Shown here in pieces: positions 1 through 64,000 of a stretch of DNA of 64,000 nt. The stretch is from an uncultured Lachnospiraceae bacterium. Lineage in GTDB: Bacteria > Bacillota > Clostridia > Lachnospirales > Lachnospiraceae. Location of the stretch: the NCBI GenBank assembly GCA_947625205.1, contig CANQNN010000004.1, positions 124,001-188,000 on the forward strand, in the 5' to 3' direction. Position 1 is the first letter of the stretch; each line of letters opens with the position of its first letter. The translations under genes and the position numbers were made by a program. Below the pieces are notes generated by a model that had not been told where the DNA came from, did no database searches, and saw nothing but the letters and a program-made list of their open reading frames with translations.

Positions 1-1042
1 TTGCAGCGGCAAGCTCCGCTTTGATAGCTTCCGTGAGCTTCGGAACGATCTTATTCAGGTCGCCCACAACGCCGTAGTCTGCTACGTCAAAGATCGGGGC
101 ATCGGCATCCTTATTGATGGCAATGATGATATCGGATTCTTCCATACCTGCCACGTGCTGAATAGCACCGGAAATACCGATCGCAAAATATACGTTAGGA
201 CGAACGGTCTTACCGGTCTGCCCTACCTGCAGATCCTTCGGCTTCCAGCCGGCATCCACTACCGCACGGGAGCAGCTTACCGTACCGCCAAGCACATCCG
301 CCAGATCCTCCAGTATCTTGAAATTCTCCGGGCTGCCTACGCCACGGCCGCCGGATACCAGGATCTTGGCATCCATGATATCTACCGTCTCCGTAACCGC
401 CTTAACGATATCCAGAATCTCCACATACTTGTTATCCGGTGTAAATCCGGGATTAAATTCTTCTACAACAGCCTTTGCGCCCTTAACCGGTTCGATCTTC
501 TGCATAACGCCTGCACGTACCGTAGCCATCTGGGGACGGTTGTAAGGGCATGCGATCGTTGCGATCGTATTACCGCCAAATGCCGGACGGGTCATAAGAA
601 GCTGGTTATGAAGCTGCTCCTGCCCCGGAACCGCCTGAAGCGGGAAATCACCGATCTCAAGGACGGTACAATCTGCTGTCAGACCGGTGGCAACTCTTGC
701 GGATACTCTCGGACCAAGATCACGGCCGATCGCTGTAGCGCCTACCAGCATGATCTCAGGTTTATACTTGTTGATAACAGAAGCAAGCGCATGCGCATAA
801 GGCTCTGTTCTGTAATCCTTAAGCTCCGGATCGTCTACCACGATCACCTTGTCTGCGCCGTACTCGGCAAGCTGGTCAGCCAGCCCTTTGATGCCGGAAC
901 CGATCAATACTGCCGTAACTTCCGTATTTAAATCTTTAGCGAGGTCTTTAGCTTTGCCAAGCAGCTCGAACGCAATACTGCTGATCTCGTTGTCTACCTG
1001 TTGAGCAAAGACGTATACTCCCTTGTATTCTTCTAAGTTCAT
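1..1042 (-). CDS. etfA: Electron transfer flavoprotein alpha subunit, 3' end cut by window
   Basis: This is the FAD-binding alpha subunit of the electron transfer flavoprotein that works with butyryl-CoA dehydrogenase, accepting electrons from NADH and, in clostridia, bifurcating them to ferredoxin. The frame stays open from ATG at 1042 to the window edge (about 347 codons). The N-terminal part reads as an ETF alpha/beta fold, and the C-terminal FAD domain is recognisable by SGGRGVGSPENF and by GISGAIQHVAGM near the edge. An AGGATT ribosome binding site precedes the start, 21 nt after etfB. It is the last visible gene of the thl-crt-hbd-bcd-etfB-etfA operon. The missing piece is only the extreme C terminus. 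The plus-strand frames over it are shadows. Confidence 0.95.
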   Translation of the reverse strand, partial: MNLEEYKGVYVFAQQVDNEISSIAFELLGKAKDLAKDLNTEVTAVLIGSGIKGLADQLAEYGADKVIVVDDPELKDYRTEPYAHALASVINKYKPEIMLVGATAIGRDLGPRVSARVATGLTADCTVLEIGDFPLQAVPGQEQLHNQLLMTRPAFGGNTIATIACPYNRPQMATVRAGVMQKIEPVKGAKAVVEEFNPGFTPDNKYVEILDIVKAVTETVDIMDAKILVSGGRGVGSPENFKILEDLADVLGGTVSCSRAVVDAGWKPKDLQVGQTGKTVRPNVYFAIGISGAIQHVAGMEESDIIIAINKDADAPIFDVADYGVVGDLNKIVPKLTEAIKAELAAA

Positions 1043-1063
1043 GATAATCCTCCAATCTGCTTA

Positions 1064-1846
1064 TTAGATAACATGCTTTACTTTTAACTTGTCAACAATG
1101 TAGCTTACCGACTCATCAGGATCGAGCGTTACCTTCTCACCGGCGCCTTTTCTTACTTTATCGGACGCCTTGGCGATCTTCGTCGGCGAACCTGCCAGTC
1201 CAAGATTGGAATCGTCTACATCTTTTAAGTCTGCTCTGCCCCATACGGTGATCTCCTTCTGATATGCATCGAAGATACCGCCCGGCGTCATATATCTGGG
1301 CTCATTCAGCTCGGAAAGAGCCGTGATCAGACAGGGCATTTTAGCCTTAAGAACATGATATCTGTCTTCGTACTGACGCTCGACAACAACGCTGTCGCCG
1401 TCAATCTTGATATTCTGTGCATAAGAGATTACAGGAATATTCAGATGCTCGGATATCTGCGGGCCAACCTGGGCCGTATCGCCATCGATCGCCTGACGTC
1501 CTGTGATGATCAGATCATAGTCCAAATTTCTGATCGCTCCGGCAATCGTTGTGGAGGTAGCCCATGTATCCGCGCCGCCAAGAACTCTGTCCGTTACCAG
1601 AATGCCCTTGTCGGCTCCCATAGCCATAGCCTCACGAAGAACCTCTTCCGCCTTGGGAAGACCCATCGTTACAACCGTTACTTCTGCGCCGTACTGATCT
1701 TTTAATCTGAGTGCTGCTTCCAGACCGGCTTTATCATCCGGGTTCATGATCGTGAGCATGGCGCCTCTGTCGAGAGTTCCGTCAGGATTGAACTTTACGC
1801 CGCCCTTTGTATCGGGAACCTGTTTTATACAAACAACAATCTTCAT
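1064..1846 (-). CDS. etfB: Electron transfer flavoprotein beta subunit
   Basis: This 260-residue protein is the beta subunit of the ETF heterodimer, which carries FAD (or AMP in non-bifurcating forms) and passes electrons to Bcd. It begins MKIVVCIKQVPDT, the usual ETF-beta N terminus, and contains the family signature around ITGRQAIDGDTAQVGPQ. The length is normal. The start has a good AAGGAGAG site 9 nt upstream. It lies between bcd and etfA, the canonical order of clostridial butyryl-CoA operons, and the three proteins probably form one Bcd-EtfAB complex in the cytoplasm. Whether it bifurcates cannot be decided from reading alone. Confidence 0.96.
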   Translation of the reverse strand: MKIVVCIKQVPDTKGGVKFNPDGTLDRGAMLTIMNPDDKAGLEAALRLKDQYGAEVTVVTMGLPKAEEVLREAMAMGADKGILVTDRVLGGADTWATSTTIAGAIRNLDYDLIITGRQAIDGDTAQVGPQISEHLNIPVISYAQNIKIDGDSVVVERQYEDRYHVLKAKMPCLITALSELNEPRYMTPGGIFDAYQKEITVWGRADLKDVDDSNLGLAGSPTKIAKASDKVRKGAGEKVTLDPDESVSYIVDKLKVKHVI

Positions 1847-1878
1847 TGTATTTCTCTCCTTATATTATTATTTTTCTA

Positions 1879-3030
1879 TTATTTCAGCATTGCACCGGAG
1901 ATGACCATACGCTGAACTTCGCTTGTTCCTTCGTAGATCTCCGTGATCTTGGCGTCACGCATCATACGCTCCACATCGTACTCTCTGATGTAGCCGTAAC
2001 CGCCGTGCAGCTGAACCGCCTTGGTCGTCACTTCCATAGCAACCTCAGCCGCATACAGCTTTGCCTTAGCCGCTTCCACAGAATATACCTTCTGGGTTGC
2101 CTTAGCCATAGCAGCTTTATACACAAGAAGCTGCGCCGCCTCTACCTTGGTAGCCATATCTGCAAGCTGGAACTGTGTATTCTGGAATGCACCGATCGTC
2201 TTGCCGAACTGTTTTCTCTCCTTGACATACGCAACCGTAGTCTCCAGCGCGCCCTCTGCAAGACCGAGCGCCTGAGAAGCGATACCGATACGTCCGCCGT
2301 CCAGGGTGTGCATAGCGATATTGAAGCCTTTGCCCTGCTGCCCTAACAGATTCTCCTTCGGAATACGGCAGTCCGTGAAAATCAGCTCATATGTAGACGA
2401 ACCGCGGATACCCATCTTCTTTTCTTTCGTACCGAATGTGAAGCCGGGCGTACCCTTCTCTACAATAAAGGATGATATCTCTTTTACCATTCTGCCACGC
2501 TTCTCCACCGTACCGGTGATCGCAAAGATCACATATACGTCCGCCTCTTTACCGTTGGTGATAAAGCACTTGGAGCCGTTTAATACCCACTCGTCTCCGT
2601 CCAGAACGGCCTTGGTCTGCTGCCCCTGGGCGTCTGTGCCCGCACCGGGCTCTGTCAGACCGAATGCGCCGAGCTTCTCGCCCTTCGCCAAGGGAACCAG
2701 ATATTTCTGCTTCTGCTCTTCCGTACCGTAGGTCAGGATCGGATCGCAACACAGAGATGTATGCGCGGATACGATAACGCCTGTGGTGCCGCATACTTTG
2801 GAAAGCTCCTCAACGCACATAACGTATGTAAGAGGATCGCAGCCCTGTCCGCCGTACTCCTTCGGAACGGGAATGCCAAGGAAACCTAACTTAGCCATCT
2901 TCTCAACCGTCGCTCTGGGGAAGGCTTCTGTCTCATCTACCTCCTGAGCGAGAGGTTTTACTTCTTTTTCCGCGAACTCTTTAAAAAGAGATCTCGCCAT
3001 TTCATGTTCTTTGCTTAAAGTAAAATCCAT
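1879..3030 (-). CDS. bcd: Short-chain (butyryl-CoA) acyl-CoA dehydrogenase
   Basis: This 383-residue flavoprotein reduces crotonyl-CoA to butyryl-CoA using electrons delivered through EtfAB. It has the three-domain acyl-CoA dehydrogenase layout: an N-terminal helical domain, a middle beta domain with FGLTEPGAGTDA and FITNGKEADVY, and a C-terminal helical domain with QLHGGYGYIREYDVERMMRD. The catalytic glutamate region is near the end (ITEIYEGTSEVQRMV). I chose the ATG at 3030 (MDFTLSKEHEM) because a GGAGG site lies about 9 nt upstream; longer in-frame starts up to 3096 would bury that site inside the gene. It sits 33 nt before etfB. Confidence 0.96.
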   Translation of the reverse strand: MDFTLSKEHEMARSLFKEFAEKEVKPLAQEVDETEAFPRATVEKMAKLGFLGIPVPKEYGGQGCDPLTYVMCVEELSKVCGTTGVIVSAHTSLCCDPILTYGTEEQKQKYLVPLAKGEKLGAFGLTEPGAGTDAQGQQTKAVLDGDEWVLNGSKCFITNGKEADVYVIFAITGTVEKRGRMVKEISSFIVEKGTPGFTFGTKEKKMGIRGSSTYELIFTDCRIPKENLLGQQGKGFNIAMHTLDGGRIGIASQALGLAEGALETTVAYVKERKQFGKTIGAFQNTQFQLADMATKVEAAQLLVYKAAMAKATQKVYSVEAAKAKLYAAEVAMEVTTKAVQLHGGYGYIREYDVERMMRDAKITEIYEGTSEVQRMVISGAMLK

Positions 3031-3109
3031 GATTCTTTTTTCCTCCATATATTTTATATGCCGGAGATGCCGCTTATCAGACATCCCCGCAGACATGCCT
3101 CATGTCCTG

Positions 3110-3949
3110 TTATTTCGCATAGCTGAAGAAGCCCTCGCCGGTCTTTCTGCCAAGCTTCTTCTCCTCAACCATCTTCTTCAGAAGCGGCTGCGGAGCATAT
3201 TTTGCATCCTTTGTCTCGTTGTAGAGAACTTCCATGATAGCAAGGCAGATATCCAGGCCGATCAGATCGCCCAGATGAAGCGGTCCCATCGGATGGGATG
3301 CGCCAAGCTGCATAGCCACGTCAATATCCTCTGCGGATGCGGTTCCTGCATCCAGAACGCCGATCGCCTCGTTGATCATCGGGATCAGGATCCTATTTAC
3401 AACGAAACCGGGTGCTTCCTTGACCTGTACGGGAGTCTTGCCGATCTCTGTGGCGATCGCCGTAATCTTGTCAACCATATCCTGAGGTGTATTCTCGCCT
3501 CTGATAACCTCTACCAGCTTCATTCTGTCAGCCGGGTTAAAGAAATGCATACCGATCATCGGTCTGTCCAGACCCTCGCCGATCTTTGTGATAGAAAGGG
3601 AAGAAGTATTGGACGCGAACATGCAGTCCTTCTTAACAATGCCCATCAGCTCTTTGAAGATAGACTGTTTGATCTCCATCTTCTCCAGGGCAACTTCTAC
3701 GATCAGGTCACAGTCCTTACAGATACCGTTTAAGCCTGTGGTGATCTTACTCATTACCTCATCCGCTTTTTCCTTGGTGATCTTCTCTTTACCTACCAGA
3801 AAATCCATGTTTTTCTGGATCTTAGCCTTGCCGCCTTCAGCATATTCTTCCTTGATATCACACAGATATACTTCATAGCCGTCTGTCATGGCAAAAGCCT
3901 GTGCAATACCGGAACCCATAGTTCCTGCACCGATAATACCTACTTTCAT
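3110..3949 (-). CDS. hbd: 3-hydroxybutyryl-CoA dehydrogenase
   Basis: This 279-residue enzyme reduces acetoacetyl-CoA to 3-hydroxybutyryl-CoA with NAD(P)H. The N terminus shows the Rossmann motif IGAGTMGSGIAQ (about residues 6-17). The catalytic His region is GMHFFNPADRM, and the C-terminal domain carries APGFVVNRILIPMINEA and the LGASHPMGPLHLGDLIGLD stretch typical of the family. The length fits. A GGAGG site precedes the ATG. Its place between crt and bcd supports the butyrate pathway role rather than fatty-acid beta-oxidation. Confidence 0.96.
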   Translation of the reverse strand: MKVGIIGAGTMGSGIAQAFAMTDGYEVYLCDIKEEYAEGGKAKIQKNMDFLVGKEKITKEKADEVMSKITTGLNGICKDCDLIVEVALEKMEIKQSIFKELMGIVKKDCMFASNTSSLSITKIGEGLDRPMIGMHFFNPADRMKLVEVIRGENTPQDMVDKITAIATEIGKTPVQVKEAPGFVVNRILIPMINEAIGVLDAGTASAEDIDVAMQLGASHPMGPLHLGDLIGLDICLAIMEVLYNETKDAKYAPQPLLKKMVEEKKLGRKTGEGFFSYAK

Positions 3950-3979
3950 TGTGATTCCTCCTTATTAAGATGTTTATAT

Positions 3980-4765
3980 TTACGCATTTTTAAACGGTTC
4001 TTTCACTTTTTCCTTATTCTTATCCAGGAAAAATGCCATGCCGTACTTCTGGTCTTCTGTCTCAAAGCAGTCGCCGAACAGCTTCTCCTCGATCACGATC
4101 GCCTGATCCATATCGACCTCCAGACCGTCATTGATGGCTTTCTTACAGTTACGGACCGCGATCGGCGCATTCTTTGCAATGCCGGCCGCCATCTTCTCTG
4201 CCGCCGCCATCAGTTCCTCCTGCGGATATACAGCGTTCACGAGCCCAATTCTTAACGCCTCGTCAGCTTTGATATTCCTTGCGGTGTAGATCATCTGTTT
4301 CGCCATACCGGGGCCTACCAGTCTCGCAAGTCTCTGTGTGCCGCCAAATCCGGGCGTGATGCCCAGCCCCACCTCGGGTTGTCCGAATACTGCATTGTCG
4401 GAGCAAATTCTGATGTCGCAGCTCATGGAGATCTCACAGCCGCCGCCCAGTGCAAAACCGTTTACGGCTGCAATGACCGGGATCGGGAAAGTCTCAAGCT
4501 TGCGGAACACATCGTTGCCCTTCTTACCGAAAGCCTCACCCTCGGCCTTGGTCAGCGTGCTCATCTCACCGATGTCAGCTCCGGCTACAAAGGATTTCTC
4601 CCCCGCACCGGTTAAGATCAGACATCTAATCTCATTCAAATCCACGCTGTCCAGAGTCTTGTCCAACTCTTCCAATACGGTAGAGTTTAAAGCATTTAAT
4701 GCCTTTTCACGGTTGATTGTAATGATACCAACCTGTCCTTTTACTTCATATAATATAAATTCCAT
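3980..4765 (-). CDS. crt: 3-hydroxybutyryl-CoA dehydratase (crotonase)
   Basis: This crotonase-fold enzyme (261 residues) dehydrates 3-hydroxybutyryl-CoA to crotonyl-CoA. The oxyanion-hole segments are visible as AGADIGEMSTL and NGFALGGGCEISMSCD, with the catalytic Glu region at FGQPEVGLGITPGFGGTQRL. I place the start at 4765 (MEFILYEVK) because GGAG is 8 nt upstream; the longer start at 4777 would overlap that site. It follows thl by about 20 nt and precedes hbd by 30 nt. Confidence 0.96.
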   Translation of the reverse strand: MEFILYEVKGQVGIITINREKALNALNSTVLEELDKTLDSVDLNEIRCLILTGAGEKSFVAGADIGEMSTLTKAEGEAFGKKGNDVFRKLETFPIPVIAAVNGFALGGGCEISMSCDIRICSDNAVFGQPEVGLGITPGFGGTQRLARLVGPGMAKQMIYTARNIKADEALRIGLVNAVYPQEELMAAAEKMAAGIAKNAPIAVRNCKKAINDGLEVDMDQAIVIEEKLFGDCFETEDQKYGMAFFLDKNKEKVKEPFKNA

Positions 4766-4786
4766 AGCTATCTCCATTCCTGATTA

Positions 4787-5968
4787 TCAATCTCTCTCAA
4801 CGATCGTTGCACAGCCCATGCCGCCGCCGATACACAGTGTGGCAAGGCCCTTCTTCACATCGCGTTTCTGCATCTCGTGCAGAAGCGTTACCAGGATACG
4901 GCATCCCGAAGCGCCTACCGGATGACCGAGCGCGATCGCGCCGCCGTTTACGTTGAGCACATCGTCCTTGAAGCCCAGATCCTTCTGCACCGCGAGGGAC
5001 TGTGCCGCAAATGCCTCGTTCGCCTCGATCAGATCGAAGTCGTCGATCTTCATGCCTGCCTTGGCCATCGCCTTCTGTGTCGCCGGTACAGGACCCACGC
5101 CCATGATCGCGGGATCTACGCCGCCCAGCGCGCCCGCAACGAAGGTTGCCATCGGCTTAACGCCCAGCTCTTTTGCCTTCTCCTCACTCATCACCACGAT
5201 CGCCGCCGCGCCATCGTTGATGCCGGAAGCATTGGCCGCAGTAACGATACCGTCAGGCTTGAACGCCGGACGCAGCTTGGAGATGCTCTCCACGGTAACG
5301 CCTGCACGGGGACCTTCATCCGTATCGAAGATGACTGTCTCTTTCTTTTTCTTCACTTCCACAGGAACGATCTCGTCCTTGAACTTGCCCTCTGCGCGTG
5401 CCTTCTCGCATTTCTGCTGAGACCATGCCGCAAACTTATCCAGATCCTCTCTCGTAAAGCCGTACTTCTCGGCTACATTCTCCGCCGTGATACCCATATG
5501 ATAGTTGTTAAAAGCGTCCCACAGCGCATCGTTCACCATAGTATCCACCAGCGTCGCATTGTTCATCCGGTATCCGTAACGGCCCTGCATCGCCGCGTAA
5601 GGAGCCATAGACATGTTCTCCATACCGCCCGCCACTACGATATCGGCGTCGCCCGCCTGGATCATCTGCGCCGCCATATTGACACAGTTAAGACCCGAAC
5701 CGCAGACTACGTTCACTGTCACTGCGGGAGTCGTAACGGGAAGCCCCGCCTTGATGGAAGACTGACGAGCCACGTTCTGACCCTGCCCCGCCTGAATTAC
5801 ACATCCCATATATACGTGATCGACCTTATCAGGCGCTACGCCTGCTCTGTTTAATGCCTCTTTGATAACGATTGCTCCGAGCTCTGCTGCCGGAGTTGTG
5901 CTTAAGCCTCCGCCCATAGTACCGATAGCCGTACGACAGGCACCTGCCAGGACAACTTTCTTTGCCAT
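4787..5968 (-). CDS. thl: Acetyl-CoA C-acetyltransferase (thiolase)
   Basis: This 393-residue biosynthetic-type thiolase condenses two acetyl-CoA to acetoacetyl-CoA, the entry step of butyrate formation. The nucleophilic cysteine is at about residue 89 in [11 protein letters not shown]. The C-terminal catalytic pair lies in [11 protein letters not shown] and [11 protein letters not shown]. The ATG at 5968 (MAKKVVLAG) is preceded by GGAGGG at normal spacing. It is the first gene of the six-gene operon; a clear promoter and a Rex-like inverted repeat lie upstream. Confidence 0.97.
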
Positions 5969-6024
5969 TCTTTTTCCCTCCATCATGGTATTATTTTAAA
6001 GATGAATCAATGAAATTTGAGACT

Positions 6025-6054
6025 GACAATGATTGTTATTTTTTTATCATTGTC
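6025..6054 (-). promoter_or_regulatory. Inverted repeat in thl leader, Rex-like operator candidate
   Basis: A perfect 9-bp inverted repeat (GACAATGAT / ATCATTGTC, 12-nt centre) lies just downstream of the thl promoter. Read on the plus strand, 6033-6050 (TTGTTATTTTTTTATCAT) matches the clostridial Rex operator pattern TTGTTAA-N4-TTAACAA at 11 of 14 defined positions. A Fur-like reading of 6024-6038 is also possible. It is not followed by a U-run, so it does not look like a terminator for the upstream peptidase gene. The binding protein is inferred, not shown. Confidence 0.45.
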
Positions 6055-6064
6055 CGCTTTTCCT

Positions 6065-6093
6065 ATTGTACCATAGAGGTACTATTTTTGCAA
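6065..6093 (-). promoter_or_regulatory. Sigma-A type promoter of the thl-crt-hbd-bcd-etfBA operon
   Basis: The minus strand shows TTGCAA (6088-6093), a 17-bp spacer and TACAAT (6065-6070). The predicted transcript starts near 6058 and the inverted repeat above would fall in its first 35 nt. The -35 region overlaps the 3' end of the upstream M23 peptidase gene. Confidence 0.8.
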
Positions 6094-7239
6094 TGCTTTT
6101 TCTACCTCGGGATCTGTCATCTCACGTATGCGCTTCCACTCCCTTGTATCTCCTATCTTAGCTGCCTCGCTGCGGTTGCGGTACAGGAACTTGGTCAGTT
6201 CATAGCAGTCCACCCATATCTCGTTGTCGCCCTCCTTCTGCGACTCGTCAAAGATCAGCTGGAGTCCCCAGTGCAGGTGTACCGTCTTAATGTTATTGAC
6301 GTTCTCCTTGGCGCTGTATCCCGTGTGCCCCATATAACCGATAACATCTCCGGCAGTTACGATACTGCCTTCCTCAAGCCCTTCGGCATAGGGGTAATTC
6401 TGCCTGAGGTGCGCATAATAATAGTATCGCTTACCGTCAAAGCTCCGGATACCGATACGCCAGCCGCCGTACTGATTCCATCCAAGCGCTTCCACAACGC
6501 CGGACTCGACCGCAATGATCGGCGTGCCGACCAGTCCCATCATGTCATGGCCCAGGTGGGGTCTGGAATACCCGTAGCTTCTGGAAGCTCCGAAATCGTC
6601 ATAATGACTGTAATCAAAGCCCTTTGCGATGGGTGAAAAAGCTTTCAGGCCATAGTAACGTTTCCACTGATTCTCCTCTTTCATGGAAAACTCGCCGACC
6701 ATGCCGCCCAGCACCGCGCCATACGCCTCCAGATAATAATCGTAGTACTCCATACCGTCTGTTAGTTCTTCCAGAGTAGTCTCTCCGTCCGCTATCTTCT
6801 GCGCCGCCTCATTGATGATCTTTACGCTGCCGCCGTCAAACTTTCCGCCCGTTCTGGCTCCTGCATAGGCGAGCAGTCCGATCCAGTCAAGATGTATCTC
6901 TTTCCCGTAAGAATCCACATCCCACTCATAGGCTGCCGCCATCGCCTCGCAGGTCACATTAAATTCCACCCACTTTATGTAGTCGCCGTCCGCGGTCACT
7001 TCGACCGCTTCGCTGCTCTCAGACCATTGCGGCGCCTTATCCTGCTCCCACGCCGCACCCTGCCGGCTGCAGACAAACTTCCGGCCAATCGCCACGCACC
7101 CCAGGGCTGCCAGCAGCACAAGCTCGACCCGGATCGCCAGGCCGATCCCGCTTTGCCTTCTGCCGCTTATCTTGCTTCTTATCCTGCTTCCTGCCCCGGT
7201 CCCCGGTCCACTGCTTTTCCTGCCCCTTTGTTTTCCCAT
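6082..7239 (-). CDS. Membrane-anchored M23 family metallopeptidase
   Basis: This 385-residue protein starts with a long basic N terminus, then one membrane segment (about residues 36-53), a middle helical domain, and a C-terminal peptidase M23 (LytM-type) domain from about residue 225. The zinc-site motifs are visible as RPHLGHDMMG and HLHWGLQL, with YYYYAHL in between. Such enzymes cut peptidoglycan cross-bridges or partner as regulators outside the membrane. The start has only a weak GGGG site, and a second, unrelated frame over the first 100 codons is open, so the N terminus is less certain than the domain. It is read toward thl but thl has its own promoter. Confidence 0.8.
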   Translation of the reverse strand: MGKQRGRKSSGPGTGAGSRIRSKISGRRQSGIGLAIRVELVLLAALGCVAIGRKFVCSRQGAAWEQDKAPQWSESSEAVEVTADGDYIKWVEFNVTCEAMAAAYEWDVDSYGKEIHLDWIGLLAYAGARTGGKFDGGSVKIINEAAQKIADGETTLEELTDGMEYYDYYLEAYGAVLGGMVGEFSMKEENQWKRYYGLKAFSPIAKGFDYSHYDDFGASRSYGYSRPHLGHDMMGLVGTPIIAVESGVVEALGWNQYGGWRIGIRSFDGKRYYYYAHLRQNYPYAEGLEEGSIVTAGDVIGYMGHTGYSAKENVNNIKTVHLHWGLQLIFDESQKEGDNEIWVDCYELTKFLYRNRSEAAKIGDTREWKRIREMTDPEVEKALQK

Positions 7240-7385
7240 AAACGCCCCACATATTTATCATCTTCTTCACAGCCGCCGTCCGCCGGGCCCCTGCTTCGCA
7301 TACGCGCGCAGCATCCGCCCGGTTCATCCGCCACAGCGCTTCTTCGCCGGATAATGCAGCCGGAAATATATGGTTATGTATATGA

Positions 7386-7415
7386 AAAAGGCCTGCGGGT
7401 TATGCCGCCCGCAGG
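7386..7415 (-). terminator. Rho-independent terminator after the GT2-GtrA gene
   Basis: On the minus strand an 8-bp stem (CCTGCGGG / CCCGCAGG at 7408-7415 and 7392-7399) is followed by TTTTTC, just after the stop codon of the glycosyltransferase gene. Confidence 0.85.
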
Positions 7416-7432
7416 TCATCACTTCTTACGCA

Positions 7433-8500
7433 TCACTTCTTACGATACACCAGCTCTCTCTGTATAACAAAACTGATAAAAAACAGAAAGACGTCCACCG
7501 GTATCTTCACAAGCACCTCCGTTCCGCCGATGCGGCTGTACAGAGCGTTCACTATTAGGGCGCTGCACAGCATCTGGCAGACCGCTAGAAGAAAATATTT
7601 TCCCGCCGTGACCGCAAGCTTCTCCCTGCTCTTAAACACCACGCGGTAGTTTACAAGAAAATTATAGACAGCAGAGATCACGCGCGCGAATACGGTCGCC
7701 GCCACAATATACGGAATGCCCCACACTTCGCCGTCCATCGGTCTGAGCGTACAGAACATATGAAAAAGCAGAAGATCGAGAACACTGGACGACAGCGAGG
7801 AAAAAAGAAATTTCCCAAACACCATGTAGATGCGCAGGGAATCTTTGAGCGGATTAAAATGGCTCGTCCTGTTCGCTTCGATATAGACCGTTTCCACCGG
7901 CACTTCCACAATAGGAATATCCAGATTCTTCGTTTCGATCAGCATATTGGTCTCATACTCGAAGCGCTCACCCTTTACCTGCATCAGTTCCTTCATGAAA
8001 AAAGACGGAACGGCGCGAAGCCCTGTCTGCGTATCCGAAACAGAGAGCCCCAGCAGAAAACTCAGCACCTTCCTCGTGACCTTATTGCCGAAAGCAGAGC
8101 GTGCAGGCACCCCAGATGCGTCAAAATCCCGGCAGCCCAGTATCAGAGCATCCGGATGATCGCGGAGTGCGGACATACAGGCTATAATATCCTCCGGCGT
8201 ATGCTGACCGTCCGAATCCGCCGTCACGCAGCCCGGCGCCAAGCCATGCACTCTCAGGCAGTAATTAAACGCAGTCTTAAGCGCCCTTCCTTTGCCGAGG
8301 TTCACCGCGTGATACAACACAGTGCAATTATCGTATGACGCCGCCCTGTCAAAAAGAGCGCCGTAGCTTTCACCGCTGCCGTCATCTACCACGACCACAT
8401 GACGGACGCCCGCCGCCTGCAGCCCGTCAAGCAGACGGATCAGTTTTTCATCCGGCTCATATGCCGGTATGATAACCGGAATATCGTAGTTAGAAGACAT
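7433..8500 (-). CDS. Glycosyltransferase family 2 fused to a GtrA-type membrane domain
   Basis: The first about 230 residues are a DPM1-like GT2 domain: PVIIPAYEPD at the N terminus, VVVVDDGSG, NLGKGRALKT and the metal-binding ADSDGQH. The remaining about 120 residues are four hydrophobic segments ending in VIQRELVYRKK, the pattern of GtrA/DPMS domains. The likely job is moving a sugar from a nucleotide sugar onto a lipid carrier at the cytoplasmic membrane. I chose ATG 8500 (MSSNYDIPV) because AAAGGGG lies upstream; the long in-frame extension to 8731 is not protein-like. It lies 44 nt after the polytopic protein gene and is probably cotranscribed with it. Confidence 0.88.
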   Translation of the reverse strand: MSSNYDIPVIIPAYEPDEKLIRLLDGLQAAGVRHVVVVDDGSGESYGALFDRAASYDNCTVLYHAVNLGKGRALKTAFNYCLRVHGLAPGCVTADSDGQHTPEDIIACMSALRDHPDALILGCRDFDASGVPARSAFGNKVTRKVLSFLLGLSVSDTQTGLRAVPSFFMKELMQVKGERFEYETNMLIETKNLDIPIVEVPVETVYIEANRTSHFNPLKDSLRIYMVFGKFLFSSLSSSVLDLLLFHMFCTLRPMDGEVWGIPYIVAATVFARVISAVYNFLVNYRVVFKSREKLAVTAGKYFLLAVCQMLCSALIVNALYSRIGGTEVLVKIPVDVFLFFISFVIQRELVYRKK

Positions 8501-8544
8501 ATATGCCCCTTTCTTCGTCAGCGTTGTAACGCATTCGTCCAATA

Positions 8545-10470
8545 TTATGGTACAGGTGTCAGTTTCATTTCTGTCCCATCGTCCGAGACAAAATACAGGA
8601 CGCCACAGGAGAAGTCCCCATCCTGCATCATCCCGCCAAACACAGCGTTCAGAACATCTTCGTTCTGCGCCGCACCCTCCTCCACATACAGATAAAGCGT
8701 GTGGGAATCTCGTATCTCCTGCACCATCCATTCCGCAGGAGCATCCGCAAGCGCAACGCTCCTGTATACTACCGGCACAGGCGACGCCTCATAAGATAGA
8801 TAACTGTTATTTACCCATCTCGGCTCATTTTCCTTTCTGATATACAATATCCTGCCGCCCGGATTTCCCGCAATATCCCGGTCTGCGTCTATATCGCGCA
8901 GCACCCCGAGAAACGCTTCCTCATTCTGTCCGATCATGGCCGCGCGCTGTGCCATCGCCGCATCCGTATCATGCCTGTAGCCGATGAGTCCATCATACCC
9001 GGCCCGGTATCCCGCTGTCAACGCCACAAAGAGAACAACGCTGAGATAAGCGCCGTACCTGCGCACAAAGGCTGGCATTTTACCGCTCGCAAAAACGCTA
9101 TCCGCGCGGTCCACCCATATGCCAGCAAGCAAAAAGAGCGTTCCGACGCTGAAAGGCGCACCGTATCTTTCAATGGACGAGATCATCCCGGACGCCTCCA
9201 GATACTGGGTCTCCATAGCAAAAACCGTGATGTGCGCCACAAAGATCACGGCGTAAATGATCGTGCCGCTGACCAGGCTGAATATGAGCACTGTTTTCCC
9301 CTCTTTTGGGCTTAACACCCCACACTTGAGCATAAGCACAATGATAAGGATAATGCACAGATACAGGCCAAGCGGCGTAAGATCGACTGCAATGCTTGTT
9401 TCCTTATGCATGGGTGCACTCACAAAAGCCCTGATAAACGCCGCGGCGAACTCGTTCTTATATCCTGAAAGGCTGTATTCATTGGTTGTAAGATATTTCA
9501 CCGCCGTCGATGTGGTCTTCGCCACCCTGCGGAATATAAGGCAGAACAGCATCCAACTGCCTCCTGTCAGGACCGGCATAGCCGCAGTGAACACAAACGC
9601 CCGCTTCTTCAGCTCTCCCCGGCGGTAGAACGCCAGAAAGACCAGCCCAAACAGCGCCCACACAAACCCGATGGATTTTATCAGCACCAAAACGCCCAGA
9701 TACAGGGCAAGCCGGCCGTAATAGAAAAACTCCGTCACGGCTTCACGGTCCGTCACCGCAAGAAGGAAACCGCCGTATACACACGCCATCGTCAGGTCGG
9801 CGCAAAATCCCGCGTACCCGTAGACCTCAGCAATGCCCGGAAACAGCCAGAGCGCCGCCGCCATGAGAAGCATCACCGGTATATTCCTGTCCTTCATCCT
9901 GCGCAGGATCGGAAACAAAAATACCAGATTCATCGTATAATAACCGACAAAGGCAAGACTCTCCCTGAATTCATGCGGATCCCAGTGAAGAAACCACCAC
10001 TTGATCAGCTGGGCCGCCGGCGGATAGTCACCGAATTCGGGCGCCACATTTGCATATTTCCCGGCAAACCCATTCAGATAATATAACGATTTCACATCCG
10101 CCGCCCAGAAATTGATATCGTCCCACCATGTCACAACCTTCGAGGACGTACACACAGCCACCGCAACCAGTAAAAAGACCGCCGTGATAAAGGACGGCTG
10201 CGCCATATTATGCAGACATTGACTGATACACGCCCGCCGGGTCTGCTTTGCCCGGCTTACGAACCATATCAAAACCGCCGCTGCAGCGACTCCCTCGACG
10301 CCATCGATCCACGACAGACGGTGCATCACGGCCAGCGCATAAAGAACAAGCACCTGCACGCAGACAAAGACCGGCAGTATCTCCACCAGACTTGTCCGGA
10401 AAACATATGCCAGAAAAGATATACAGATAAGTACAGCACAGATGTGCATTACAGCCGTAAAATATATCAT
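8545..10470 (-). CDS. Large polytopic membrane protein, GT-C glycosyltransferase-like
   Basis: This 641-residue protein has roughly a dozen hydrophobic segments in its first 480 residues and a soluble C-terminal domain of about 140 residues. A stretch with WWDDINFWAADVKSLYYLN after the early membrane helices resembles the acidic loop of lipid-linked-sugar (GT-C) transferases. I do not recognise a specific family. Its pairing with a DPM1/GtrA-type enzyme suggests it uses the lipid-linked sugar to glycosylate a surface polymer; that is inference. ATG 10470 is supported by GAGG 9 nt upstream. Confidence 0.7.
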   Translation of the reverse strand: MIYFTAVMHICAVLICISFLAYVFRTSLVEILPVFVCVQVLVLYALAVMHRLSWIDGVEGVAAAAVLIWFVSRAKQTRRACISQCLHNMAQPSFITAVFLLVAVAVCTSSKVVTWWDDINFWAADVKSLYYLNGFAGKYANVAPEFGDYPPAAQLIKWWFLHWDPHEFRESLAFVGYYTMNLVFLFPILRRMKDRNIPVMLLMAAALWLFPGIAEVYGYAGFCADLTMACVYGGFLLAVTDREAVTEFFYYGRLALYLGVLVLIKSIGFVWALFGLVFLAFYRRGELKKRAFVFTAAMPVLTGGSWMLFCLIFRRVAKTTSTAVKYLTTNEYSLSGYKNEFAAAFIRAFVSAPMHKETSIAVDLTPLGLYLCIILIIVLMLKCGVLSPKEGKTVLIFSLVSGTIIYAVIFVAHITVFAMETQYLEASGMISSIERYGAPFSVGTLFLLAGIWVDRADSVFASGKMPAFVRRYGAYLSVVLFVALTAGYRAGYDGLIGYRHDTDAAMAQRAAMIGQNEEAFLGVLRDIDADRDIAGNPGGRILYIRKENEPRWVNNSYLSYEASPVPVVYRSVALADAPAEWMVQEIRDSHTLYLYVEEGAAQNEDVLNAVFGGMMQDGDFSCGVLYFVSDDGTEMKLTPVP

Positions 10471-10564
10471 ATCGCCAACCTCGCAGCCCTGCGCCGGAAC
10501 AGATGTCGTACAGGCGCAGGGACATAACGCCCGCATAAGCAGTTCTTTCTTCCGTTACACAACA

Positions 10565-10590
10565 TCACCCTGCCACTGCTGACAGGGTGA
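10565..10590 (-). terminator. Hairpin after hpf, possible terminator
   Basis: An 8-bp perfect stem (TCACCCTG / CAGGGTGA, 10-nt loop) sits between hpf and the next gene. There is no strong U-run on the minus strand, so it may be a processing or weak termination site. Confidence 0.45.
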
Positions 10591-10608
10591 TTTACAATTC
10601 CTAATTTA

Positions 10609-11136
10609 CTAATTCTCCGGCTCGATCAGTCCGTAAGTATTGCCTTTTCTCTTGTAGACCACATTGACCTGATCCGTCTCCGCATTGCAGAACACGAAGA
10701 AGCTGTGCCCGAGCAGTTCCATTTGAACGCAGGCATCTTCCGGATACATCGGCTTGATATCAAATTTCTTGGTCCGGATGATCTGTACCTCCTCGTCCTC
10801 CAGATAATCCTTTTCAACAAATTCCTGTTTAAAACAGGACGCCGCCTGCTTCTTATCGATCAGTTTATTCTTGTATTTCTTCAGCTGCCGCTCAATGATC
10901 TCCTCCACCAGATCAATGGATACATACATATCGCTGCTGACCTGCTCGGAACGAATGATATTTCCTTTCACCGGTATCGTTACTTCTATTTTCTGCCTTT
11001 CTTTCTCCACGCTTAAGGTAACGTGCACTTCCGTATCCTCGGCAAAATATTTCTCCAGCTTGCCGATTTTATCTTCTACCGCCGATCTTAAGCCTTCCGT
11101 CACTTCAATATTTTTCCCAACAATTGTAAATTTCAT
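10609..11136 (-). CDS. hpf: Ribosome hibernation promoting factor, long form
   Basis: This 175-residue protein binds idle 70S ribosomes and, through its C-terminal domain, pairs them into 100S dimers. Residues 1-100 are the S30AE/YfiA domain (MKFTIVGKNIEVTEGLR start, basic stretch with DKKQAA). The C-terminal domain of about 55 residues contains KFDIKPMYPEDACVQMELLGHSFFVF, the dimerisation motif region of long HPFs, noted here only in part: KPMYPEDACVQME. ATG 11136 is better spaced from AAAGGG than the in-frame starts upstream. It is monocistronic-looking, with its own promoter, and secA is not next to it in this window. Confidence 0.93.
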   Translation of the reverse strand: MKFTIVGKNIEVTEGLRSAVEDKIGKLEKYFAEDTEVHVTLSVEKERQKIEVTIPVKGNIIRSEQVSSDMYVSIDLVEEIIERQLKKYKNKLIDKKQAASCFKQEFVEKDYLEDEEVQIIRTKKFDIKPMYPEDACVQMELLGHSFFVFCNAETDQVNVVYKRKGNTYGLIEPEN

Positions 11137-11171
11137 ATCACTCATCCCTTTCATTGGATTATTGTGTATCT

Positions 11172-11201
11172 ATTATACCATATTTTGTCACCCCGTTGCA
11201 A
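11172..11201 (-). promoter_or_regulatory. Promoter of hpf
   Basis: Minus strand: TTGCAA (11196-11201), 18-bp spacer, TATAAT (11172-11177), placing the start about 30 nt before the gene. Confidence 0.75.
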
Positions 11202-11353
11202 CAATCCGCCAGAGATGTTTCATCTTTTTTGTCCCTGTAACCGCCGGACAGTTTTATACCATTTTCGCCATAAAACGTTTTTTCATGACATCTACACAAA
11301 ACGTCCGTTCTTTTAGTTTCCATAAAATATGCCGTTATCTGCGCCGAAAAAAT

Positions 11354-11425
11354 TGTGGATAACGTGGATAATTCAGTGTATAAGTCCATTTTTCAATAAA
11401 AAGAACACCATTTTTATGTGGATAA
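11354..11425. promoter_or_regulatory. Cluster of three DnaA-box sequences in an AT-rich gap
   Basis: The 11202-11552 gap holds no convincing gene. Within it, TGTGGATAA at 11354-11362 and 11417-11425 are exact matches to the DnaA box (TTATCCACA on the other strand), and CGTGGATAA at 11363-11371, directly abutting the first, differs by one base. All three have the same orientation. The surroundings are AT-rich. The rest of the gap shows nothing else I can name. Confidence 0.55.
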
Positions 11426-11552
11426 CGCATTTTCCGTTCCATGCCCGAAATAACGGGTGCGCTCAAATATTTGTACAAGATATACAAAGAAGCCAAATTG
11501 CAAGCAACAAATTATTCTTTTCCCGGAAACGCGGCATCTTGATATCATAAAA

Positions 11553-11576
11553 GGGCGGCTGAAAAATCAGCCGCCC
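11553..11576 (-). terminator. Terminator after the NlpC/P60 gene
   Basis: A perfect 10-bp stem (GGGCGGCTGA / TCAGCCGCCC) with a 4-nt loop is followed on the minus strand by TTTTATG. Confidence 0.88.
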
Positions 11577-11635
11577 AAATATCATTATATGTCATTATAT
11601 GATTCCGCATATCATCCCCGTCAGGCGCGATACAG

Positions 11636-12955
11636 CTAGAAGATTCTCCTGATCGAAAGGACGGAACGGTATGTCGCGTTGGATACGATGATTCCCGTCC
11701 TGGACGTGGATGCATGCACGATCTGTCCGTTACCTATATAAATTGCCACATGACCGGAATAGCACATGATATCACCGGGCTGTGCATTCTCAATACCGTT
11801 GACTGCAGCGCCCACGCTTCTGTCAGCTGCGGATGAATGCGGCAGGCTTACGCCGAAATTCTGATATACGCTCATAACGAAACCGGAGCAGTCCGCACCG
11901 TTCGTCAGACTCGTGCCGCCATACACGTACGGATTGCCCACGAACTGCAATGCAAAGCTCGCCACATCCGCGCCCGTGCTTCCCGTAGGGCTTGCATAAG
12001 TCTTGCCGTTATCGCTTGTGGTACTGCCGGAAGAAGAGGCATTCTCCGCCATCTTCCTGGTGGCCGCTTCTTTTGCAGCCTTTCTTGCCGCTTCTTCCCT
12101 GGCAAGTCTGGCTTTCTCTTCTTCTATAGATTCCGCTTTGACAAATTCGGTAGATAAGGTCACATAATCCGTTGAGACGTATCCGTCACCTTCCTCCATG
12201 TTGATCTTGACCCAGCCGTCCAGCTCTTCCAGAACGATCAACTGGTCGCCGATCGGAACAAGTCCAAGCACCGCCTCGTCAAGTCCGGGCTGCTCACGAA
12301 CCTTAAGCGTCGTGGTCGTAACCGTAGCGATACGCGTACCGACTTCCTTCGCATACTCTACAGCCTCATCTCCGGTCACGCAAAACTCTCCTTTGACATA
12401 ACCTTCCACGGAACCGGAACTGATCTTGTACCATCCGTCCTGTTCCTCAATAAAGTTGCCGACCGACTTGTCGTACAGTTTACCTACTATATTTCCTTCC
12501 TCGCTCGGAAGATCCCTGACATTCACATAATCGTTGACCCTGGCAATAACCAGATTCTTAAAGCTCTCTTCCTCTTCCGAAAGCCCTGTGTTCGCCGCTT
12601 TCTTCAGATCCTCCGTGTATCCCCTGCTGACAACGATCGTATCCACGATCTCTTTGTCCGGCGCTACGCTTACTTTATCTTCGGTGCTCGCCAGATCTGC
12701 AAAATTACTGATCTGCGCACTGCCGATGCTCAGCTCGCTTCCCGAATCCGGCACAGCTGCCGCAGACTTCTTCGACTCTTCCTGTAAAGAAGACAGGGAA
12801 GTCGATTTATCCTCACTCTGTAACATAAAGTCAATGCCGGAGGAAGGTAAAACAGAACCGATATCTCCGCTGGCTTCTACATCGAGTCCAAAACCTGTAA
12901 ATGTAATAGCCGCTGCCATTGCACATGCCGCTATTCTTACATATCTTTTCTTCAT
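11636..12955 (-). CDS. Secreted NlpC/P60 endopeptidase with two SH3 domains
   Basis: This 439-residue cell-wall hydrolase starts with a signal peptide (MKKRYVRIAACAMAAAITF, cleavage near residue 29). Two bacterial SH3 domains follow (about 135-200 and 208-270), each with a YVNVRDLPS or TLKVREQPG type motif. Next comes an Ala/Glu/Lys-rich charged linker (about 275-305). The C-terminal NlpC/P60 domain (about 325-439) has catalytic Cys in GADCSGFVMS and His in GHVAIYIGNG. Such enzymes cut D-Glu to diamino-acid bonds in peptidoglycan stem peptides. A consensus promoter and a WalR-type box lie directly upstream, fitting a growth-controlled autolysin. Confidence 0.93.
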   Translation of the reverse strand: MKKRYVRIAACAMAAAITFTGFGLDVEASGDIGSVLPSSGIDFMLQSEDKSTSLSSLQEESKKSAAAVPDSGSELSIGSAQISNFADLASTEDKVSVAPDKEIVDTIVVSRGYTEDLKKAANTGLSEEEESFKNLVIARVNDYVNVRDLPSEEGNIVGKLYDKSVGNFIEEQDGWYKISSGSVEGYVKGEFCVTGDEAVEYAKEVGTRIATVTTTTLKVREQPGLDEAVLGLVPIGDQLIVLEELDGWVKINMEEGDGYVSTDYVTLSTEFVKAESIEEEKARLAREEAARKAAKEAATRKMAENASSSGSTTSDNGKTYASPTGSTGADVASFALQFVGNPYVYGGTSLTNGADCSGFVMSVYQNFGVSLPHSSAADRSVGAAVNGIENAQPGDIMCYSGHVAIYIGNGQIVHASTSRTGIIVSNATYRSVLSIRRIF

Positions 12956-12969
12956 AAGTTACCTCATTT

Positions 12970-12986
12970 GTTACAAATTTGTTACA
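12970..12986 (-). promoter_or_regulatory. WalR (YycF) binding site, exact consensus
   Basis: On the minus strand TGTAAC-AAATT-TGTAAC exactly fits the WalR pattern TGTWAH-N5-TGTWAH. It lies just downstream of the predicted start of transcription, a position that in known WalR targets tends to mean repression. A further single half-site (TTTGTAACAAA) is at about 13105-13115. Confidence 0.75.
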
Positions 12987-12996
12987 TTACGGCAAT

Positions 12997-13025
12997 AATA
13001 TAACATTGGAACGGCGTTTTGTCAA
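12997..13025 (-). promoter_or_regulatory. Promoter of the NlpC/P60 gene
   Basis: Minus strand: TTGACA (13020-13025), 17-bp spacer, TATATT (12997-13002). This is close to the sigma-A consensus. Confidence 0.85.
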
Positions 13026-13125
13026 CTACAGCATATATGCCATCAAACAGCGTATTTACGCAATTTCTTGTGTCCGTTAAATAATTTTCATAAAATTTTC
13101 ATATTTGTAACAAATAAAGATACGT

Positions 13126-14124
13126 TCATTTTAATCCCGCCAGATACCGTTCCGCCGCCGCCACAGCGCAGGCTCCGTCCGCCACAGCGGTAACGATCTG
13201 CCTGACCTGTTTGGTCCGTATATCGCCTGCGGCAAAGATTCCGTCCGTTCCTGTGACACAGTCCTCCCCCGCTATGACATAGCCCTGCCCGTCACAGGCG
13301 ACAGCCTCCCTGAATGCCTCTGTGTCAGGCTTCATCCCCACTGCGATGAACACGCCGTCCACCTTCAGGTCCTGTGTAGGTTCGCCCGAACCGGGCCGGG
13401 ATGTATCAGCCGCGGCAAACGTTGTGTCCTCGTCCGCTGCCAGAAGCTCAGCCCCCTTCTTCTGCCCGGCAGCCCGGACCAGCTTCACGCCCTCCACCTG
13501 TTCCGTGCCGTATATGCTCTGCACCGTCCTGTTCCACAATATCTCCACGTTACCGCATGACTTAAGCTTTTCCTGTAGAGAGCCCGCCGCGCGAAGGCTG
13601 TCCCGCCTGTGTATGAGATACACCTTCCTGCATATACGCGCTAAATAGACGGCGTCCTCCGCCGCCACATCGCCGCCGCCCACGACTGCCACATCTTTCC
13701 CTTTAAAAAAGGCCCCATCGCAGGTGGCGCAGTACGACACGCCTTTTCCCTTGTATTCTTCTTCTCCCGGGACGCCGAGCGTCGAATGCTGCGCGCCGGC
13801 GGCAATAATCAGCGTCTTTGCTTCATAGCGCTTCCCATCCGCAGTCTCCACGATTTTGACTGCGCCTCCGTCGCGTACCGCGCTGACCGTGGACGTCTTA
13901 AACTCTGCGCCCGCGGCGTCCGCGTGCTCCTTAAACTTCATTCCCAGGTCAAAGCCGTTGATGCCGGGCATACCGAGATAATTATCCACCTCATAAGTAT
14001 TTAGTACCTGACCACCGCTCATCGGATTCTCTTCTATGACGAGCAGGTCCAGTCCCGCCCGCTTTCCGTATACCGCCGCCGACAGGCCCGCCGGACCGGA
14101 ACCGATAATGATAAGATCGTACAC
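13126..14124 (-). CDS. trxB: Thioredoxin-disulfide reductase
   Basis: This FAD enzyme reduces thioredoxin with NADPH. The N-terminal dinucleotide motif is IIIGSGPAGLSAA. The redox-active pair is C-A-T-C at about residues 132-135. The second nucleotide motif is GGGDVAAEDA, and the HRRDS motif favours NADPH. A C-terminal GDIRTK motif is present. I prefer GTG at 14124 (giving MYDLIIIGSGPAG) because AGAGG sits 9 nt upstream; an ATG at 14145 is also open but has no spaced site. At 332 residues it is about 25 longer than most TrxB, owing to an Ala/Asp-rich insert before the DGVFIAVG motif. Confidence 0.92.
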   Translation of the reverse strand: MYDLIIIGSGPAGLSAAVYGKRAGLDLLVIEENPMSGGQVLNTYEVDNYLGMPGINGFDLGMKFKEHADAAGAEFKTSTVSAVRDGGAVKIVETADGKRYEAKTLIIAAGAQHSTLGVPGEEEYKGKGVSYCATCDGAFFKGKDVAVVGGGDVAAEDAVYLARICRKVYLIHRRDSLRAAGSLQEKLKSCGNVEILWNRTVQSIYGTEQVEGVKLVRAAGQKKGAELLAADEDTTFAAADTSRPGSGEPTQDLKVDGVFIAVGMKPDTEAFREAVACDGQGYVIAGEDCVTGTDGIFAAGDIRTKQVRQIVTAVADGACAVAAAERYLAGLK

Positions 14125-14139
14125 CGTGATTTTCCTCTC

Positions 14140-14200
14140 TTTCATACTTTCATACTTCTACTTTCATGCTTCTATGCTTTCACACTTCTATACTTTCATG
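14140..14200 (-). repeat. Degenerate short tandem repeats in the trxB leader
   Basis: About four imperfect 13-16-nt units of the form GAAAGTATAGAAGTAT precede trxB. The rest of the 14201-14498 gap is an AT-rich stretch (14350-14460) with several TATA-like runs between the divergent trxB and dehydrogenase genes; no promoter there is clear enough to call. Confidence 0.5.
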
Positions 14201-14498
14201 CTGCACAATTCCCGCCAGCGCAGGCGAGTCCAGAGGCAAGTCCAAAGGATCCGCTTATGGCGCTTACGGTATTGTGGTATTGTGAAAGGTATTGTTAAAT
14301 CTGAAGATAACAAATATAATAAGTATAGCGTCTGCTACAATAAATTATTATAACACCCGACGCGCAATTTATATACAAAATATATACATATGCAGATATG
14401 CACATTTATATATTTATATTTTGAAAATATACGCACAGACAGTTTATTTATATGCTATATGCTGAGACACAGTTGTGACACCGGAAAGGGAAAAAGAG

Positions 14499-15248
14499 AT
14501 GGGAAACATGGATACGCAGAATCCTTCTGACAAAAAATACGCCCTGGTCACCGGCGCTTCCCGCGGCATCGGATGCGCCATTGCCGAATGCCTTGCAAAA
14601 GAGGGCTATCACCTTTTTCTGACATGCAGACATTCCGCCGACAGATTGACCGAATTAGCCAATCGCTTAATGGAAGAATATGACATTAATGTCATTCCAG
14701 TCGTTGCAGATATGGGAAAATATGAAGATGTATCAGAACTTTTCAGGCAGATCAATCATCTTGACGTACTTGTCAATAATGCAGGCGTTTCTTATGTGGG
14801 CCTGCTGCACGAGATGTCTGTCGCCGAATGGCGGGAAGTGATGAACACCAATCTGGACGCGCTTTTCTATACGTGTAAATATGCCGTTCCGCTGATGCTG
14901 CAACACCACAGCGGCAAGATCATCAACATTTCCTCTGTCTGGGGCAGCGTGGGCGCCTCCACGGAGACAGCCTACTCAGCCTCGAAAGGCGGCGTCAACA
15001 GCTTTACAAAAGCGCTGGCCAAAGAGCTTGCGCCAAGCGGCATTCAGGTCAACGCCATCGCCTGCGGCGTGATCGACACGGATATGAATAAATGCTTTTC
15101 TGCCGAGGAAATGAATGCCCTGCGTCAAGAAATTCCAGCTGACCGTATTGGTCAACCATATGAAGTGGCTCAGACAGTGCTTTCTCTCCTTCACGCACCC
15201 GATTATCTGACCGGCCAGATCATCACGCTGGACGGTGGATGGACGTAA
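14499..15248 (+). CDS. SDR-family 3-oxoacyl-ACP reductase-like oxidoreductase
   Basis: This 249-residue short-chain dehydrogenase has TGASRGIG for NAD(P) binding, NNAGVSYVG, the catalytic Ser in NISSVWG, and YSASKGG with the catalytic Tyr and Lys. The C terminus ends ITLDGGWT, typical of FabG-like SDRs. The substrate is unknown; it is not in a fatty-acid gene cluster, so I avoid the name fabG. ATG 14499 follows AAAGGG by 9 nt; GTG 14475 and ATG 14508 are alternatives. It is one of few plus-strand genes in this half of the window and faces the CotH gene. Confidence 0.87.
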   Translation: MGNMDTQNPSDKKYALVTGASRGIGCAIAECLAKEGYHLFLTCRHSADRLTELANRLMEEYDINVIPVVADMGKYEDVSELFRQINHLDVLVNNAGVSYVGLLHEMSVAEWREVMNTNLDALFYTCKYAVPLMLQHHSGKIINISSVWGSVGASTETAYSASKGGVNSFTKALAKELAPSGIQVNAIACGVIDTDMNKCFSAEEMNALRQEIPADRIGQPYEVAQTVLSLLHAPDYLTGQIITLDGGWT

Positions 15249-15249
15249 C

Positions 15250-15284
15250 GCAGATAGCAGCCGCCTCCACCTTGACGGCCTTCC
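15250..15284. repeat. Left copy of 35-bp direct repeat flanking the VTC-CotH module
   Basis: This copy matches 18956-18990 at 34 of 35 positions. The right copy is coding sequence for the last residues of ybaK, so this one looks like a detached tail of that gene lying just after the dehydrogenase stop codon. Confidence 0.85.
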
Positions 15285-15313
15285 CGCCGTATTTCTGTGC
15301 GGCCGCTATCTGC
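15250..15313. terminator. Bidirectional hairpin between convergent SDR and CotH genes
   Basis: 15250-15264 and 15299-15313 are complementary at 14 of 15 bases with a 34-nt intervening loop. The hairpin sits at the meeting point of the two convergent genes. There is no clear U-run, so termination is inferred from position. Confidence 0.45.
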
Positions 15314-17339
15314 AGAGCGTCAGCATGGTTGCATCCGCATCACGTTCATCAAAAGCTTCGTACCGCAGCATCACATCATCGAGCACTGTATCTGTTCCGG
15401 GATCCATCACCGTGATCCGCACCGATGCCCCATTGTCGCTTCGGTCTGCCCAATATGCCTTCTGCACCTCTGTCAGCGCCTCCTGTCCCCGCACGCTTCT
15501 GTCTTCTCCGCTCCCGCACAGTACGAACACGCTTCCTGCAGCGTCGGTATTCTCCGGTGTCACGCCAAGCGCCGCAAAAGACGCTGCATAACGCTCATCC
15601 TGCAAAACCGCAGGGTCATTGAGCTTAAGGATCACCGTATGATCCACATAACGCAGCGCCTGCAGATAAAATACCGCGTCGGTGAATGTGTCAAGCTGCA
15701 CCTGCAGTTCATATCCCGTCCGCCCATCCTCATGCGTCCTGTCAAGCTCTTCATAATAGCGGTCCATCTCCCGCAGCCTTTCCTGTACATACGACCGGAA
15801 TGTGTTAAGCCCGTCTGCCGCATCCGCATAGGTGCCATCCGGCCACCGGTCCATCTCCCGCAGATATGCGCCCGACAGATAGATCTCCCTCTCGTATTCG
15901 TCCAGCATGGCCCCGATCGCTTCCCAGGACCAGGCCGTCCCGCGCAGTTGTGTATACTTCTCATATATTTTATCCCAGGCCGCCTTATCACCGTTTACCA
16001 GGATCTGGTTCAGATAGCCGCTCTGCATCAGTACATGATTGGACGGCCCCAGCGCGTACGGCGTGACCAAATTGACCGACAGATCGTTGGCAAACCAGTT
16101 GCCCCAGGTAAGATCCATATCCCACGGAGCATACAGCGCCGTCGGACCGTCCTCTCCCTCTCTGACCGCCAAATACAGGTTCTTGATATTCTTCCCGCTG
16201 ACATTGTCGCCACCCTGTATCAAATCAAAAAACAAATAGATATTTATCGCATTGTCAATGTCAATTCCCCGGTACAATCCCACCGTATCATCGCGTTTTT
16301 CCCACAGGGAATAATAATAGTCAAGAAGCGGCTCCCAGTTTTTGTCCGCCTCGCTGATCGTTCCCTTGATCCGGAACCCGACAGGATTGCCGCCTTCGGT
16401 AAAAGAAATGTTACCGTCCGTATACCAGATCACGCTTTTATACAGTCCTTCTCCTGGGGATGCGGGATCCATCATCATCTGCTTCTCATCGATCGGGTAG
16501 CCCAGCGCGTACAATCCCCAGTACTCGCCGTTCATAAACAGCTCCAAATACTTATATTCCATTCCCGTATCGATCCCCTGCGCGTTGTCTCTGGCGCAAG
16601 AGTACTTCCACAGATTGGCGCAAAAAACGTTCCTCACCTTTTCCTGATCGTTGTAAGCCGGATAGAGGATCCAATCGTCATCCTGACGCATCCCCAACAG
16701 CGACACTTGATTAAAACGGGTATGACCGCCGACTGATTCCTGAATAAGCGACAAGCGGTATCCTTTTTTCGGAAACGCCTTCGTTGTGTTGCCGCGCACA
16801 TGAATCGTTCCGTCCGATACCGTAACACGGTTCACAGCCCCGTCCGCATTATCAAACAGCGTCATGTGCATGGCGGCCACATCCTCCCCGATCTGCCCCT
16901 CTCCATATTCGATATTCATAACGGGAAGCGTCGTGCACTTCAGCGTATACCTGGCATAAGCTTTATCGGTATAGAGGATAAAAGGGATGCCGGTGTTGTC
17001 CGCGATCACCTCATCCGTGATACGCTCCTTAAGAAAAGCGATCTTTACGCCCTTCTCCCTGCTCTGTATCCTGATATGCGGATCATAAGCCCCTTCCTCT
17101 CCCTGTACCAGCGAATAATAGTATGTGCCTGTTCCGGCGTCATACTGCAGGATCTGTTCATCGAAGACCAATCCGGACGGCAGTCCCAGTACCGCGCTGC
17201 GCCCGTCCATAATAGCCTCGAACGCATCTACCGCTTCTATGCACTCAGAGTAGCGCACCTGCCCGCGTCCAAAATATAACAGGCATATCCCTGCCAGCAC
17301 CGATAAGACCAATACGGCTAACCCTATTTTCTTTTTCAT
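15306..17339 (-). CDS. CotH kinase family protein, membrane-anchored
   Basis: This 677-residue protein has one N-terminal membrane segment (about residues 5-25) and an extracytoplasmic CotH-type kinase-like domain. Recognisable motifs are IHVRGNTTKAFPKKGYRLSL, DDWILYPAYNDQEKVRN, YLELFMNGEYWGLY and the metal-site-like YAPWDMDLTWGN. CotH proteins phosphorylate spore-coat proteins in Bacillus; outside spores the targets are unknown. The start ATG at 17339 overlaps the stop of the DUF4956 gene (TGATG), so translation is coupled. Order VTC, DUF4956, CotH is a recurring module, possibly linked to polyphosphate or surface phosphorylation. Confidence 0.9.
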   Translation of the reverse strand: MKKKIGLAVLVLSVLAGICLLYFGRGQVRYSECIEAVDAFEAIMDGRSAVLGLPSGLVFDEQILQYDAGTGTYYYSLVQGEEGAYDPHIRIQSREKGVKIAFLKERITDEVIADNTGIPFILYTDKAYARYTLKCTTLPVMNIEYGEGQIGEDVAAMHMTLFDNADGAVNRVTVSDGTIHVRGNTTKAFPKKGYRLSLIQESVGGHTRFNQVSLLGMRQDDDWILYPAYNDQEKVRNVFCANLWKYSCARDNAQGIDTGMEYKYLELFMNGEYWGLYALGYPIDEKQMMMDPASPGEGLYKSVIWYTDGNISFTEGGNPVGFRIKGTISEADKNWEPLLDYYYSLWEKRDDTVGLYRGIDIDNAINIYLFFDLIQGGDNVSGKNIKNLYLAVREGEDGPTALYAPWDMDLTWGNWFANDLSVNLVTPYALGPSNHVLMQSGYLNQILVNGDKAAWDKIYEKYTQLRGTAWSWEAIGAMLDEYEREIYLSGAYLREMDRWPDGTYADAADGLNTFRSYVQERLREMDRYYEELDRTHEDGRTGYELQVQLDTFTDAVFYLQALRYVDHTVILKLNDPAVLQDERYAASFAALGVTPENTDAAGSVFVLCGSGEDRSVRGQEALTEVQKAYWADRSDNGASVRITVMDPGTDTVLDDVMLRYEAFDERDADATMLTLCR

Positions 17340-18009
17340 CACAGGATATCCTCGCTGTCATACGCTATGATAGAAGACCGTTCTGCGCCGCCTTCCCGTA
17401 TGTCTTCCGCCAGCTTACGGGGATCCTTGACCGACAGCTCGACCACCATATCCAGACCGTCTCCAACATAATTTCTGCTCTTGATGCGGTACTTGGATGT
17501 ATGCGCCGCAATCCTCTCCGTAATATCGGATTCCGCTTTTGCGTCGCAGTGCAGAACCAGCACGAAAGGTTTTCTTCCGATATGGATATGTTCAAAACCA
17601 AGCAGAACGATCGTGACCGTCAGGGACGTCAGCACTGCCAGCTCATACAACTGACACCCGCACGTGATGCCGATATGAACAGACCACATCAGATACAGCA
17701 TGTCAACAGGATCCTTGACTGCCGTTCGGAAACGCAGGATCGCAAGCGCGCCGATCGTACCCAGTGTGATAACAATATTGGATTGCAGACTGAAAATAAT
17801 CGTAGAAATAAAAAACGGAAGAACCGCCATACAGATATGAAACGACCTGTTATAGAATGCCCTGTGAGAAACGATCCTGTATACCAGGAATTCATATATG
17901 CTCAGGATAAAACCATGAGCAGAACCGAAAGAATAATTTTGGCCCCCCCCACCGCAGGATTCGCGTATGAGTTTGTAATATTTTCCAATATATCCTGTAA
18001 GATCTCCAT
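17339..18009 (-). pseudogene. DUF4956 membrane protein, frameshifted
   Basis: The C-terminal about 190 residues are clearly DUF4956: membrane helices, LGTIGALAILRFRTAVKDP and a soluble tail. The real N terminus appears in another frame. ATG 18009 follows AAAGGTGG by 9 nt and gives MEILQDILEN leading into KIILSVLLMVLS, a membrane helix that then hits TGA at 17902-17904. Adding one base in the A4/T4 run at 17909-17912 joins the helix smoothly to FILSIYEFLVYRI. The alternative continuous frame starting at 18055 gives a non-hydrophobic, Gly-rich N terminus with no ribosome site. So the gene carries a one-base deletion, or this is a sequence error. Cysteine and glycine runs at 17943-17950 (C8) read through normally in the upstream frame. 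Confidence 0.75.
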
Positions 18010-18095
18010 TGTTATGATCCACCTTTCTGTAATCACTCTTATCTCTGTGCCTCATTCCGCACAGGCGTATATATGTATGCAGCAGCCGCTCTCTA

Positions 18096-18842
18096 TTATT
18101 TTACACAGACGCCGGTATATGCGCCGTCCGCGCTCTGCCGCCCCATCATCTGCAGCTTTCTTCTCCCCAGTGAATATTTGGAAAAAGACGACTGTATCAA
18201 ATGCCGTTCCGTGATGATATGTTTCAGATGCGCCGGCAGGATATGGTCAAATTTTACCTCCAGCACATGCCATCCCACTTCCTGCAGCGGATAACGTATA
18301 TACTCTCCATCCGCGAAATGATCGAAATCATCAGCGACAGAGATATTCCGGTCCACCGTGATTCGTATGTTGGTGATCTTCTCGACATAAGCGGTCCTCT
18401 CAAAATCGATCACCGCTCTGGGAGCCAGAAGTCCTGTCATACACCGAACACAGAACAGCTTAAGCAATGGCTTCTCTGTCTGCCAGAACACTTCCGATGC
18501 GTTTCCCGCCATGATCTGTCTCAGCTCTTCCTCCGTGATCGAACAGCTTGTCTTATGGCAGCGTCCGTCCGACTTCTCCTTGCGTTCCAGACGCATCATA
18601 TCGCTGCGTTCATTGTAATAGCGGACACGGTATTTGACCCGCTCCGAAAGGCCCATATCATTCTCTTTGACGCAGGTATCCTTGTAATCATCAAAATACA
18701 GACTGTGGATGCGATATCTGCCGTCCTCACCGCCATATTCATCCCTGTCCATAACCGCATCCAGCCTGCTTTCCAGCACTTTCAGTTCCCCCATGCTGCA
18801 GCAGTACTTCCACTCATTTCTGTATATTTTAATCTTCCTCAC
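18096..18842 (-). CDS. VTC-domain protein, polyphosphate polymerase-like
   Basis: The protein (about 245 residues) has the VTC/CYTH-like fold signatures: YRNEWKYCCS at the N terminus, YRIHSLYFDDYKDTCV, VKYRVRYYNE, RLERKEKSDG, and LEVKFDHILP near the end. These basic and acidic residues line the polyphosphate tunnel in the family. The predicted -10 element covers the ATG at 18896, so translation must start later. GGGAGGTGAGGAAG lies right before ATT at 18833, at ideal spacing; GTG at 18842 is in frame but too close to that site. I give 18842 as the outer limit. It leads the VTC-DUF4956-CotH operon. Confidence 0.82.
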   Translation of the reverse strand: MRKIKIYRNEWKYCCSMGELKVLESRLDAVMDRDEYGGEDGRYRIHSLYFDDYKDTCVKENDMGLSERVKYRVRYYNERSDMMRLERKEKSDGRCHKTSCSITEEELRQIMAGNASEVFWQTEKPLLKLFCVRCMTGLLAPRAVIDFERTAYVEKITNIRITVDRNISVADDFDHFADGEYIRYPLQEVGWHVLEVKFDHILPAHLKHIITERHLIQSSFSKYSLGRRKLQMMGRQSADGAYTGVCVK

Positions 18843-18894
18843 CTCCCACGCGCCAGCCGGCCCGTGCGGTCCCGGTATCCGGTACGCCCACCTC

Positions 18895-18923
18895 ATTATA
18901 ATTTACGCATAATCATAAAGCAA
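18895..18923 (-). promoter_or_regulatory. Promoter of the VTC-DUF4956-CotH operon
   Basis: Minus strand: TTGCTT (18918-18923), 17-bp spacer, TATAAT (18895-18900). It lies inside the segment bounded by the 35-bp direct repeats. Confidence 0.75.
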
Positions 18924-18949
18924 GTCCTTTGTGTGCCGGATGCCCCGTC

Positions 18950-19438
18950 CTACAAGCAGATATCAGCCGCCTCCACCTTGACGGCCTTCCTTAATTCCGC
19001 AAGCGCGGTCTCCACCTGACAGCCGATCTTCCCGCCGCTGAACAGGATCGTATCAAAGTCCTCTGCGGACCTGTCGATCACGGTTCGGAACGGCTTTTTC
19101 ATCCCTACCGGAGAACAGCCGCCGTGTATATAGCCAGTGAGCGGCAGAAGCTCCTTTGACTTTAACATTTCAATGCTCTTCTCCTGAACCGCTCCCGCCG
19201 CCTTTTTCAAATCCAATTCGCGCGCCACGGGCACCATGAACACATAGTGCTCTCCGCTTCCCGCGACCGTTACCAGGGTCTTAAAGACCTTATCGGGATC
19301 CTGGCCGAGCACTGCCGCCACCTCCACGCCGCTGATCGCCTCTGTATCACCATAATAATGAGCAGTATATGGGATCTTTTTCTGTTCCAGCAGCCGCATC
19401 ACATTAGTCTTTTCTGTTTTCTGTTTCTTACCGGCCAT
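18950..19438 (-). CDS. ybaK: YbaK/EbsC-type Cys-tRNA(Pro) deacylase
   Basis: This 162-residue protein hydrolyses mischarged Cys-tRNA(Pro). Family features are IPYTAHYYGD near the N terminus, VFKTLVTV with the key lysine, VPVARELDLKKAAGA, and GYIHGGCSPVGMKK. The length is normal. GGAGGAAAAGATC precedes the ATG. The last 12 codons carry the right copy of the 35-bp direct repeat whose partner is at 15250-15284. Confidence 0.9.
   Translation of the reverse strand: MAGKKQKTEKTNVMRLLEQKKIPYTAHYYGDTEAISGVEVAAVLGQDPDKVFKTLVTVAGSGEHYVFMVPVARELDLKKAAGAVQEKSIEMLKSKELLPLTGYIHGGCSPVGMKKPFRTVIDRSAEDFDTILFSGGKIGCQVETALAELRKAVKVEAADICL
18956..18990. repeat. Right copy of 35-bp direct repeat, within ybaK 3' end
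   Basis: It matches 15250-15284 at 34 of 35 bases (single T/G difference) in the same orientation. The two copies are 3.7 kb apart and bracket the complete VTC-DUF4956-CotH operon with its promoter. Confidence 0.85.
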
Positions 19439-19584
19439 GATCTTTTCCTCCGAAAGCAGCGATATATACCGATATCATCATAGCAGATAAACCCGCAAAA
19501 ATCCAACGTTTTTACCACGGCTTCAGAAAGCGCTGCGCAGACCCCGGCGGAAGCAGGGAAAGCCCCGGCGGGCGCAGACATAAG

Positions 19585-19615
19585 AAAACCCCTGAAAGCG
19601 CTGACCTTTCAGGGG
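19585..19615 (-). terminator. Terminator after rpsI
   Basis: A perfect 10-bp stem (CCCCTGAAAG / CTTTCAGGGG) with a 7-nt loop is followed by TTTTCTTA on the minus strand. Confidence 0.92.
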
Positions 19616-19664
19616 CTCTGTCAAATCTCTTATTCCGTCTACTTCGAAAACCTGTAAAACCGAA

Positions 19665-20072
19665 TTATCTCTTCGAGAACTGCGGAGCGCGACGTGCGGC
19701 TTTGAGGCCGTACTTCTTACGCTCTTTCATACGAGGATCTCTGGTCAAGTATCCTGCCGCCTTCAGAGTCGGTCTGTAATCCGCGTCCGCCTGAAGCAGC
19801 GCTCTTGCAACGCCATGTCTGATCGCTCCCGCCTGGCCTGTGAATCCGCCGCCCTTTACGGTAACGATCGCATCGAATTTATCTGCCGTATCTGTAGCCA
19901 CAAGCGGCTGACGGATGATAACCTTGAGCGTCTCTAATCCGAAATAGTCGTCGATGTCTCTTTTATTGACGGTGATCTGTCCTTTACCCGGCACTAAGTA
20001 TACTCTGGCAACAGATTTTTTTCTTCTGCCGGTGCCATAATATTTTGCTGCTGATTTAGCTGACTTAGCCAT
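19665..20072 (-). CDS. rpsI: Ribosomal protein uS9
   Basis: This 135-residue S9 ends in the conserved [17 protein letters not shown]-type tail that reaches the P-site tRNA. The [14 protein letters not shown] start of the domain and [19 protein letters not shown] are clear. It follows rplM by 29 nt, the usual partner, and is closed by a strong terminator. Confidence 0.97.
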
Positions 20073-20101
20073 TACTATTTTCTCCTTTCAGTCCTTGCGA
20101 A

Positions 20102-20530
20102 TTAAAATGTTAATACTTCCGGCTTCTGTGCCGCATGCTTGTGATCAGGGCCTGCGTATACGTGAAGCTTCGTATACATTTGTCTTCCCAAAGGTCCTTT
20201 CGGGAGCATGCCTTTTACGGCGTGCTCAACAACCCTCTCAGGATGTTTGTTCATCATCTCTCTCAGGGTGGTTTCTTTCATACCGCCCACGTAATCGGAG
20301 TGATGATAGTAAATCTTCTGGTCTAACTTTCTGCCGGTTACCTTTACCTTCCCGGCATTTACAATGATCACATAATCACCTGTATCCATATGCGGAGTAA
20401 AAATCGGCTTATTCTTGCCTCTTAATACTTTAGCGACCTCGGATGCCAAGCGGCCGAGCGTCATATCTGTCGCATCGACTACGTACCACTTTCTGTCGAT
20501 CGTAGCCGGACTTGCCATAAAAGTCTTCAT
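20102..20530 (-). CDS. rplM: Ribosomal protein uL13
   Basis: This 142-residue L13, an early large-subunit assembly protein, contains [32 protein letters not shown] and [17 protein letters not shown] 20530 follows GGAGG at good spacing. It leads the rplM-rpsI operon behind its own promoter and a leader of about 170 nt. Confidence 0.97.
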
Positions 20531-20736
20531 GATATTACCTCCATAGTAACGATTCGTCCTTCGACTGTCTGTGTTGTTCTTTCGATCCTTCGCGCGGATG
20601 TCCGGGCCGCCCTTGTTGATCTTTCAAACAACAGCTATCTTTTCCTATTCAAAAAATGTCTTGCCGGGGCTTTGGCCAGACACTTTTAAACACTGTCACA
20701 TTTACCTATTATATTATACGCACCCGAGCGTGTCAA
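20531..20736 (-). promoter_or_regulatory. rplM-rpsI promoter and structured leader
   Basis: Minus strand TTGACA (20731-20736), 17-bp spacer and TATAAT (20708-20713) form a consensus promoter; a second TATAAT overlaps at 20713-20718. The leader of about 170 nt can form a stem from TGTCT / AGACA near 20645-20680 and GTTG / CAAC near 20615. Long leaders here often serve L13 autoregulation; that role is inferred. Confidence 0.7.
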
Positions 20737-20885
20737 CCTATTTTTTACTTGATTTTCCATTGTTTCCGGTTCGCACGATACCGCCTTGCGGCGGTCCCGG
20801 GGCTGCCTTATACCGTTATTGCATTATGACCGCATTATATATAGTAGAAACACCTCCAGCATACGCCTGTGCAGAAACGGTCCTG

Positions 20886-21671
20886 TCACCCGAACTCTAT
20901 TCCCACCAGCACCAGCCCGCAGGCAGGTGCAGTAGGACCCGCCGCCTGCCTGTCCTCTGCCTCCAGGATCCTCTTAACCTCCTGCGGTTCAATATGTCCG
21001 CGTCCCACTTCCATCAGCGTACCGGCAATAATACGCACCATATTATAGAGGAAACCGCTGCCTGACACACGTATCACAATTTCTTGACCATTATAGTCAA
21101 CCGGATTGTACAGACCGCCGGCCGGATTGTCGCCGCACGCCTTAAACACCTGTATCGAATCTATTCTCCGCACAGTAGTCCCAGCCTGTGTCTCCGCGCT
21201 GCAGAAGCTCCTGAAATCATGTTCGCCGAGCAGGTATCCGGACGCCTGACTCATTAAGTCAATATTCAGTGGGGCATAAGTAAAATACGAGTACAGCCGT
21301 TTTGTAGGCATCGGAAACGGCGCGCAGTAAATATGATACTCATAAGTTTTACGGCTGCTGCAGCGGCGGGGATGAAAATCCGGCGCCACCTCCTGCGACT
21401 TCTGTATTCTAATATCCTCCGGCAGACTTCTGTTGAGCGCATAAGAGATCTTATCTGCCGGGATCCGGCTCGCCGTATCAAAAACAGCGACATTTCCCAG
21501 AGCATGAACGCCGGAATCGGTGCGGCTGGCGCCGATCACCTCGATTTTTTCTCCCAGAAGGTCGGAAAGGCATCTGTTCAGGATGCCTTCTATCGTTTCT
21601 CCGTTCGGTTGTATCTGCCACCCATGATAGTTCGTCCCATCATAGGCTACTGTGAGCATGACTCTCTTCAT
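20886..21671 (-). CDS. truA: tRNA pseudouridine(38-40) synthase
   Basis: This protein (261 residues) makes pseudouridine at positions 38-40 of the tRNA anticodon arm. The catalytic Asp is in ASRTDSGVHALGN. YDGTNYHGWQ marks the N terminus and GFLYNMVRIIAGTLMEVG the C-terminal domain. I start it at ATG 21671 (MKRVMLTVAYDG); the 21-residue in-frame extension overlaps nothing useful and is not conserved-looking. It is 35 nt after ecfT in the usual Firmicute order. Confidence 0.94.
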   Translation of the reverse strand: MKRVMLTVAYDGTNYHGWQIQPNGETIEGILNRCLSDLLGEKIEVIGASRTDSGVHALGNVAVFDTASRIPADKISYALNRSLPEDIRIQKSQEVAPDFHPRRCSSRKTYEYHIYCAPFPMPTKRLYSYFTYAPLNIDLMSQASGYLLGEHDFRSFCSAETQAGTTVRRIDSIQVFKACGDNPAGGLYNPVDYNGQEIVIRVSGSGFLYNMVRIIAGTLMEVGRGHIEPQEVKRILEAEDRQAAGPTAPACGLVLVGIEFG

Positions 21672-21706
21672 ACCGCATACCGCCTCAATGCCGTTTTTGT
21701 ATAAGC

Positions 21707-22507
21707 TTACAGATAAATCCTTACCACGATACACAGCGCGAAATACGCCGCAAGCACGCCGTAGGCAATACGGTCCCTCGCCGCATACTTAAGGGGCTTC
21801 ATCTTCGTCCTGTGCTCTCCGCCCCTGTAACATCTGGCTTCCATCGCCATCGCCAGATCGTTCGCCCGGCGAAACGCGGAAATAAACAGCGGCACCAGAA
21901 GCGGCACTAACGCTTTCGCTTTTTTTACCAGATTACCGCTCTCAAAATCGGCGCCGCGGGCGATCTGCGCCTTCATGATCTTATCCGTCTCTTCCAGCAG
22001 GATCGGAATGAACCGAAGCGCGATCGACATCATCATCGCCACCTCATGCACCGGAACCTTGAATATCTTAAGCGGCCGCATAAGCTTCTCCATGCCGTCT
22101 GTTAAGCTGTTAGGCGTGGTGGTGAGCGTCATGACGGAGGAACCCACGATCAGGAAAGACAGCCTCACCGCCATCATGACCGCAAGCTGTACGCCTTCCC
22201 TGGTGATCTTTAGCTTCCACACGCTGAAGACCGTTTCTCCGGGCGTCAGAAACAGATTAAACACAACGGTAATAAGCAGAATAAAGACGATCGCCCGCAT
22301 CCCTTTTACCATATATTTAAAAGGCACATTGGACAGTTTGATCATGACGGCCAAAAATACTGCCGCCACCGCATATCCCACCCAGCTTTTTACTACGAAC
22401 AAAGAAATAATAAAACAGATCGTTGCTACCAGTTTTACCCGCGGGTCCAATTTATGTATGACGGATTCCGTCTGATAATACTGGCCCAATGTAATATCAC
22501 GTAACAT
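21707..22507 (-). CDS. ecfT: ECF transporter transmembrane subunit EcfT
   Basis: This 266-residue membrane protein links the two ATPases to interchangeable substrate-binding S components for vitamins and metals. It has five to six membrane helices and the two coupling Ala-Arg-Gly type motifs, visible as AQIARGADFESG and AMEARCYRGGEH. The HKLDPRVKL N-terminal motif is typical. It follows ecfA2 in the shared operon. The bioY S component at 55964-56536 is a likely partner in this genome. Confidence 0.95.
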   Translation of the reverse strand: MLRDITLGQYYQTESVIHKLDPRVKLVATICFIISLFVVKSWVGYAVAAVFLAVMIKLSNVPFKYMVKGMRAIVFILLITVVFNLFLTPGETVFSVWKLKITREGVQLAVMMAVRLSFLIVGSSVMTLTTTPNSLTDGMEKLMRPLKIFKVPVHEVAMMMSIALRFIPILLEETDKIMKAQIARGADFESGNLVKKAKALVPLLVPLFISAFRRANDLAMAMEARCYRGGEHRTKMKPLKYAARDRIAYGVLAAYFALCIVVRIYL

Positions 22508-22568
22508 AACCGATTCCTTTCCGAAATAATATATTGCGGCTCCCCAAAGCCCGATAATACAGACGCCG

Positions 22569-23420
22569 CTACTGTCTGCCCAGCACCCGCAGTATCTCGC
22601 GTCTGGCCTCCTCTATCGTCGTGGCATCGGTCCTGACGGGCATACCGTTACGGTAAAGCGCCTGCATGATATATGTCACCTGAGGCGCCGCAAGACCGAC
22701 TTCCTCCAGCTTTTTATAATGCTTAAATACTTCCACCGGCGTATCGTCATAAAGAACGCTGCCGCGATTCATCACGATAATGCGCTCCACGTATTTTGCC
22801 ACATCCTCCATGCTGTGCGACACGAGAATGACCGTGATCCCCGTCTCCTCCTTGAGCCTGGCGATCTGATCAAGGATCTCATCTCTGCCCCTGGGATCTA
22901 AACCCGCCGTAGGTTCATCCAGAATAAGCACATCCGGCTTCATGGCAAGCACGCCCGCGATCGCCACTCTCCGCTTCTGTCCGCCGGACAGATCAAAGGG
23001 CGACTGATAGAAGTATTCGTCTTCAATTCCTACCTGTTTTAACGCTGCGTAAGCGCATAGCTCCACCTCTTGCCTGGACAGACCCAGATTCTTAGGACCG
23101 AAACATACATCAGAGAAGACGTCCGTCTCAAATAGCTGATGCTCGGGATACTGAAACACCAGTCCTACTTTGCTGCGCAGTTTCTTCTTGTCATAATCCT
23201 GCGCATGAATATCCTCGCCGTTAAAATAAATGTTGCCGCCGGTGGGCTTAAGCAGTCCGTTTAAGTGCTGTACCAGCGTGGATTTGCCCGATCCCGTATG
23301 CCCGATCAGCCCAATGAACTGGCCGTCCGGGATCACCAGATTTACATCCCTGAGAGCATGCACCGCCAGTGCAGTATCACCGCCATATACATAATCAACA
23401 TGATCCAGTATGATCGACAT
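22569..23420 (-). CDS. ecfA2: ECF transporter ATPase EcfA2
   Basis: This 283-residue ABC ATPase carries Walker A GHTGSGKST, the Q-loop in VFQYPEHQLFE, signature LSGGQKRRVAIAG, Walker B DVLILDEPTAGLDP and the switch His in ILVSHSMEDV. It forms a heterodimer with EcfA1. The YPEHQLF sequence after the Q-loop is the usual EcfA2 type. The ribosome site (AAAGGAT) is somewhat far from the ATG. Confidence 0.94.
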   Translation of the reverse strand: MSIILDHVDYVYGGDTALAVHALRDVNLVIPDGQFIGLIGHTGSGKSTLVQHLNGLLKPTGGNIYFNGEDIHAQDYDKKKLRSKVGLVFQYPEHQLFETDVFSDVCFGPKNLGLSRQEVELCAYAALKQVGIEDEYFYQSPFDLSGGQKRRVAIAGVLAMKPDVLILDEPTAGLDPRGRDEILDQIARLKEETGITVILVSHSMEDVAKYVERIIVMNRGSVLYDDTPVEVFKHYKKLEEVGLAAPQVTYIMQALYRNGMPVRTDATTIEEARREILRVLGRQ

Positions 23421-23467
23421 TGTAATCTACGATATCCTTTCTCTTTATCCTCAAATATATCATCGCC

Positions 23468-24328
23468 TTATCCCCTGTGATACACCGCCGACAGCTCCTT
23501 CACCAGCTCCTCCACCGTCAGAATACCATCGGGCAGCGCAACACCGCTTTTCTGAAGTTCATAGGCAAGCAGCGTCACCTGCGGCACATCCAGGCGCAGC
23601 CCTTTTAACTTCTCCACCTGTGAAAAGATCTCCCGGGGCGTTCCCTGCATGGCAATCCTGCCCTGATCCATCACAAAAACCTTATCCGCGTGAATGATCT
23701 CTTCCATATAATGTGTAATGAGCACTATCGTGATACCCTCCACATCGTTCAGCGCACGCACCGCGCGGATCACTTCTCTGCGTCCGTTAGGGTCAAGCAT
23801 GGCCGTCGGCTCGTCCAGAATGATACATTTCGGATGCATCGCAATCACCCCGGCTATCGACACACGCTGCTTCTGACCGCCGGAAAGTTTATTGGGAGAG
23901 TATTTCCGAAATTCATACATACCCACCGCCTTAAGGCTCTCCTCCACACGCTGCCAGATCTCCTCTGTCGGTACGCCCATATTCTCCGGGCCAAATCCCA
24001 CATCTTCCTCAACAACCTGTCCGATGATCTGATTGTCGGGATTCTGGAAGACCATTCCCGCCTCCTGCCGGATGTCCCATAACTGCTTTTCGTCCTGTGT
24101 GTCCATTCCGTCCACCCACACAGTCCCCTCCGTGGGATACAGGATCGCATTGATGTGCTTGGCGAGTGTAGATTTTCCGGATCCGTTATGACCTAAGATC
24201 GCCACAAAATCCCCCTGTGCAATATCCAGATCGACCTCGTCCACGGCACGGGTGATCCCTTCCACATTGCCCTCCTCGTCACGGCGTATATATTCAAATA
24301 CTAGTTTATCTGTCTTGATGATCCCCAT
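23468..24328 (-). CDS. ecfA1: ECF transporter ATPase EcfA1
   Basis: This 286-residue ABC ATPase has Walker [11 protein letters not shown]-loop [11 protein letters not shown], signature [13 protein letters not shown], Walker [17 protein letters not shown] and the His of [10 protein letters not shown]. The NPDNQ motif marks EcfA1. It begins the ecfA1-ecfA2-ecfT-truA run, which in many Firmicutes directly follows rplQ; here a 3-kb insertion separates them. Confidence 0.95.
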
Positions 24329-24445
24329 AAAAATATTCTCCGATCAACATATTCAACGCTTATTATACTAACTAATCCCCTAAAACACAAGTTTTTGTGA
24401 TATACTTATACAGGATTGTTTTCGTAAATACGGAAAGGAAAGGAT

Positions 24446-25417
24446 ATGACAGGTATGTCACAAAATAAGCCAGGTAAAAATACGGCAAACATAAAAGACT
24501 TGCTAAGAATCGCTGCAAAACCGCTTATTTTTCTTCTGCTTCTGACTATGGTATGCGCCTTTCTCGCCCACTATCTGACGGGTTATGAGACGCTGGAGGA
24601 ATATGCGCAGAGCGACCCCGAAGCGGCATACGGGTCTGACCAGGCAGATATAAGCGACGCCGCAGATACGAACAGTACGGATAATACGGCGGACCAGACA
24701 GACACGACTGACAGCTCTGGCGCATACAATACCTTGGAAGATAATTCTGAGGGAGTCGATTCTATGACAGAAATCACCGGCACAGCAGATACCCGGTCTG
24801 ACCGCGTCACCTACCGGGAAGGATTTTACTATGAACCGTTAAGCGATAACATCCGGGAACGCATCACAGGCGTCTCCTATCCGGAAACCGGCTGCACGGT
24901 GCCCTATGAGGATCTGGCGTATGTCGGACTGCTTTACATGAATTTCAACGGGGAAGAACAAACCGGCGAAATGATCTGCAATAAGGTCATTGCGCAGGAT
25001 ATCGTAGAAATCTTCTATGAACTGTACCGCAATGATTACCGGCTTGAGAGCGTCCGTCTGGTAGACGAATACGGCGGCGACGATACGCGCTCTATGGAAG
25101 CCGACAATACATCCTGCTTCAACTACCGGGTCGTTGACAACACGACCACGCTGTCAAAGCATGCCTACGGCTGCGCAATCGATATCAATCCCTTCTACAA
25201 TCCTTACGTGATCTATAACAAAAACGGAAGCGGTGAAACATACATTTCTCCCAAAGGAAGTGAAATATATGCCGACCGCTCCCAGGATTTCCCCTATAAG
25301 ATAGATGAAAATGATCTGTGTTATAAATTGTTTACCGAGCACGGTTTTACATGGGGCGGGCACTGGAACTCCACCAAAGACTATCAGCATTTCCAGATCG
25401 ACCCGCCGGAGAATTGA
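24446..25417 (+). CDS. Membrane-anchored M15 (VanY-like) peptidase
   Basis: This 323-residue protein has one N-terminal membrane segment (about residues 28-48). An acidic Asp/Thr/Ser-rich spacer (about 50-115) follows, then a peptidase M15 domain. Zinc-site motifs are SKHAYGCAIDIN (His and Asp) and GGHWNSTKDYQHFQ (last His). Such enzymes trim D-Ala or L-Ala-D-Glu bonds in peptidoglycan. AGGAAAGG precedes the ATG. It is transcribed against its neighbours and splits the normal rplQ-ecfA1 adjacency together with the chemoreceptor gene. Confidence 0.88.
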   Translation: MTGMSQNKPGKNTANIKDLLRIAAKPLIFLLLLTMVCAFLAHYLTGYETLEEYAQSDPEAAYGSDQADISDAADTNSTDNTADQTDTTDSSGAYNTLEDNSEGVDSMTEITGTADTRSDRVTYREGFYYEPLSDNIRERITGVSYPETGCTVPYEDLAYVGLLYMNFNGEEQTGEMICNKVIAQDIVEIFYELYRNDYRLESVRLVDEYGGDDTRSMEADNTSCFNYRVVDNTTTLSKHAYGCAIDINPFYNPYVIYNKNGSGETYISPKGSEIYADRSQDFPYKIDENDLCYKLFTEHGFTWGGHWNSTKDYQHFQIDPPEN

Positions 25418-25458
25418 GCCTGTCTGATCATCCGCCATAAGAGCGCGGGCATCCGGCA

Positions 25459-27162
25459 CTAGTTCAGCTCAAACATCGACATGCTCGCTCCCAGCCTGTC
25501 GGAAATATCCTTCAGGTCCTTGGCGTTGTCCGCGATCTCGCCGACAATACCGGTTATCTCTGTAACAGACGCGGATGTCTGCTGCGAGCTTGCCGCATTC
25601 TCCTGCGCGATCGCAGACAGATTCTGAACCGTATCGACCACGCTGTTTCTTGCGTTATTGATCCGTTCCGTCTTTACAACCACCTGTTCAATACCCGCAA
25701 GGGACTTCTCAACATCCTGCAGCAAGCTATTGACCTGTGTATCCGTGTTAGCCACATTTTCACTCTGACGGTCCATGATCTCTTTCACTTCGTTCATCGT
25801 GGCAACCGCCTTGTTGGAATCCTCAAGCAGCGACATGATGATCCTGTCGATCTGCTTGGCGGAATCATTGGACTGTTCTGCCAGCTTTTGGATCTGCCCT
25901 GCCACAACGGCGAAGCCTCTTCCCTGTTCACCCGCACGAGCTGCTTCTATGGATGCATTTAAGGAAAGAAGATTGGTTTCCTCCGCTATATTGGTGATCA
26001 GCGCAGTAGCCTCTTTGATCTTCTGCGCGGATTCATTCGTGGTATTGGTCTGCTCGTATATGATGCCGATGGACTCGCTGGTTTTCTGATTGGTGGACTG
26101 CAGCTCACGCAACGCTTCCAGAGCCGCTTCGCCGCGTTCTTTCATAGACTGGGCGTTCTTGTTTAACGTTTCCAGCTCCTCCGCCGTCTCCTCGATCATA
26201 CTGCCCATGACAATGATGTTCTCTGTGGCGTCCTGCGTCTCTTCCGCCTGGCTGCCGGCTCCGACCGCGATCTCGCCTACCGCCTTTTCCATCTGCTGTA
26301 CGTGCTCGCTGGTCGTACCCGTTTTCTCGCTCAGCTTCTCCGACGCCCCCAGCAACGTATTACTGTCGTTCTTGACCTCTGAGATAATATTGATAAGATT
26401 GGTTCTCAGCTTATCGATTGCTCTGCAGATATCGCCGATCTCGTCTTTATCGCTTAACATCTTTCCATCCAGGCGAACATTCAGCTTGCCTTCCGACAGC
26501 TGTGTCAGAGCGCCGACGCCCTCGGCAATATTCTTCACCATAGCGCTGACCATGAGATATACTAAAACGGCGCAAGCAAGCGCTACCGCCACGCCGATAC
26601 CTGTGATTATATATATAATGCTCTTGATCTGTTTCCTGGCGTCCGCCTGCGGCATACCCGCAAATATCATGCCGACGATTTTTCCCGTTGTCTCATCAGT
26701 CAGCGGCACGTAATAACCGAAGTAATTCTGTCCCACTACGACCACATCCGTTGCAAAATATTCCTGGCCGCCTTTTAAAACAGTGTTGATCACCGCTTCA
26801 CCCGCCTGCGTCCTGAGAACCCTTTGTCCCTTCTCATCCACCACGGAAGTCATATATCTTGTATCCCCGTAAAACACCGTGATATCCATGTCGGTATCCG
26901 CCTTGATATCATCCGCTATCGCAGTGTTTTGCGTGATATTGTAGTCGCCTTTGCACAGCTCGTCATTTTCATTCAGATAATAAGCCTCATCATTGATCTG
27001 GTCATACGCATCCCGCACGCCGACCGCCGAACCGTGCAGACCGTTCTCAATAGCCGAAGTTAAAACGCTGTTGACTCTCTGGTTACTGATCCACAGGACC
27101 ATGATGCCGAGAATGATAAGCGGTGTCAGTGCAATAATCAGAATCTTCTGTTTTAGTTTCAT
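25459..27162 (-). CDS. Methyl-accepting chemotaxis protein
   Basis: This 567-residue receptor has a first membrane helix (about residues 8-27), an extracellular single-Cache-type sensor (28-178), a second helix (180-205), a HAMP domain (206-260) and the long cytoplasmic signalling coiled coil. The tip hairpin is recognisable as [19 protein letters not shown] followed by [19 protein letters not shown]. Ligand is unknown; Cache domains bind small metabolites. GGAGGGG precedes the ATG. With flagellin and csrA in the same window it supports motility and chemotaxis in this organism. Confidence 0.93.
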
Positions 27163-27189
27163 GCTGTCCCCTCCATAAAAAATTAAAGT

Positions 27190-27204
27190 TATAGTATTAC
27201 TATA
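27190..27204. promoter_or_regulatory. Perfect 7-1-7 palindrome over the chemoreceptor promoter
   Basis: TATAGTA-T-TACTATA lies 28 nt before the receptor ATG and overlaps its likely -10 region (TTGGAG, 16-bp spacer, TACTAT on the minus strand). It is a candidate operator; the binding protein is unknown. Confidence 0.5.
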
Positions 27205-27233
27205 TCATATCTCTCCAATATTTACCATACATT

Positions 27234-27275
27234 CCTTCACCTGTTAATAGCATTCCTTTACCCGTTAATGGCATC
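27234..27275. repeat. Two tandem 21-bp direct repeats upstream of the chemoreceptor gene
   Basis: 27234-27254 and 27255-27275 share the pattern CCTTNACCNGTTAATNGCAT (17 of 21 bases identical) and abut exactly. The spacing of two helical turns suits a response-regulator site. Confidence 0.5.
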
Positions 27276-27346
27276 CGGCAATCGCATGATCACCTGTTGA
27301 CCGCTCAAATCCGTATTATCTTCTCACCCTGTACATAAAAACTGCA

Positions 27347-27389
27347 TAAAAAATCCCTTTTCGCACATATTCATATGGCGAAAAGGGAT
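27347..27389 (-). terminator. Terminator after rplQ, end of the S10-spc-alpha supercluster
   Basis: A perfect 12-bp stem (27353-27364 with 27378-27389) with a 13-nt loop is followed by TTTTTTATG on the minus strand. Confidence 0.95.
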
Positions 27390-27404
27390 ACCTGACAGCC
27401 TGAC

Positions 27405-27941
27405 TTATACCAGCTCCAGAACTACTTCCATTGCCGCATCACCCTTACGTGGACCGATCTTAATGATCCTTGTGTATCCACCGTTACGACTTGCATACTT
27501 AGGACCATACTCGTCAAAAAGCTTGGCAACCAGATCAACATTTTTGGTGCCCTTCTTTCTGCCCGCTGCCGCCGTAGGCACTTCCGTTACGGGATATAAT
27601 ACTCTCAGCATCTGTCTTCTTGCATGTAATCTGGAAGGCAGATCCTTGCGGATCTCTTTCTCGACACTGTCAAATACGGTTACTTTTTTGCCGTCTACGA
27701 CTTCCTTTACTCTCTTGCCGTCCTTATCTTTGCGCGGTACCTTCGCCGTAACCTTGACCGTCTCGTAATTGTCCTTTTCCTTAACAGCCATCGCAATAAG
27801 TCCGTCTGCGATCTTACGCACTTCCTTTGCTCTTGCTTCCGTGGTAATGATCCGGCCTTTGTAGATCAACGCCGTTACCTGACTTCTGAGTAATGCTTTT
27901 CTCTGGTCAGAGGTTCTGCCCAGTTTTCTGTATTTTGCCAT
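27405..27941 (-). CDS. rplQ: Ribosomal protein bL17, long form
   Basis: This bL17 (178 residues) begins MAKYRKLGRTSDQRKALLRS. It is about 50 residues longer than the usual 115-130 because of a charged insert at about residues 60-110 (RKDKDGKRVKEVVDGKK region) ahead of the conserved GGYTRIIKIGPRKGD. Long L17 proteins of this kind occur in some Clostridia. ATG 27941 is the family start; upstream in-frame codons are not part of it. It is the last gene of the cluster. Confidence 0.95.
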   Translation of the reverse strand: MAKYRKLGRTSDQRKALLRSQVTALIYKGRIITTEARAKEVRKIADGLIAMAVKEKDNYETVKVTAKVPRKDKDGKRVKEVVDGKKVTVFDSVEKEIRKDLPSRLHARRQMLRVLYPVTEVPTAAAGRKKGTKNVDLVAKLFDEYGPKYASRNGGYTRIIKIGPRKGDAAMEVVLELV

Positions 27942-28047
27942 AACAGGCTCCTTTCTCATCGGGGAGTTCTCTCCCACATATCATGGTGTACATCCGGCCA
28001 CGCTCTTTGGACTTACTTACCGAATGCGTTGACAGTTCCATTTATGA

Positions 28048-28061
28048 GCCGGCGCGCCGGC
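28048..28061. other. GC-rich perfect palindrome between rpoA and rplQ
   Basis: GCCGGCGCGCCGGC is a 14-bp palindrome in the 178-bp gap between rpoA and rplQ. It may mark an RNA processing or pausing hairpin. Nothing else is visible in this gap. Confidence 0.35.
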
Positions 28062-28119
28062 GCCCATCGGTCTTATCCCGCACGCCATCCTGTGTCTGCC
28101 ACAAAAGCAGAACAGTATC

Positions 28120-29079
28120 TTACACCTCATCGCTGGGGTTTAACTGCAATCCCAGTTCTTTTAATTTAGCCAGCACTTCCTCAAGAGACTTACGTCCAAG
28201 GTTGCGAACCTTCATCATATCCTCTGAGGTCTTATTGGTCAGCTCTTCCACCGTATTGATGCCGGCTCTCTTTAAGCAGTTATAGGAACGGACAGACAGC
28301 TCCAGCTCGTCTATACTCATTTCCAGTACTTTTTCTTTCTCGTCGTCTTCCTTCTCGATCATGACTTCTGCTGTCTTGGCATTCTCAGACAGATCGATAA
28401 AAAGACTTAAGTGCTCGCTGAGCACCTTCGCCGCCAGGCTCACCGCCTCGTCCGGAACCAGTGTTCCGTTGGTATATACATCCAGTGTCAGCTTGTCAAA
28501 ATCCGTGATCTGGCCGACACGCGTATTCTCCACGGTCACATTGACTCTCTCGATCGGTGTATAGATCGAATCCACCGCAATGACGCCGATCGGAAGATCT
28601 TCCGCCTTATTACGGTCAGAGCTTACATAGCCGCGGCCTTTTGTTATCGTCAGTTCCATGTACAGTTTGGTATCTTTACCGCTGAGCGTTGCGATCACAA
28701 GATCCGGATTTAATATCTCAATGTCCTGATCTACCTGAATGTCGGACGCCCTGACAATACCTTCGCCCTCATATTCGATATATGCGGTCTTAGGCTCATT
28801 GGTGTCGCTGGTGTTCTTGATCGCAAGGCTCTTGATGTTCATGATGATCTCGGTGACGTCTTCCTTCACACCGGGAATGGAACTGAACTCATGTAAAACG
28901 CCCTCGATCTTGACCTGGCTGACAGCCGCTCCCGGTAAAGAGGAAAGCATAATTCTTCTCAAAGAATTACCAAGGGTAATACCGTAGCCTCTCTCTAACG
29001 GTTCAACTACAAATCTGCCATACTTCTTATCTTCTGAGATTTCTGCAACCTCAATATTCGGTCTCTCAAAATCAAACAC
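28120..29079 (-). CDS. rpoA: RNA polymerase alpha subunit
   Basis: This 319-residue subunit nucleates polymerase assembly through its N-terminal domain (about 1-230; [21 protein letters not shown]) and contacts DNA and activators through the C-terminal domain (about 250-310; [16 protein letters not shown]). I chose GTG at 29079 because AAAGGAGGG is 7 nt upstream and the protein then starts at the conserved [10 protein letters not shown]. The ATG at 29124 would put that site inside the gene. It sits 48 nt after rpsD. Confidence 0.96.
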
Positions 29080-29127
29080 GCAAATACCCTCCTTTGCCAA
29101 CATATTGTTAAGCGCTGCTCTCATCTT

Positions 29128-29721
29128 TTACTTGGAGTACAACTCGACGATAAGCATCTCATTTACCGGAACATCGATCATCTCTCTTGTCGGAAGGTAC
29201 TTGATCGTTCCCTTCAACGCTTCCTGATCTACCTCCATCCATTCCGGAACGAGTCTTCCCGCCGTCACTTCGAGGATATCCTTATATCTCTGTAAAGATT
29301 TGGACTTCTCTCTTACTTCAATCACATCACCTGCTTTGATCTGGTAAGAAGGGATCTGAACAGCCTTTCCGTTTACAAGGAAATGCTTATGTCCTACAAC
29401 CTGGCGCGCCTCTCTTCTCGTTCTGGCAAAACCCATCCTGAACACTACGCTGTCCAGTCTGCTCTCGAGCATAACCATCAGATTCTCACCGGTCATACCC
29501 TTCATGCGGTCAGCCTTCTTATAATAATTTCTGAAAGGCTTCTCAAGAACGCCATAGATAAATTTAGCTTTCTGTTTCTCTCTCAGCTGAAGACCGTACT
29601 CACTGATCTTCTTGCCGGCTCTCGCCGACGTTCTGTTTGACTTCTTGTCATATCCTAAATAAGTAGGATCTAAATCAAGCGATCTGCATCTTTTTAATAC
29701 AGGTACTCTGTTTACTGCCAT
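29128..29721 (-). CDS. rpsD: Ribosomal protein uS4, zinc-free type
   Basis: This 197-residue S4 initiates small-subunit assembly at the 5' domain of 16S rRNA. The N terminus ([19 protein letters not shown]) lacks the four-cysteine zinc site found in some S4 proteins. The S4 RNA-binding domain is at about 90-150 ([20 protein letters not shown]). It lies between rpsK and rpoA as in alpha operons. The 160-bp gap before it holds one small hairpin (CCCGC / GCGGG near 29810). Confidence 0.96.
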
Positions 29722-29881
29722 TTCTTTTCGGCTCCTCTCATATGATTTTGTTTACAGCGCCATATTTGACAACACCAGACGGCGCCTTCTTCCAAAGATA
29801 CCCGCTATGCGGGATTCTTGTCTGCTCACGCAGAGAACCGCTGTCGATTCCCTGACAGATAATTGTGAAGCAAATTCCTTC

Positions 29882-30277
29882 TTAGACACGGCGGCGCTTG
29901 GGCGGACGGCATCCGTTATGAGGTACTGCGGTCACGTCACGGATACTGACTACTTCCAGACCGCACGCCTGCAATGCACGGATCGCAGCCTCACGGCCCG
30001 AACCCGGTCCCTTAACCATAACATCCACTGTCTTTAAGCCATGTACCAGCGCAGCTTTAGCCGCTGTCTCTGCAGCCATCTGTGCTGCATAGGGAGTAGA
30101 TTTCCTTGAACCTCTAAAACCAAGACCACCGGCACTAGCCCAGCTCAACGCATTACCCTCTGTGTCCGTCAGGGTAACGATCGTGTTGTTAAAGGAAGAC
30201 TGAATATGTGCCTGTCCACGTTCAACGTTTTTCTTTACACGCTTTTTTGTCACTTTTTTGGTAACTTTTTTAGCCAT
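29882..30277 (-). CDS. rpsK: Ribosomal protein uS11
   Basis: This 131-residue platform protein shows [32 protein letters not shown] and the C terminus [12 protein letters not shown], all family hallmarks. The N terminus carries KKVTKK repeats. It lies 81 nt after rpsM. Confidence 0.97.
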
Positions 30278-30358
30278 AATAAACTAACCTACTTTCTCCA
30301 TTTCTACTGTTTACAACTTCCTTCTTTACGGCAGATGATCCAACCTTCAAATGCCGTA

Positions 30359-30727
30359 TTACTTCTTCTTGTTAGCAACCGTCCTCTTAGGACCTTTTCT
30401 TGTTCTCGCATTAGTCTTCGTCCTCTGTCCGCGAACCGGAAGTCCCTTCCTGTGACGAATACCTCTGTAGCAGCCGATCTCCTGAAGGCGCTTGATATTA
30501 AGAGCAACCTCTCTTCTCAGATCACCTTCTACCATGTAATCCTTGTCAATGATCTCGGCAATTCTCTTCACCTCATCGTCAGTCAATTCCCTGACACGGG
30601 TATCCGGGCTGACTTTAGCCGCCTCAAGAATCTTGTTGGCGCTCACTCTGCCGATTCCGTAGATATAGGTCAGTCCGATCTCTACACGTTTTTCTCTGGG
30701 TAAATCAACACCTGCAATACGAGCCAT
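30359..30727 (-). CDS. rpsM: Ribosomal protein uS13
   Basis: This 122-residue head protein contacts the P-site tRNA through its basic C terminus. [21 protein letters not shown] and [20 protein letters not shown] identify it. It opens the alpha-operon part after a 222-nt leader from rpmJ. Confidence 0.97.
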
Positions 30728-30949
30728 TTACATTTCCTCCATTTTCTCTGCATTTCTTATGCACTTTGTATACTGCGTATACATGACACTAATTGATTGG
30801 GGTAGGTCCTACCCAACCGGATCAAATCATCCGATCTTTCCAAACGCAACGCCTGGTATCAAAAAGTTATCTCCTAAGGCTCTTCCATCTATATTATTAT
30901 ATATATTATATTAGTAAGAACCCCTTCAAACCTTGAAACTGTCCGGGGA
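30728..30949 (-). promoter_or_regulatory. Leader region before rpsM with a 20-nt palindromic hairpin
   Basis: The gap between rpmJ and rpsM is unusually long for this cluster. An AT-rich block on the minus strand (about 30890-30910, TATAAT-like, with TTGAAG upstream) could be an internal promoter. The hairpin at 30797-30816 is nearly perfect (TTGGGGTAGG / CCTACCCAA on the plus strand). A second small stem is GATC / GATC near 30830. A role in alpha-operon autoregulation is possible but unproven. Confidence 0.45.
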
Positions 30950-31063
30950 TTAACCTTGTACCTGCTTGTGTTTGGGATTCTCACAGATTACTCTGATCTT
31001 TCCTTTTCTTTTAATGATCTTGCACTTTTCGCAAATCGGTTTTACTGATGATCTTACTTTCAT
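30950..31063 (-). CDS. rpmJ: Ribosomal protein bL36
   Basis: This 37-residue zinc-type L36 begins [20 protein letters not shown]. The zinc ligands are Cys11, Cys14, Cys27 and His32. GGAGGG precedes the ATG. It is too short for many gene finders but its position between infA and rpsM is canonical. Confidence 0.96.
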
Positions 31064-31184
31064 CTTAAACCCTCCTTTCAAAAAAGACCGTTTTACATTA
31101 TATCATCAAACCCAGCATTTGGCAAGAGCTTTTTTTCAGCCTTTTCCGCAGCTTTTTTCAGCCTTTTTCGCATCTGCGCGCATC

Positions 31185-31403
31185 TTATTTATCTCTCCAG
31201 ATGATCCTTCCTTTGGACAGATCGTAGGGCGATAACTCAAGCGTTACCTTATCGCCCGGCAGGATACGAATAAAGTGCTGCCGGAGCTTACCGCTTATAT
31301 GCGCCAGCACCACATGACCGTTTTCCAACTCTACCTGAAACATAGTGTTCGGCAGCTTTTCAATGACTGTTCCTTCGATTTCAATTACATCAGCTTTTGA
31401 CAT
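31185..31403 (-). CDS. infA: Translation initiation factor IF-1
   Basis: This 72-residue S1-like OB-fold protein binds the A site of the 30S subunit during initiation. It begins [19 protein letters not shown] and ends [19 protein letters not shown] lies upstream of ATG 31403. The start overlaps the 3' end of the KOW-domain gene by 14 nt, so the two are probably translationally coupled. Confidence 0.97.
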
Positions 31404-31644
31404 TTGACTCCTCCTGATACTTTTTGATTGTTCTACTGATCTCCAAATCCGTAAAGCCTTTCTCCGGCTCCTTAATCTGTACCTGTTTATTGACCTGAAT
31501 ATGTTTCCGGTTCTTTTTCTTGGGCCGATCCGCGCATCTGACCACACCGTCCGCCAGAAATACATATTCGCCTTCTTCTCTTACTATGACATAGGTTTTT
31601 CCCTTATCATGTCCCGCCATCGAGACGGCAAGCATTCCCGTCAT
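31390..31644 (-). CDS. KOW-domain RNA-binding protein (L14e-like)
   Basis: This 84-residue protein has an N-terminal KOW-type segment ([25 protein letters not shown] in part: [12 protein letters not shown]) followed by a basic stretch with [12 protein letters not shown]. It resembles small COG2163-type proteins found at this exact place (map, KOW, infA) in Clostridia. The function is unknown; a ribosome-associated role is inferred from position and domain. Confidence 0.82.
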
Positions 31645-31676
31645 GCCATTTACTTTCCTTTATTCCATAAAATATT

Positions 31677-32438
31677 CTATAAAATCTTTCCTAACGTCAA
31701 TATCTCCGGCTCGCCCTCGGTTATCAGTACCGTGTTCTCATAGTGGGCCGACAGAGAATGATCCGCCGTAACGACCGTCCAGCCGTCGTTAAGCCACCTC
31801 ACATCGCCGGTCCCCATATTGATCATCGGTTCCACCGCCAATGTCATGCCGGGCCGGAGTCTCGGTCCCCGTCTCCTCTGTGCAAAATTAGGGATCTCCG
31901 GCGCTTCATGCAGATGCGTTCCGATGCCGTGTCCGACAAGCGCCGATACAATGCCGTATCCGTACTGTGTGACATAAGCCGCGATCGCATTGGAGATATC
32001 AAACAGGTGCATACCCGCCCGCGCCATTTTGATCCCTTCATAGAAGCTCTGTCTGGTCACATCGATCAGCTGCTGCGCCTGCGGACTGATCCGGCCAACC
32101 GCATGGGTCCTGGCCGCATCAGAATGATACCCCTGATAAATGAGTCCCATGTCGAGGCTCACAATGTCGCCTTCCTGTATGATGCGCGAGTCGCTCGGTA
32201 TACCGTGCACGACCTCGTCGTTTACGGATACGCACACAGACGCCGGATAACCGTTATAGTGAAGAAAGTTAGGAGTGCATCCCATGCTGCGGATGAGCTT
32301 TTCGCCGGCTCTGTCTATCTCTTTCGTGGAAATGCCCGGCCGGATAATGTCTGCCAGCTCATCATGCACCCTGGAGAGCAGTCTGCCGGATTCTCTCATC
32401 AGTTCGATCTCTCTCGAAGATTTGATCGTTATCGCCAT
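31677..32438 (-). CDS. map: Methionine aminopeptidase, type I
   Basis: This protein (253 residues) removes the N-terminal methionine from new proteins. Metal ligands are visible: Asp in VSLDMGLIYQG (about 96), Asp in YHSDAARTHAVG (about 107), His in GHGIGTHLHEAPEIPNF, Glu in LAVEPMINMG, and a C-terminal Glu in NTVLITEGEPE. Start at 32438 is better spaced from AGGG than 32444. It follows adk by 46 nt. Confidence 0.95.
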   Translation of the reverse strand: MAITIKSSREIELMRESGRLLSRVHDELADIIRPGISTKEIDRAGEKLIRSMGCTPNFLHYNGYPASVCVSVNDEVVHGIPSDSRIIQEGDIVSLDMGLIYQGYHSDAARTHAVGRISPQAQQLIDVTRQSFYEGIKMARAGMHLFDISNAIAAYVTQYGYGIVSALVGHGIGTHLHEAPEIPNFAQRRRGPRLRPGMTLAVEPMINMGTGDVRWLNDGWTVVTADHSLSAHYENTVLITEGEPEILTLGKIL

Positions 32439-32484
32439 CGTCATCCCTGCCTTAATTTCTGTTTATCATTATATCTGAAAGCAT

Positions 32485-33129
32485 CTATGCGCCCAGGATC
32501 TTCCCGATCGCCGCGAACACGTCCTTCATGTCCATCGTACCGTCTACGGTCTTAAGCACGCCTTTCTTCTTATAAAAATCAATGAGAGGCTGCGTCTGCT
32601 CATGATATACATTCAGACGGTTCTGAACCGTCTCCGGTTTATCATCGTCGCGCAGCACAAGCGGCTGTCCGCACACATCGCATATTCCCTCTTTTTTCGG
32701 CGGAATATGTTCGATATGATAAGTCGCACCGCAGGAGAGGCAGGCGCGTCTTCCGCCCATCCTTCTTACGATGTTTTCATCCGGAACATCCACATCGATC
32801 GCATAATCGATCTTATCGCCCAGCTCTGTAAGCGCTTTGTCAAGCACTTCCGCCTGGGGAATGGTTCTCGGAAACCCGTCAAGCACGTAACCGTTCCGGC
32901 AATCGTCCTGCGCCACTCTGTCGAGCAGGATCTTCACCGTCAATTCATCGGGGACAAGAAGCCCCTTATCCATATATTGTTTTGCTTCCATGCCGAGAGC
33001 CGTTCCGTTCTTAATGTTGGCTCTGAAAATATCCCCTGTGGAAATATGCGGAATCCCGTACTCATCCGCAATCATTTTGGCCTGCGTGCCTTTGCCCGCA
33101 CCGGGCGCGCCCAGCATAATAATCTTCAT
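32485..33129 (-). CDS. adk: Adenylate kinase, zinc-lid type
   Basis: This 214-residue enzyme interconverts ATP plus AMP and two ADP. The P-loop is GAPGAGKGTQ (7-16). The AMP site shows ISTGDIFRAN and DGFPRTIPQAE. The lid carries two CxxC pairs (ACLSCGATYH and ICDVCGQ), so it binds zinc, as in many Gram-positives. It lies between secY and map. Confidence 0.97.
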   Translation of the reverse strand: MKIIMLGAPGAGKGTQAKMIADEYGIPHISTGDIFRANIKNGTALGMEAKQYMDKGLLVPDELTVKILLDRVAQDDCRNGYVLDGFPRTIPQAEVLDKALTELGDKIDYAIDVDVPDENIVRRMGGRRACLSCGATYHIEHIPPKKEGICDVCGQPLVLRDDDKPETVQNRLNVYHEQTQPLIDFYKKKGVLKTVDGTMDMKDVFAAIGKILGA

Positions 33130-33183
33130 CCTGATCCTCCATTTCTGCTCAATATGCCGCCCTTTTCCGATAATAGGAAAGTC

Positions 33184-33214
33184 TGGGGACGGTCGGATGC
33201 TCCGCTCGTCCCCA
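33184..33214 (-). other. Hairpin in the secY-adk gap
   Basis: TGGGGAC / GTCCCCA (7 bp, 17-nt loop with further internal pairing) lies in the 109-bp gap. Without a U-run it looks more like an RNA processing or attenuation hairpin than a full terminator. Confidence 0.4.
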
Positions 33215-33238
33215 TGATATTTTATAATATAATCAATA

Positions 33239-34552
33239 TCAGTTGTTCAAAAATCCTTTATAATTACGAACTAACATCTGTGACTCGATCTGTTTTACGG
33301 TCTCAAGAACGACGCTGACAATAATGATCAGACTCGTTCCGCCGAAGGACACGCTCGCGCCAAACACACCGTTAAAGATATACGGCACAACGCACACGAT
33401 CGTAAGTCCAACCGCACCGATAAAGATAATATAGGTAAGCACCTTGTTCAGATAGTCACTGGTGGGCTTGCCCGGTCTGATACCCGGAACAAATCCGCCC
33501 TGCTTCTTCATATTCTCCGATATCTCTAACGGATTAAAGGTGATCGAAGTATAGAAGTAAGCAAAAAGGATAACCAGCACAATATATACGACCAGGCCGA
33601 GCGAATAAACCGGCTGGCTGGGATTGCACCAGTAATTGGAGTTTAATCCTTTTAAGATCTCGCCCCACACACCCGTACCGCTTATATTAAAGAAAGAACA
33701 TATCATCACCGGCAGCTGCATCAGGGATGATGCAAAGATCACAGGAATAACGCCGGACGTGTTGATCTTAAGCGGAATATTTGTCGCCTGGCCGCCCACC
33801 ATTTTTCTTCCCTGTACCTTCTTGGCGTACTGTACGGGAATCTTACGGACACCGTCATTCAGAATAATAACGAGTACCACCATCAGCACGATGACCGCTA
33901 TTATGATGATCGCGGCTACCACGCCCTTGGCGATGGAACGTCCGATGACGAACTGTTCAAACAGCTGTGTGATGTCCTGGGGCATACGCGACAAAATGTT
34001 AATGGTAAGTACAATGGAAATACCATTGCCCACACCGTGTTCGGTGATCCGCTCACCGATCCACATAAGGAATGCGCTGCCCGCAGTCAGTGCCACAATG
34101 ACAGTAATGACATTCATGACATTGTACGTCTGCAGAAGGCCCTGCCTTCCGAACCCGATCGCCATTGCAGTTGACTCGATCAATGCAAGCGCTACCGTCA
34201 CATATCTGGTAATGGATGCAATCTTCTTCCTGCCATCGGCGCCGTCGCGCTGCATCTCCTCCAGCTTAGGGATCGCAATCGTCATAAGCTGCATAATAAT
34301 GGATGATGTGATATACGGTGTGATGTTCAATGCAAGAACGGACATGTTAATAAACGATCCGCCCGTAAAAGCGTCAAAGAAATTGAATGCATCGCTGGTC
34401 TGCTGTGCAAACCAGTCAGCAAAAAACGCCCTGTTGATACCCGGAACGGGCAGCTGTGAGCCGAGACGGATCACAATCAACATCATAAACGTAAAGAAAA
34501 TCTTCTTTCTGATTTCTTTGATTTTAAATGCATTTACTAAGGTTTTAAACAT
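33239..34552 (-). CDS. secY: Protein translocase subunit SecY
   Basis: This 437-residue protein has ten membrane helices and forms the central channel of the Sec translocon. Conserved stretches include RLGSQLPVPGIN, GGSFINMSVLALNITPYI, ITEHGVGNGISI and RPGKPTSDYLNKVLT. The start overlaps the rplO stop by one base. Confidence 0.97.
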   Translation of the reverse strand: MFKTLVNAFKIKEIRKKIFFTFMMLIVIRLGSQLPVPGINRAFFADWFAQQTSDAFNFFDAFTGGSFINMSVLALNITPYITSSIIMQLMTIAIPKLEEMQRDGADGRKKIASITRYVTVALALIESTAMAIGFGRQGLLQTYNVMNVITVIVALTAGSAFLMWIGERITEHGVGNGISIVLTINILSRMPQDITQLFEQFVIGRSIAKGVVAAIIIIAVIVLMVVLVIILNDGVRKIPVQYAKKVQGRKMVGGQATNIPLKINTSGVIPVIFASSLMQLPVMICSFFNISGTGVWGEILKGLNSNYWCNPSQPVYSLGLVVYIVLVILFAYFYTSITFNPLEISENMKKQGGFVPGIRPGKPTSDYLNKVLTYIIFIGAVGLTIVCVVPYIFNGVFGASVSFGGTSLIIIVSVVLETVKQIESQMLVRNYKGFLNN

Positions 34553-34992
34553 TAAACCACCTCTGCTGTTCCACCAAGTGCCTCGATCTTTTCTTTAGCG
34601 GATGCGCTGAAAGCGCCTACCTTAACATCGAGCTTCTTGGTTAATTCTCCGTTTCCAAGAATCTTAACGCCATCGCGAGGGTTCTTGATGATCCCTTTTT
34701 CAATTAATGCATCCACATCAACCGTTGCGCCGCTGTCAAATACCTCAAGCGCGCTTATGTTGATCGCTACTATATCCTTAGAGTTTCTGCAGGTGAATCC
34801 TTTCTTGGGAAGCCGTCTGTACAAAGGCATCTGACCGCCTTCAAATCCCGGTCTGGGCGCTCCCGAACGAGCTTTCTGTCCTTTATGTCCCTTGCCGGCA
34901 GTCTTGCCGTTGCCTGAACCGTGTCCACGACCTCTTCTAAAATTATCACTGTGTACCGACCCTGCAGCTGGTCTTAAATTTGATAATTCCAT
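34552..34992 (-). CDS. rplO: Ribosomal protein uL15
   Basis: This 146-residue protein has the Gly-rich N-terminal extension with [19 protein letters not shown] and the motif [18 protein letters not shown]. It overlaps secY by one base and follows rpmD by 12 nt. Confidence 0.97.
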
Positions 34993-35004
34993 TGTGGCAC
35001 CTCC

Positions 35005-35205
35005 TTATGCTTCTTCTACTTTCACCATGTGTCTTACTTTCTGAATCTGGCCTCTGGTTGATGCGTTATCCGGCAGTTCAACCGTCTGGTTAATCTTTCT
35101 AAGTCCCATAGCCTTGATCGTGGCTCTGGTCTTCGGAATCTGACCAATGGTAGATTTGATTAAAGTTATCTTTAATTTCTTATCTGCTTCTTTCTTTGCT
35201 GCCAT
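35005..35205 (-). CDS. rpmD: Ribosomal protein uL30
   Basis: This 66-residue protein carries LKITLIKSTIGQIPKTRATI and GLRKINQTVELPDN. The acidic/basic N terminus (MAAKKEADKK) is a few residues longer than typical. It lies between rpsE and rplO. Confidence 0.96.
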   Translation of the reverse strand: MAAKKEADKKLKITLIKSTIGQIPKTRATIKAMGLRKINQTVELPDNASTRGQIQKVRHMVKVEEA

Positions 35206-35252
35206 GTTTTTTCCCTCCTAAATTTTCTGACCGCCAAATGATATCCGGCAAT

Positions 35253-35762
35253 TTAAGCACGAATCTCTTCTACGGACTTACCGCGGTTCTTAGCTACTTC
35301 TTCAGGAGTCTTCAACTGGCTCAGGCCCGCGATTGTAGCAAGTACAACGTTCTGCTTATTATTGGAGCCCAAAGATTTCGTACGGATATTCTTGATGCCC
35401 GCAAGCTCACATACGATACGGGCCGGACCGCCGGCGATGATACCGGTACCTTCCGGAGCCCTCTTAAGAAGTACGGAAGCCGATCCGAATTTACCGATGA
35501 AATCATGTGTAATGCTGTTCTTATCATCAAGTGCAACGGAAACCAAATTCTTGATTGCATCTTCCTTTCCTTTACGAATTGCTTCAGGGATCTCAGTTGC
35601 CTTACCCAAACCTGCACCAACATGACCGTTGCCATCGCCGACAACCACAAGCGCCGTGAAACGCATGTTACGACCACCCTTAACAACCTTGGTAACACGT
35701 TTGATTGTTACAACTTTTTCAGTCAACTCTAATTGACTTACATCAATGATTGTACGTCTCAT
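35253..35762 (-). CDS. rpsE: Ribosomal protein uS5
   Basis: This 169-residue protein of the 30S mRNA channel has the double-stranded-RNA-binding half ([19 protein letters not shown]) and the C-terminal half ([24 protein letters not shown]). Start at 35762 (MRRTIIDVS) follows AAGGGAG; the 33-residue extension overlaps rplR and is not real. Confidence 0.96.
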
Positions 35763-35781
35763 GTGATTCTTTTCTCCCTTC

Positions 35782-36150
35782 CTAGAATTCCAGGCCGGCT
35801 TCTCTCGCCGCCTCTGCCAATGCCGCAATCTTACCCTGATATATGAAACCGCCTCTGTCAAAGATAACAGTCTTGATACCTTTTTCGATTGCTCTCTTGG
35901 CGATCACTGTTCCCAAATATGCTGCCGCATCAACGTTATTGGTTTTTTCCAGCTCAGCTTTCACATCCTTCTCAAGCGTGGACGCTGAAACCAGGGTGTT
36001 GCCAACCGTATCGTCAATAATTTGAGCATACATATGATTATTGCTTCGAAACACTGATAAACGCGGTCTCTCAGCTGTGCCGCTGAGACGGTTGCGCAGT
36101 CTCTTGTGCTTTTTTACACGAACATCACGTCTTGATACTTTACTAACCAT
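35782..36150 (-). CDS. rplR: Ribosomal protein uL18
   Basis: This 122-residue 5S-rRNA-binding protein shows [20 protein letters not shown] and [23 protein letters not shown] 36150 is 9 nt from GGAG; ATG 36156 is too close to it. Confidence 0.96.
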
Positions 36151-36170
36151 CTTCATACTCTCCTTATCTG

Positions 36171-36713
36171 TTATTTCTTACCGGTCTTACCGACTTTACG
36201 TCTGATCGTCTCGTCAACATATTTGATACCCTTGCCCTTATAAGGCTCCGGTCTTCTCTTATCTCTTATTTCAGCCGCAAACTGACCGACTTTTTCTTTA
36301 TCGATACCTTTGACAATGATAATGTTCTGTCCATCCACAACAGTCTCAATGCCCTCGGGATCTGTCATCTCAACCGGATGAGAGTAACCTAAGTTCAGCG
36401 TCAGTTTCTTACCGGACTTGGCTGCTCTGTAACCGACGCCGTTTACTTCCAGTTTCTTCTCATAGCCTTCCGTAACGCCAATTACCATGTTATTGATCAG
36501 GGTTCTGGTCAGACCGTGGAAAGATTTCATTCTCTTCAGATCGTTCGGTCTTGATACAAGGACCTGATCGCCCTCTACTTTGATCTCCATTTCCGACGGA
36601 AGCACTCTCTCAAGTGTTCCCTTAGGACCTTTTACAGTCACCTTATTATTTTCTGCGACATCCACAGTAACGCCTGCCGGAATCGCGATTGGCATTCTTC
36701 CTATACGTGACAT
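36171..36713 (-). CDS. rplF: Ribosomal protein uL6
   Basis: This 180-residue protein has two L6 domains, with [17 protein letters not shown] at the start and [16 protein letters not shown] near the end. AGGAGG precedes the ATG. The 321-nt gap from rpsH is filled by a repeat array, so its translation depends on transcription through that array. Confidence 0.97.
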
Positions 36714-36764
36714 GCCCGTACCTCCTGTTTTTATAATCTTACAACAATACCTGTGTTACCGATC

Positions 36765-36985
36765 GCTCCCCGAGAATGACTCGAAGAGGCTTTTTCCAGA
36801 CTCGAGAATCTCTCGTTGTCGGCCTGCTCCCCGAGAATGGTTCGAAGAAACATTCTCCAGACTCGAGAACCTCTCGTTGTCGGCCTGCTCCCCGAGAATG
36901 GTTCGAAGAGGCTTTTCTCCAGACTCGAGAATCCGTCCGTTTCACGGACACGCTGCTTCGCAGCTTCTGATTCTCTCGTTGTTGG
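36765..36985. repeat. 61-bp tandem repeat array inside the spc operon
   Basis: Units begin at 36765, 36826 and 36887, each 61 bp, starting GCTCCCCGAGAATG and containing TCCAGACTCGAGAA and TCTCGTTGTCGGCC. Units 1 and 2 are near-identical. Unit 3 is interrupted after 36931 by hairpin-forming DNA (GTCCGT / ACGGAC and GCTGC / GCAGC) and resumes at about 36969. Next to the array, 36987-37033 contains a 10-bp stem (ATAAAATCAA / TTGATTTTAT). Two 86-codon frames are open across it but overlap each other and have no ribosome site, so I do not call genes. Confidence 0.85.
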
Positions 36986-37034
36986 TCGCATAAAATCAAA
37001 TGCTCGCTTCGCTCGCGCTTGATTTTATTGCTCC

Positions 37035-37436
37035 CTACCAGACGAACGCCAGTACCTCGCCGCCCACCTGAAGCTCTCTTGCTTTCTTATCTGTGATAAC
37101 GCCCTGGTTCGTGGAAATGATCGCAACGCCCAGACCGCCAAGAACTCTGGGCAGATCCTCCTTGCCGGCATACACACGCAGACCGGGCTTAGAGATTCTC
37201 TTAATGCCGGAGATGATCTTGTCGTTCTTGTCCTCACCGTACTTCAATGTGATATGGATCGTCTTGAAGTTACCGTTATCGATTAAATCAAATTTTCTGA
37301 TATAACCTTCGTCCAGAAGAATCTGAGCAATAGCCAGCTTCATCTTGGATGAGGGCACATCTACTGTATCGTGTTTTGCAGTATTTGCGTTACGGATTCT
37401 TGTAAGCATATCTGCAATCGGATCGCTCATTGTCAT
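37035..37436 (-). CDS. rpsH: Ribosomal protein uS8
   Basis: This 133-residue protein binds the central domain of 16S rRNA and in some bacteria represses the spc operon. [21 protein letters not shown] and [20 protein letters not shown] are diagnostic. It is followed by the repeat array instead of directly by rplF. Confidence 0.97.
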
Positions 37437-37460
37437 GATTTTTCCTCCTTCTCTCGATTC

Positions 37461-37646
37461 TTACCAGCTTGCTTTCTTAACGCCGGGAATCTGGCCTTTA
37501 TATGCTAATTCACGGAAGCAAATTCTGCAGATTCCGTATTTTCTCAAATAAGCATGTGGACGACCACAAATTTTGCAGCGGTTATATGCTCTTGAAGAGA
37601 ACTTGGGTTTACGCTGCTGTTTAACCTTCATTGCTGTCTTAGCCAT
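37461..37646 (-). CDS. rpsZ: Ribosomal protein uS14, zinc type
   Basis: This 61-residue S14 has two CxxC pairs (Cys24, 27, 40, 43) and ends [11 protein letters not shown]. It is the short zinc-binding form. It lies between rplE and rpsH. Confidence 0.96.
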
Positions 37647-37660
37647 GAATTTACCTCCTT

Positions 37661-38203
37661 CTATTTAGCGAATGGCATGTTAAATAATCTCAACAACTCA
37701 CGTGCTTCTTCATCCGTCCTGGCCGTGGTAACAAAAATAACATCCATCCCTCTTACCTTGTCAACTTTATCGTACTCGATCTCGGGGAAGATGATCTGCT
37801 CCTTGATACCCAGCGCATAATTACCTCTGCCGTCAAACGAATTGGGATTTACACCCCGGAAGTCACGCACACGGGGCAGCGCAAGATTTACGAGGCGATC
37901 CAGGAATTCATACATCTTATCGCCGCGAAGCGTTGTCTTGCATCCGATTGCCTGACCTTCCCTGATCTTGAAGTTAGCGATGGAATGTTTTGCTTTGGTG
38001 ACGATCGCCTTCTGTCCGGTAATCGTCTCCATGTCGCTTACAGCCGATTCCAAAACCTTGGCGTTTTCCTTAGCTTCACCAACGCCCATGTTGATCACGA
38101 TCTTGTCTAACTTCGGAACTTCCATAACATTTTTATATCCAAACTTTTTGATCATAGCGTCTACGATCTCGTTCTTATATGTCTCCTTAAGTCTACTACT
38201 CAA
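37661..38203 (-). CDS. rplE: Ribosomal protein uL5
   Basis: This 180-residue 5S-rRNA-binding protein shows [33 protein letters not shown] and [20 protein letters not shown]. Spacing to both neighbours is short. Confidence 0.97.
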
Positions 38204-38226
38204 CGTTTTAGACCTCCTTTCCAGAA

Positions 38227-38538
38227 TTAATCAATGGTGTCGCCAGTGGACTTGGCAAAGCGGACCTTCTTACCATTCTCAAACTTGAAACCGATCCTCG
38301 TTGCTTTTCCCTTGTGCACATACATTACATTGGAAGCATCAATAGGAGCCTCCTTCTGGACAATACCGCCGTTCTGATTGGCTGCCGAAGGTTTCTCGTG
38401 CTTTGTGATTATGTTCACGCCTTCTACGAGGACTCTGTTCTTCTTTCTGTCAACGGAAATAACCTTGCCCTCTTTGTCCTTATCTTTACCTGCGATCACT
38501 TTGACGGAATCGCCTTTCTTAATCTTAAATGTTGACAT
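38227..38538 (-). CDS. rplX: Ribosomal protein uL24
   Basis: This 103-residue assembly-initiating protein has an N-terminal KOW motif ([19 protein letters not shown]) and [12 protein letters not shown]. It follows rplN by 11 nt. Confidence 0.96.
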
Positions 38539-38549
38539 ACCGGCACCTC

Positions 38550-38918
38550 CTATAATACTTCCGGAGCCAGTGAAACAATTTTCATAAACTGTTTATCACG
38601 AAGCTCTCTGGCTACTGGCCCGAAAATACGGGTTCCTCTCGGAGTCTTATCCTCCTTGATGATAACAGCAGCATTCTCGTCAAATCTGATATAAGATCCG
38701 TCTTTACGACGAGTACCTTTAACAGTACGAACAACTACGGCTTTCACAACATCGCCTTTTTTTACAACGCCGCCTGGTGTTGCATCTTTGACCGTAGCAA
38801 TAATCACATCACCAATACGCGCATATCTTCTTGTAGAACCGCCCACAACCCTGATGCAAAGAAGCTCTTTGGCACCGGTATTGTCAGCGACATTCAGTCT
38901 GCTTTCCTGTTGAATCAT
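38550..38918 (-). CDS. rplN: Ribosomal protein uL14
   Basis: This 122-residue subunit-interface protein begins [20 protein letters not shown] and contains [15 protein letters not shown]. The length is exactly typical. Confidence 0.97.
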
Positions 38919-38936
38919 GCTGATCTCTCCTTCTTA

Positions 38937-39191
38937 TTATTTTGCTCTCTCAACGATCTCAACAAGTCTCCATCTCTTGTCCTTGGATAAAGGTCTTGTC
39001 TCCATTACCTTAACCGTATCGCCGATGTTGCACTCATTGTTCTCATCGTGTGCCTTCAGTTTGTAAGTTCTCTTTACGATCTTGTTGTAAAGCGGATGTT
39101 TTACATGGTTCTCAATGGCTACCACGATCGTTTTATCCATTTTATTACTGGTTACTTTGCCAGTACGGGTTTTTCTTAAATTTCTTTCCAC
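38937..39191 (-). CDS. rpsQ: Ribosomal protein uS17
   Basis: This 84-residue OB-fold protein carries [20 protein letters not shown] and [18 protein letters not shown]. It follows rpmC by 58 nt. Confidence 0.97.
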
Positions 39192-39249
39192 TCTTAATTC
39201 TCCTCTCTTATGACTCCACTATCGTAAGGTCATCTGATACGCGCGCCGC

Positions 39250-39459
39250 TTAATTTGCAGTCTTTGCTTTCTGCGTTATGACCGTCTGAATTCTTGCAAT
39301 GTTTCTTCTTACGTCCTTGATTCTTGCTGTATTGTCCAGCTGGTTCGTTGCATTCTGGAATCTCAGATTGAAAAGTTCTTTCTTGGCATCAACCAGTTCC
39401 TGTGCCAATTCCGCATCTGATTTTTTCTGTAAATCCTCAACATACTTATTAGTTTTCAT
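39250..39459 (-). CDS. rpmC: Ribosomal protein uL29
   Basis: This 69-residue two-helix protein near the exit tunnel has [20 protein letters not shown]. Its start overlaps the end of rplP by 11 nt. Confidence 0.96.
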
Positions 39460-39886
39460 TTACTGCACCGCCTTCCAAGTCTGCTTTAGAAACGATCTTA
39501 CACTTGCACGGAAGCTTATGTGTTGCAAGACGTAACGCTTCTTTGGCAATATCCTCAGTTACCCCCGAGATCTCGAACATTACGCGTCCCGGCTTAACAA
39601 CCGCTACCCAGTATTCGAGAGTACCTTTACCGGAACCCATACGCGTTTCTGCCGGTTTCGCTGTTACAGGTTTATCGGGGAAAATCTTGATCCAGACTTT
39701 ACCGCCACGCTTAACGTAACGGGTAATGGCAATACGGGCAGCCTCGATCTGGTTGGATTTGATCCAGCAGGGCTCCAATGCCACAATACCGTACTCACCG
39801 TATGTGATCGTATTTCCGCGTGTAGCTTTACCGCGCATGGAACCGCGGAACTGCTTACGATGTTTTACTCTTTTAGGCATTAACAT
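39449..39886 (-). CDS. rplP: Ribosomal protein uL16
   Basis: This protein (145 residues) starts [20 protein letters not shown] is 9 nt before this ATG, and ATG 39880 (MPKRVKHRK) is a close alternative. [10 protein letters not shown]-type sequence, here [20 protein letters not shown], and [20 protein letters not shown] identify it. It overlaps rpsC by one base. Confidence 0.96.
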
Positions 39887-40542
39887 TATTTATCGCTCCC
39901 TTCCTCATTAGATTTAGTGGGAAGTATCTCACCCTTATAGATCCACACCTTGACGCCGAGTTTACCGTAGGTAGTATCGGCTTCCGCAAAACCGTAATCA
40001 ATATCGGCTCTGAGTGTCTGCAGAGGAATCGTGCCTTCGCTGTAGAACTCCGTGCGGGCGATATCCGCTCCGCCAAGACGACCGGCTACTGCAGTCTTAA
40101 TACCTAACGCGCCAGCCTTCATGGTCCTGCCCATACAGGATTTCATGGCACGTCTGAAGGACACACGGTTCTCAAGCTGCTGTGCAATGTTCTCGGCAAC
40201 AAGCTGAGCATCTCTGTCAGGTCTCTTGATCTCCTTGATATCCACGAAAACTTTCTTGTTCGTCAGCTTGGTGAGCTCTTTCTTGGTGATCTCGATCTCT
40301 GCGCCGCCCTTACCGATAACAACGCCCGGTTTAGCGGTGTAAATAATAACCTTGACCCTGTCGGATGCTCTTTCGATCTCGATCTTGGAGATACCTGCGC
40401 TGTACAACTTTTTCTTTAAATATTTCCTGATATTATAATCTTCCACTAAGAAGTCAGCAAACTCCGCATCAGCATACCATTTGGAATCCCAATCTTTAAT
40501 GATGCCGACTCTTAAGCCGTGTGGATTAACTTTCTGTCCCAT
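39886..40542 (-). CDS. rpsC: Ribosomal protein uS3
   Basis: This 218-residue protein has a KH domain ([19 protein letters not shown]) and the C-terminal domain with [20 protein letters not shown]. It starts [14 protein letters not shown] as expected. Confidence 0.97.
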
Positions 40543-40565
40543 GTTGTTCTCCTTCCTGAATAATC

Positions 40566-40970
40566 CTATTTCTCATCAAGCACAATGGTGATATGACTCA
40601 TTCTCTTCTCGATCCTGTAAGCCCTGCCCTGTGCCCTCGGTCTGATCCTCTTCATCGTAGGTCCCTTATTAGCGTAACACTCCGCAATATACAGGTTCTC
40701 CGGGTTCGGATATTTTGCGGGATCCTGGCCGTACAAATATTCAGCGTTTGCACGGGCGGATTCCAGCAGCTTCTTGATGATACTTGAAGCATATCTGGGA
40801 TTGTACTCCAGTATTCCAAGTGCAGTCTCCACATCTTTGCCTCTGATGGCATCTAACACGAAACAAGCCTTCTGTACAGACACTCTGGCGTAAGACAGCT
40901 TTGCGGAGGGTCTGTTATCTTTATTCGCGTTTCTCTCTCTCTTTATCTGGGATCTATGTCCTTTAGCCAT
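40566..40970 (-). CDS. rplV: Ribosomal protein uL22
   Basis: This 134-residue protein lines the exit tunnel with its beta-hairpin ([20 protein letters not shown]). The N-terminal extension [17 protein letters not shown] is longer than in E. coli, as in relatives. Confidence 0.96.
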
Positions 40971-40991
40971 AGATGATGACCTCCTTTCATA

Positions 40992-41273
40992 TTAACGAAC
41001 TTTGGACTTTCTCTCGTCTTTATCGTGTCCTCTGTAAGTTCTGGTCGCAACAAACTCGCCGAGCTTGTGTCCAACCATATCTTCCGTAACATATACCGGT
41101 ACGTGCTTTCTTCCGTCATGAACAGCAAATGTGTGTCCCACAAAAGACGGGAAAATCGTAGAACGGCGGGACCAGGTCTTAATAACCTGTTTCTGCCCCG
41201 ATGCATTTAACGCATCTACTTTTTTCAGTAAGCTCGCATCTGCAAATGGTCCTTTTTTCAGTGATCTAGACAT
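40992..41273 (-). CDS. rpsS: Ribosomal protein uS19
   Basis: This 93-residue head protein shows [20 protein letters not shown] and [20 protein letters not shown]. It follows rplB by 11 nt. Confidence 0.97.
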
Positions 41274-41284
41274 GTTCTCTCCTC

Positions 41285-42124
41285 CTATTTAATCGCTCTG
41301 CCGTCTCTTCTTCTCACGATCAGCTTGTCGGACGCTTTCTTCTTACGCGTCTTTAAGCCGAGTGCCGGTTTACCCCACGGTGTGCTCGGACCGGGACGAC
41401 CGATCGGAGCCCTACCTTCACCACCGCCGTGCGGATGGTCGTTAGGGTTCATAACGGAACCGCGGACTGTAGGACGGATACCCATATGACGCTTACGGCC
41501 GGCCTTACCGATCTTGATCAGGTTGTGGTCGCCATTACCGATCGTACCGATTGATGCGCGGCATACAAGCGGAACCATTCTCATTTCGCCGGAGGGAAGT
41601 CTGAGTGTCGCATATTTGCCTTCCTTAGCCATTAACTGTGCGCTGTTGCCCGCGGCGCGAACCAACTGTCCGCCTTTGCCGGGATGCAGCTCAATATTAT
41701 GGATCAACGCGCCCACAGGAATTGCGGATAACGGCAGGCAGTTGCCTACTCTTACTTCCGCGTCGGGGCCGTTCATAACCTTCATGCCGTCTGTCAGGCC
41801 TTCCGGAGCAAGGATATATGCCTTCTGGCCATCCTCATAACAGATAAGTGCGATATTCGCCGATCTGTTCGGATCGTACTCGATTCCGAGCACCTTAGCC
41901 GGAATGCCCTCTTTGTTTCTCTTAAAATCAATGTTTCTGTATAACCTTCTGTTTCCGCCGCCGTGATGTCTGACCGTGATCTTACCCTGATTGTTACGTC
42001 CGGCATTCTTCTTAAGAGAAGTGCACAGAGACTTTTCAGGCGTCTTCTTTGTGATCTCGGAAAAATCGGAACCGGTCATATTACGTCTGGAAGGTGTATA
42101 TGGGTTGTATGTCTTAATTCCCAT
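41285..42124 (-). CDS. rplB: Ribosomal protein uL2
   Basis: This 279-residue protein near the peptidyl transferase centre has [19 protein letters not shown], the [20 protein letters not shown] motif with the conserved histidine, and a basic C terminus. Confidence 0.97.
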
Positions 42125-42150
42125 GATCTTATCTCCTTTTCTTTCTTAAA

Positions 42151-42450
42151 TTAGAGTCCCGCAAAGATCTCGATATCCTTGCTGTCCTGCGTCAACTGTA
42201 CAATGGCTTTCTTGGTCTTGGCCGTCTTGCCGTATACCATGCCACGTCTCTTGGTCTTGCCGTCCATGTTCATGGTGTTGACTCTCTCTACTTTCGTTCC
42301 CTCGAACATTTTCTCCACAGCTTCTTTGATCTGTGTCTTATTCGCTTCCGGATGAACAAGAAAAGTATATTTTTTCTCACTCATGCCTGCCATACTCTTC
42401 TCGGTGATAACCGGTTTGAGGATCACATCATAATACTGTAATGCTGCCAT
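42151..42450 (-). CDS. rplW: Ribosomal protein uL23
   Basis: This 99-residue protein at the tunnel exit docks trigger factor and [23 protein letters not shown] and FVHPEANKT-like [17 protein letters not shown] are present. It overlaps rplD by one base. Confidence 0.97.
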
Positions 42451-43070
42451 TATGCATACACCTCCTCGATCTTAGCCACAGCGTCCTTGGTGATCACGAG
42501 CGTGTCACCCTTCAAAATATCATATACGTTAATGTTCTCCACTACTGCCGTAGAGATCTTCGGAAGATTTTTCGCGGAGCGGATCACATTCTGGTCAGCT
42601 TCCCCGATGACTACCATCGCTTTCTCTACTTTGAGATTATTCATGATCTCTTTGAACTTCTTAGTCTTGATCTCGTCAAGCTTCAGCTCATCCAGAACAA
42701 TGAACTTGTTCTCCTGTACTCTGCTCGTCAGAACAGATTTAAGAGCCGCTCTCTTCTCTTTTTTGTTCAGCTTAAACGAATAATCCCTCGGAACGGGAGC
42801 GAATACAACGCCGCCGCCCTTCCACTGGGGCGCCCTGATGGAGCCCTGTCTTGCATGACCTGTTCCCTTCTGTCTCCAGGGCTTTCTGCCGCCGCCGGAT
42901 ACTTCGGAACGTGTCTTTGCTTTCTGTGTTCCCTGACGCTTATTGGCAAGCGTCTGGACTACTGCCATATGCACAAGGTGCTCATTGATCTTAACGCCGA
43001 ACACCGCATCGTTTAAGTCCATCTTGCCGACTTCTTTACCTTCCATATTATAAACAGATACGTTTGCCAT
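42450..43070 (-). CDS. rplD: Ribosomal protein uL4
   Basis: This 206-residue protein has the tunnel-loop signature [20 protein letters not shown] followed by [15 protein letters not shown]4 is the regulator of the S10 operon in some bacteria; the structured leader before rpsJ makes that worth testing here. Confidence 0.97.
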
Positions 43071-43106
43071 CTGAATGGTCCTCCTTTCATCTGTGACCGT
43101 ATGTCA

Positions 43107-43793
43107 CTATTTCGCCTCTACCTTAGTTGTCTCTTTGATGGTTACTAAGGCTTTCCTGGGGCCGGGTACAGCGCCTTTGACAAGGATAAGATTCTTGTCC
43201 GCGTCAACCCTTACGACCGTGAGGTTCTGAACCGTCACTCTGACGCAGCCCATGTGTCCCGGCATGCCCTTTCCTTTAAAGACCTTACTCGGCGAGGAAC
43301 ATGCACCGTTAGAACCCTGATGGCGATGGAATTTGGAACCGTGCGCCATAGGACCTCTGTGCTGTCCGTGCCTCTTAATGGCGCCCTGAAATCCTTTACC
43401 TTTGGAGATCGCAGTCGCATCGATACGATCGCCCGCCTCAAAAATATCAGCCTTGATCTCGCTTCCGAGCGTATACTCTTCCGCGTTGTCCAGCTTTAAT
43501 TCCCTGACATATCTCTTTGCAGATACGCCCGCTTTATCAAAGTGACCTTTTAACGCTTTGTTCACACCATGTCTGTGGATCACTTCTTTTTTGCCGGCTT
43601 TGTCCTTGTTGACGATTCTTTCTTTCTTGTCCACAAAACCGACCTGTACGGCACTGTAGCCGTCATTCTCCACAGTCTTGATCTGTGTTACCGCGCAAGG
43701 TCCTGCCTGAAGCACGGTAACGGGTGTAAGCGTTCCGTCTTCAGAAAAGATCTGGGTCATTCCGACCTTCGTTGCCAAAATAGCTTTCTTCAT
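43107..43793 (-). CDS. rplC: Ribosomal protein uL3
   Basis: This 228-residue protein has [20 protein letters not shown] and the central [17 protein letters not shown] with [15 protein letters not shown]. The C terminus is extended by about 15 residues ([10 protein letters not shown]). Confidence 0.97.
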
Positions 43794-43859
43794 TTTTTTA
43801 CCTCCTGTTGTTCTACAGCGGAACTGAATGCTGACTTCAGTTCGTCCTAGTAGGGGTTG

Positions 43860-44177
43860 TTATTTGCTCTTCATCTTAATGTCGATGTACACGCCTGCAG
43901 GCATCTCTAATCTCTGTAAAGCGTCAACCGTCTTGGGTGTAGGTGAGATGATGTCGATGAGTCTCTTGTGAGTTCTCTGCTCGAACTGCTCTCTGGAGTC
44001 CTTATATTTGTGGACTGCCCGGAGGATCGTTACCACTTCCTTCTTAGTGGGAAGCGGTACGGGGCCGCTCACCTGGGAACCGTTCTTCTTTACCGTTTCG
44101 ATGATTTTCTTTGCAGATGCATCAACCAACTGATGATCATAGGCTTTTAATGTAATTCTCATTACCTGATTTGCCAT
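43860..44177 (-). CDS. rpsJ: Ribosomal protein uS10
   Basis: This 105-residue protein, also a partner in transcription antitermination, starts [19 protein letters not shown] and contains [24 protein letters not shown] precedes the ATG. It is the first gene of the ribosomal supercluster, behind its own promoter and a 240-nt leader. Confidence 0.97.
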
Positions 44178-44218
44178 AAAAAAAGTCGCCTCCTTTTCGC
44201 ACTTTTAAGTTCTAAGTA

Positions 44219-44326
44219 CGACAAGCGGTGACTGTACACTCTCCCGTGTGTGTCCTATTCTTACCAGACGCTAACCACGGTGTTTCCGGTCCTGCCGGAC
44301 ATTCCTGTTTGTACAGTGACTTGTCG
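44219..44326 (-). promoter_or_regulatory. Structured S10-operon leader, long two-part hairpin
   Basis: The leader contains a long stem in two parts: 44219-44225 pairs with 44320-44326 (CGACAAG / CTTGTCG) and 44231-44238 pairs with 44310-44317 (ACTGTACA / TGTACAGT). The loop has a further CCGG-rich hairpin at 44284-44302. It sits between the promoter and rpsJ, where autoregulatory elements are expected. Confidence 0.65.
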
Positions 44327-44426
44327 TCAGTTTCCTAACTTGACATTCGCTCCACGGAAAACCCAAACGCCATTGCTGGCATCCAGCAACCTCACGCTTC
44401 ATAGCTATCATGCCACAGCATTGACT

Positions 44427-44455
44427 AGTATACATTGAAAAAATCCTTTTGACAA
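44427..44455 (-). promoter_or_regulatory. Promoter of the S10 operon
   Basis: Minus strand: TTGTCA (44450-44455), 17-bp spacer, TATACT (44427-44432), with AT-rich DNA upstream (44460-44490) like an UP element. Confidence 0.85.
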
Positions 44456-44521
44456 GGACTTTTTCAAAAAAATTGTATTTTTTTCCATACAATCCACACC
44501 CGGCGTCTTTCATTGCGCCGG

Positions 44522-45022
44522 TCAGGGTTCTTCCTGTTCCAGTGCGTACAATCCTCTTAAGATTTCTTTTCCCGTGCCGGTCTTAAAGATCTTCCGGCAG
44601 ACGGTGCGGGCCGCATCCGCGTCCTCTTCCTCCTCGCAGAGATTTACCAGAAAATCCGCTTCCACCAGGATCTGGTAATCCATGCCGTCAATCGCATCGT
44701 AAGTATGGTGGTGCCCCACCAGATATCAGACACGATCCGTGACATCCGGCGCAAATCCCAGTCTGTCAAGCATCTGCCGTGCCAGCGCCGGTCCTTCCTT
44801 CTCCTGAAGCGCGCCGCTGCAGTCCTTGTATTTCTCCTCGCACAAGTGGATGGCAATGTCATGGACGATGGCCGCCGCCTCGGCTGTGAACCGCATCCGT
44901 TCCTCCAGATGCTCCGACGCCGCGATCAGCCGCGCATAGCTGTGTACTTTGATAAAATGCTGAATCCGCTTTGCATCGCCGCTGTAATATCGTATCATCT
45001 CCAAGATCAGCGCTTCCAACAT
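44522..45022 (-). pseudogene. HD-domain phosphohydrolase with in-frame UGA at codon 99
   Basis: From ATG 45022 (AAAAGGAG upstream) the frame reads an HD-domain protein: MLEALILEMIRYYSGD, QHFIKVHSYARLIA, AAAIVHDIAIHLCEEKY (the HD pair). At 44726-44728 a TGA interrupts RV-[UGA]-YLVGHHHTYDAIDG. The same frame then continues without loss to a second stop at 44522 and includes DYQILVEADFLVNLCEEE and KIFKTGTGKEILRGLYAL, which belong to the same family. So the full product would be about 166 residues. A single base change from a Ser (TCA) or Cys (TGC, TGT) codon explains the stop. Recoding is possible but not favoured. Confidence 0.8.
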
Positions 45023-45302
45023 GTCATATCTCCTTTTGGCATCCACCGTTTTCTGCCCGGCCGTATGCATCGACCAATGTATGATAATCAGTATATATCC
45101 GATGCCGCCCAAAAGCAAGTGCAGACGCCGCGCAGCGCCGTTTTCTGATTTTCCAGTCGCGCCTTTTTCCGATTCTGCTAGGCAGGCACGCGGGAATGTA
45201 GTAAAATAAAGATTGCCGATGCACCGGACGCCGGAACGGGATCAGAAGTATTCCATGCCGGGCAGCATACCGGATCACTGCGCGGAACGAAAGGGCTTTA
45301 CT

Positions 45303-46184
45303 ATGTGGATAGCGGACAAGTGGAAAGATTATGAAGTGATAGACACCTCCGGCGGGGAGAAGCTGGAGCGCTGGGGCGATTACATACTGGTGCGGCCGGA
45401 CCCGCAGGTGATCTGGGATACGGCAAAAACCGCACCCGGATGGACCAAAAAAAACGGGCACTATCACCGGAGCTCCAAGGGCGGCGGAGAATGGGAATTT
45501 TTCAATCTGCCCCAGGAATGGACGGTCGGATACAAAGACCTGACTTTCCGCTTAAAGCCATTCAGCTTCAAGCACACCGGACTCTTCCCCGAACAGGCCG
45601 TCAACTGGGACTGGTTTTCTTCTATAATAAAAGAAGCCGTACGCCGGGATCCCGGACGGCAGATCAAGGTGCTGAACCTCTTTGCCTATACCGGCGGCGC
45701 TACGCTTGCGGCAGCCGGAGCCGGCGCACACGTCACACATGTGGACGCCTCCAAAGGCATGGTCACATGGGCAAAAGAAAACGCCGCCGCCTCAGGGCTT
45801 GCCGATGCCCCGATCCGCTGGCTCGTGGACGACTGCGTCAAATTCGTGGAGCGCGAGATACGGCGTGGGAACAAATACGATGCGATCATCATGGACCCTC
45901 CCTCTTACGGCAGGGGGCCCAGAGGCGAGGTCTGGAAAATAGAAGAAAGCGTCTTTCCTTTTATCCGGCTTACTGCGCAGATCCTTGCAAAAGACGCCCT
46001 GTTCTATCTGGTCAACTCCTATACGACCGGGCTGCAGCCCGCCGTGCTTACCTATATGATACACACCGCGCTCGTTCCGGACTTCGGCGGTCATGTCGAG
46101 TCCGCAGAGATCGGACTGCCCGTTACGTCAAGCGGCCTTATCCTGCCCTGCGGCGCATCGGGGCGCTGGACAGGCGCGGAATAG
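45303..46184 (+). CDS. Class I SAM-dependent methyltransferase (RlmI-like)
   Basis: This 293-residue protein has the SAM site NLFAYTGGATLAAA, the acidic residue VDASKG, and the catalytic motif MDPPSYGRGPRGE, as in rRNA 5-methylcytosine methyltransferases of the RlmI/COG1092 type, but without an obvious PUA domain. The substrate is not known. ATG 45303 (MWIADKWKD) follows AAAGGG; the in-frame extension from 45213 has no site. It is divergent from the HD gene. Confidence 0.85.
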   Translation: MWIADKWKDYEVIDTSGGEKLERWGDYILVRPDPQVIWDTAKTAPGWTKKNGHYHRSSKGGGEWEFFNLPQEWTVGYKDLTFRLKPFSFKHTGLFPEQAVNWDWFSSIIKEAVRRDPGRQIKVLNLFAYTGGATLAAAGAGAHVTHVDASKGMVTWAKENAAASGLADAPIRWLVDDCVKFVEREIRRGNKYDAIIMDPPSYGRGPRGEVWKIEESVFPFIRLTAQILAKDALFYLVNSYTTGLQPAVLTYMIHTALVPDFGGHVESAEIGLPVTSSGLILPCGASGRWTGAE

Positions 46185-46216
46185 ACCGCTGTATCGCGCC
46201 ATCGTTCCGCCGTCTC

Positions 46217-46666
46217 CTACCGGATAAGGCTGTAGCCGGTCATGACTATCACGAGCGCAATCAGTATCCACAGTCCCAGCAGAACGGCTATCAGGATCAG
46301 GTACGCCTTAAAGAAGTTGGACTTGCTCTTCTTCTCCGTATGACTGAAGGCCCAGACAAAAACCATGATAATATTTACACAGGGAACCATCAGGAGCAGG
46401 AATGATAAAACCCACTCGCCGACCGAAACCGGTTCCTCCAAGTCGATCCCGCCGTCACCGTACTGCTGCCCGCCCGCATAGGGCTGATACTGCTGATACT
46501 GGTTCTGGTACTGGTACTGATTCTGATACGGACTCTGATTCTGGTATTGATTCTGGTTCTGGTACGGACCCTGATTTGCGGAAGAACCGTTATCCGGGGA
46601 TCCCGTGTTCATACAGGTGTTATCCTGCCTGTAATCGCCATTCACATTCATATTGTTGTCGTCCAT
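46217..46666 (-). CDS. Small membrane protein with Gln/Asn/Tyr-rich N terminus
   Basis: This 149-residue protein has an N-terminal half of YQNQ-type repeats (about residues 33-70) and two hydrophobic helices (about 84-107 and 122-145). The region between them contains SHTEKKSKSNFFKAYL. Similar two-helix proteins with a Q-rich tail are common in Firmicutes; the function is unknown. It converges with the methyltransferase gene. Confidence 0.7.
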   Translation of the reverse strand: MDDNNMNVNGDYRQDNTCMNTGSPDNGSSANQGPYQNQNQYQNQSPYQNQYQYQNQYQQYQPYAGGQQYGDGGIDLEEPVSVGEWVLSFLLLMVPCVNIIMVFVWAFSHTEKKSKSNFFKAYLILIAVLLGLWILIALVIVMTGYSLIR

Positions 46667-46809
46667 ATTTATCCTCCCATAATTTTAATATGTTTAATAT
46701 GTAATTTCTTTTTTCATATGTAATGTAATATTTCTGTAATATATGACACATATGTCAAACACCTTGTATAAGCGCGACATTCGGTATGACATTATTGTCT
46801 TTTCATCCC

Positions 46810-47295
46810 CTATTGCCGCCCGACTGTCTGCCGATATGTCTCCCATATATGTGCAAGCATGTTATCCTCCGTATAAATACAGGGGACTATGTTCGGATAA
46901 TACAGGTACATACGCACGCCATACACCGCGATCATAAGTATCAGCAGTGACACTACAATAGCCTTGATCCCTGCCGCCCGCCGCCCTATGATATAGCGAT
47001 TCCAGCCGAAATACACAGCTGCCGCAGCGATCGGAAAGATCATCGGATTCATCTGCCATGCCGCCGCCCACCTGCCTGTCAGGAAAAGACCGGCTGCTCT
47101 GGTGACGCCGCACCCCGGACAGGGCACTCCACAGAATATGACCAGCGGACAGAAAGCATGAAAGACCAGCCTGGTGACCAGCATATATAAGACCACCGCA
47201 GCCACCGCAGCGCCATATTGTTTTACATCGGCAGCAAACCGCCCTGTAACTGCCATCAATTTTCCCCGCACTGTACTACCCGCTTTCCGTAACAT
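46810..47295 (-). CDS. DUF2752 membrane protein
   Basis: This 161-residue protein has about four membrane segments and the DUF2752 signature CGVPCPGCGVTRAA. The function of the family is unknown. It shares an upstream neighbourhood with the two-helix protein gene, about 140 nt away. Confidence 0.8.
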   Translation of the reverse strand: MLRKAGSTVRGKLMAVTGRFAADVKQYGAAVAAVVLYMLVTRLVFHAFCPLVIFCGVPCPGCGVTRAAGLFLTGRWAAAWQMNPMIFPIAAAAVYFGWNRYIIGRRAAGIKAIVVSLLILMIAVYGVRMYLYYPNIVPCIYTEDNMLAHIWETYRQTVGRQ

Positions 47296-47390
47296 TTATT
47301 CCCGCATCAGGGTCCCTCTCCGTTCCAATGAGTAAAGCGTCTGTCAACGCTGTATTCCGCCATACAAGCCGTGTGCGCCGGAATCTTAAG

Positions 47391-48233
47391 TCAGCCGGCC
47401 ACCAGCCGTGCCGCGCCATACAGCAACAGCAGATGAACCGGATAAAAGCCGTAGCACACCGCCTTGGGAAGCTGCCTGCCTCTCGTTCCATCATACAGCG
47501 CGATCGGCACAAAAGCAAATAAACCGTATAATTCTCTTAACGAAAAACGAAACAAATATTCTATCGTATAATCTCCTGCATACTCCAGGCAGTTGATGCT
47601 CCACATACCCAGAAACATTACGCAGCCCGCCAGAGCCACCTTAAAAAACAGGCTGTATCTGCGCGTCACGTAGAATGTAAAGATCAGCAATACACCCATA
47701 TACTTATAGTCCGTACTCAGGACATACGCCGCCGCGCAGCATAAAACCAGGCACCCCAGGCGAATACCCCAAAAAGTGCAGATGCACATATGCCATCCCG
47801 CATCTTTCAGCTTACCCGTTTTCCGTATCATCCGGGCGCTATGCCCCGCCCACTCCCATACAGTCAGCGCCAGAACGCCCAGAAATAACGTGAGAAAGAT
47901 ATTTTGACTACTTGGGTCAAATACCTTTCCCCTAAACGCAAGGTCAAAGGGGATCTCTGATATAACCGCAAACAGGGCAAGCCTGCCTAAATACTTTCCT
48001 CTACTGTGCGTATGTACAAAACCCTCGGCCGCCAGAAAAGCAAACAGAACAAACGAGAGCCGTCCCACCGCCCTGCCTACGGAATAGATCTGCCCCAACG
48101 TCTCTGTCCCATGACCCGCCGCAGCGCACTCCTGAATGACAGCCAGAAAGACAACGGCAAAAAAATGATCGATGAACATGGTCGCATATGCAATATTTTT
48201 AATGCCGGCATTGCTGAATGATATTGTTTTCAT
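47391..48233 (-). CDS. TraX-family membrane protein
   Basis: This 280-residue protein has about eight membrane helices and TraX features: IKNIAYATMFIDHFFAVVF at the N terminus, FAFLAAEGFVHTHSRGKYL, EIPFDLAFRG, and KAVCYGFYPVHLLLLYG at the end. TraX acetylates F pilin, but chromosomal homologues in Firmicutes have unknown acyl-transfer roles, possibly on cell-surface polymers. Confidence 0.88.
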   Translation of the reverse strand: MKTISFSNAGIKNIAYATMFIDHFFAVVFLAVIQECAAAGHGTETLGQIYSVGRAVGRLSFVLFAFLAAEGFVHTHSRGKYLGRLALFAVISEIPFDLAFRGKVFDPSSQNIFLTLFLGVLALTVWEWAGHSARMIRKTGKLKDAGWHMCICTFWGIRLGCLVLCCAAAYVLSTDYKYMGVLLIFTFYVTRRYSLFFKVALAGCVMFLGMWSINCLEYAGDYTIEYLFRFSLRELYGLFAFVPIALYDGTRGRQLPKAVCYGFYPVHLLLLYGAARLVAG

Positions 48234-48301
48234 GTGCCCATTATAGCACGATCCTTATGGCGAATACAGTAAATCATCAAAAGGAAACAAAAAAGCCAAA
48301 A

Positions 48302-48330
48302 AAGGGAGAACGGCTCCGCCGTTCTCCCTT
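48302..48330 (-). terminator. Terminator after flagellin
   Basis: A 13-bp stem (48302-48314 with 48318-48330) with a 3-nt loop, followed by TTTTTTGG on the minus strand. Confidence 0.95.
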
Positions 48331-48379
48331 CCCTTCTGACAGGTTCACAAATTTACTTACCGCACTACCTCTAGGCCTG

Positions 48380-49921
48380 TTATCCCAGTAAGGACAATGC
48401 CAGCTGATTAGACTGGTTCGCCTGGGACAGCATCGATGTGCCGGCCTGCTGCAGAATGTTGTTGTTCGCGTACTTAACCATCTCTGTAGCGATATCCGTA
48501 TCGCGGATCTGTGCCTCAGCGCTGGTGGTATTCTCCACTACGTTATCGAGGTTATTGATGGTGTGCTCCAGTCTGTTCTGCACTGCGCCGAGCGCGGAAC
48601 GCTGTGCGGAAACTCTGCTCAGAGCCGCGGAGATAGTCTCAATGGCGTTCCTGCCGTTGGTATCGTCCTTGCCGTCCACTTTTAGGCCGCTGATCCCAAG
48701 AACCTCAGCGCTCATAGCGTCGATGTCCACGGAGATCTGGTTGTTCTCTGTCGCGTCAGCGCCCACATGGAGCGTCAGCGTCAGTGCGCCCGTGGAATAC
48801 GGAACACTGGAATCCACCAGTTCATCCACATCCTCCTGCGAAACCCCACGAATCTCATCGCCGAACTTCACATACAGATCTGCGTCCGATTTCAGCGTGC
48901 CGTCGTCGTTCAGGTACTTATATAGGCCGTTAGCCGCGATCTCGTTGCCATCCTTGTCGGCAAACTGTGCAAGGCTCTTAGTCGTCTCAAGGGCATCGAA
49001 ATCAACCTTGTTCAGACTGTTCAGTTTGCCCGCGCCGACATTTTTGTAATAATCTGCCACTGCCTCAACGATAGTGCCCTCCGCCAGTTGCTTGCCGTAC
49101 TTATCATAGATCGTCGTACCTGCTTTGGTCTTGTACGCAGTCGTGCCGTCCACTGTTTCTTTTGTTGCCGTTCCTACCGTACCGTCCGCATTGAACGTGA
49201 CCGTATAGTAATCGCCGCTTCCCTTTTCGGCATTCTTATCGACCTTGACATAATCGTTTCCCTCTTTTCTGTAGAGGTCGTCACGTCCTACGATCGTTAC
49301 CTCAGTAAAATCGCTGTCCTCCGCCGCTTCACCCACTTTGCCAGGTTCAGAGCTGGTGTAATAAGTAAGGTTCTCATCCAGGCCGCTCTTGTAAGTGCCC
49401 GCCTTAATGGTCTTTACCTCTCCTGCCTTATCGAGATAATACACGTCCTGTGCCAGCACATCCGCCGCCTTGTACTTGAAATTGGTCTTATGGGTCGCGG
49501 TCTCGTCGCCTTTGAGCAAATACGTCTCGTTGAACTTGGTGGTTTCAGCCACGCGGTCGATCTCTGTTACCAGCTGATCGATCTCGTCCTGGATCGCCTG
49601 ACGGTCGGATTCGGAATTGGTGCCGTTGGAAGCCTTGACAGCCAGCTCGTTCATTCTCTGGAGCATGTCGTGTACTTCCGTCAATGCACCCTCTGCCGTC
49701 TGTACTGCGCTGATACCGTCCTGTGCGTTCAGGGAAGCCTGTGTCAGACCTCTGATCTGGCGTCTCATCTTCTCGGAGATCGCAAGCCCCGCCGCATCGT
49801 CCGCCGCGCGGTTGATCTTGTAACCGGAAGAGAGCTTCTCCGTGGACTTCGCCTGTGCGCTGGTCGTAAGACCGAGCATCCTGTTAGAGTTCATGGCTGT
49901 AATGTTGTGTTGTACTATCAT
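48380..49921 (-). CDS. Flagellin
   Basis: This 513-residue flagellin has the conserved N-terminal D0/D1 region ([37 protein letters not shown], about 1-140), a variable Lys/Asp/Tyr-rich centre (about 140-395) and the C-terminal D1/D0 region ([19 protein letters not shown], ending [15 protein letters not shown]). It is exported by the flagellar type III system and forms the filament. The leader has CsrA-binding features and csrA lies directly upstream in the same direction. No sigma-D promoter is visible between csrA and this gene, so it likely depends on the upstream switch segment. Confidence 0.96.
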
Positions 49922-49926
49922 AATGA

Positions 49927-49966
49927 TACCTCCTTGTGGTTGTTGCCCCGCAAATCCGTTTACGGG
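49927..49966 (-). promoter_or_regulatory. CsrA-binding sites in the flagellin leader
   Basis: Two GGA sites are placed as in known CsrA targets. One overlaps the ribosome site (ACAAGGAGGTA, 49927-49937), matching ACARGGANGU. The other is CGGA in the loop (49955-49958) of an 8-bp hairpin (49947-49954 with 49959-49966, one G-U pair). CsrA would block ribosome access. Confidence 0.75.
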
Positions 49967-50052
49967 AAATATTTTTGTTTTGGATGACCTGCACGAAGGT
50001 CTGCGTCCGCACGGCGGATCTTAAGCTGCGTGCCGGCCATCTGTTTATAATA

Positions 50053-50079
50053 AACCGGAAGGCCTAGGATATCCCGGTT
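50053..50079 (-). terminator. Weak hairpin between csrA and flagellin
   Basis: AACCGG / CCGGTT with a 15-nt loop is followed by TTATTATAAAC on the minus strand. It may partially terminate or process the csrA-flagellin transcript. Confidence 0.35.
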
Positions 50080-50086
50080 ATTACCG

Positions 50087-50365
50087 TCAGCGCGCTTTTA
50101 CCCCTGTGCGCGTATCGTTGATGACGATGTTTTTCTTCCTGCGATACCTCTCCGGCGTTTCAGGCAATGCATAGAACTTAGGCAGCTTAGCCTTTTCCTC
50201 CGGGTCGGCCGTATTCTTCTCTACCGCTTTACCTCTCACCACGTTTACATCCCTGGGCGCATCCACCATGATTCGAAGATGTTTCCCCGTACCGCCCAGG
50301 AAAACGATCTTTATGTCTTCACCGAGCTGTAAATATTCTTCTACGCTAAGTGTCAGTCTCAACAT
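50087..50365 (-). CDS. csrA: CsrA-type translational regulator, divergent with C-terminal extension
   Basis: This 92-residue protein resembles CsrA over its first about 60 residues: MLRLTLSVEEYLQLGEDIKI and LRIMVDAPRDVNVVRGKAVE, the latter covering the RNA-contacting Val-x-Arg region. A basic tail of about 30 residues (ERYRRKKNIVINDTRTGVK) is extra compared with typical 60-75-residue CsrA. CAGGGAGG precedes ATG 50365. CsrA beside flagellin is the usual setting for translational repression of flagellin, normally relieved by FliW; no fliW is in the window. Confidence 0.85.
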   Translation of the reverse strand: MLRLTLSVEEYLQLGEDIKIVFLGGTGKHLRIMVDAPRDVNVVRGKAVEKNTADPEEKAKLPKFYALPETPERYRRKKNIVINDTRTGVKAR

Positions 50366-50447
50366 ATAAATACCTCCCTGTATTATGTGCGTTCCTGCCG
50401 CCTGTGCTTTGCGCATTTATCAGTGACACTTTTTGTTATAAAATGTT

Positions 50448-50473
50448 GCATCGGAAAACAGACCGTTATTTTA
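50448..50473 (-). promoter_or_regulatory. Weaker sigma-D-like sequence facing csrA in present orientation
   Basis: Minus strand TAAA (50470-50473), 15-nt spacer, CCGATGC (50448-50454). The -10 part matches CCGATAT at 5 of 7 and spans the left repeat boundary. It may be a weak promoter or chance. Confidence 0.3.
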
Positions 50474-50490
50474 TTGTTAGGAGGAGTTAT

Positions 50491-51072
50491 ATGAGCACGA
50501 CAGAGCCGATCAGAAATATAAACGACTTAAAAAAATTTAAATCATATTATGAGTGCGTATGTCCCGACAGCAGAAATTCGCTGCTGTTGACAATAGGATT
50601 AAATACGGCGCTTCGTATCGGGGATATTCTGGCATTAAGATGGGACGATGTATTTGATTTTGCGCGTGAAAATATCAGAGACCACATAAGAGTCTGTGAA
50701 CAGAAGACGGGAAAGCTCAACATTATAGCAATTAATCCGACCCTTAAGGAAAAGCTTCTGCTTTTCCGGAAACTAAACCCTGCCGCGCTGAAAAACGACT
50801 ATCTTTTTCAGAGTAAAAAACGAAAAGGACAGGCGCTCAGCCGCTATCAGGCTTTCCGCATTATCAAGAAAGCCGCCGCGCACGCGGGCATAGAAGAACA
50901 TATAAGCTGTCACTCGCTGCGCAAGACTTTCGGCTACCATGCGTGGAAACAGGGCGTTCCGCCGGTAATGCTTATGAAGATATTCAACCATTCATCCTAT
51001 CAGGTCACGATTCGGTATCTGTGTATCGAACAGGATGAAAAGGACGAGGTCTTTCATAATATTATACTTTAA
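50491..51072 (+). CDS. Small tyrosine recombinase (site-specific integrase family)
   Basis: This 193-residue protein is a catalytic-domain-only tyrosine recombinase. Active-site residues are visible: Arg42 in TALRIGD, a lysine near 72-75 in QKTGK, His141 and Arg144 in HSLRKT, His167 in FNHSS and the nucleophile Tyr176 in TIRYL. It lacks the usual N-terminal core-binding domain, like FimB/FimE-type invertases. TAGGAGGAG precedes ATG 50491; the frame extends upstream to 50350 but across the left repeat and without a site. It is inside the segment it would invert. Confidence 0.92.
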   Translation: MSTTEPIRNINDLKKFKSYYECVCPDSRNSLLLTIGLNTALRIGDILALRWDDVFDFARENIRDHIRVCEQKTGKLNIIAINPTLKEKLLLFRKLNPAALKNDYLFQSKKRKGQALSRYQAFRIIKKAAAHAGIEEHISCHSLRKTFGYHAWKQGVPPVMLMKIFNHSSYQVTIRYLCIEQDEKDEVFHNIIL

Positions 51073-51099
51073 AAAAATACAGAATTTTCAAATTTGCCC

Positions 51100-51126
51100 T
51101 AAAGTATTTCATGGAACATCCGATAT
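51100..51126 (+). promoter_or_regulatory. Near-consensus sigma-D (FliA-type) promoter inside the invertible segment
   Basis: TAAA (51100-51103), exactly 15 nt, TCCGATAT (51119-51126) differs from TAAA-N15-GCCGATAT by one base. It points right, toward the terminator. After inversion around the 21-bp repeats it would point left, with a start about 100 nt before the csrA ATG. Confidence 0.8.
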
Positions 51127-51148
51127 ACTTTGTGTAAGCAATTAACAA

Positions 51149-51182
51149 ATGCAACATTTTATAACAAAATGTTGCATTTTTA
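51149..51182 (+). terminator. Terminator formed over the right inverted repeat
   Basis: A perfect 12-bp stem (51149-51160 with 51166-51177) and 5-nt loop, followed by TTTTTATTAT on the plus strand. Its inner arm belongs to the repeat and its outer arm to fixed flanking DNA, so it exists only at the right end in either orientation. Confidence 0.85.
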
Positions 51183-51312
51183 TTATACCCGGAATCCGGC
51201 AAACGGAAGTGGTAAATTTATCCTTATCTGTAATAATAACAACGGCTCTGTCCGGCAGCATGCGCAGCGGTATATGCCACGCTGAGCCCGCCGGCAAAAC
51301 GGAGGAAACAAT

Positions 51313-54078
51313 ATGATAGAAAGATTTGACCTGACCGGTCAAGACTGGGAATTCTGCCTTAGTAAAGAAGCGCTCTGCGAACATGCCGATTTTAACGACA
51401 CCATCCGTCTACCTTCCACCGTTTCCCAGCAGAAGAAACCTCCTGTCACTCAGGAGAGAAGCGACAGTTATCTAACCGATCCGTACCGTTTTGAGGGATA
51501 CGCCGCCTATCGGCGCACCATAAGTATTTCTCCCCGTATTCCCGAATGCGACATATATTTAGTCATGGAACGCACCCGCGTAAGCCGCCTGTGGATCAAC
51601 GGCACATACGCCGGATGCCGGAACAGTCTCTGCACGCCGCACAGATACGACATTACAGAATATTTTACCGAAAAGGACATGGAAATACTGATCGTGACAG
51701 ACAACGTTACCTGTCCCATCCCCGGAGGCCATATGACTTCCCCGGATACGCAAACTAACTGGCTGGGCATTATGGGCGAAATCTTCATAGAATGCAGAAG
51801 CCGCAAGCGTCTGGAAAATGTCAGGCTATACTCCGATGCCGCCGCAGAAAGCGTCACCGTCTGGGGACGGCTGACCGGGTGCAGCAGCCTTGAGGCCGTG
51901 GCATATGTAGATGGATTTCCCGCAATAACAGTGACGCTCACAGAGGGCGACCCTTCTTTTACTTATAATATGAAGGGCGCTGTCTTATGGAGCGAGCACA
52001 CGCCTGTCTGTTATACCATGAACCTTTCGTATGGAGACGATACGGAGCGGATATCCTTCGGCATGGGAGATTACTCGGCATCCGGCAGAAAGCTTATGCG
52101 CAACGGACGAAGGATCTTCCTGCGCGGCAAGCACGACGGTATGCTGTTTCCGCTGACAGGCGCCGCTCCCATGAATATTTCGTCCTGGCGCAGCATATTT
52201 AAGACGGCAAAAGAATACGGCATCAACCACTACCGCTTTCACACCTGCTGTCCGCCCGAAGCGGCCTTCAGCGCCGCGGACGAACTGGGAATATACCTCG
52301 AGCCGGAGCTTCCCTTCTGGGGTACGCTGGAGGAAGAGCCTGACGAAAGCCAGGCGTATCTGATCAGAGAGGGCTTCCGCATTCTCGACAGCTATGCCAA
52401 TCACCCTTCTTTCTTTGCTCTATCGCTGGGCAACGAGCTGTGGGGCAGCCGCGAACGGCTCAATGCCATATTGGGCGATTACAAACAGTATGACTCTCGC
52501 CTGCTGTACACACAGGGATCCAATAATTTTCAGTTTACTCCCTGTACAGTGCCCAACGATGACTTTTTTGTGGGCGTCCGTTTTTCAAAAGACCGGCTCA
52601 TACGGGGTTCTTATGCGATGTGCGATGCTCCTCTGGGCCACATACAGACAGCCGCGCCCGGATCGGTTTACAGCTACGACGAAAATATATATCCCTCTTC
52701 CGCTGCGTCCGATGCGTCCGTCCAATCTGTCAAGGACCGGGCTTTGCACAGTATACAGATCCAGTACGGGACCGGCGTAAAATCCGTCACTGCCGACGAC
52801 AGCGGTGAACTGATTCCCGGCATTCCCGTCATCTCGCATGAGATCGGACAGTATTTCATGTATCCCGACTATACGGAGATCCCGAAATATACCGGTGTGC
52901 TCAAGCCCTGCAATCTTGAAATATTCCGCGACAGACTGCGGGACGCCGGGTTGATCCACCTGGCAGACAGGTATTTTCGCGCATCCGGCAGATTTGCCGC
53001 CGAATGCTACAGGATGGAGATCGAGGCCGCTCTCAGATCAAAAGAGCTGTCCGGCTTTCAGCTGCTGGACCTGCAGGATTTTATGGGACAAGGGACTGCT
53101 CTTGTCGGCATTCTGAATTCTCTCATGGAAAATAAGGGACTGATGAGCGCGCAGGAATGGCGGTCCTTCTGCTCAGACAGAGTCCTACTTGGATGTATGG
53201 ACCGTTTTGTCTATCAGGGCGGCGAAACTATACACCTCGGTGTCAGACTCTATCACTATGCACCGAAAGCGGAGCAATGCGTCCGTGTTCTGATACGGCT
53301 TATTGACGCCGAAAATAAAGATTGTATCGCAGAGGCGGAATTGTCCGCAGAAGGACCTTTCATCGGCGGTGTCTTCGATATTGGAACGGCCAGACTCGCC
53401 CTTCCTTCTGTCCCGAAATCAAAAAAGGCTGTCCTCTCGCTTGCATACGGCGATCTCAGCAACAGCTATGATATATGGATATTCCCTGCGGATACGGATT
53501 TTTCCGCACCCGCTAACCTGACCGTGACCGGTTCGTGGGAGGAAGCGTCCGCCGGTCTGTCCGCCGGGCGCCGCGTCCTGTTCATACCCGACAGGATCAA
53601 CGAGGCGCTTTCCATAGAGGGAACATACTGTACGGATTTCTGGAACTACCCCATGTTCAGCTCGATCTCAGAGTCCATGAACAAGCCGCTTCCTGTGGGA
53701 ACACTCGGTCTGCTGATTGACAATACCCATCCGGCGCTTGCGGGATTTGCATCGGAAATATATTCCACCGCTCCGTGGTACGATATTGTGGCCTCTTCCC
53801 GCTGCCTTATTATGGACGGCGCCGGTATAGAGCCTATTGTCCGCACCATAGACAACTGCAAAAGGAATCACGATCTGGCCGACATCTTTGAAGCCGCCAT
53901 TGGAACAGGCAGGCTTTTGGTCTGCACGTTTCCTCTTCTTAAGAGTGGTTCTTTCGTCTGCCGCTTTCTCTTAAAAAGACTGGCAGAGTATGCCGCATCG
54001 GACAGATTTGCGCCCTCGCATGCCCTGTCGCCTGAAGCGTTAAACAAATACTTTGCGCCGGATGCGGTAAACGTGTAA
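51313..54078 (+). CDS. Glycoside hydrolase family 2 protein
   Basis: This 921-residue protein has the GH2 plan: an N-terminal jelly-roll sugar-binding domain (about 1-180, RVSRLWINGTYAG), an immunoglobulin-like domain (to about 255), a TIM-barrel (about 255-620), and further C-terminal domains. The acid/base Glu is in LSLGNELWG. The likely nucleophile is in PVISHEIGQYFMYPD. No signal peptide is seen, so it acts in the cytoplasm on small imported oligosaccharides. The sugar specificity is unknown (beta-galactosidase, glucuronidase or exo-type are all possible). GGAGG precedes the ATG. Confidence 0.9.
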   Translation: MIERFDLTGQDWEFCLSKEALCEHADFNDTIRLPSTVSQQKKPPVTQERSDSYLTDPYRFEGYAAYRRTISISPRIPECDIYLVMERTRVSRLWINGTYAGCRNSLCTPHRYDITEYFTEKDMEILIVTDNVTCPIPGGHMTSPDTQTNWLGIMGEIFIECRSRKRLENVRLYSDAAAESVTVWGRLTGCSSLEAVAYVDGFPAITVTLTEGDPSFTYNMKGAVLWSEHTPVCYTMNLSYGDDTERISFGMGDYSASGRKLMRNGRRIFLRGKHDGMLFPLTGAAPMNISSWRSIFKTAKEYGINHYRFHTCCPPEAAFSAADELGIYLEPELPFWGTLEEEPDESQAYLIREGFRILDSYANHPSFFALSLGNELWGSRERLNAILGDYKQYDSRLLYTQGSNNFQFTPCTVPNDDFFVGVRFSKDRLIRGSYAMCDAPLGHIQTAAPGSVYSYDENIYPSSAASDASVQSVKDRALHSIQIQYGTGVKSVTADDSGELIPGIPVISHEIGQYFMYPDYTEIPKYTGVLKPCNLEIFRDRLRDAGLIHLADRYFRASGRFAAECYRMEIEAALRSKELSGFQLLDLQDFMGQGTALVGILNSLMENKGLMSAQEWRSFCSDRVLLGCMDRFVYQGGETIHLGVRLYHYAPKAEQCVRVLIRLIDAENKDCIAEAELSAEGPFIGGVFDIGTARLALPSVPKSKKAVLSLAYGDLSNSYDIWIFPADTDFSAPANLTVTGSWEEASAGLSAGRRVLFIPDRINEALSIEGTYCTDFWNYPMFSSISESMNKPLPVGTLGLLIDNTHPALAGFASEIYSTAPWYDIVASSRCLIMDGAGIEPIVRTIDNCKRNHDLADIFEAAIGTGRLLVCTFPLLKSGSFVCRFLLKRLAEYAASDRFAPSHALSPEALNKYFAPDAVNV

Positions 54079-54090
54079 ACTCGTATCTGT

Positions 54091-54110
54091 AATACTTTTA
54101 CAGTATTTTT
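54091..54110 (+). terminator. Weak terminator after the GH2 gene
   Basis: AATACT / AGTATT with a 5-nt loop followed by TTT; a short AU-rich stem. Confidence 0.4.
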
Positions 54111-54187
54111 CATATATTCTGCAACCTTTCTCTTTCCTATTACCCTATATTAGTGAATAGACAAATCTATTTTGAGGATATCCTAAC

Positions 54188-54215
54188 TCCGGCAGTCATC
54201 ATGAGGGCTGCCGGA
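54188..54215 (+). promoter_or_regulatory. Hairpin just before the sigma-factor start
   Basis: A perfect 8-bp stem (TCCGGCAG / CTGCCGGA, 12-nt loop) ends a few bases before the ribosome site GGAGG, so it could influence translation of the sigma factor or terminate upstream transcripts. Confidence 0.4.
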
Positions 54216-54230
54216 ACCGGAGGTTTATAA

Positions 54231-54758
54231 ATGCAACGGGAAGAACTTGAACAGATGATCGAAGCTTACGGTAAGGATCTATTTTCGTTCTGCTGTTTTG
54301 TGACACACGACCGCCAGATGGCGGAAGAACTCTATCAGGACACTTTCTTAAAGCTGTATGAGACTATGGGGAAACTGACTATCGAGAAGAATGCCAAAGG
54401 TTTTCTGACAAGCGTTGCCCTCAATCTGTACCGCAACTACAAGCGCAAGCGTTCCATAAGAAGCCGGATCGCCGGTACGGAATATCCGGCGGAGGAGATC
54501 GCAGAACAGCTTCCGTCCGGGGAGCGCTCAACGGAGGAACAGGTCGTCCTGAATGAGACATGCAAGATCCTGCGAAGCGCGGTGGAAAGACTGCCTGACA
54601 AGTACCGGATACCGGTCCTTCTATATTATATGGAAGAACTGCCGCAGAAGGAAATAGCGCGCATCCTGCGACTGTCGGAGGGAGCCGTCAAAACCAGACT
54701 CCGCCGGGCGAGAATGATCCTGAAACATGACTTGGAGGAATGCAGATATGAAAAATAA
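54231..54758 (+). CDS. ECF-type RNA polymerase sigma factor
   Basis: This 175-residue sigma-70-family protein has region 2 (LFSFCCFVTHDRQMAEELYQ, then DTFLKLYE) and region 4 with its helix-turn-helix (LPQKEIARILRLSEGAVKTR). There is no region 3. It overlaps the next gene by 11 nt, the standard layout for an ECF sigma factor and its membrane-bound inhibitor. The regulon is unknown. Confidence 0.92.
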   Translation: MQREELEQMIEAYGKDLFSFCCFVTHDRQMAEELYQDTFLKLYETMGKLTIEKNAKGFLTSVALNLYRNYKRKRSIRSRIAGTEYPAEEIAEQLPSGERSTEEQVVLNETCKILRSAVERLPDKYRIPVLLYYMEELPQKEIARILRLSEGAVKTRLRRARMILKHDLEECRYEK

Positions 54759-55938
54759 CATAGACGAACTGTTAAAGTTATCACTGGCTCCTTCGCAGAC
54801 GCCGGACGAGAGTCTGAACCGCCGGGTTCTTTACCGCATTGAAGCAAAGGAGAGGAAAATGATGAATAAGAAAATGAGTAAAAGAAAAGCTTACGCCGCT
54901 GTCGCCGGTCTGTGCACGCTGCTGCTCGCATCGGTCACGGCTTATGCGGCATACAAGTATCTGACGCCCGCCGAGGTCGCAGACGAAACAGGAGATACGG
55001 CGCTGGCGAATGCGTTCTTAGGCGATGATGCTGTCTGGGTAAATGAAACCCAGACCTGCGGTGACTATTGCATCACGCTTCTCGGAAGCGTTGCAGGCAG
55101 AAATATCAGCGACTATCTGTCTTCGGAAAACGGCAGCATCAAAGACGACAGGATCTACACGGTAGTGGCGATCGGACATGCGGACGGCGCCCCTATGACG
55201 CCCACATCCTCAGACGACTACGGTAAGGAGCCGTTCTATGTGTCTCATTATATCAAAGGGCTGGATCCCAGACGGTACAGCGTTATGAGCATGGGCGGCG
55301 GTTACACCGCTTTTGTAAAAGACGGCGTGGAGTACAGGATCCTAGAGATGGACAATCTGGAGATATTTGCCGACCGTGGTATCTATGTGGGGGTAAGCAG
55401 CGGAAGCTTCTACGATGCGGGCGCCTATAACTATGACGAAAGCACCGGCGAAATCACGCGCAACGACAGCTATAACGGCGTAAACGCCCTCTTCACCCTA
55501 CCAGTGGACCCGGCAAAGGCTGACCCGGCTGCGGCTGCCGCATATCTGGAACAATTTGAGGAAAAAATGAACGGCTCCGACAGTGCAGATGTACCGGATG
55601 AAGAAAATATTCCGGAAACCTATTCCGATGCAGATGCTTTCATGGAGAAGCTGACGCCTGAGAATCTCGACGAATACGCCGCGCCCGCCGAGTATACCCG
55701 GATGGTGTGCACCCCGAATGCAGACGGTATGATCACTTACGGCTGGAGACTGGAAAACGGTGCGGGCAGTGAAAATCAGGAAGCGCGGGTAGACTGGCTT
55801 TTTCCGGATGACCGGACAGGCAATGTCCTGATCGGCGGCTGGAGCCACAGCGGAAGCCTTGATACGCTCAACATAGAAGTGTTTACATTAAATGAGGACG
55901 GCACGGTTACGTTTGTGATCTATCAGCCCAGGCTGTAA
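54748..55938 (+). CDS. Putative membrane-bound anti-sigma factor
   Basis: This protein (396 residues) starts with a cytoplasmic segment (MKNNIDELLKLSLAPSQTPD, about residues 1-50) typical of sigma-binding N termini. One membrane helix (about 54-73) follows, then a large external domain of about 320 residues with no family I recognise with certainty. ATG 54748 has GGAGGAA upstream; the in-frame start at 54727 is inside the sigma gene without a site. The external part may sense envelope conditions. Confidence 0.8.
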   Translation: MKNNIDELLKLSLAPSQTPDESLNRRVLYRIEAKERKMMNKKMSKRKAYAAVAGLCTLLLASVTAYAAYKYLTPAEVADETGDTALANAFLGDDAVWVNETQTCGDYCITLLGSVAGRNISDYLSSENGSIKDDRIYTVVAIGHADGAPMTPTSSDDYGKEPFYVSHYIKGLDPRRYSVMSMGGGYTAFVKDGVEYRILEMDNLEIFADRGIYVGVSSGSFYDAGAYNYDESTGEITRNDSYNGVNALFTLPVDPAKADPAAAAAYLEQFEEKMNGSDSADVPDEENIPETYSDADAFMEKLTPENLDEYAAPAEYTRMVCTPNADGMITYGWRLENGAGSENQEARVDWLFPDDRTGNVLIGGWSHSGSLDTLNIEVFTLNEDGTVTFVIYQPRL

Positions 55939-55963
55939 GGCCCGGGCTGGGGCAGGAGATCTC

Positions 55964-56536
55964 TTACAGGCTCCCCATGATCCCGGCCAACGGCTTCTTC
56001 AGCGCACTACCCAGCGTAAGCGCCAGCACGATCTTGACCGCATCCGGAATGATAAAAGGAATGACGCACCAGCCAAGCACCGTCATAAGACTCACCGGAC
56101 CGTTTTTACCTGTGTACACATACATGAACCACGCTGTGCCGAAAGCATAACACGCGATCAGACCCGCCGCCATCGACAGCGCCCGAACCCAAACTTTCCT
56201 GCCCAGAAAGTGCTCCATAAGCCACATAATAAGCGCCGAAAAAATAAAACCGACAATATAGCCGCCCGTGTTGCCCATAATAACACCGATGCCTCCGGCA
56301 AACCCTGAAAAAACCGGAATACCGACCGCTCCCAGCAGAATATAGACGATGACTGCGAGCGTCCCCCGCTTTCCGCCAAGCACAGACACCGCAAGAAAAA
56401 CGCCGAATGTCTGCAAAGTGAAGGGAATCACGGCCGGTATGGATATCCAAGAGCAGATACCGATAAGCACCGTAAAGAAGGCTATGTACACCATATCATA
56501 AGTTTTTCTGCGCTGAATACTGATCTCTTTTTCCAT
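55964..56536 (-). CDS. bioY: Biotin ECF transporter S component
   Basis: This 190-residue membrane protein is BioY: six helices, IPAVIPFTLQTFGVFLA at the N terminus and GGIGVIMGNTGGYIVGF in the middle are typical of the biotin-binding S component. It should work with the EcfA1-EcfA2-EcfT module at 21707-24328. ATG 56536 follows GGAGG by 9 nt; the 25-residue extension would overlap the promoter. A BirA-type operator lies over the promoter. Confidence 0.94.
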   Translation of the reverse strand: MEKEISIQRRKTYDMVYIAFFTVLIGICSWISIPAVIPFTLQTFGVFLAVSVLGGKRGTLAVIVYILLGAVGIPVFSGFAGGIGVIMGNTGGYIVGFIFSALIMWLMEHFLGRKVWVRALSMAAGLIACYAFGTAWFMYVYTGKNGPVSLMTVLGWCVIPFIIPDAVKIVLALTLGSALKKPLAGIMGSL

Positions 56537-56570
56537 CAAAAATATCCTCCGTTTGATCTTAACTGAGGAT

Positions 56571-56599
56571 ATTTTAGCATTGCGTATATATATTGTCAA
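56571..56599 (-). promoter_or_regulatory. Promoter of bioY
   Basis: Minus strand: TTGACA (56594-56599), 17-bp spacer, TAAAAT (56571-56576). The -35 lies within one arm of the BirA box. Confidence 0.85.
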
Positions 56600-56623
56600 C
56601 CATATTATCATTTTGGTTTACAA
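56593..56623 (-). promoter_or_regulatory. BirA operator upstream of bioY
   Basis: TTGTAAACC and GGTTGACAA face each other across 13 bp (minus-strand reading), close to the BirA operator pattern TTGTAAACC-N-GGTTTACAA, for which spacers of 14-16 are more usual. One arm includes the -35, so bound BirA would block transcription when biotin is plentiful. It also overlaps the stop codon of the ATPase gene upstream. Confidence 0.75.
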
Positions 56624-58371
56624 ATATTTAGCCGTCTGTATCTGTTTATGCACGCGAGGATCTCCTGTTTTCTCGGTCTGGCCAGCTGCGCCGCCACATC
56701 GCCGTGCTCAAAAAGGCTCTCAAGACCGTTCCTGTCAAGCATCTCCTCCAACATTCCGCCGATAGTCGCCAGATCTTTTCTGCCGTCCATTATCTTAAGC
56801 TGCGCATACTTTAACAGATATGCCAGCGCCGCCGTCTGCTCCTGATCCTTTAACTGCTCCAAATACCGCAGCTCCACGGTTTCTTTGTTGAGAGACAGCT
56901 CGCTTGTCCCCACGGCCCTGATCCGAATGCGCTCCTCTCTTCTAAGCCCCATATCAGGCTGTGGACAGCGCTTTGCGTTAAATTCTGGGAATCCGCCGCC
57001 TGAGCCTGCAGTCCTGTCCGCCGTACCGTCCGACGCATCGCCGGATAGCTTCTGTGCGCCGCCCTGCGCATAATATGCCTGCGCCGCCTGTTTCGCCTTA
57101 ACAGTAATATCCGCCGGTACATACTCCTTCATCTGAATGACCTTGTCCGCCACATGAAAGAACGCGCCGGAGCTTCCGGCTACAATAACGGAGGATATAC
57201 CCAGATCGTCATACATTGCACGCACCCTGTCAATAAAGGGTGTGATCGGTTCCTCACCCGCCGAGATCACCTGCGCCATCAGACCATCCCGCACCATAAA
57301 ATTAGTGGCGGATGTATCCTCGTCTATCAGTATGAGTCTGCTGCCGCTCTCGATCGCTTCCATCAGATTAGCTGCCTGGGAAGTACTTCCGCTGGCATCC
57401 TCCGTAGAAAAATACACCGTATCTTTTTTGTTCGGCAAATTTTTGATAAAAGGCGCTATATCGACTCCGTTGACACTGCGCCCGTCCTCCGCGCGCAGTT
57501 TGAAGGCCGTATCGTCCGTGATGACAAACTCCCGGCCGTCCCCCTCGATATGATTGTAGACTCCATTCTGCAATGCCTGCAATACGGTAGATTTGCCATG
57601 ATAGCCTCCACCCACAAACAGCGTGATCCCTTTAGGGATCCCCATGCCGGAAATATCTCCCCTGTGGGGCGTCTTTATCGTCACCCTTAAACTCTCCGGC
57701 GATTGGAAAGCGATAGAATCTTTCATAGGTTTTTCCGACACTCCACTCTCCCTTGGGAGAATCGAACCGTCTGCAATAAAGGCGCATAACCCTCTTTGAG
57801 CAAGGCTCTGTCTGACCGACTGCTGATCCTCGCACAAGCAGATCGCCCTGCGCATTCTGTCCTGGTCAATATTTGCATAAAACAGGCTTTTGCTCACACA
57901 GTCGGGAAGGATATCGAACAACATCTTCTCCAGCTCTCTCGCGTTGATGGTACGCCCGTTTGCCGGAAAGCCCGCTTCAAATCTCAGGATCACATTCCCG
58001 TTATCGATACGCACTGCCGTCCTCTCCAGCACCTGCTGCCCGCATCTGGAAACCGACAAAAGCCCACTTTTACCAGAGCCTTTTGCCTGATAACTGCCGC
58101 CGGACACCCATTTGCCAAACAGCCTTGTCAGATGATCCTGCAGAGTGATACGCTTTTCCGGCGTGTCATAGCAGTCGGCCGGAAAGCCCGCCTTATTACT
58201 CTGCACCCTGACGGACAACCTTGAGGGCGACGCAAAAGGGTCGCCCTGCACATGGTCGATGGAAAGCACATAACCGCCAAAATTATATTGTCCTCTCAGC
58301 TCTTTGTATGCGGGATATCCCCGGTGGTCAATATTTCTTAATTTTGTTCTGAGTTCTGCCGCTGTATTCAT
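56608..58371 (-). CDS. ABC-class P-loop ATPase (COG3044 type)
   Basis: This 587-residue protein belongs to the predicted ABC-class ATPases without transporter partners. The P-loop is VGGGYHGKST (about residue 253). The Walker B-like region is LILIDEDTSATNFMVRD. The N-terminal third (YKELRGQYNFGGYVLSIDHV in part) and DLLPDCVSKSLFYAN-type sequence fit the family. It is soluble. The role is unknown; RNA-related functions have been suggested for the family. It lies 12 nt after the repeat-protein stop on the other side and 71 nt before the bioY start. Confidence 0.85.
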   Translation of the reverse strand: MNTAAELRTKLRNIDHRGYPAYKELRGQYNFGGYVLSIDHVQGDPFASPSRLSVRVQSNKAGFPADCYDTPEKRITLQDHLTRLFGKWVSGGSYQAKGSGKSGLLSVSRCGQQVLERTAVRIDNGNVILRFEAGFPANGRTINARELEKMLFDILPDCVSKSLFYANIDQDRMRRAICLCEDQQSVRQSLAQRGLCAFIADGSILPRESGVSEKPMKDSIAFQSPESLRVTIKTPHRGDISGMGIPKGITLFVGGGYHGKSTVLQALQNGVYNHIEGDGREFVITDDTAFKLRAEDGRSVNGVDIAPFIKNLPNKKDTVYFSTEDASGSTSQAANLMEAIESGSRLILIDEDTSATNFMVRDGLMAQVISAGEEPITPFIDRVRAMYDDLGISSVIVAGSSGAFFHVADKVIQMKEYVPADITVKAKQAAQAYYAQGGAQKLSGDASDGTADRTAGSGGGFPEFNAKRCPQPDMGLRREERIRIRAVGTSELSLNKETVELRYLEQLKDQEQTAALAYLLKYAQLKIMDGRKDLATIGGMLEEMLDRNGLESLFEHGDVAAQLARPRKQEILACINRYRRLNICKPK

Positions 58372-58383
58372 GTCCCCACTCTA

Positions 58384-59454
58384 TCACTGGACAGCGGAAA
58401 TATCAAGCGCATGCCAGTAGGCATCTGAGCCGTAACCACAATTTACACTGATCTTTTTGCCGCTTACCAGTACTTTACAATTATTCAGACTGCGCAAAGC
58501 GTCCATTTTGATCGTCATCTCACCGCCGCCGGTATTCAAATACAGCATGTTTTCTGTGGATTTCGATCCCACCGTTCCGGTCACGGTACAGCCGGATTGT
58601 GAATTAACGCTTACCGCCGTCTCCGGATTCTTTTTGCCCGTAATGACCGCCGCATGCATATAGGCGTCATCTCCGCGGTATACCGAAACCGACACGGTTT
58701 TACCCGTAATGAGCATCAGACCATTTCTGGAATCGGTGTTGCTGTCGATAACGATCTGCATCATTCCGTCCTTCGTTGCAAGATACAGCAGATTCTCCTT
58801 CGTCTGATCGGATACTGTACCGCTTACCAGCGTGGTGGACGCCGCAACCGTACCAGCCGGCGCTGCGCCGGATATATTATTGTTCGCGGCGGTGCTGCCG
58901 GATGTGCCCTCTGAAATGATGACCGCATGCATATAGGCGTCATCTCCGCGCACGCATGTAATGGTATATGTTTTGTCGGCCACCAACACCCTGCATCCGC
59001 TCATATCCGTTGAATAATCCAGCTTGATCTGCATCTCGCCGGCGCTTGTGTTGAAATACAGGAGAGCCCCTGTACTCTTATCGCTGATCGTTCCGGAAAC
59101 AACGGAGGCCTTCGATGCATCGTATGTAACCTGGGGCGTCTTCGCATCGCCCGTGATCTTGACCGCATGCAGATATCCATCGGACCCGTGCGATACCGAA
59201 ACAGTCGCTTTCTGGTTGGGCAGCAGCAGCTTACAGGCGCTGACGTCCGTCCCCGCATCGATCTTGATGATCATATTGCCGTCCTTCGTTGCAAGATACA
59301 GCATATCGGCTGTCGTGCCCGTCATTACAGTACCGTCCACCGTGGCGATCACCTCCGCCGCCTGCGCCGTGATCTCACAAACCGGAAATAAAACCAGACT
59401 TAGCGCAATACAGATCGCCGCCGTCCCGCCTCTTGTAAATAAATTCTTTTTCAT
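58384..59454 (-). CDS. Secreted protein with four about 80-residue repeats
   Basis: This 356-residue protein has a signal peptide (about residues 1-33, ending AQAAE). Four repeats follow, each of the form TVSDQTKENLLYLATKDG then IKID, a Cys or Met, a LVxGKT-like turn, and GDDAYMHAVIITG. The repeat ends GSDGYLHAV, GDDAYMHAV, GDDAYMHAA and GSDAYWHAL align well. I do not know the family. At DNA level two 27-bp segments (58651-58677 and 58924-58950) and two 25-bp segments (58766-58790 and 59279-59303) are identical, so the repeats arose by duplication. GGAGG precedes ATG 59454. Confidence 0.8.
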   Translation of the reverse strand: MKKNLFTRGGTAAICIALSLVLFPVCEITAQAAEVIATVDGTVMTGTTADMLYLATKDGNMIIKIDAGTDVSACKLLLPNQKATVSVSHGSDGYLHAVKITGDAKTPQVTYDASKASVVSGTISDKSTGALLYFNTSAGEMQIKLDYSTDMSGCRVLVADKTYTITCVRGDDAYMHAVIISEGTSGSTAANNNISGAAPAGTVAASTTLVSGTVSDQTKENLLYLATKDGMMQIVIDSNTDSRNGLMLITGKTVSVSVYRGDDAYMHAAVITGKKNPETAVSVNSQSGCTVTGTVGSKSTENMLYLNTGGGEMTIKMDALRSLNNCKVLVSGKKISVNCGYGSDAYWHALDISAVQ

Positions 59455-59525
59455 AAGTACGCCTCCATCATAATTTATAGATCTTAAGTTATTGGGTTCC
59501 ATAATTTTCCTCTTTATGTAAACTC

Positions 59526-59554
59526 AGTATACAACATCTTCCATTCAAAAGCAA
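59526..59554 (-). promoter_or_regulatory. Promoter of the four-repeat secreted protein gene
   Basis: Minus strand: TTGCTT (59549-59554), 17-bp spacer, TATACT (59526-59531). Confidence 0.75.
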
Positions 59555-59640
59555 CCACTATTCTATATTTTGTTATTATTTTATTAATTTATGAGTTTAA
59601 GAGGCATAAATGAAATAAGGGCCGCCAAATATGTGAAAAT

Positions 59641-59672
59641 AAAAGATACGGGCATGACAGATGCCATGCCCG
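59641..59672 (-). terminator. Terminator after the MFS gene
   Basis: CGGGCATG / CATGCCCG with an 8-nt loop, followed by TATCTTTTATTTT on the minus strand. Confidence 0.8.
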
Positions 59673-59687
59673 ATATATGATATATTT

Positions 59688-60965
59688 TTATTCCGGCCGT
59701 GTATCTTTGGACGAAGGATAGAACAGGAGACTAAAAAGGCTCCCCAATATCCCTGTACACAAAAACATTACCGCCATACCGCTTCCTTCGCCCTCGCCCA
59801 CGATAAGACTCAAGAGCTGCGCCAGGATACCCTGTCTGCGCATGAAAGGCTCAAACACATAATCCGCCAGAAATCCGCCAAGCAGGATGCCGACCGGGAT
59901 CGTGGAAAACTGTATCGCGTTCCTCACCGCAAAGATCCGTCCCTGAAGCCTTGCAGGAACATCCCGGTACATGATCATGTTCTGCCCTGCATTGATAAAC
60001 GGAATCGGCAGACTCGCCATCAGCCCTGCAAAAGACCATGCCAGAACGCCGCGCCCGACGCCCATCGTCAGATCGCCCAGCAGAAACGATAACATTGCGG
60101 AAAGATAGATCATCCTGATCCCATCTCCGGAAAATCTGCCTGATGCGACAAGAATCCCGCCGACGATGCCGCCGATCCCCATAACCGCATTGACGATCCC
60201 GAGGGCGACAGAGTCATTCCCGCTACGTGCCAGGATCATCGGCGATAAGATGTTCTCATAGGTAAGCCTGGAAAAGAAGTTAAGCAGCGCCATCGTAATA
60301 ATAACAGTAAAAATAAGCTTGTTGCGCCTCAGATAAGAAAATCCCTCGCTGCAGCCTGCGAAAACCGATTGCTTATCCGCCATGAGCACATCGTCCTGCG
60401 GAATCCTGATCAGAACAAGCAGTACGAAAAATGCCGCCGCAAAACTCATCAGATCGATCAGCAGCACGATCCACAATCCGCCGAAGGCAAACAGGGACGC
60501 CGACAGTACCGGCGCAAGCACCATGACCAGATTGCCTGAAAAAGAATTCATTCCGCTTGCCTGCGCGATCTTCTCCTCAGGAACCAGCTTTCCCATAGCT
60601 ACCGCCGATGCCGGCTGCTGAAAAGCATTCATAAGTCCGATCACAAAATTGACCGCATAGATCTGATACATCCGAAGCGCTCCCGACACGCTTAAGAGAA
60701 GCACCGCCAGGGAGCATACCGCCGCAATGGAATCGGACACCAGCATAACCGTCTTTTTTCTGTGCCTGTCAACGAAGCTGCCTGCCACGATACTCACCAG
60801 AATATACGGCACATAATTGAAAAAAGACATAAGCGACACCGTCATGGCAGACTTACTCTGCGTATACGCCCACAAAATGAGCGCAAAGCCCGTCATCTGG
60901 CTGCCAAGCTGCGATACCGACTGACTCAGCCAAAATACAATATACTTTTTAAAATTTTTATCCAT
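59688..60965 (-). CDS. MFS efflux transporter (MFS_3 / macrolide-type)
   Basis: This 425-residue protein has about twelve membrane helices and the MFS loop motif GSFVDRHRKKTVML between helices 2 and 3. FWLSQSVSQLGSQMTGFALI at the N terminus and MGKLVPEEKIAQASGMNS are typical of the MFS_3 group, which includes macrolide pumps such as Mef and siderophore exporters. AAGGAG precedes ATG 60965. A leader peptide gene and competing hairpins upstream suggest drug-induced expression. Confidence 0.9.
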   Translation of the reverse strand: MDKNFKKYIVFWLSQSVSQLGSQMTGFALILWAYTQSKSAMTVSLMSFFNYVPYILVSIVAGSFVDRHRKKTVMLVSDSIAAVCSLAVLLLSVSGALRMYQIYAVNFVIGLMNAFQQPASAVAMGKLVPEEKIAQASGMNSFSGNLVMVLAPVLSASLFAFGGLWIVLLIDLMSFAAAFFVLLVLIRIPQDDVLMADKQSVFAGCSEGFSYLRRNKLIFTVIITMALLNFFSRLTYENILSPMILARSGNDSVALGIVNAVMGIGGIVGGILVASGRFSGDGIRMIYLSAMLSFLLGDLTMGVGRGVLAWSFAGLMASLPIPFINAGQNMIMYRDVPARLQGRIFAVRNAIQFSTIPVGILLGGFLADYVFEPFMRRQGILAQLLSLIVGEGEGSGMAVMFLCTGILGSLFSLLFYPSSKDTRPE

Positions 60966-61007
60966 CGAATCTCACTCCTTATAGTCATATTATTATTTTC
61001 CCTATAA

Positions 61008-61120
61008 GTACAAGATCCGATGCGGGCAATCATCGAAAGGATCCACGCAATGATCTGCATCCGCCGATCCTCTGCTGTATTATCTCTGCACAGGTATTGC
61101 CCGGCGTCCGGACCTTGTAC
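61008..61120 (-). promoter_or_regulatory. Attenuator-like competing hairpins upstream of the MFS gene
   Basis: 61096-61120 (inside the leader peptide gene) is complementary to 61008-61030 over about 19 positions, with GTACAAG and GGGCAAT ends perfect. The middle segment 61040-61072 can also pair in part with 61011-61030. The two pairings exclude each other, and ribosome position on the leader peptide would decide which forms. Confidence 0.55.
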
Positions 61121-61160
61121 AGAGTTCGCTGCTCAAATCGATGATCATATGACATAACAT
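61080..61160 (-). CDS. Putative 26-residue leader peptide of the MFS gene
   Basis: A short frame starts at ATG 61160 nine bases after a very strong AGGAGG site and ends at TAA 61080. It begins MLCHMIIDLSSEL and ends RRAIPVQR. Such a site on so short a frame, 115 nt before a drug-type exporter and within RNA that can form alternative stems, is the hallmark of translation-coupled attenuation. The peptide sequence itself is not a known stalling peptide to me. Confidence 0.6.
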   Translation of the reverse strand: MLCHMIIDLSSELCTRSGRRAIPVQR

Positions 61161-61188
61161 ATAAACCCACCTCCTGTCTGACAAATAT

Positions 61189-61217
61189 ATTTTATACCAA
61201 TCAAATACTTCGCGCAA
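61189..61217 (-). promoter_or_regulatory. Promoter of leader peptide-MFS transcript
   Basis: Minus strand: TTGCGC (61212-61217), 17-bp spacer, TAAAAT (61189-61194); the transcript would start just before the leader ribosome site. Confidence 0.65.
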
Positions 61218-61228
61218 TTACAAATTGC

Positions 61229-61278
61229 CATGTGATAAAGGCATAAGTGTTGTCATGTGATGAAGCCATAAGGTTGTA
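61229..61278. repeat. Two abutting 25-bp imperfect direct repeats
   Basis: 61229-61253 and 61254-61278 share CATGTGATRAAGSCATAAG and run head to tail between the divergent MFS and asparaginase genes. They may be tandem binding sites. The rest of this gap (61279-61397) shows nothing I can name. Confidence 0.55.
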
Positions 61279-61397
61279 ATAAAGAAAAGGGAATGCTAAA
61301 ATCAATGGGACAAGACGATTATCCGGCTGCCCGCCGGGCAATAATCAATGATTGAAAAACAGAAAAATAGAAAAACAGTGAAACGGAGAGACGGACA

Positions 61398-62396
61398 TTG
61401 AAGATTTTAGTAGTCTTTACGGGCGGCACGATCGGCAGCGCCGTAAAGGATGGATATATATCCACCGATCGGAACAAAACCCACAGGCTGATCCAAACAT
61501 ACTATGATATGGGCGGACGACAGGTCGATTTTACACTCAGCGAGCCTTATTTTATGCTGAGTGAAAACATGACCGGCTCACATATCGCGCAGCTGGGCAG
61601 ATTCATTCTCGGTCAACTGGATAAAAGCTACGACGGCATCATCGTTACACATGGCACGGACACGATCCAGTATACCGCCGCCGCACTCGGCTATGCCCTC
61701 CCCGATCCGGATATTCCGGTCATGCTCGTATCCAGCAACTATGTACTGGATGATCCGAGGGCAAAGGGCCCCGCGAACTTCCATGCCGCCGTAGAGTTTA
61801 TTGCCGCCAGAGCAGGCAAAGGCGTCTTCGTCCCCTACCAAAACGACAACGGTATCGTCTATATACACAGAGGCACACGTCTGCTGCCCCACCTGCCCTA
61901 CAGCGATGAGCTGACGAGCGTTCAGAACAGTTATTACGGGATCATGACAAAAGACGGCGCCTTTGAGAAAAATAAGGACTATACCGTATCCGCTCCCTCC
62001 GGTCCGGCGCTTGCGCTGCCCGGAACATGGAACTCCGACATAGTAAGGATATACCCGTATCCCGGCATGGATTATCCTGCATTAAGCCGAATGCCCCGTG
62101 CGGTTCTGTTAGACACCTACCACTCCGGCACTGTATGCAGCAGCACACCGGAAATGGAACAGTTCTTCGATACGCTCCGGCAGAACAATGTCCCCGTATT
62201 CCTGACAGGCGCATGCAAAGGCGCCAGTTACGACAGTGTAAAGATCCTGGAAAAGCCCGGCATAACCGTGCTTCCCCAGGCTTCTCCCATCGCCATGTAT
62301 ATGAAGCTGTGGATGGCCTGCTCCTCAGACGCACTACTCAAAAGTAAATCGCTGGCCCAGATCATGACGGAGACTGTCGGGGAGGATATAGTGTAG
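61398..62396 (+). CDS. L-asparaginase family protein
   Basis: This 332-residue enzyme hydrolyses asparagine to aspartate and ammonia. The two catalytic threonine motifs are present: FTGGTIGS at the N terminus and IIVTHGTDTIQYTA. No signal peptide is visible, so it is cytoplasmic (type I-like). The start is TTG at 61398, supported by GGAGAG about 8 nt upstream and by the motif lying right at the N terminus. Confidence 0.92.
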   Translation: MKILVVFTGGTIGSAVKDGYISTDRNKTHRLIQTYYDMGGRQVDFTLSEPYFMLSENMTGSHIAQLGRFILGQLDKSYDGIIVTHGTDTIQYTAAALGYALPDPDIPVMLVSSNYVLDDPRAKGPANFHAAVEFIAARAGKGVFVPYQNDNGIVYIHRGTRLLPHLPYSDELTSVQNSYYGIMTKDGAFEKNKDYTVSAPSGPALALPGTWNSDIVRIYPYPGMDYPALSRMPRAVLLDTYHSGTVCSSTPEMEQFFDTLRQNNVPVFLTGACKGASYDSVKILEKPGITVLPQASPIAMYMKLWMACSSDALLKSKSLAQIMTETVGEDIV

Positions 62397-62450
62397 GGTA
62401 GTATCCTGTATCCGAAGCATGGGCAGCCAGCGTATCAATGGGGCAAAAAA

Positions 62451-62942
62451 TCATTCGATTGCCACAGTAAAGGTAAGCGTGTCGGTATAGCTTCCCGCAT
62501 ACAGAACATGATCCTTCTGCAGATCCGTAAAAAAGTTGAGAACCGCCCAGCCCGATCCCTCGCCCGCCGAAACTGTCAGTATTGTATTATTATCTTCCCT
62601 GGGGAGCTCATTATGATTGACCGTGAGATGGTAATCGATATACCCTGCATCGTACATCATCCTGAAATCATTGAGACTTGCCAGATTTACATTCAGTTTA
62701 CTTCCGCTGTTGAGCACTACATCGCTTACCTGAAGCGATCTCTCGACCTCTTTCTCAGTATCCGAAAATGTTACGCTCGCAGGGATCGTTACCGTATAGG
62801 TCACGCCGGCGTTATAACCCACGGTAATATTACCGCTGTTCTCCCGGGAATCCTGCGTTATCGTTTCCCCCTCCGCCCGCGAAACGATCGAAGCGTTAAG
62901 AGTAAAAAAAACGATCAGCATAAACGATAACAATTTTTTCAT
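62451..62942 (-). CDS. Small secreted protein of unknown function
   Basis: This 163-residue protein has a signal peptide (MKKLLSFMLIVFFTLNASIV, cleavage near 24). The mature part is beta-rich: ITVGYNAGVTYTVTIPASVT, then VSDVVLNSGSKLNVNL and YTDTLTFTVAIE at the end. It resembles small surface or fimbria-like beta-sandwich proteins but I cannot name a family. ATG 62942 follows GGGAGAG. It lies 44 nt after the next gene and is probably cotranscribed with it. Confidence 0.7.
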   Translation of the reverse strand: MKKLLSFMLIVFFTLNASIVSRAEGETITQDSRENSGNITVGYNAGVTYTVTIPASVTFSDTEKEVERSLQVSDVVLNSGSKLNVNLASLNDFRMMYDAGYIDYHLTVNHNELPREDNNTILTVSAGEGSGWAVLNFFTDLQKDHVLYAGSYTDTLTFTVAIE

Positions 62943-62986
62943 TATAATCTCTCCCATCATCCAAATTATATTGATGCTTATCTCGC

Positions 62987-63559
62987 CTAACCGACAACCA
63001 GCCTGATCCGCATATCGACATTGTTGGTAAGCGTCTTACCCTCATCCATACGATAAGGTTGGACATGGATCACCGCGTCGTACACGCCTTTCTCCAGCTC
63101 GCGTGAAAGCGTTATGCGTTCAATGTGTTTCCCCGGCTCAACCAGATCTGATGTATACAAAATCTCATAATCCTTTCCGTTACGGTCGTACAACCTGAGT
63201 TCAAAAGTCAGGTAATACAGCTGCGCATTTTCCTCCGGATTAACAAAATCAACCGTCACTTCCCTGGTGTCTGCGTGCAGTGCCATAGAATCCCGCCCGG
63301 CTATTACCACGCCCTGCTCCTGAATATCCCCATAGCTGTGCGACAGGCTATCCTTCGCATTCGGATCGATCACCAGCTCCACTCCTCCTCCGGCTCTGCC
63401 GGAAGAAACAGAAGGATCTCCCTTACTCCTATCAGGTCTGTGTCCCTGCGTCAGAATAATGCCTGTCACGATCCCAAGCATCATGCAAATCAGCAAAAGC
63501 AGGAAAACAGGCAGCTTCGATTGGCTGTCTTTGTCTTCTTTTCTGCCTCTCTCCTTCAT
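62987..63559 (-). CDS. Membrane-anchored protein of unknown function
   Basis: This 190-residue protein has one N-terminal membrane helix (about residues 17-38) and an external beta-rich domain (about 85-190: REVTVDFVNPEENAQLYYLT, LVEPGKHIERITLSRELEKG, GVYDAVIHVQPYR). The family is not recognised. It likely works with the secreted protein encoded just downstream. Confidence 0.7.
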   Translation of the reverse strand: MKERGRKEDKDSQSKLPVFLLLLICMMLGIVTGIILTQGHRPDRSKGDPSVSSGRAGGGVELVIDPNAKDSLSHSYGDIQEQGVVIAGRDSMALHADTREVTVDFVNPEENAQLYYLTFELRLYDRNGKDYEILYTSDLVEPGKHIERITLSRELEKGVYDAVIHVQPYRMDEGKTLTNNVDMRIRLVVG

Positions 63560-63738
63560 CGGTTTTCACCTTCAGCACAATAGCAGCATACAATTCCGTT
63601 ATTATCATAACCGGAATTATTTTTATCTCTATATACTATGACAGCATTAGACAATCTGTTACTTAAAACTACAATTTTTCCGCTTTTGCGCCTTGGCGCG
63701 CATATTAAATCATAATGGGGAAGTTAGTGAAACATCTC

Positions 63739-64000
63739 TTAATGTCCTTCTATATTGTCTGTAAAAGGAGCCGATGTGTTGAGATAGAAACGATAGTTTC
63801 CGTCTTCGGTCTGCGTCAGAAAGCACGACCACTCGTTATAAGTATAGTGCCGGTACAATCTCTTTTCCAGCTCTGCCTGCTGTATTTGCGTTGAGAAGGT
63901 GACAACAGACAGACAGTCCACATGGTTTCCTGTCGGACCTGTATTGCCTGTCACAGAATGTATGTCCGTGATCTCGATATCCGGCACCTCCGCCGTCAAA
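63739..64000 (-). CDS. Unidentified protein, 5' end cut by window
   Basis: The frame is open to the window edge and ends at 63739 (about 87 codons visible). It shows PDIEITDIHSVTGNTG and HYTYNEWSCFLTQTEDG. No family is recognised. It may belong to the same surface-protein group as its downstream neighbours. The 63560-63738 gap holds nothing I can identify. Confidence 0.6.
   Translation of the reverse strand, partial: LTAEVPDIEITDIHSVTGNTGPTGNHVDCLSVVTFSTQIQQAELEKRLYRHYTYNEWSCFLTQTEDGNYRFYLNTSAPFTDNIEGH

Follow-up and report, generated by a model that had tools for sequence, protein, structure and literature searches.

A probable self-encoded invertible promoter cassette for an additional flagellin in Lachnospiraceae

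The window analysed here, a stretch of 64,000 nucleotides of Lachnospiraceae DNA, contains a 739-bp segment (50431-51169) that adjoins csrA and flagellin genes and carries a promoter of the flagellar type directed away from both. What is the role of a promoter placed in this way? Sequence comparison suggests that the segment is very probably an invertible cassette that carries the promoter of an additional flagellin, would be flipped by the recombinase it encodes and would have an OFF terminator at its distal site. A similar switch, nearly always OFF, is found beside flagellin genes in dozens of related bacteria.

The segment and its recombination sites

The segment is bounded by a perfect 21-bp inverted repeat, TTTTGTTATAAAATGTTGCAT (Table 1), which can be extended to 24 bp at 96% identity. 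In 100 dinucleotide shuffles of the window no repeat match with three or fewer mismatches was found, ruling out a chance origin; the repeat reported in the initial annotation is thus real. Between the two repeat copies lie the gene for a 193-aa tyrosine recombinase and the window's single strict sigma-D site. These enclosed parts also stand as first annotated, whereas the end assigned to the feature, 51182, does not, with the repeat ending at 51169 and the hairpin stem at 51179.

Table 1. Features of the cassette and its neighbourhood (window coordinates)
Feature	Position	Strand	Basis
Left copy, perfect 21-bp inverted repeat	50431..50451	+	repeat search
Right copy, perfect 21-bp inverted repeat	51149..51169	-	repeat search
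Flagellin-side recombination site	50423..50451	+	sequence reading; outward: no terminator
Minimal tyrosine recombinase, 193 aa, predicted invertase of its own segment	50491..51069 (stop codon 51070-51072)	+	PF00589 (Phage_integrase) E=1.1e-24
Sigma-D promoter inside the segment, directed away from csrA-flagellin (OFF)	51100..51126	+	TAAA-N16-CCGATAT
Distal recombination site and flanking T-run, predicted OFF-phase intrinsic terminator	51147..51187	+	folding, terminator scan, side asymmetry in relatives
csrA paralogue, 92 aa, with C-terminal tail; would be the first gene behind the promoter after inversion	50087..50365	-	PF02599 E=1.6e-15
Flagellin predicted to be switched, 513 aa	48380..49921	-	PF00669 E=9.6e-45, PF00700 E=4.6e-24
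921-aa ORF, weak GH2 sugar-binding match below cut-off	51313..54078	+	domain search

Each repeat copy is part of a two-armed site, in which two 12-nt arms flank an asymmetric 5-nt spacer. The flagellin-side site consists of a degenerate outer arm (50423-50434), the spacer GTTAT (50435-50439) and the inner arm AAAATGTTGCAT (50440-50451). The distal site, with arms at 51149-51160 and 51166-51177 and the spacer at 51161-51165, is a perfect dyad, ATGCAACATTTT-ATAAC-AAAATGTTGCAT. We take this arm-spacer-arm layout to be the appearance of a tyrosine recombinase core site. No known RNA family was matched at the Rfam gathering score between positions 48000 and 52000.

The Pfam match agrees with the initial description of the enclosed enzyme as a tyrosine recombinase reduced to its catalytic domain. 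Its residue set R, K (K72/K75), HxxR, H/W and Y is complete, and R42, K72, K75, H141, R144, H167 and Y176 are among the invariant columns of 40 aligned recombinase members; these residues presumably have the corresponding catalytic roles. Membership in the FimB/FimE family was considered and rejected. Model NF007371, which we take to be the FimE model, aligns to residues 28-177 with 42.2 bits versus a cut-off of 222, and NF007370 scores 30.5 bits versus a cut-off of 221, both far too low. The start codon of the recombinase is 39 nt from the left repeat, and one weak sigma-70-like match (50417-50444, 9 of 12 positions) spans the left site, making it a candidate recombinase promoter.

The enclosed sigma-D promoter, likewise noticed at the outset, is the sole strict match on both strands of the window, and a sigma-D factor is present. 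Since it points away from csrA and flagellin, the assembly corresponds to the OFF phase, as initially proposed. The recombinase would act on both two-armed end sites and flip the 739-bp segment. In the ON state, the promoter would read through the flagellin-side site into the csrA paralogue and flagellin. In the OFF state, that of the present assembly, it would read into the distal site, where the complete dyad and the T-run outside the segment are predicted to form an intrinsic terminator.

Transcripts of csrA-flagellin might also start at a sigma-A promoter outside the segment, because weak sigma-70-like matches occur on the flagellin strand: one in csrA (50362-50335, 9/12), one in the recombinase gene (50700-50671, 9/12) and a third to the right of the segment (51342-51313, 10/12). 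Such matches number eight on both strands, with 3.1 expected.

Architecture and orientation among relatives

The survey comprised 121 loci with 122 recombinase places: the window, the best 80 of 144 relatives, and 40 stretches out of 49 profile matches listed, at least three of which (L145 and L146, recognized by sequence, and L172) repeat loci already in the set. The recombinase profile was matched at E ≤1e-25 in 42 of the 397 genomes of the family. A csrA or flagellin gene adjoins the recombinase in 74 of the 81 loci formed by the window and the best 80 of 144 relatives, and in 21 of the 40 additional ones. End repeats were searched up to 330 nt on each side with a minimal score of 14. Repeats scoring 14-60 bound 83 of the 121 loci, versus a maximum of 11 in shuffled controls (n=40), and none of them exceeds 35 nt. 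One locus, L087, with an 83-nt repeat and csrA/flagellin on both sides, was excluded from this repeat-bounded set. In 37 of the 121 loci no repeat reached the score of 14; some of these may have segments longer than the 330-nt reach of the search. Two such loci, L144 in the single-contig genome G441 and L049, have a family recombinase directly upstream of flagellin and may represent a larger segment or a different arrangement.

In 80 of the 83 repeat-bounded loci csrA/flagellin genes are found on one side (exceptions: L158, L170, L171). As in the window, a predicted promoter lies between the inverted repeats in 77 of these 80 (exceptions: L150, L156, L160), with 9 or 10 of the 10 sigma-D positions matched. 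The match is full in 40 loci; the reversed motif gives one full match in the same sequence. A fixed sigma-D promoter in the flagellin-side flank was also considered and rejected: when up to 620 nt of this flank were read in the flagellin sense, none of the 77 loci had a full match and three matched at nine of ten positions.

After removal of two duplicates, the 77 loci with repeat, csrA/flagellin and promoter give 75 distinct ones. The promoter points toward csrA-flagellin in four of them (ON: L037, L061, L093, L110) and away in 71 (OFF). One locus, L103, was called 'toward' by the script from a tie and was counted OFF by hand, the equally scored other site being at the conserved place. In two pairs of related species both orientations are found with breakpoints exactly at the repeats and collinear flanks. 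Between L037 (ON) and L033 (OFF) the segment is reversed, with 75% identity over 789 bp ending at the repeats, and the flanks align on the same strand, at 77-87% in two long pieces on the csrA-flagellin side and at 89% over 38 bp on the distal side. Between L080 (OFF) and L093 (ON) the reversed segment is 77.8% identical over 776 bp, and the same-strand flanks are 81% and 94% identical. The remaining ON loci, L061 and L110, are more distant from their nearest OFF loci, and only parts align, in the same sense. Opposite orientations are thus seen between species and also between two cassettes of a single MAG, NALB_7961_32, which carries L066 (OFF) and L093 (ON). Usual sequencing reads are longer than 35 nt, the upper limit of these repeats, and repeat-driven misassembly is therefore an unlikely cause of the differences in orientation.

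The occurrence of the opposite orientation in related genomes, proposed in the initial annotation as a check, together with the recurring architecture supports its central claim of an invertible segment that holds both invertase and promoter and ends in an OFF-phase terminator. With orientation so lopsided (4 of 75), inversion may be infrequent or may have ceased in many species; selection in the gut, a bias of recombination or slow switching could account for the OFF excess. One alternative would be a locked or relic switch, inverted in the past and fixed OFF in most species, with a mostly silent flagellin, as the 71 OFF loci out of 75 would suggest. We consider this improbable. The motif columns of the recombinase are still invariant across the 40 members aligned, and the ON state corresponds to four separate changes on the recombinase tree, all of them forced by starred branches. 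Moreover, the two sites remain matched within loci while their spacers drift between species: the five central bases occur in 33 versions, are identical at both ends in 71 of the 74 loci with an anchor motif (out of 77) and match between loci in 3.3% of comparisons, the within-locus identity being partly built in by the choice of loci that have a repeat. The recombinase also lies less than 700 nt from a contig end in 12 of the 40 fetched places versus 2.7 expected. This excess may mark mixed orientation in the sequenced populations; repeats could also cause it, and eight of the 12 have an end repeat scoring at least 14 and four do not.

The affinity of the enzyme to phage integrase families (phrog_216, E=6.6e-52) and the presence of sister enzymes at other loci, e.g., beside sugar-transferase genes (L170, L171), could also point to a small mobile element, a remnant of a phage integrase that landed near flagellin genes facing one way or the other and never switched in place. 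This reading is already disfavoured and scarcely credible: both flanks are collinear while the segment is reversed, a sigma-D-type promoter lies inside, csrA or flagellin is the neighbour in 74 of the 81 loci, and T-richness outside the segment is one-sided.

Alternatively, inversion could be carried out by a recombinase encoded elsewhere, as by RecV in C. difficile, with the enclosed enzyme as a passenger. Two additional tyrosine recombinase-like frames, both longer, occur in the genome and have 23-27% identity to the enclosed recombinase. We regard this as highly improbable, since the enclosed gene is present in every cassette, although the cassettes were found by that gene, and since the loci with TGTGTTAC-type sites (L063, L066, L080, L093, L155) fall in one starred recombinase clade. 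The preferred reading thus remains that of a cassette flipped by its own enzyme. At the level of sequence, comparison of loci shows that the architecture recurs, that both orientations exist with their breakpoints at the repeats, that spacers agree within a locus and that T-runs are one-sided; we infer that the cassette's own recombinase carries out the inversion, that the terminator works efficiently and that flagellin output depends on orientation. Flipping the segment would probably let a cell switch one flagellin on and off.

Several loci depart from the common layout. In the TGTGTTAC clade the sigma-D promoter is upstream of the recombinase and divergent, with four of the five loci OFF and L093 ON; since the part order differs there, the arrangement varies while the ON/OFF logic stays. 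Loci L150 and L156 have the same site type, and no promoter was scored in them. In L033, L036 and L037 two or three tandem csrA-flagellin pairs are near a single switch, and one promoter might serve several flagellins. Loci L170 (2880-3458) and L171 (2668-3246) encode sister recombinases whose end repeats are similar, scoring 18 and 25, and their neighbours are glycosyltransferase, sugar-transferase or transporter genes rather than flagellin. No sigma-D site was found in the segments of L170 and L171, which are perhaps the same cassette type switching surface polysaccharides.

The distal terminator and the target genes

In the window, the promoter reads into a 14-bp hairpin followed by a T-run (51147-51179). 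Region 51128-51200 folds at -20.3 kcal/mol (z -4.1), and a terminator scan gave four terminator-like sites versus 2.1 expected. Read outwards, the left site gives no terminator (-7.7 kcal/mol, z +0.5). The initial annotation had placed an OFF terminator at the right site and none at the left, which holds in the window; it missed that the stem is the two-armed site of the recombinase. Confinement of a hairpin to one end is false in several relatives: in L046, L070, L084 and L102 both ends fold similarly and the sequence after the stem differs (in L084, only three T versus two).

Outer flanks can be compared in every locus because they stay put when the segment flips. The comparison covered 76 loci; L147 and L161 were dropped, their contigs ending in the flank, and the promoterless L150, L156 and L160 were kept. 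The number of T after the called hairpin is higher on the distal side in 73 loci, lower in one and equal in two, with means of 5.2 distal versus 1.5 flagellin-side out of eight positions. The exception is the ON locus L110 (four flagellin-side versus three), whose distal flank starts with a T-run, and L066 is one of the ties. When the first 15 nt are counted without hairpin calling, the distal side is T-richer in 74 of the 76 loci, and the opposite is found in none. The distal hairpin is stronger in 60 loci and weaker in nine. Ends defined as terminator-like (-8 kcal/mol or lower, at least four T) number 56 distal versus three flagellin-side. With one locus per 70% recombinase identity, the distal side is T-richer in 36 of 38, and terminator-like ends number 27 versus none. 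The OFF terminator is thus predicted to recur, with the recombination site itself as hairpin and the T-run as the more consistent difference between the ends. In OFF, it would insulate the 921-aa ORF from the promoter.

The csrA paralogue matches PF02599 with 57 bits versus a cut-off of 27 and falls below both NCBIfam csrA cut-offs; it is therefore a divergent paralogue. Similar paralogues were extracted from 49 of the 63 loci tried. All 49 have R44, position 4 is L in 38 and M in 11, the extraction pattern having demanded a hydrophobic residue there, and the lengths are 59-107 aa, with at least 80 aa in 48 of the 49. These proteins form a divergent CsrA subfamily, in which F22, G24, G25 and R44 are invariant among the 49 and which has a C-terminal tail. 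The subfamily travels with flagellin genes whether or not a switch is nearby.

Adjacency of csrA and flagellin to the segment, as given in the initial annotation, stands; two further flagellins and a second csrA had been overlooked. The flagellin N-terminal family has four matches in the genome. Besides the flagellin next to the segment, a 310-aa flagellin clusters with FliS, FliD and FliW and has its own sigma-D site upstream, and a third one of 374 aa is on a different contig. The fourth, weaker match is a 517-aa protein beside fliW, with Flagellin_N alone in Pfam, which by eye reads as FlgL. Of the two csrA genes, one adjoins fliW directly and the other is the switched paralogue. With two other flagellins and another csrA in the genome, cells in the OFF phase may still be motile; the cassette would contribute an extra flagellin and probably does not control motility by itself. 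Among 37 genomes of the same genus, flagellin-family matches average 7.1 in the 21 with a strong recombinase match (E below 1e-40) versus 4.3 in the 16 without, completeness being unmatched between the two sets.

The leaders of the switched and the fixed flagellin each carry one GGA within a predicted hairpin loop and another at the ribosome-binding site; in that of the fixed flagellin, GCAGC-ATGGAA-GCTGC, the predicted loop contains ATGGA. Leaders with two such sites have been reported for hag of B. subtilis and proposed for fliC of C. difficile (PMC8523840, excerpt), and those found here resemble them. By analogy with FljA and fliC in Salmonella, we hypothesize that the CsrA paralogue may repress the fixed flagellin; FljA is described as acting on the fliC promoter (PMC9368917, excerpt).

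Implications and comparison with known switches

The carriers of the cassette include Eubacterium sp. 14-2 (L062), which we take to be a source of Crohn's-linked flagellins. In Crohn's disease, flagellins of Lachnospiraceae are targets of a strong antibody response (PMC11285207, excerpt). Should many such flagellins depend on a promoter of this self-flipping kind, OFF in 71 of the 75 assembled loci, finding the gene in a metagenome would reveal little about exposure. Orientation, which is readable from existing shotgun data, would then indicate directly which bacteria are able to express flagellin in the gut.

Invertible promoters of Clostridia have been linked to tyrosine-type recombinase families, and invertases of gut invertons are described as near the invertons, unlike the one here, which is inside (PMC11892184, excerpt). 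The word stem 'flagell' does not occur in PMC11892184. In a 2013 paper by Neville on Eubacterium and Roseburia flagellins (PMC3720852), recombinase, invert, integrase and phase are absent as whole words. A partial literature search found no title on a flagellin switch in Lachnospiraceae.

The gene for RecV is located away from the C. difficile flagellar switch. RecV is CD1167 (PMC2784873, excerpt). That switch shares with the present one a tyrosine recombinase, 21-bp inverted repeats, flagellar genes and its occurrence in Clostridia; it is a promoterless segment of 154 bp that acts after initiation on the flgB operon (PMC5386303, excerpt), whereas here promoter and recombinase lie inside the segment and the target is one flagellin. 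The FimB/FimE type 1 fimbrial switch of E. coli also combines minimal tyrosine recombinases of ~200 aa with an invertible promoter, but fimE adjoins the switch (PMC5386303, excerpt), and here the recombinase is inside. With 42 bits versus a cut-off of 222, the latter is not of the FimB/FimE family. The precedent for the OFF-phase intrinsic terminator is C. difficile cwpV, where the inversion region was proposed to give rise to one in the OFF transcript; unlike here, the promoter is upstream of the segment, the repeats are 195 bp apart and no gene is inside (PMC2784873, excerpt). An intrinsic terminator of the cwpV type, present in OFF only, is also what folding predicts in the window and what the 56 distal versus three flagellin-side ends suggest among relatives. 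A self-encoded invertase in a flagellin switch (Hin) and an OFF-only terminator (CwpV) are thus both already known.

The textbook example of an invertase within a flagellin switch is Hin of Salmonella. It is named as lying inside its own invertible segment (PMC5903667, excerpt), so that this trait of the present cassette is not unusual, contrary to what was first suggested. The likeness to Hin/fljBA is considerable: invertase gene and flagellin promoter share one invertible segment (PMC9368917, PMC5903667, excerpts), the promoter drives a flagellin and a regulator of flagellin expression, FljA there and the CsrA paralogue here, and another flagellin is found elsewhere in the genome (PMC9368917, excerpt). 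The two differ in that Hin is a serine recombinase and the present enzyme a tyrosine recombinase (PF00589), similar in working and not a member; in that the regulator gene comes first here, and is a CsrA; and in that OFF here is closed by a predicted intrinsic terminator built from the recombination site. Hin has a Fis/HU enhancer, and the comparison here rests on recombinase, promoter and gene content. Tentatively, and with more doubt than confidence, the cassette could be read as a convergent re-invention of Salmonella flagellar phase variation on a tyrosine recombinase, in which one flip would switch on both a flagellin and a dedicated CsrA paralogue, the latter repressing the fixed flagellin at translation as an RNA-binding stand-in for FljA, the half-sites would double as the OFF terminator stem, and the whole would serve as a general switch of flagellar antigens, mostly silent, in gut Lachnospiraceae. 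If true, the cassette would exemplify cleanly how an unrelated enzyme can converge on the Hin design, and how a recombination site can be reused as a terminator stem.
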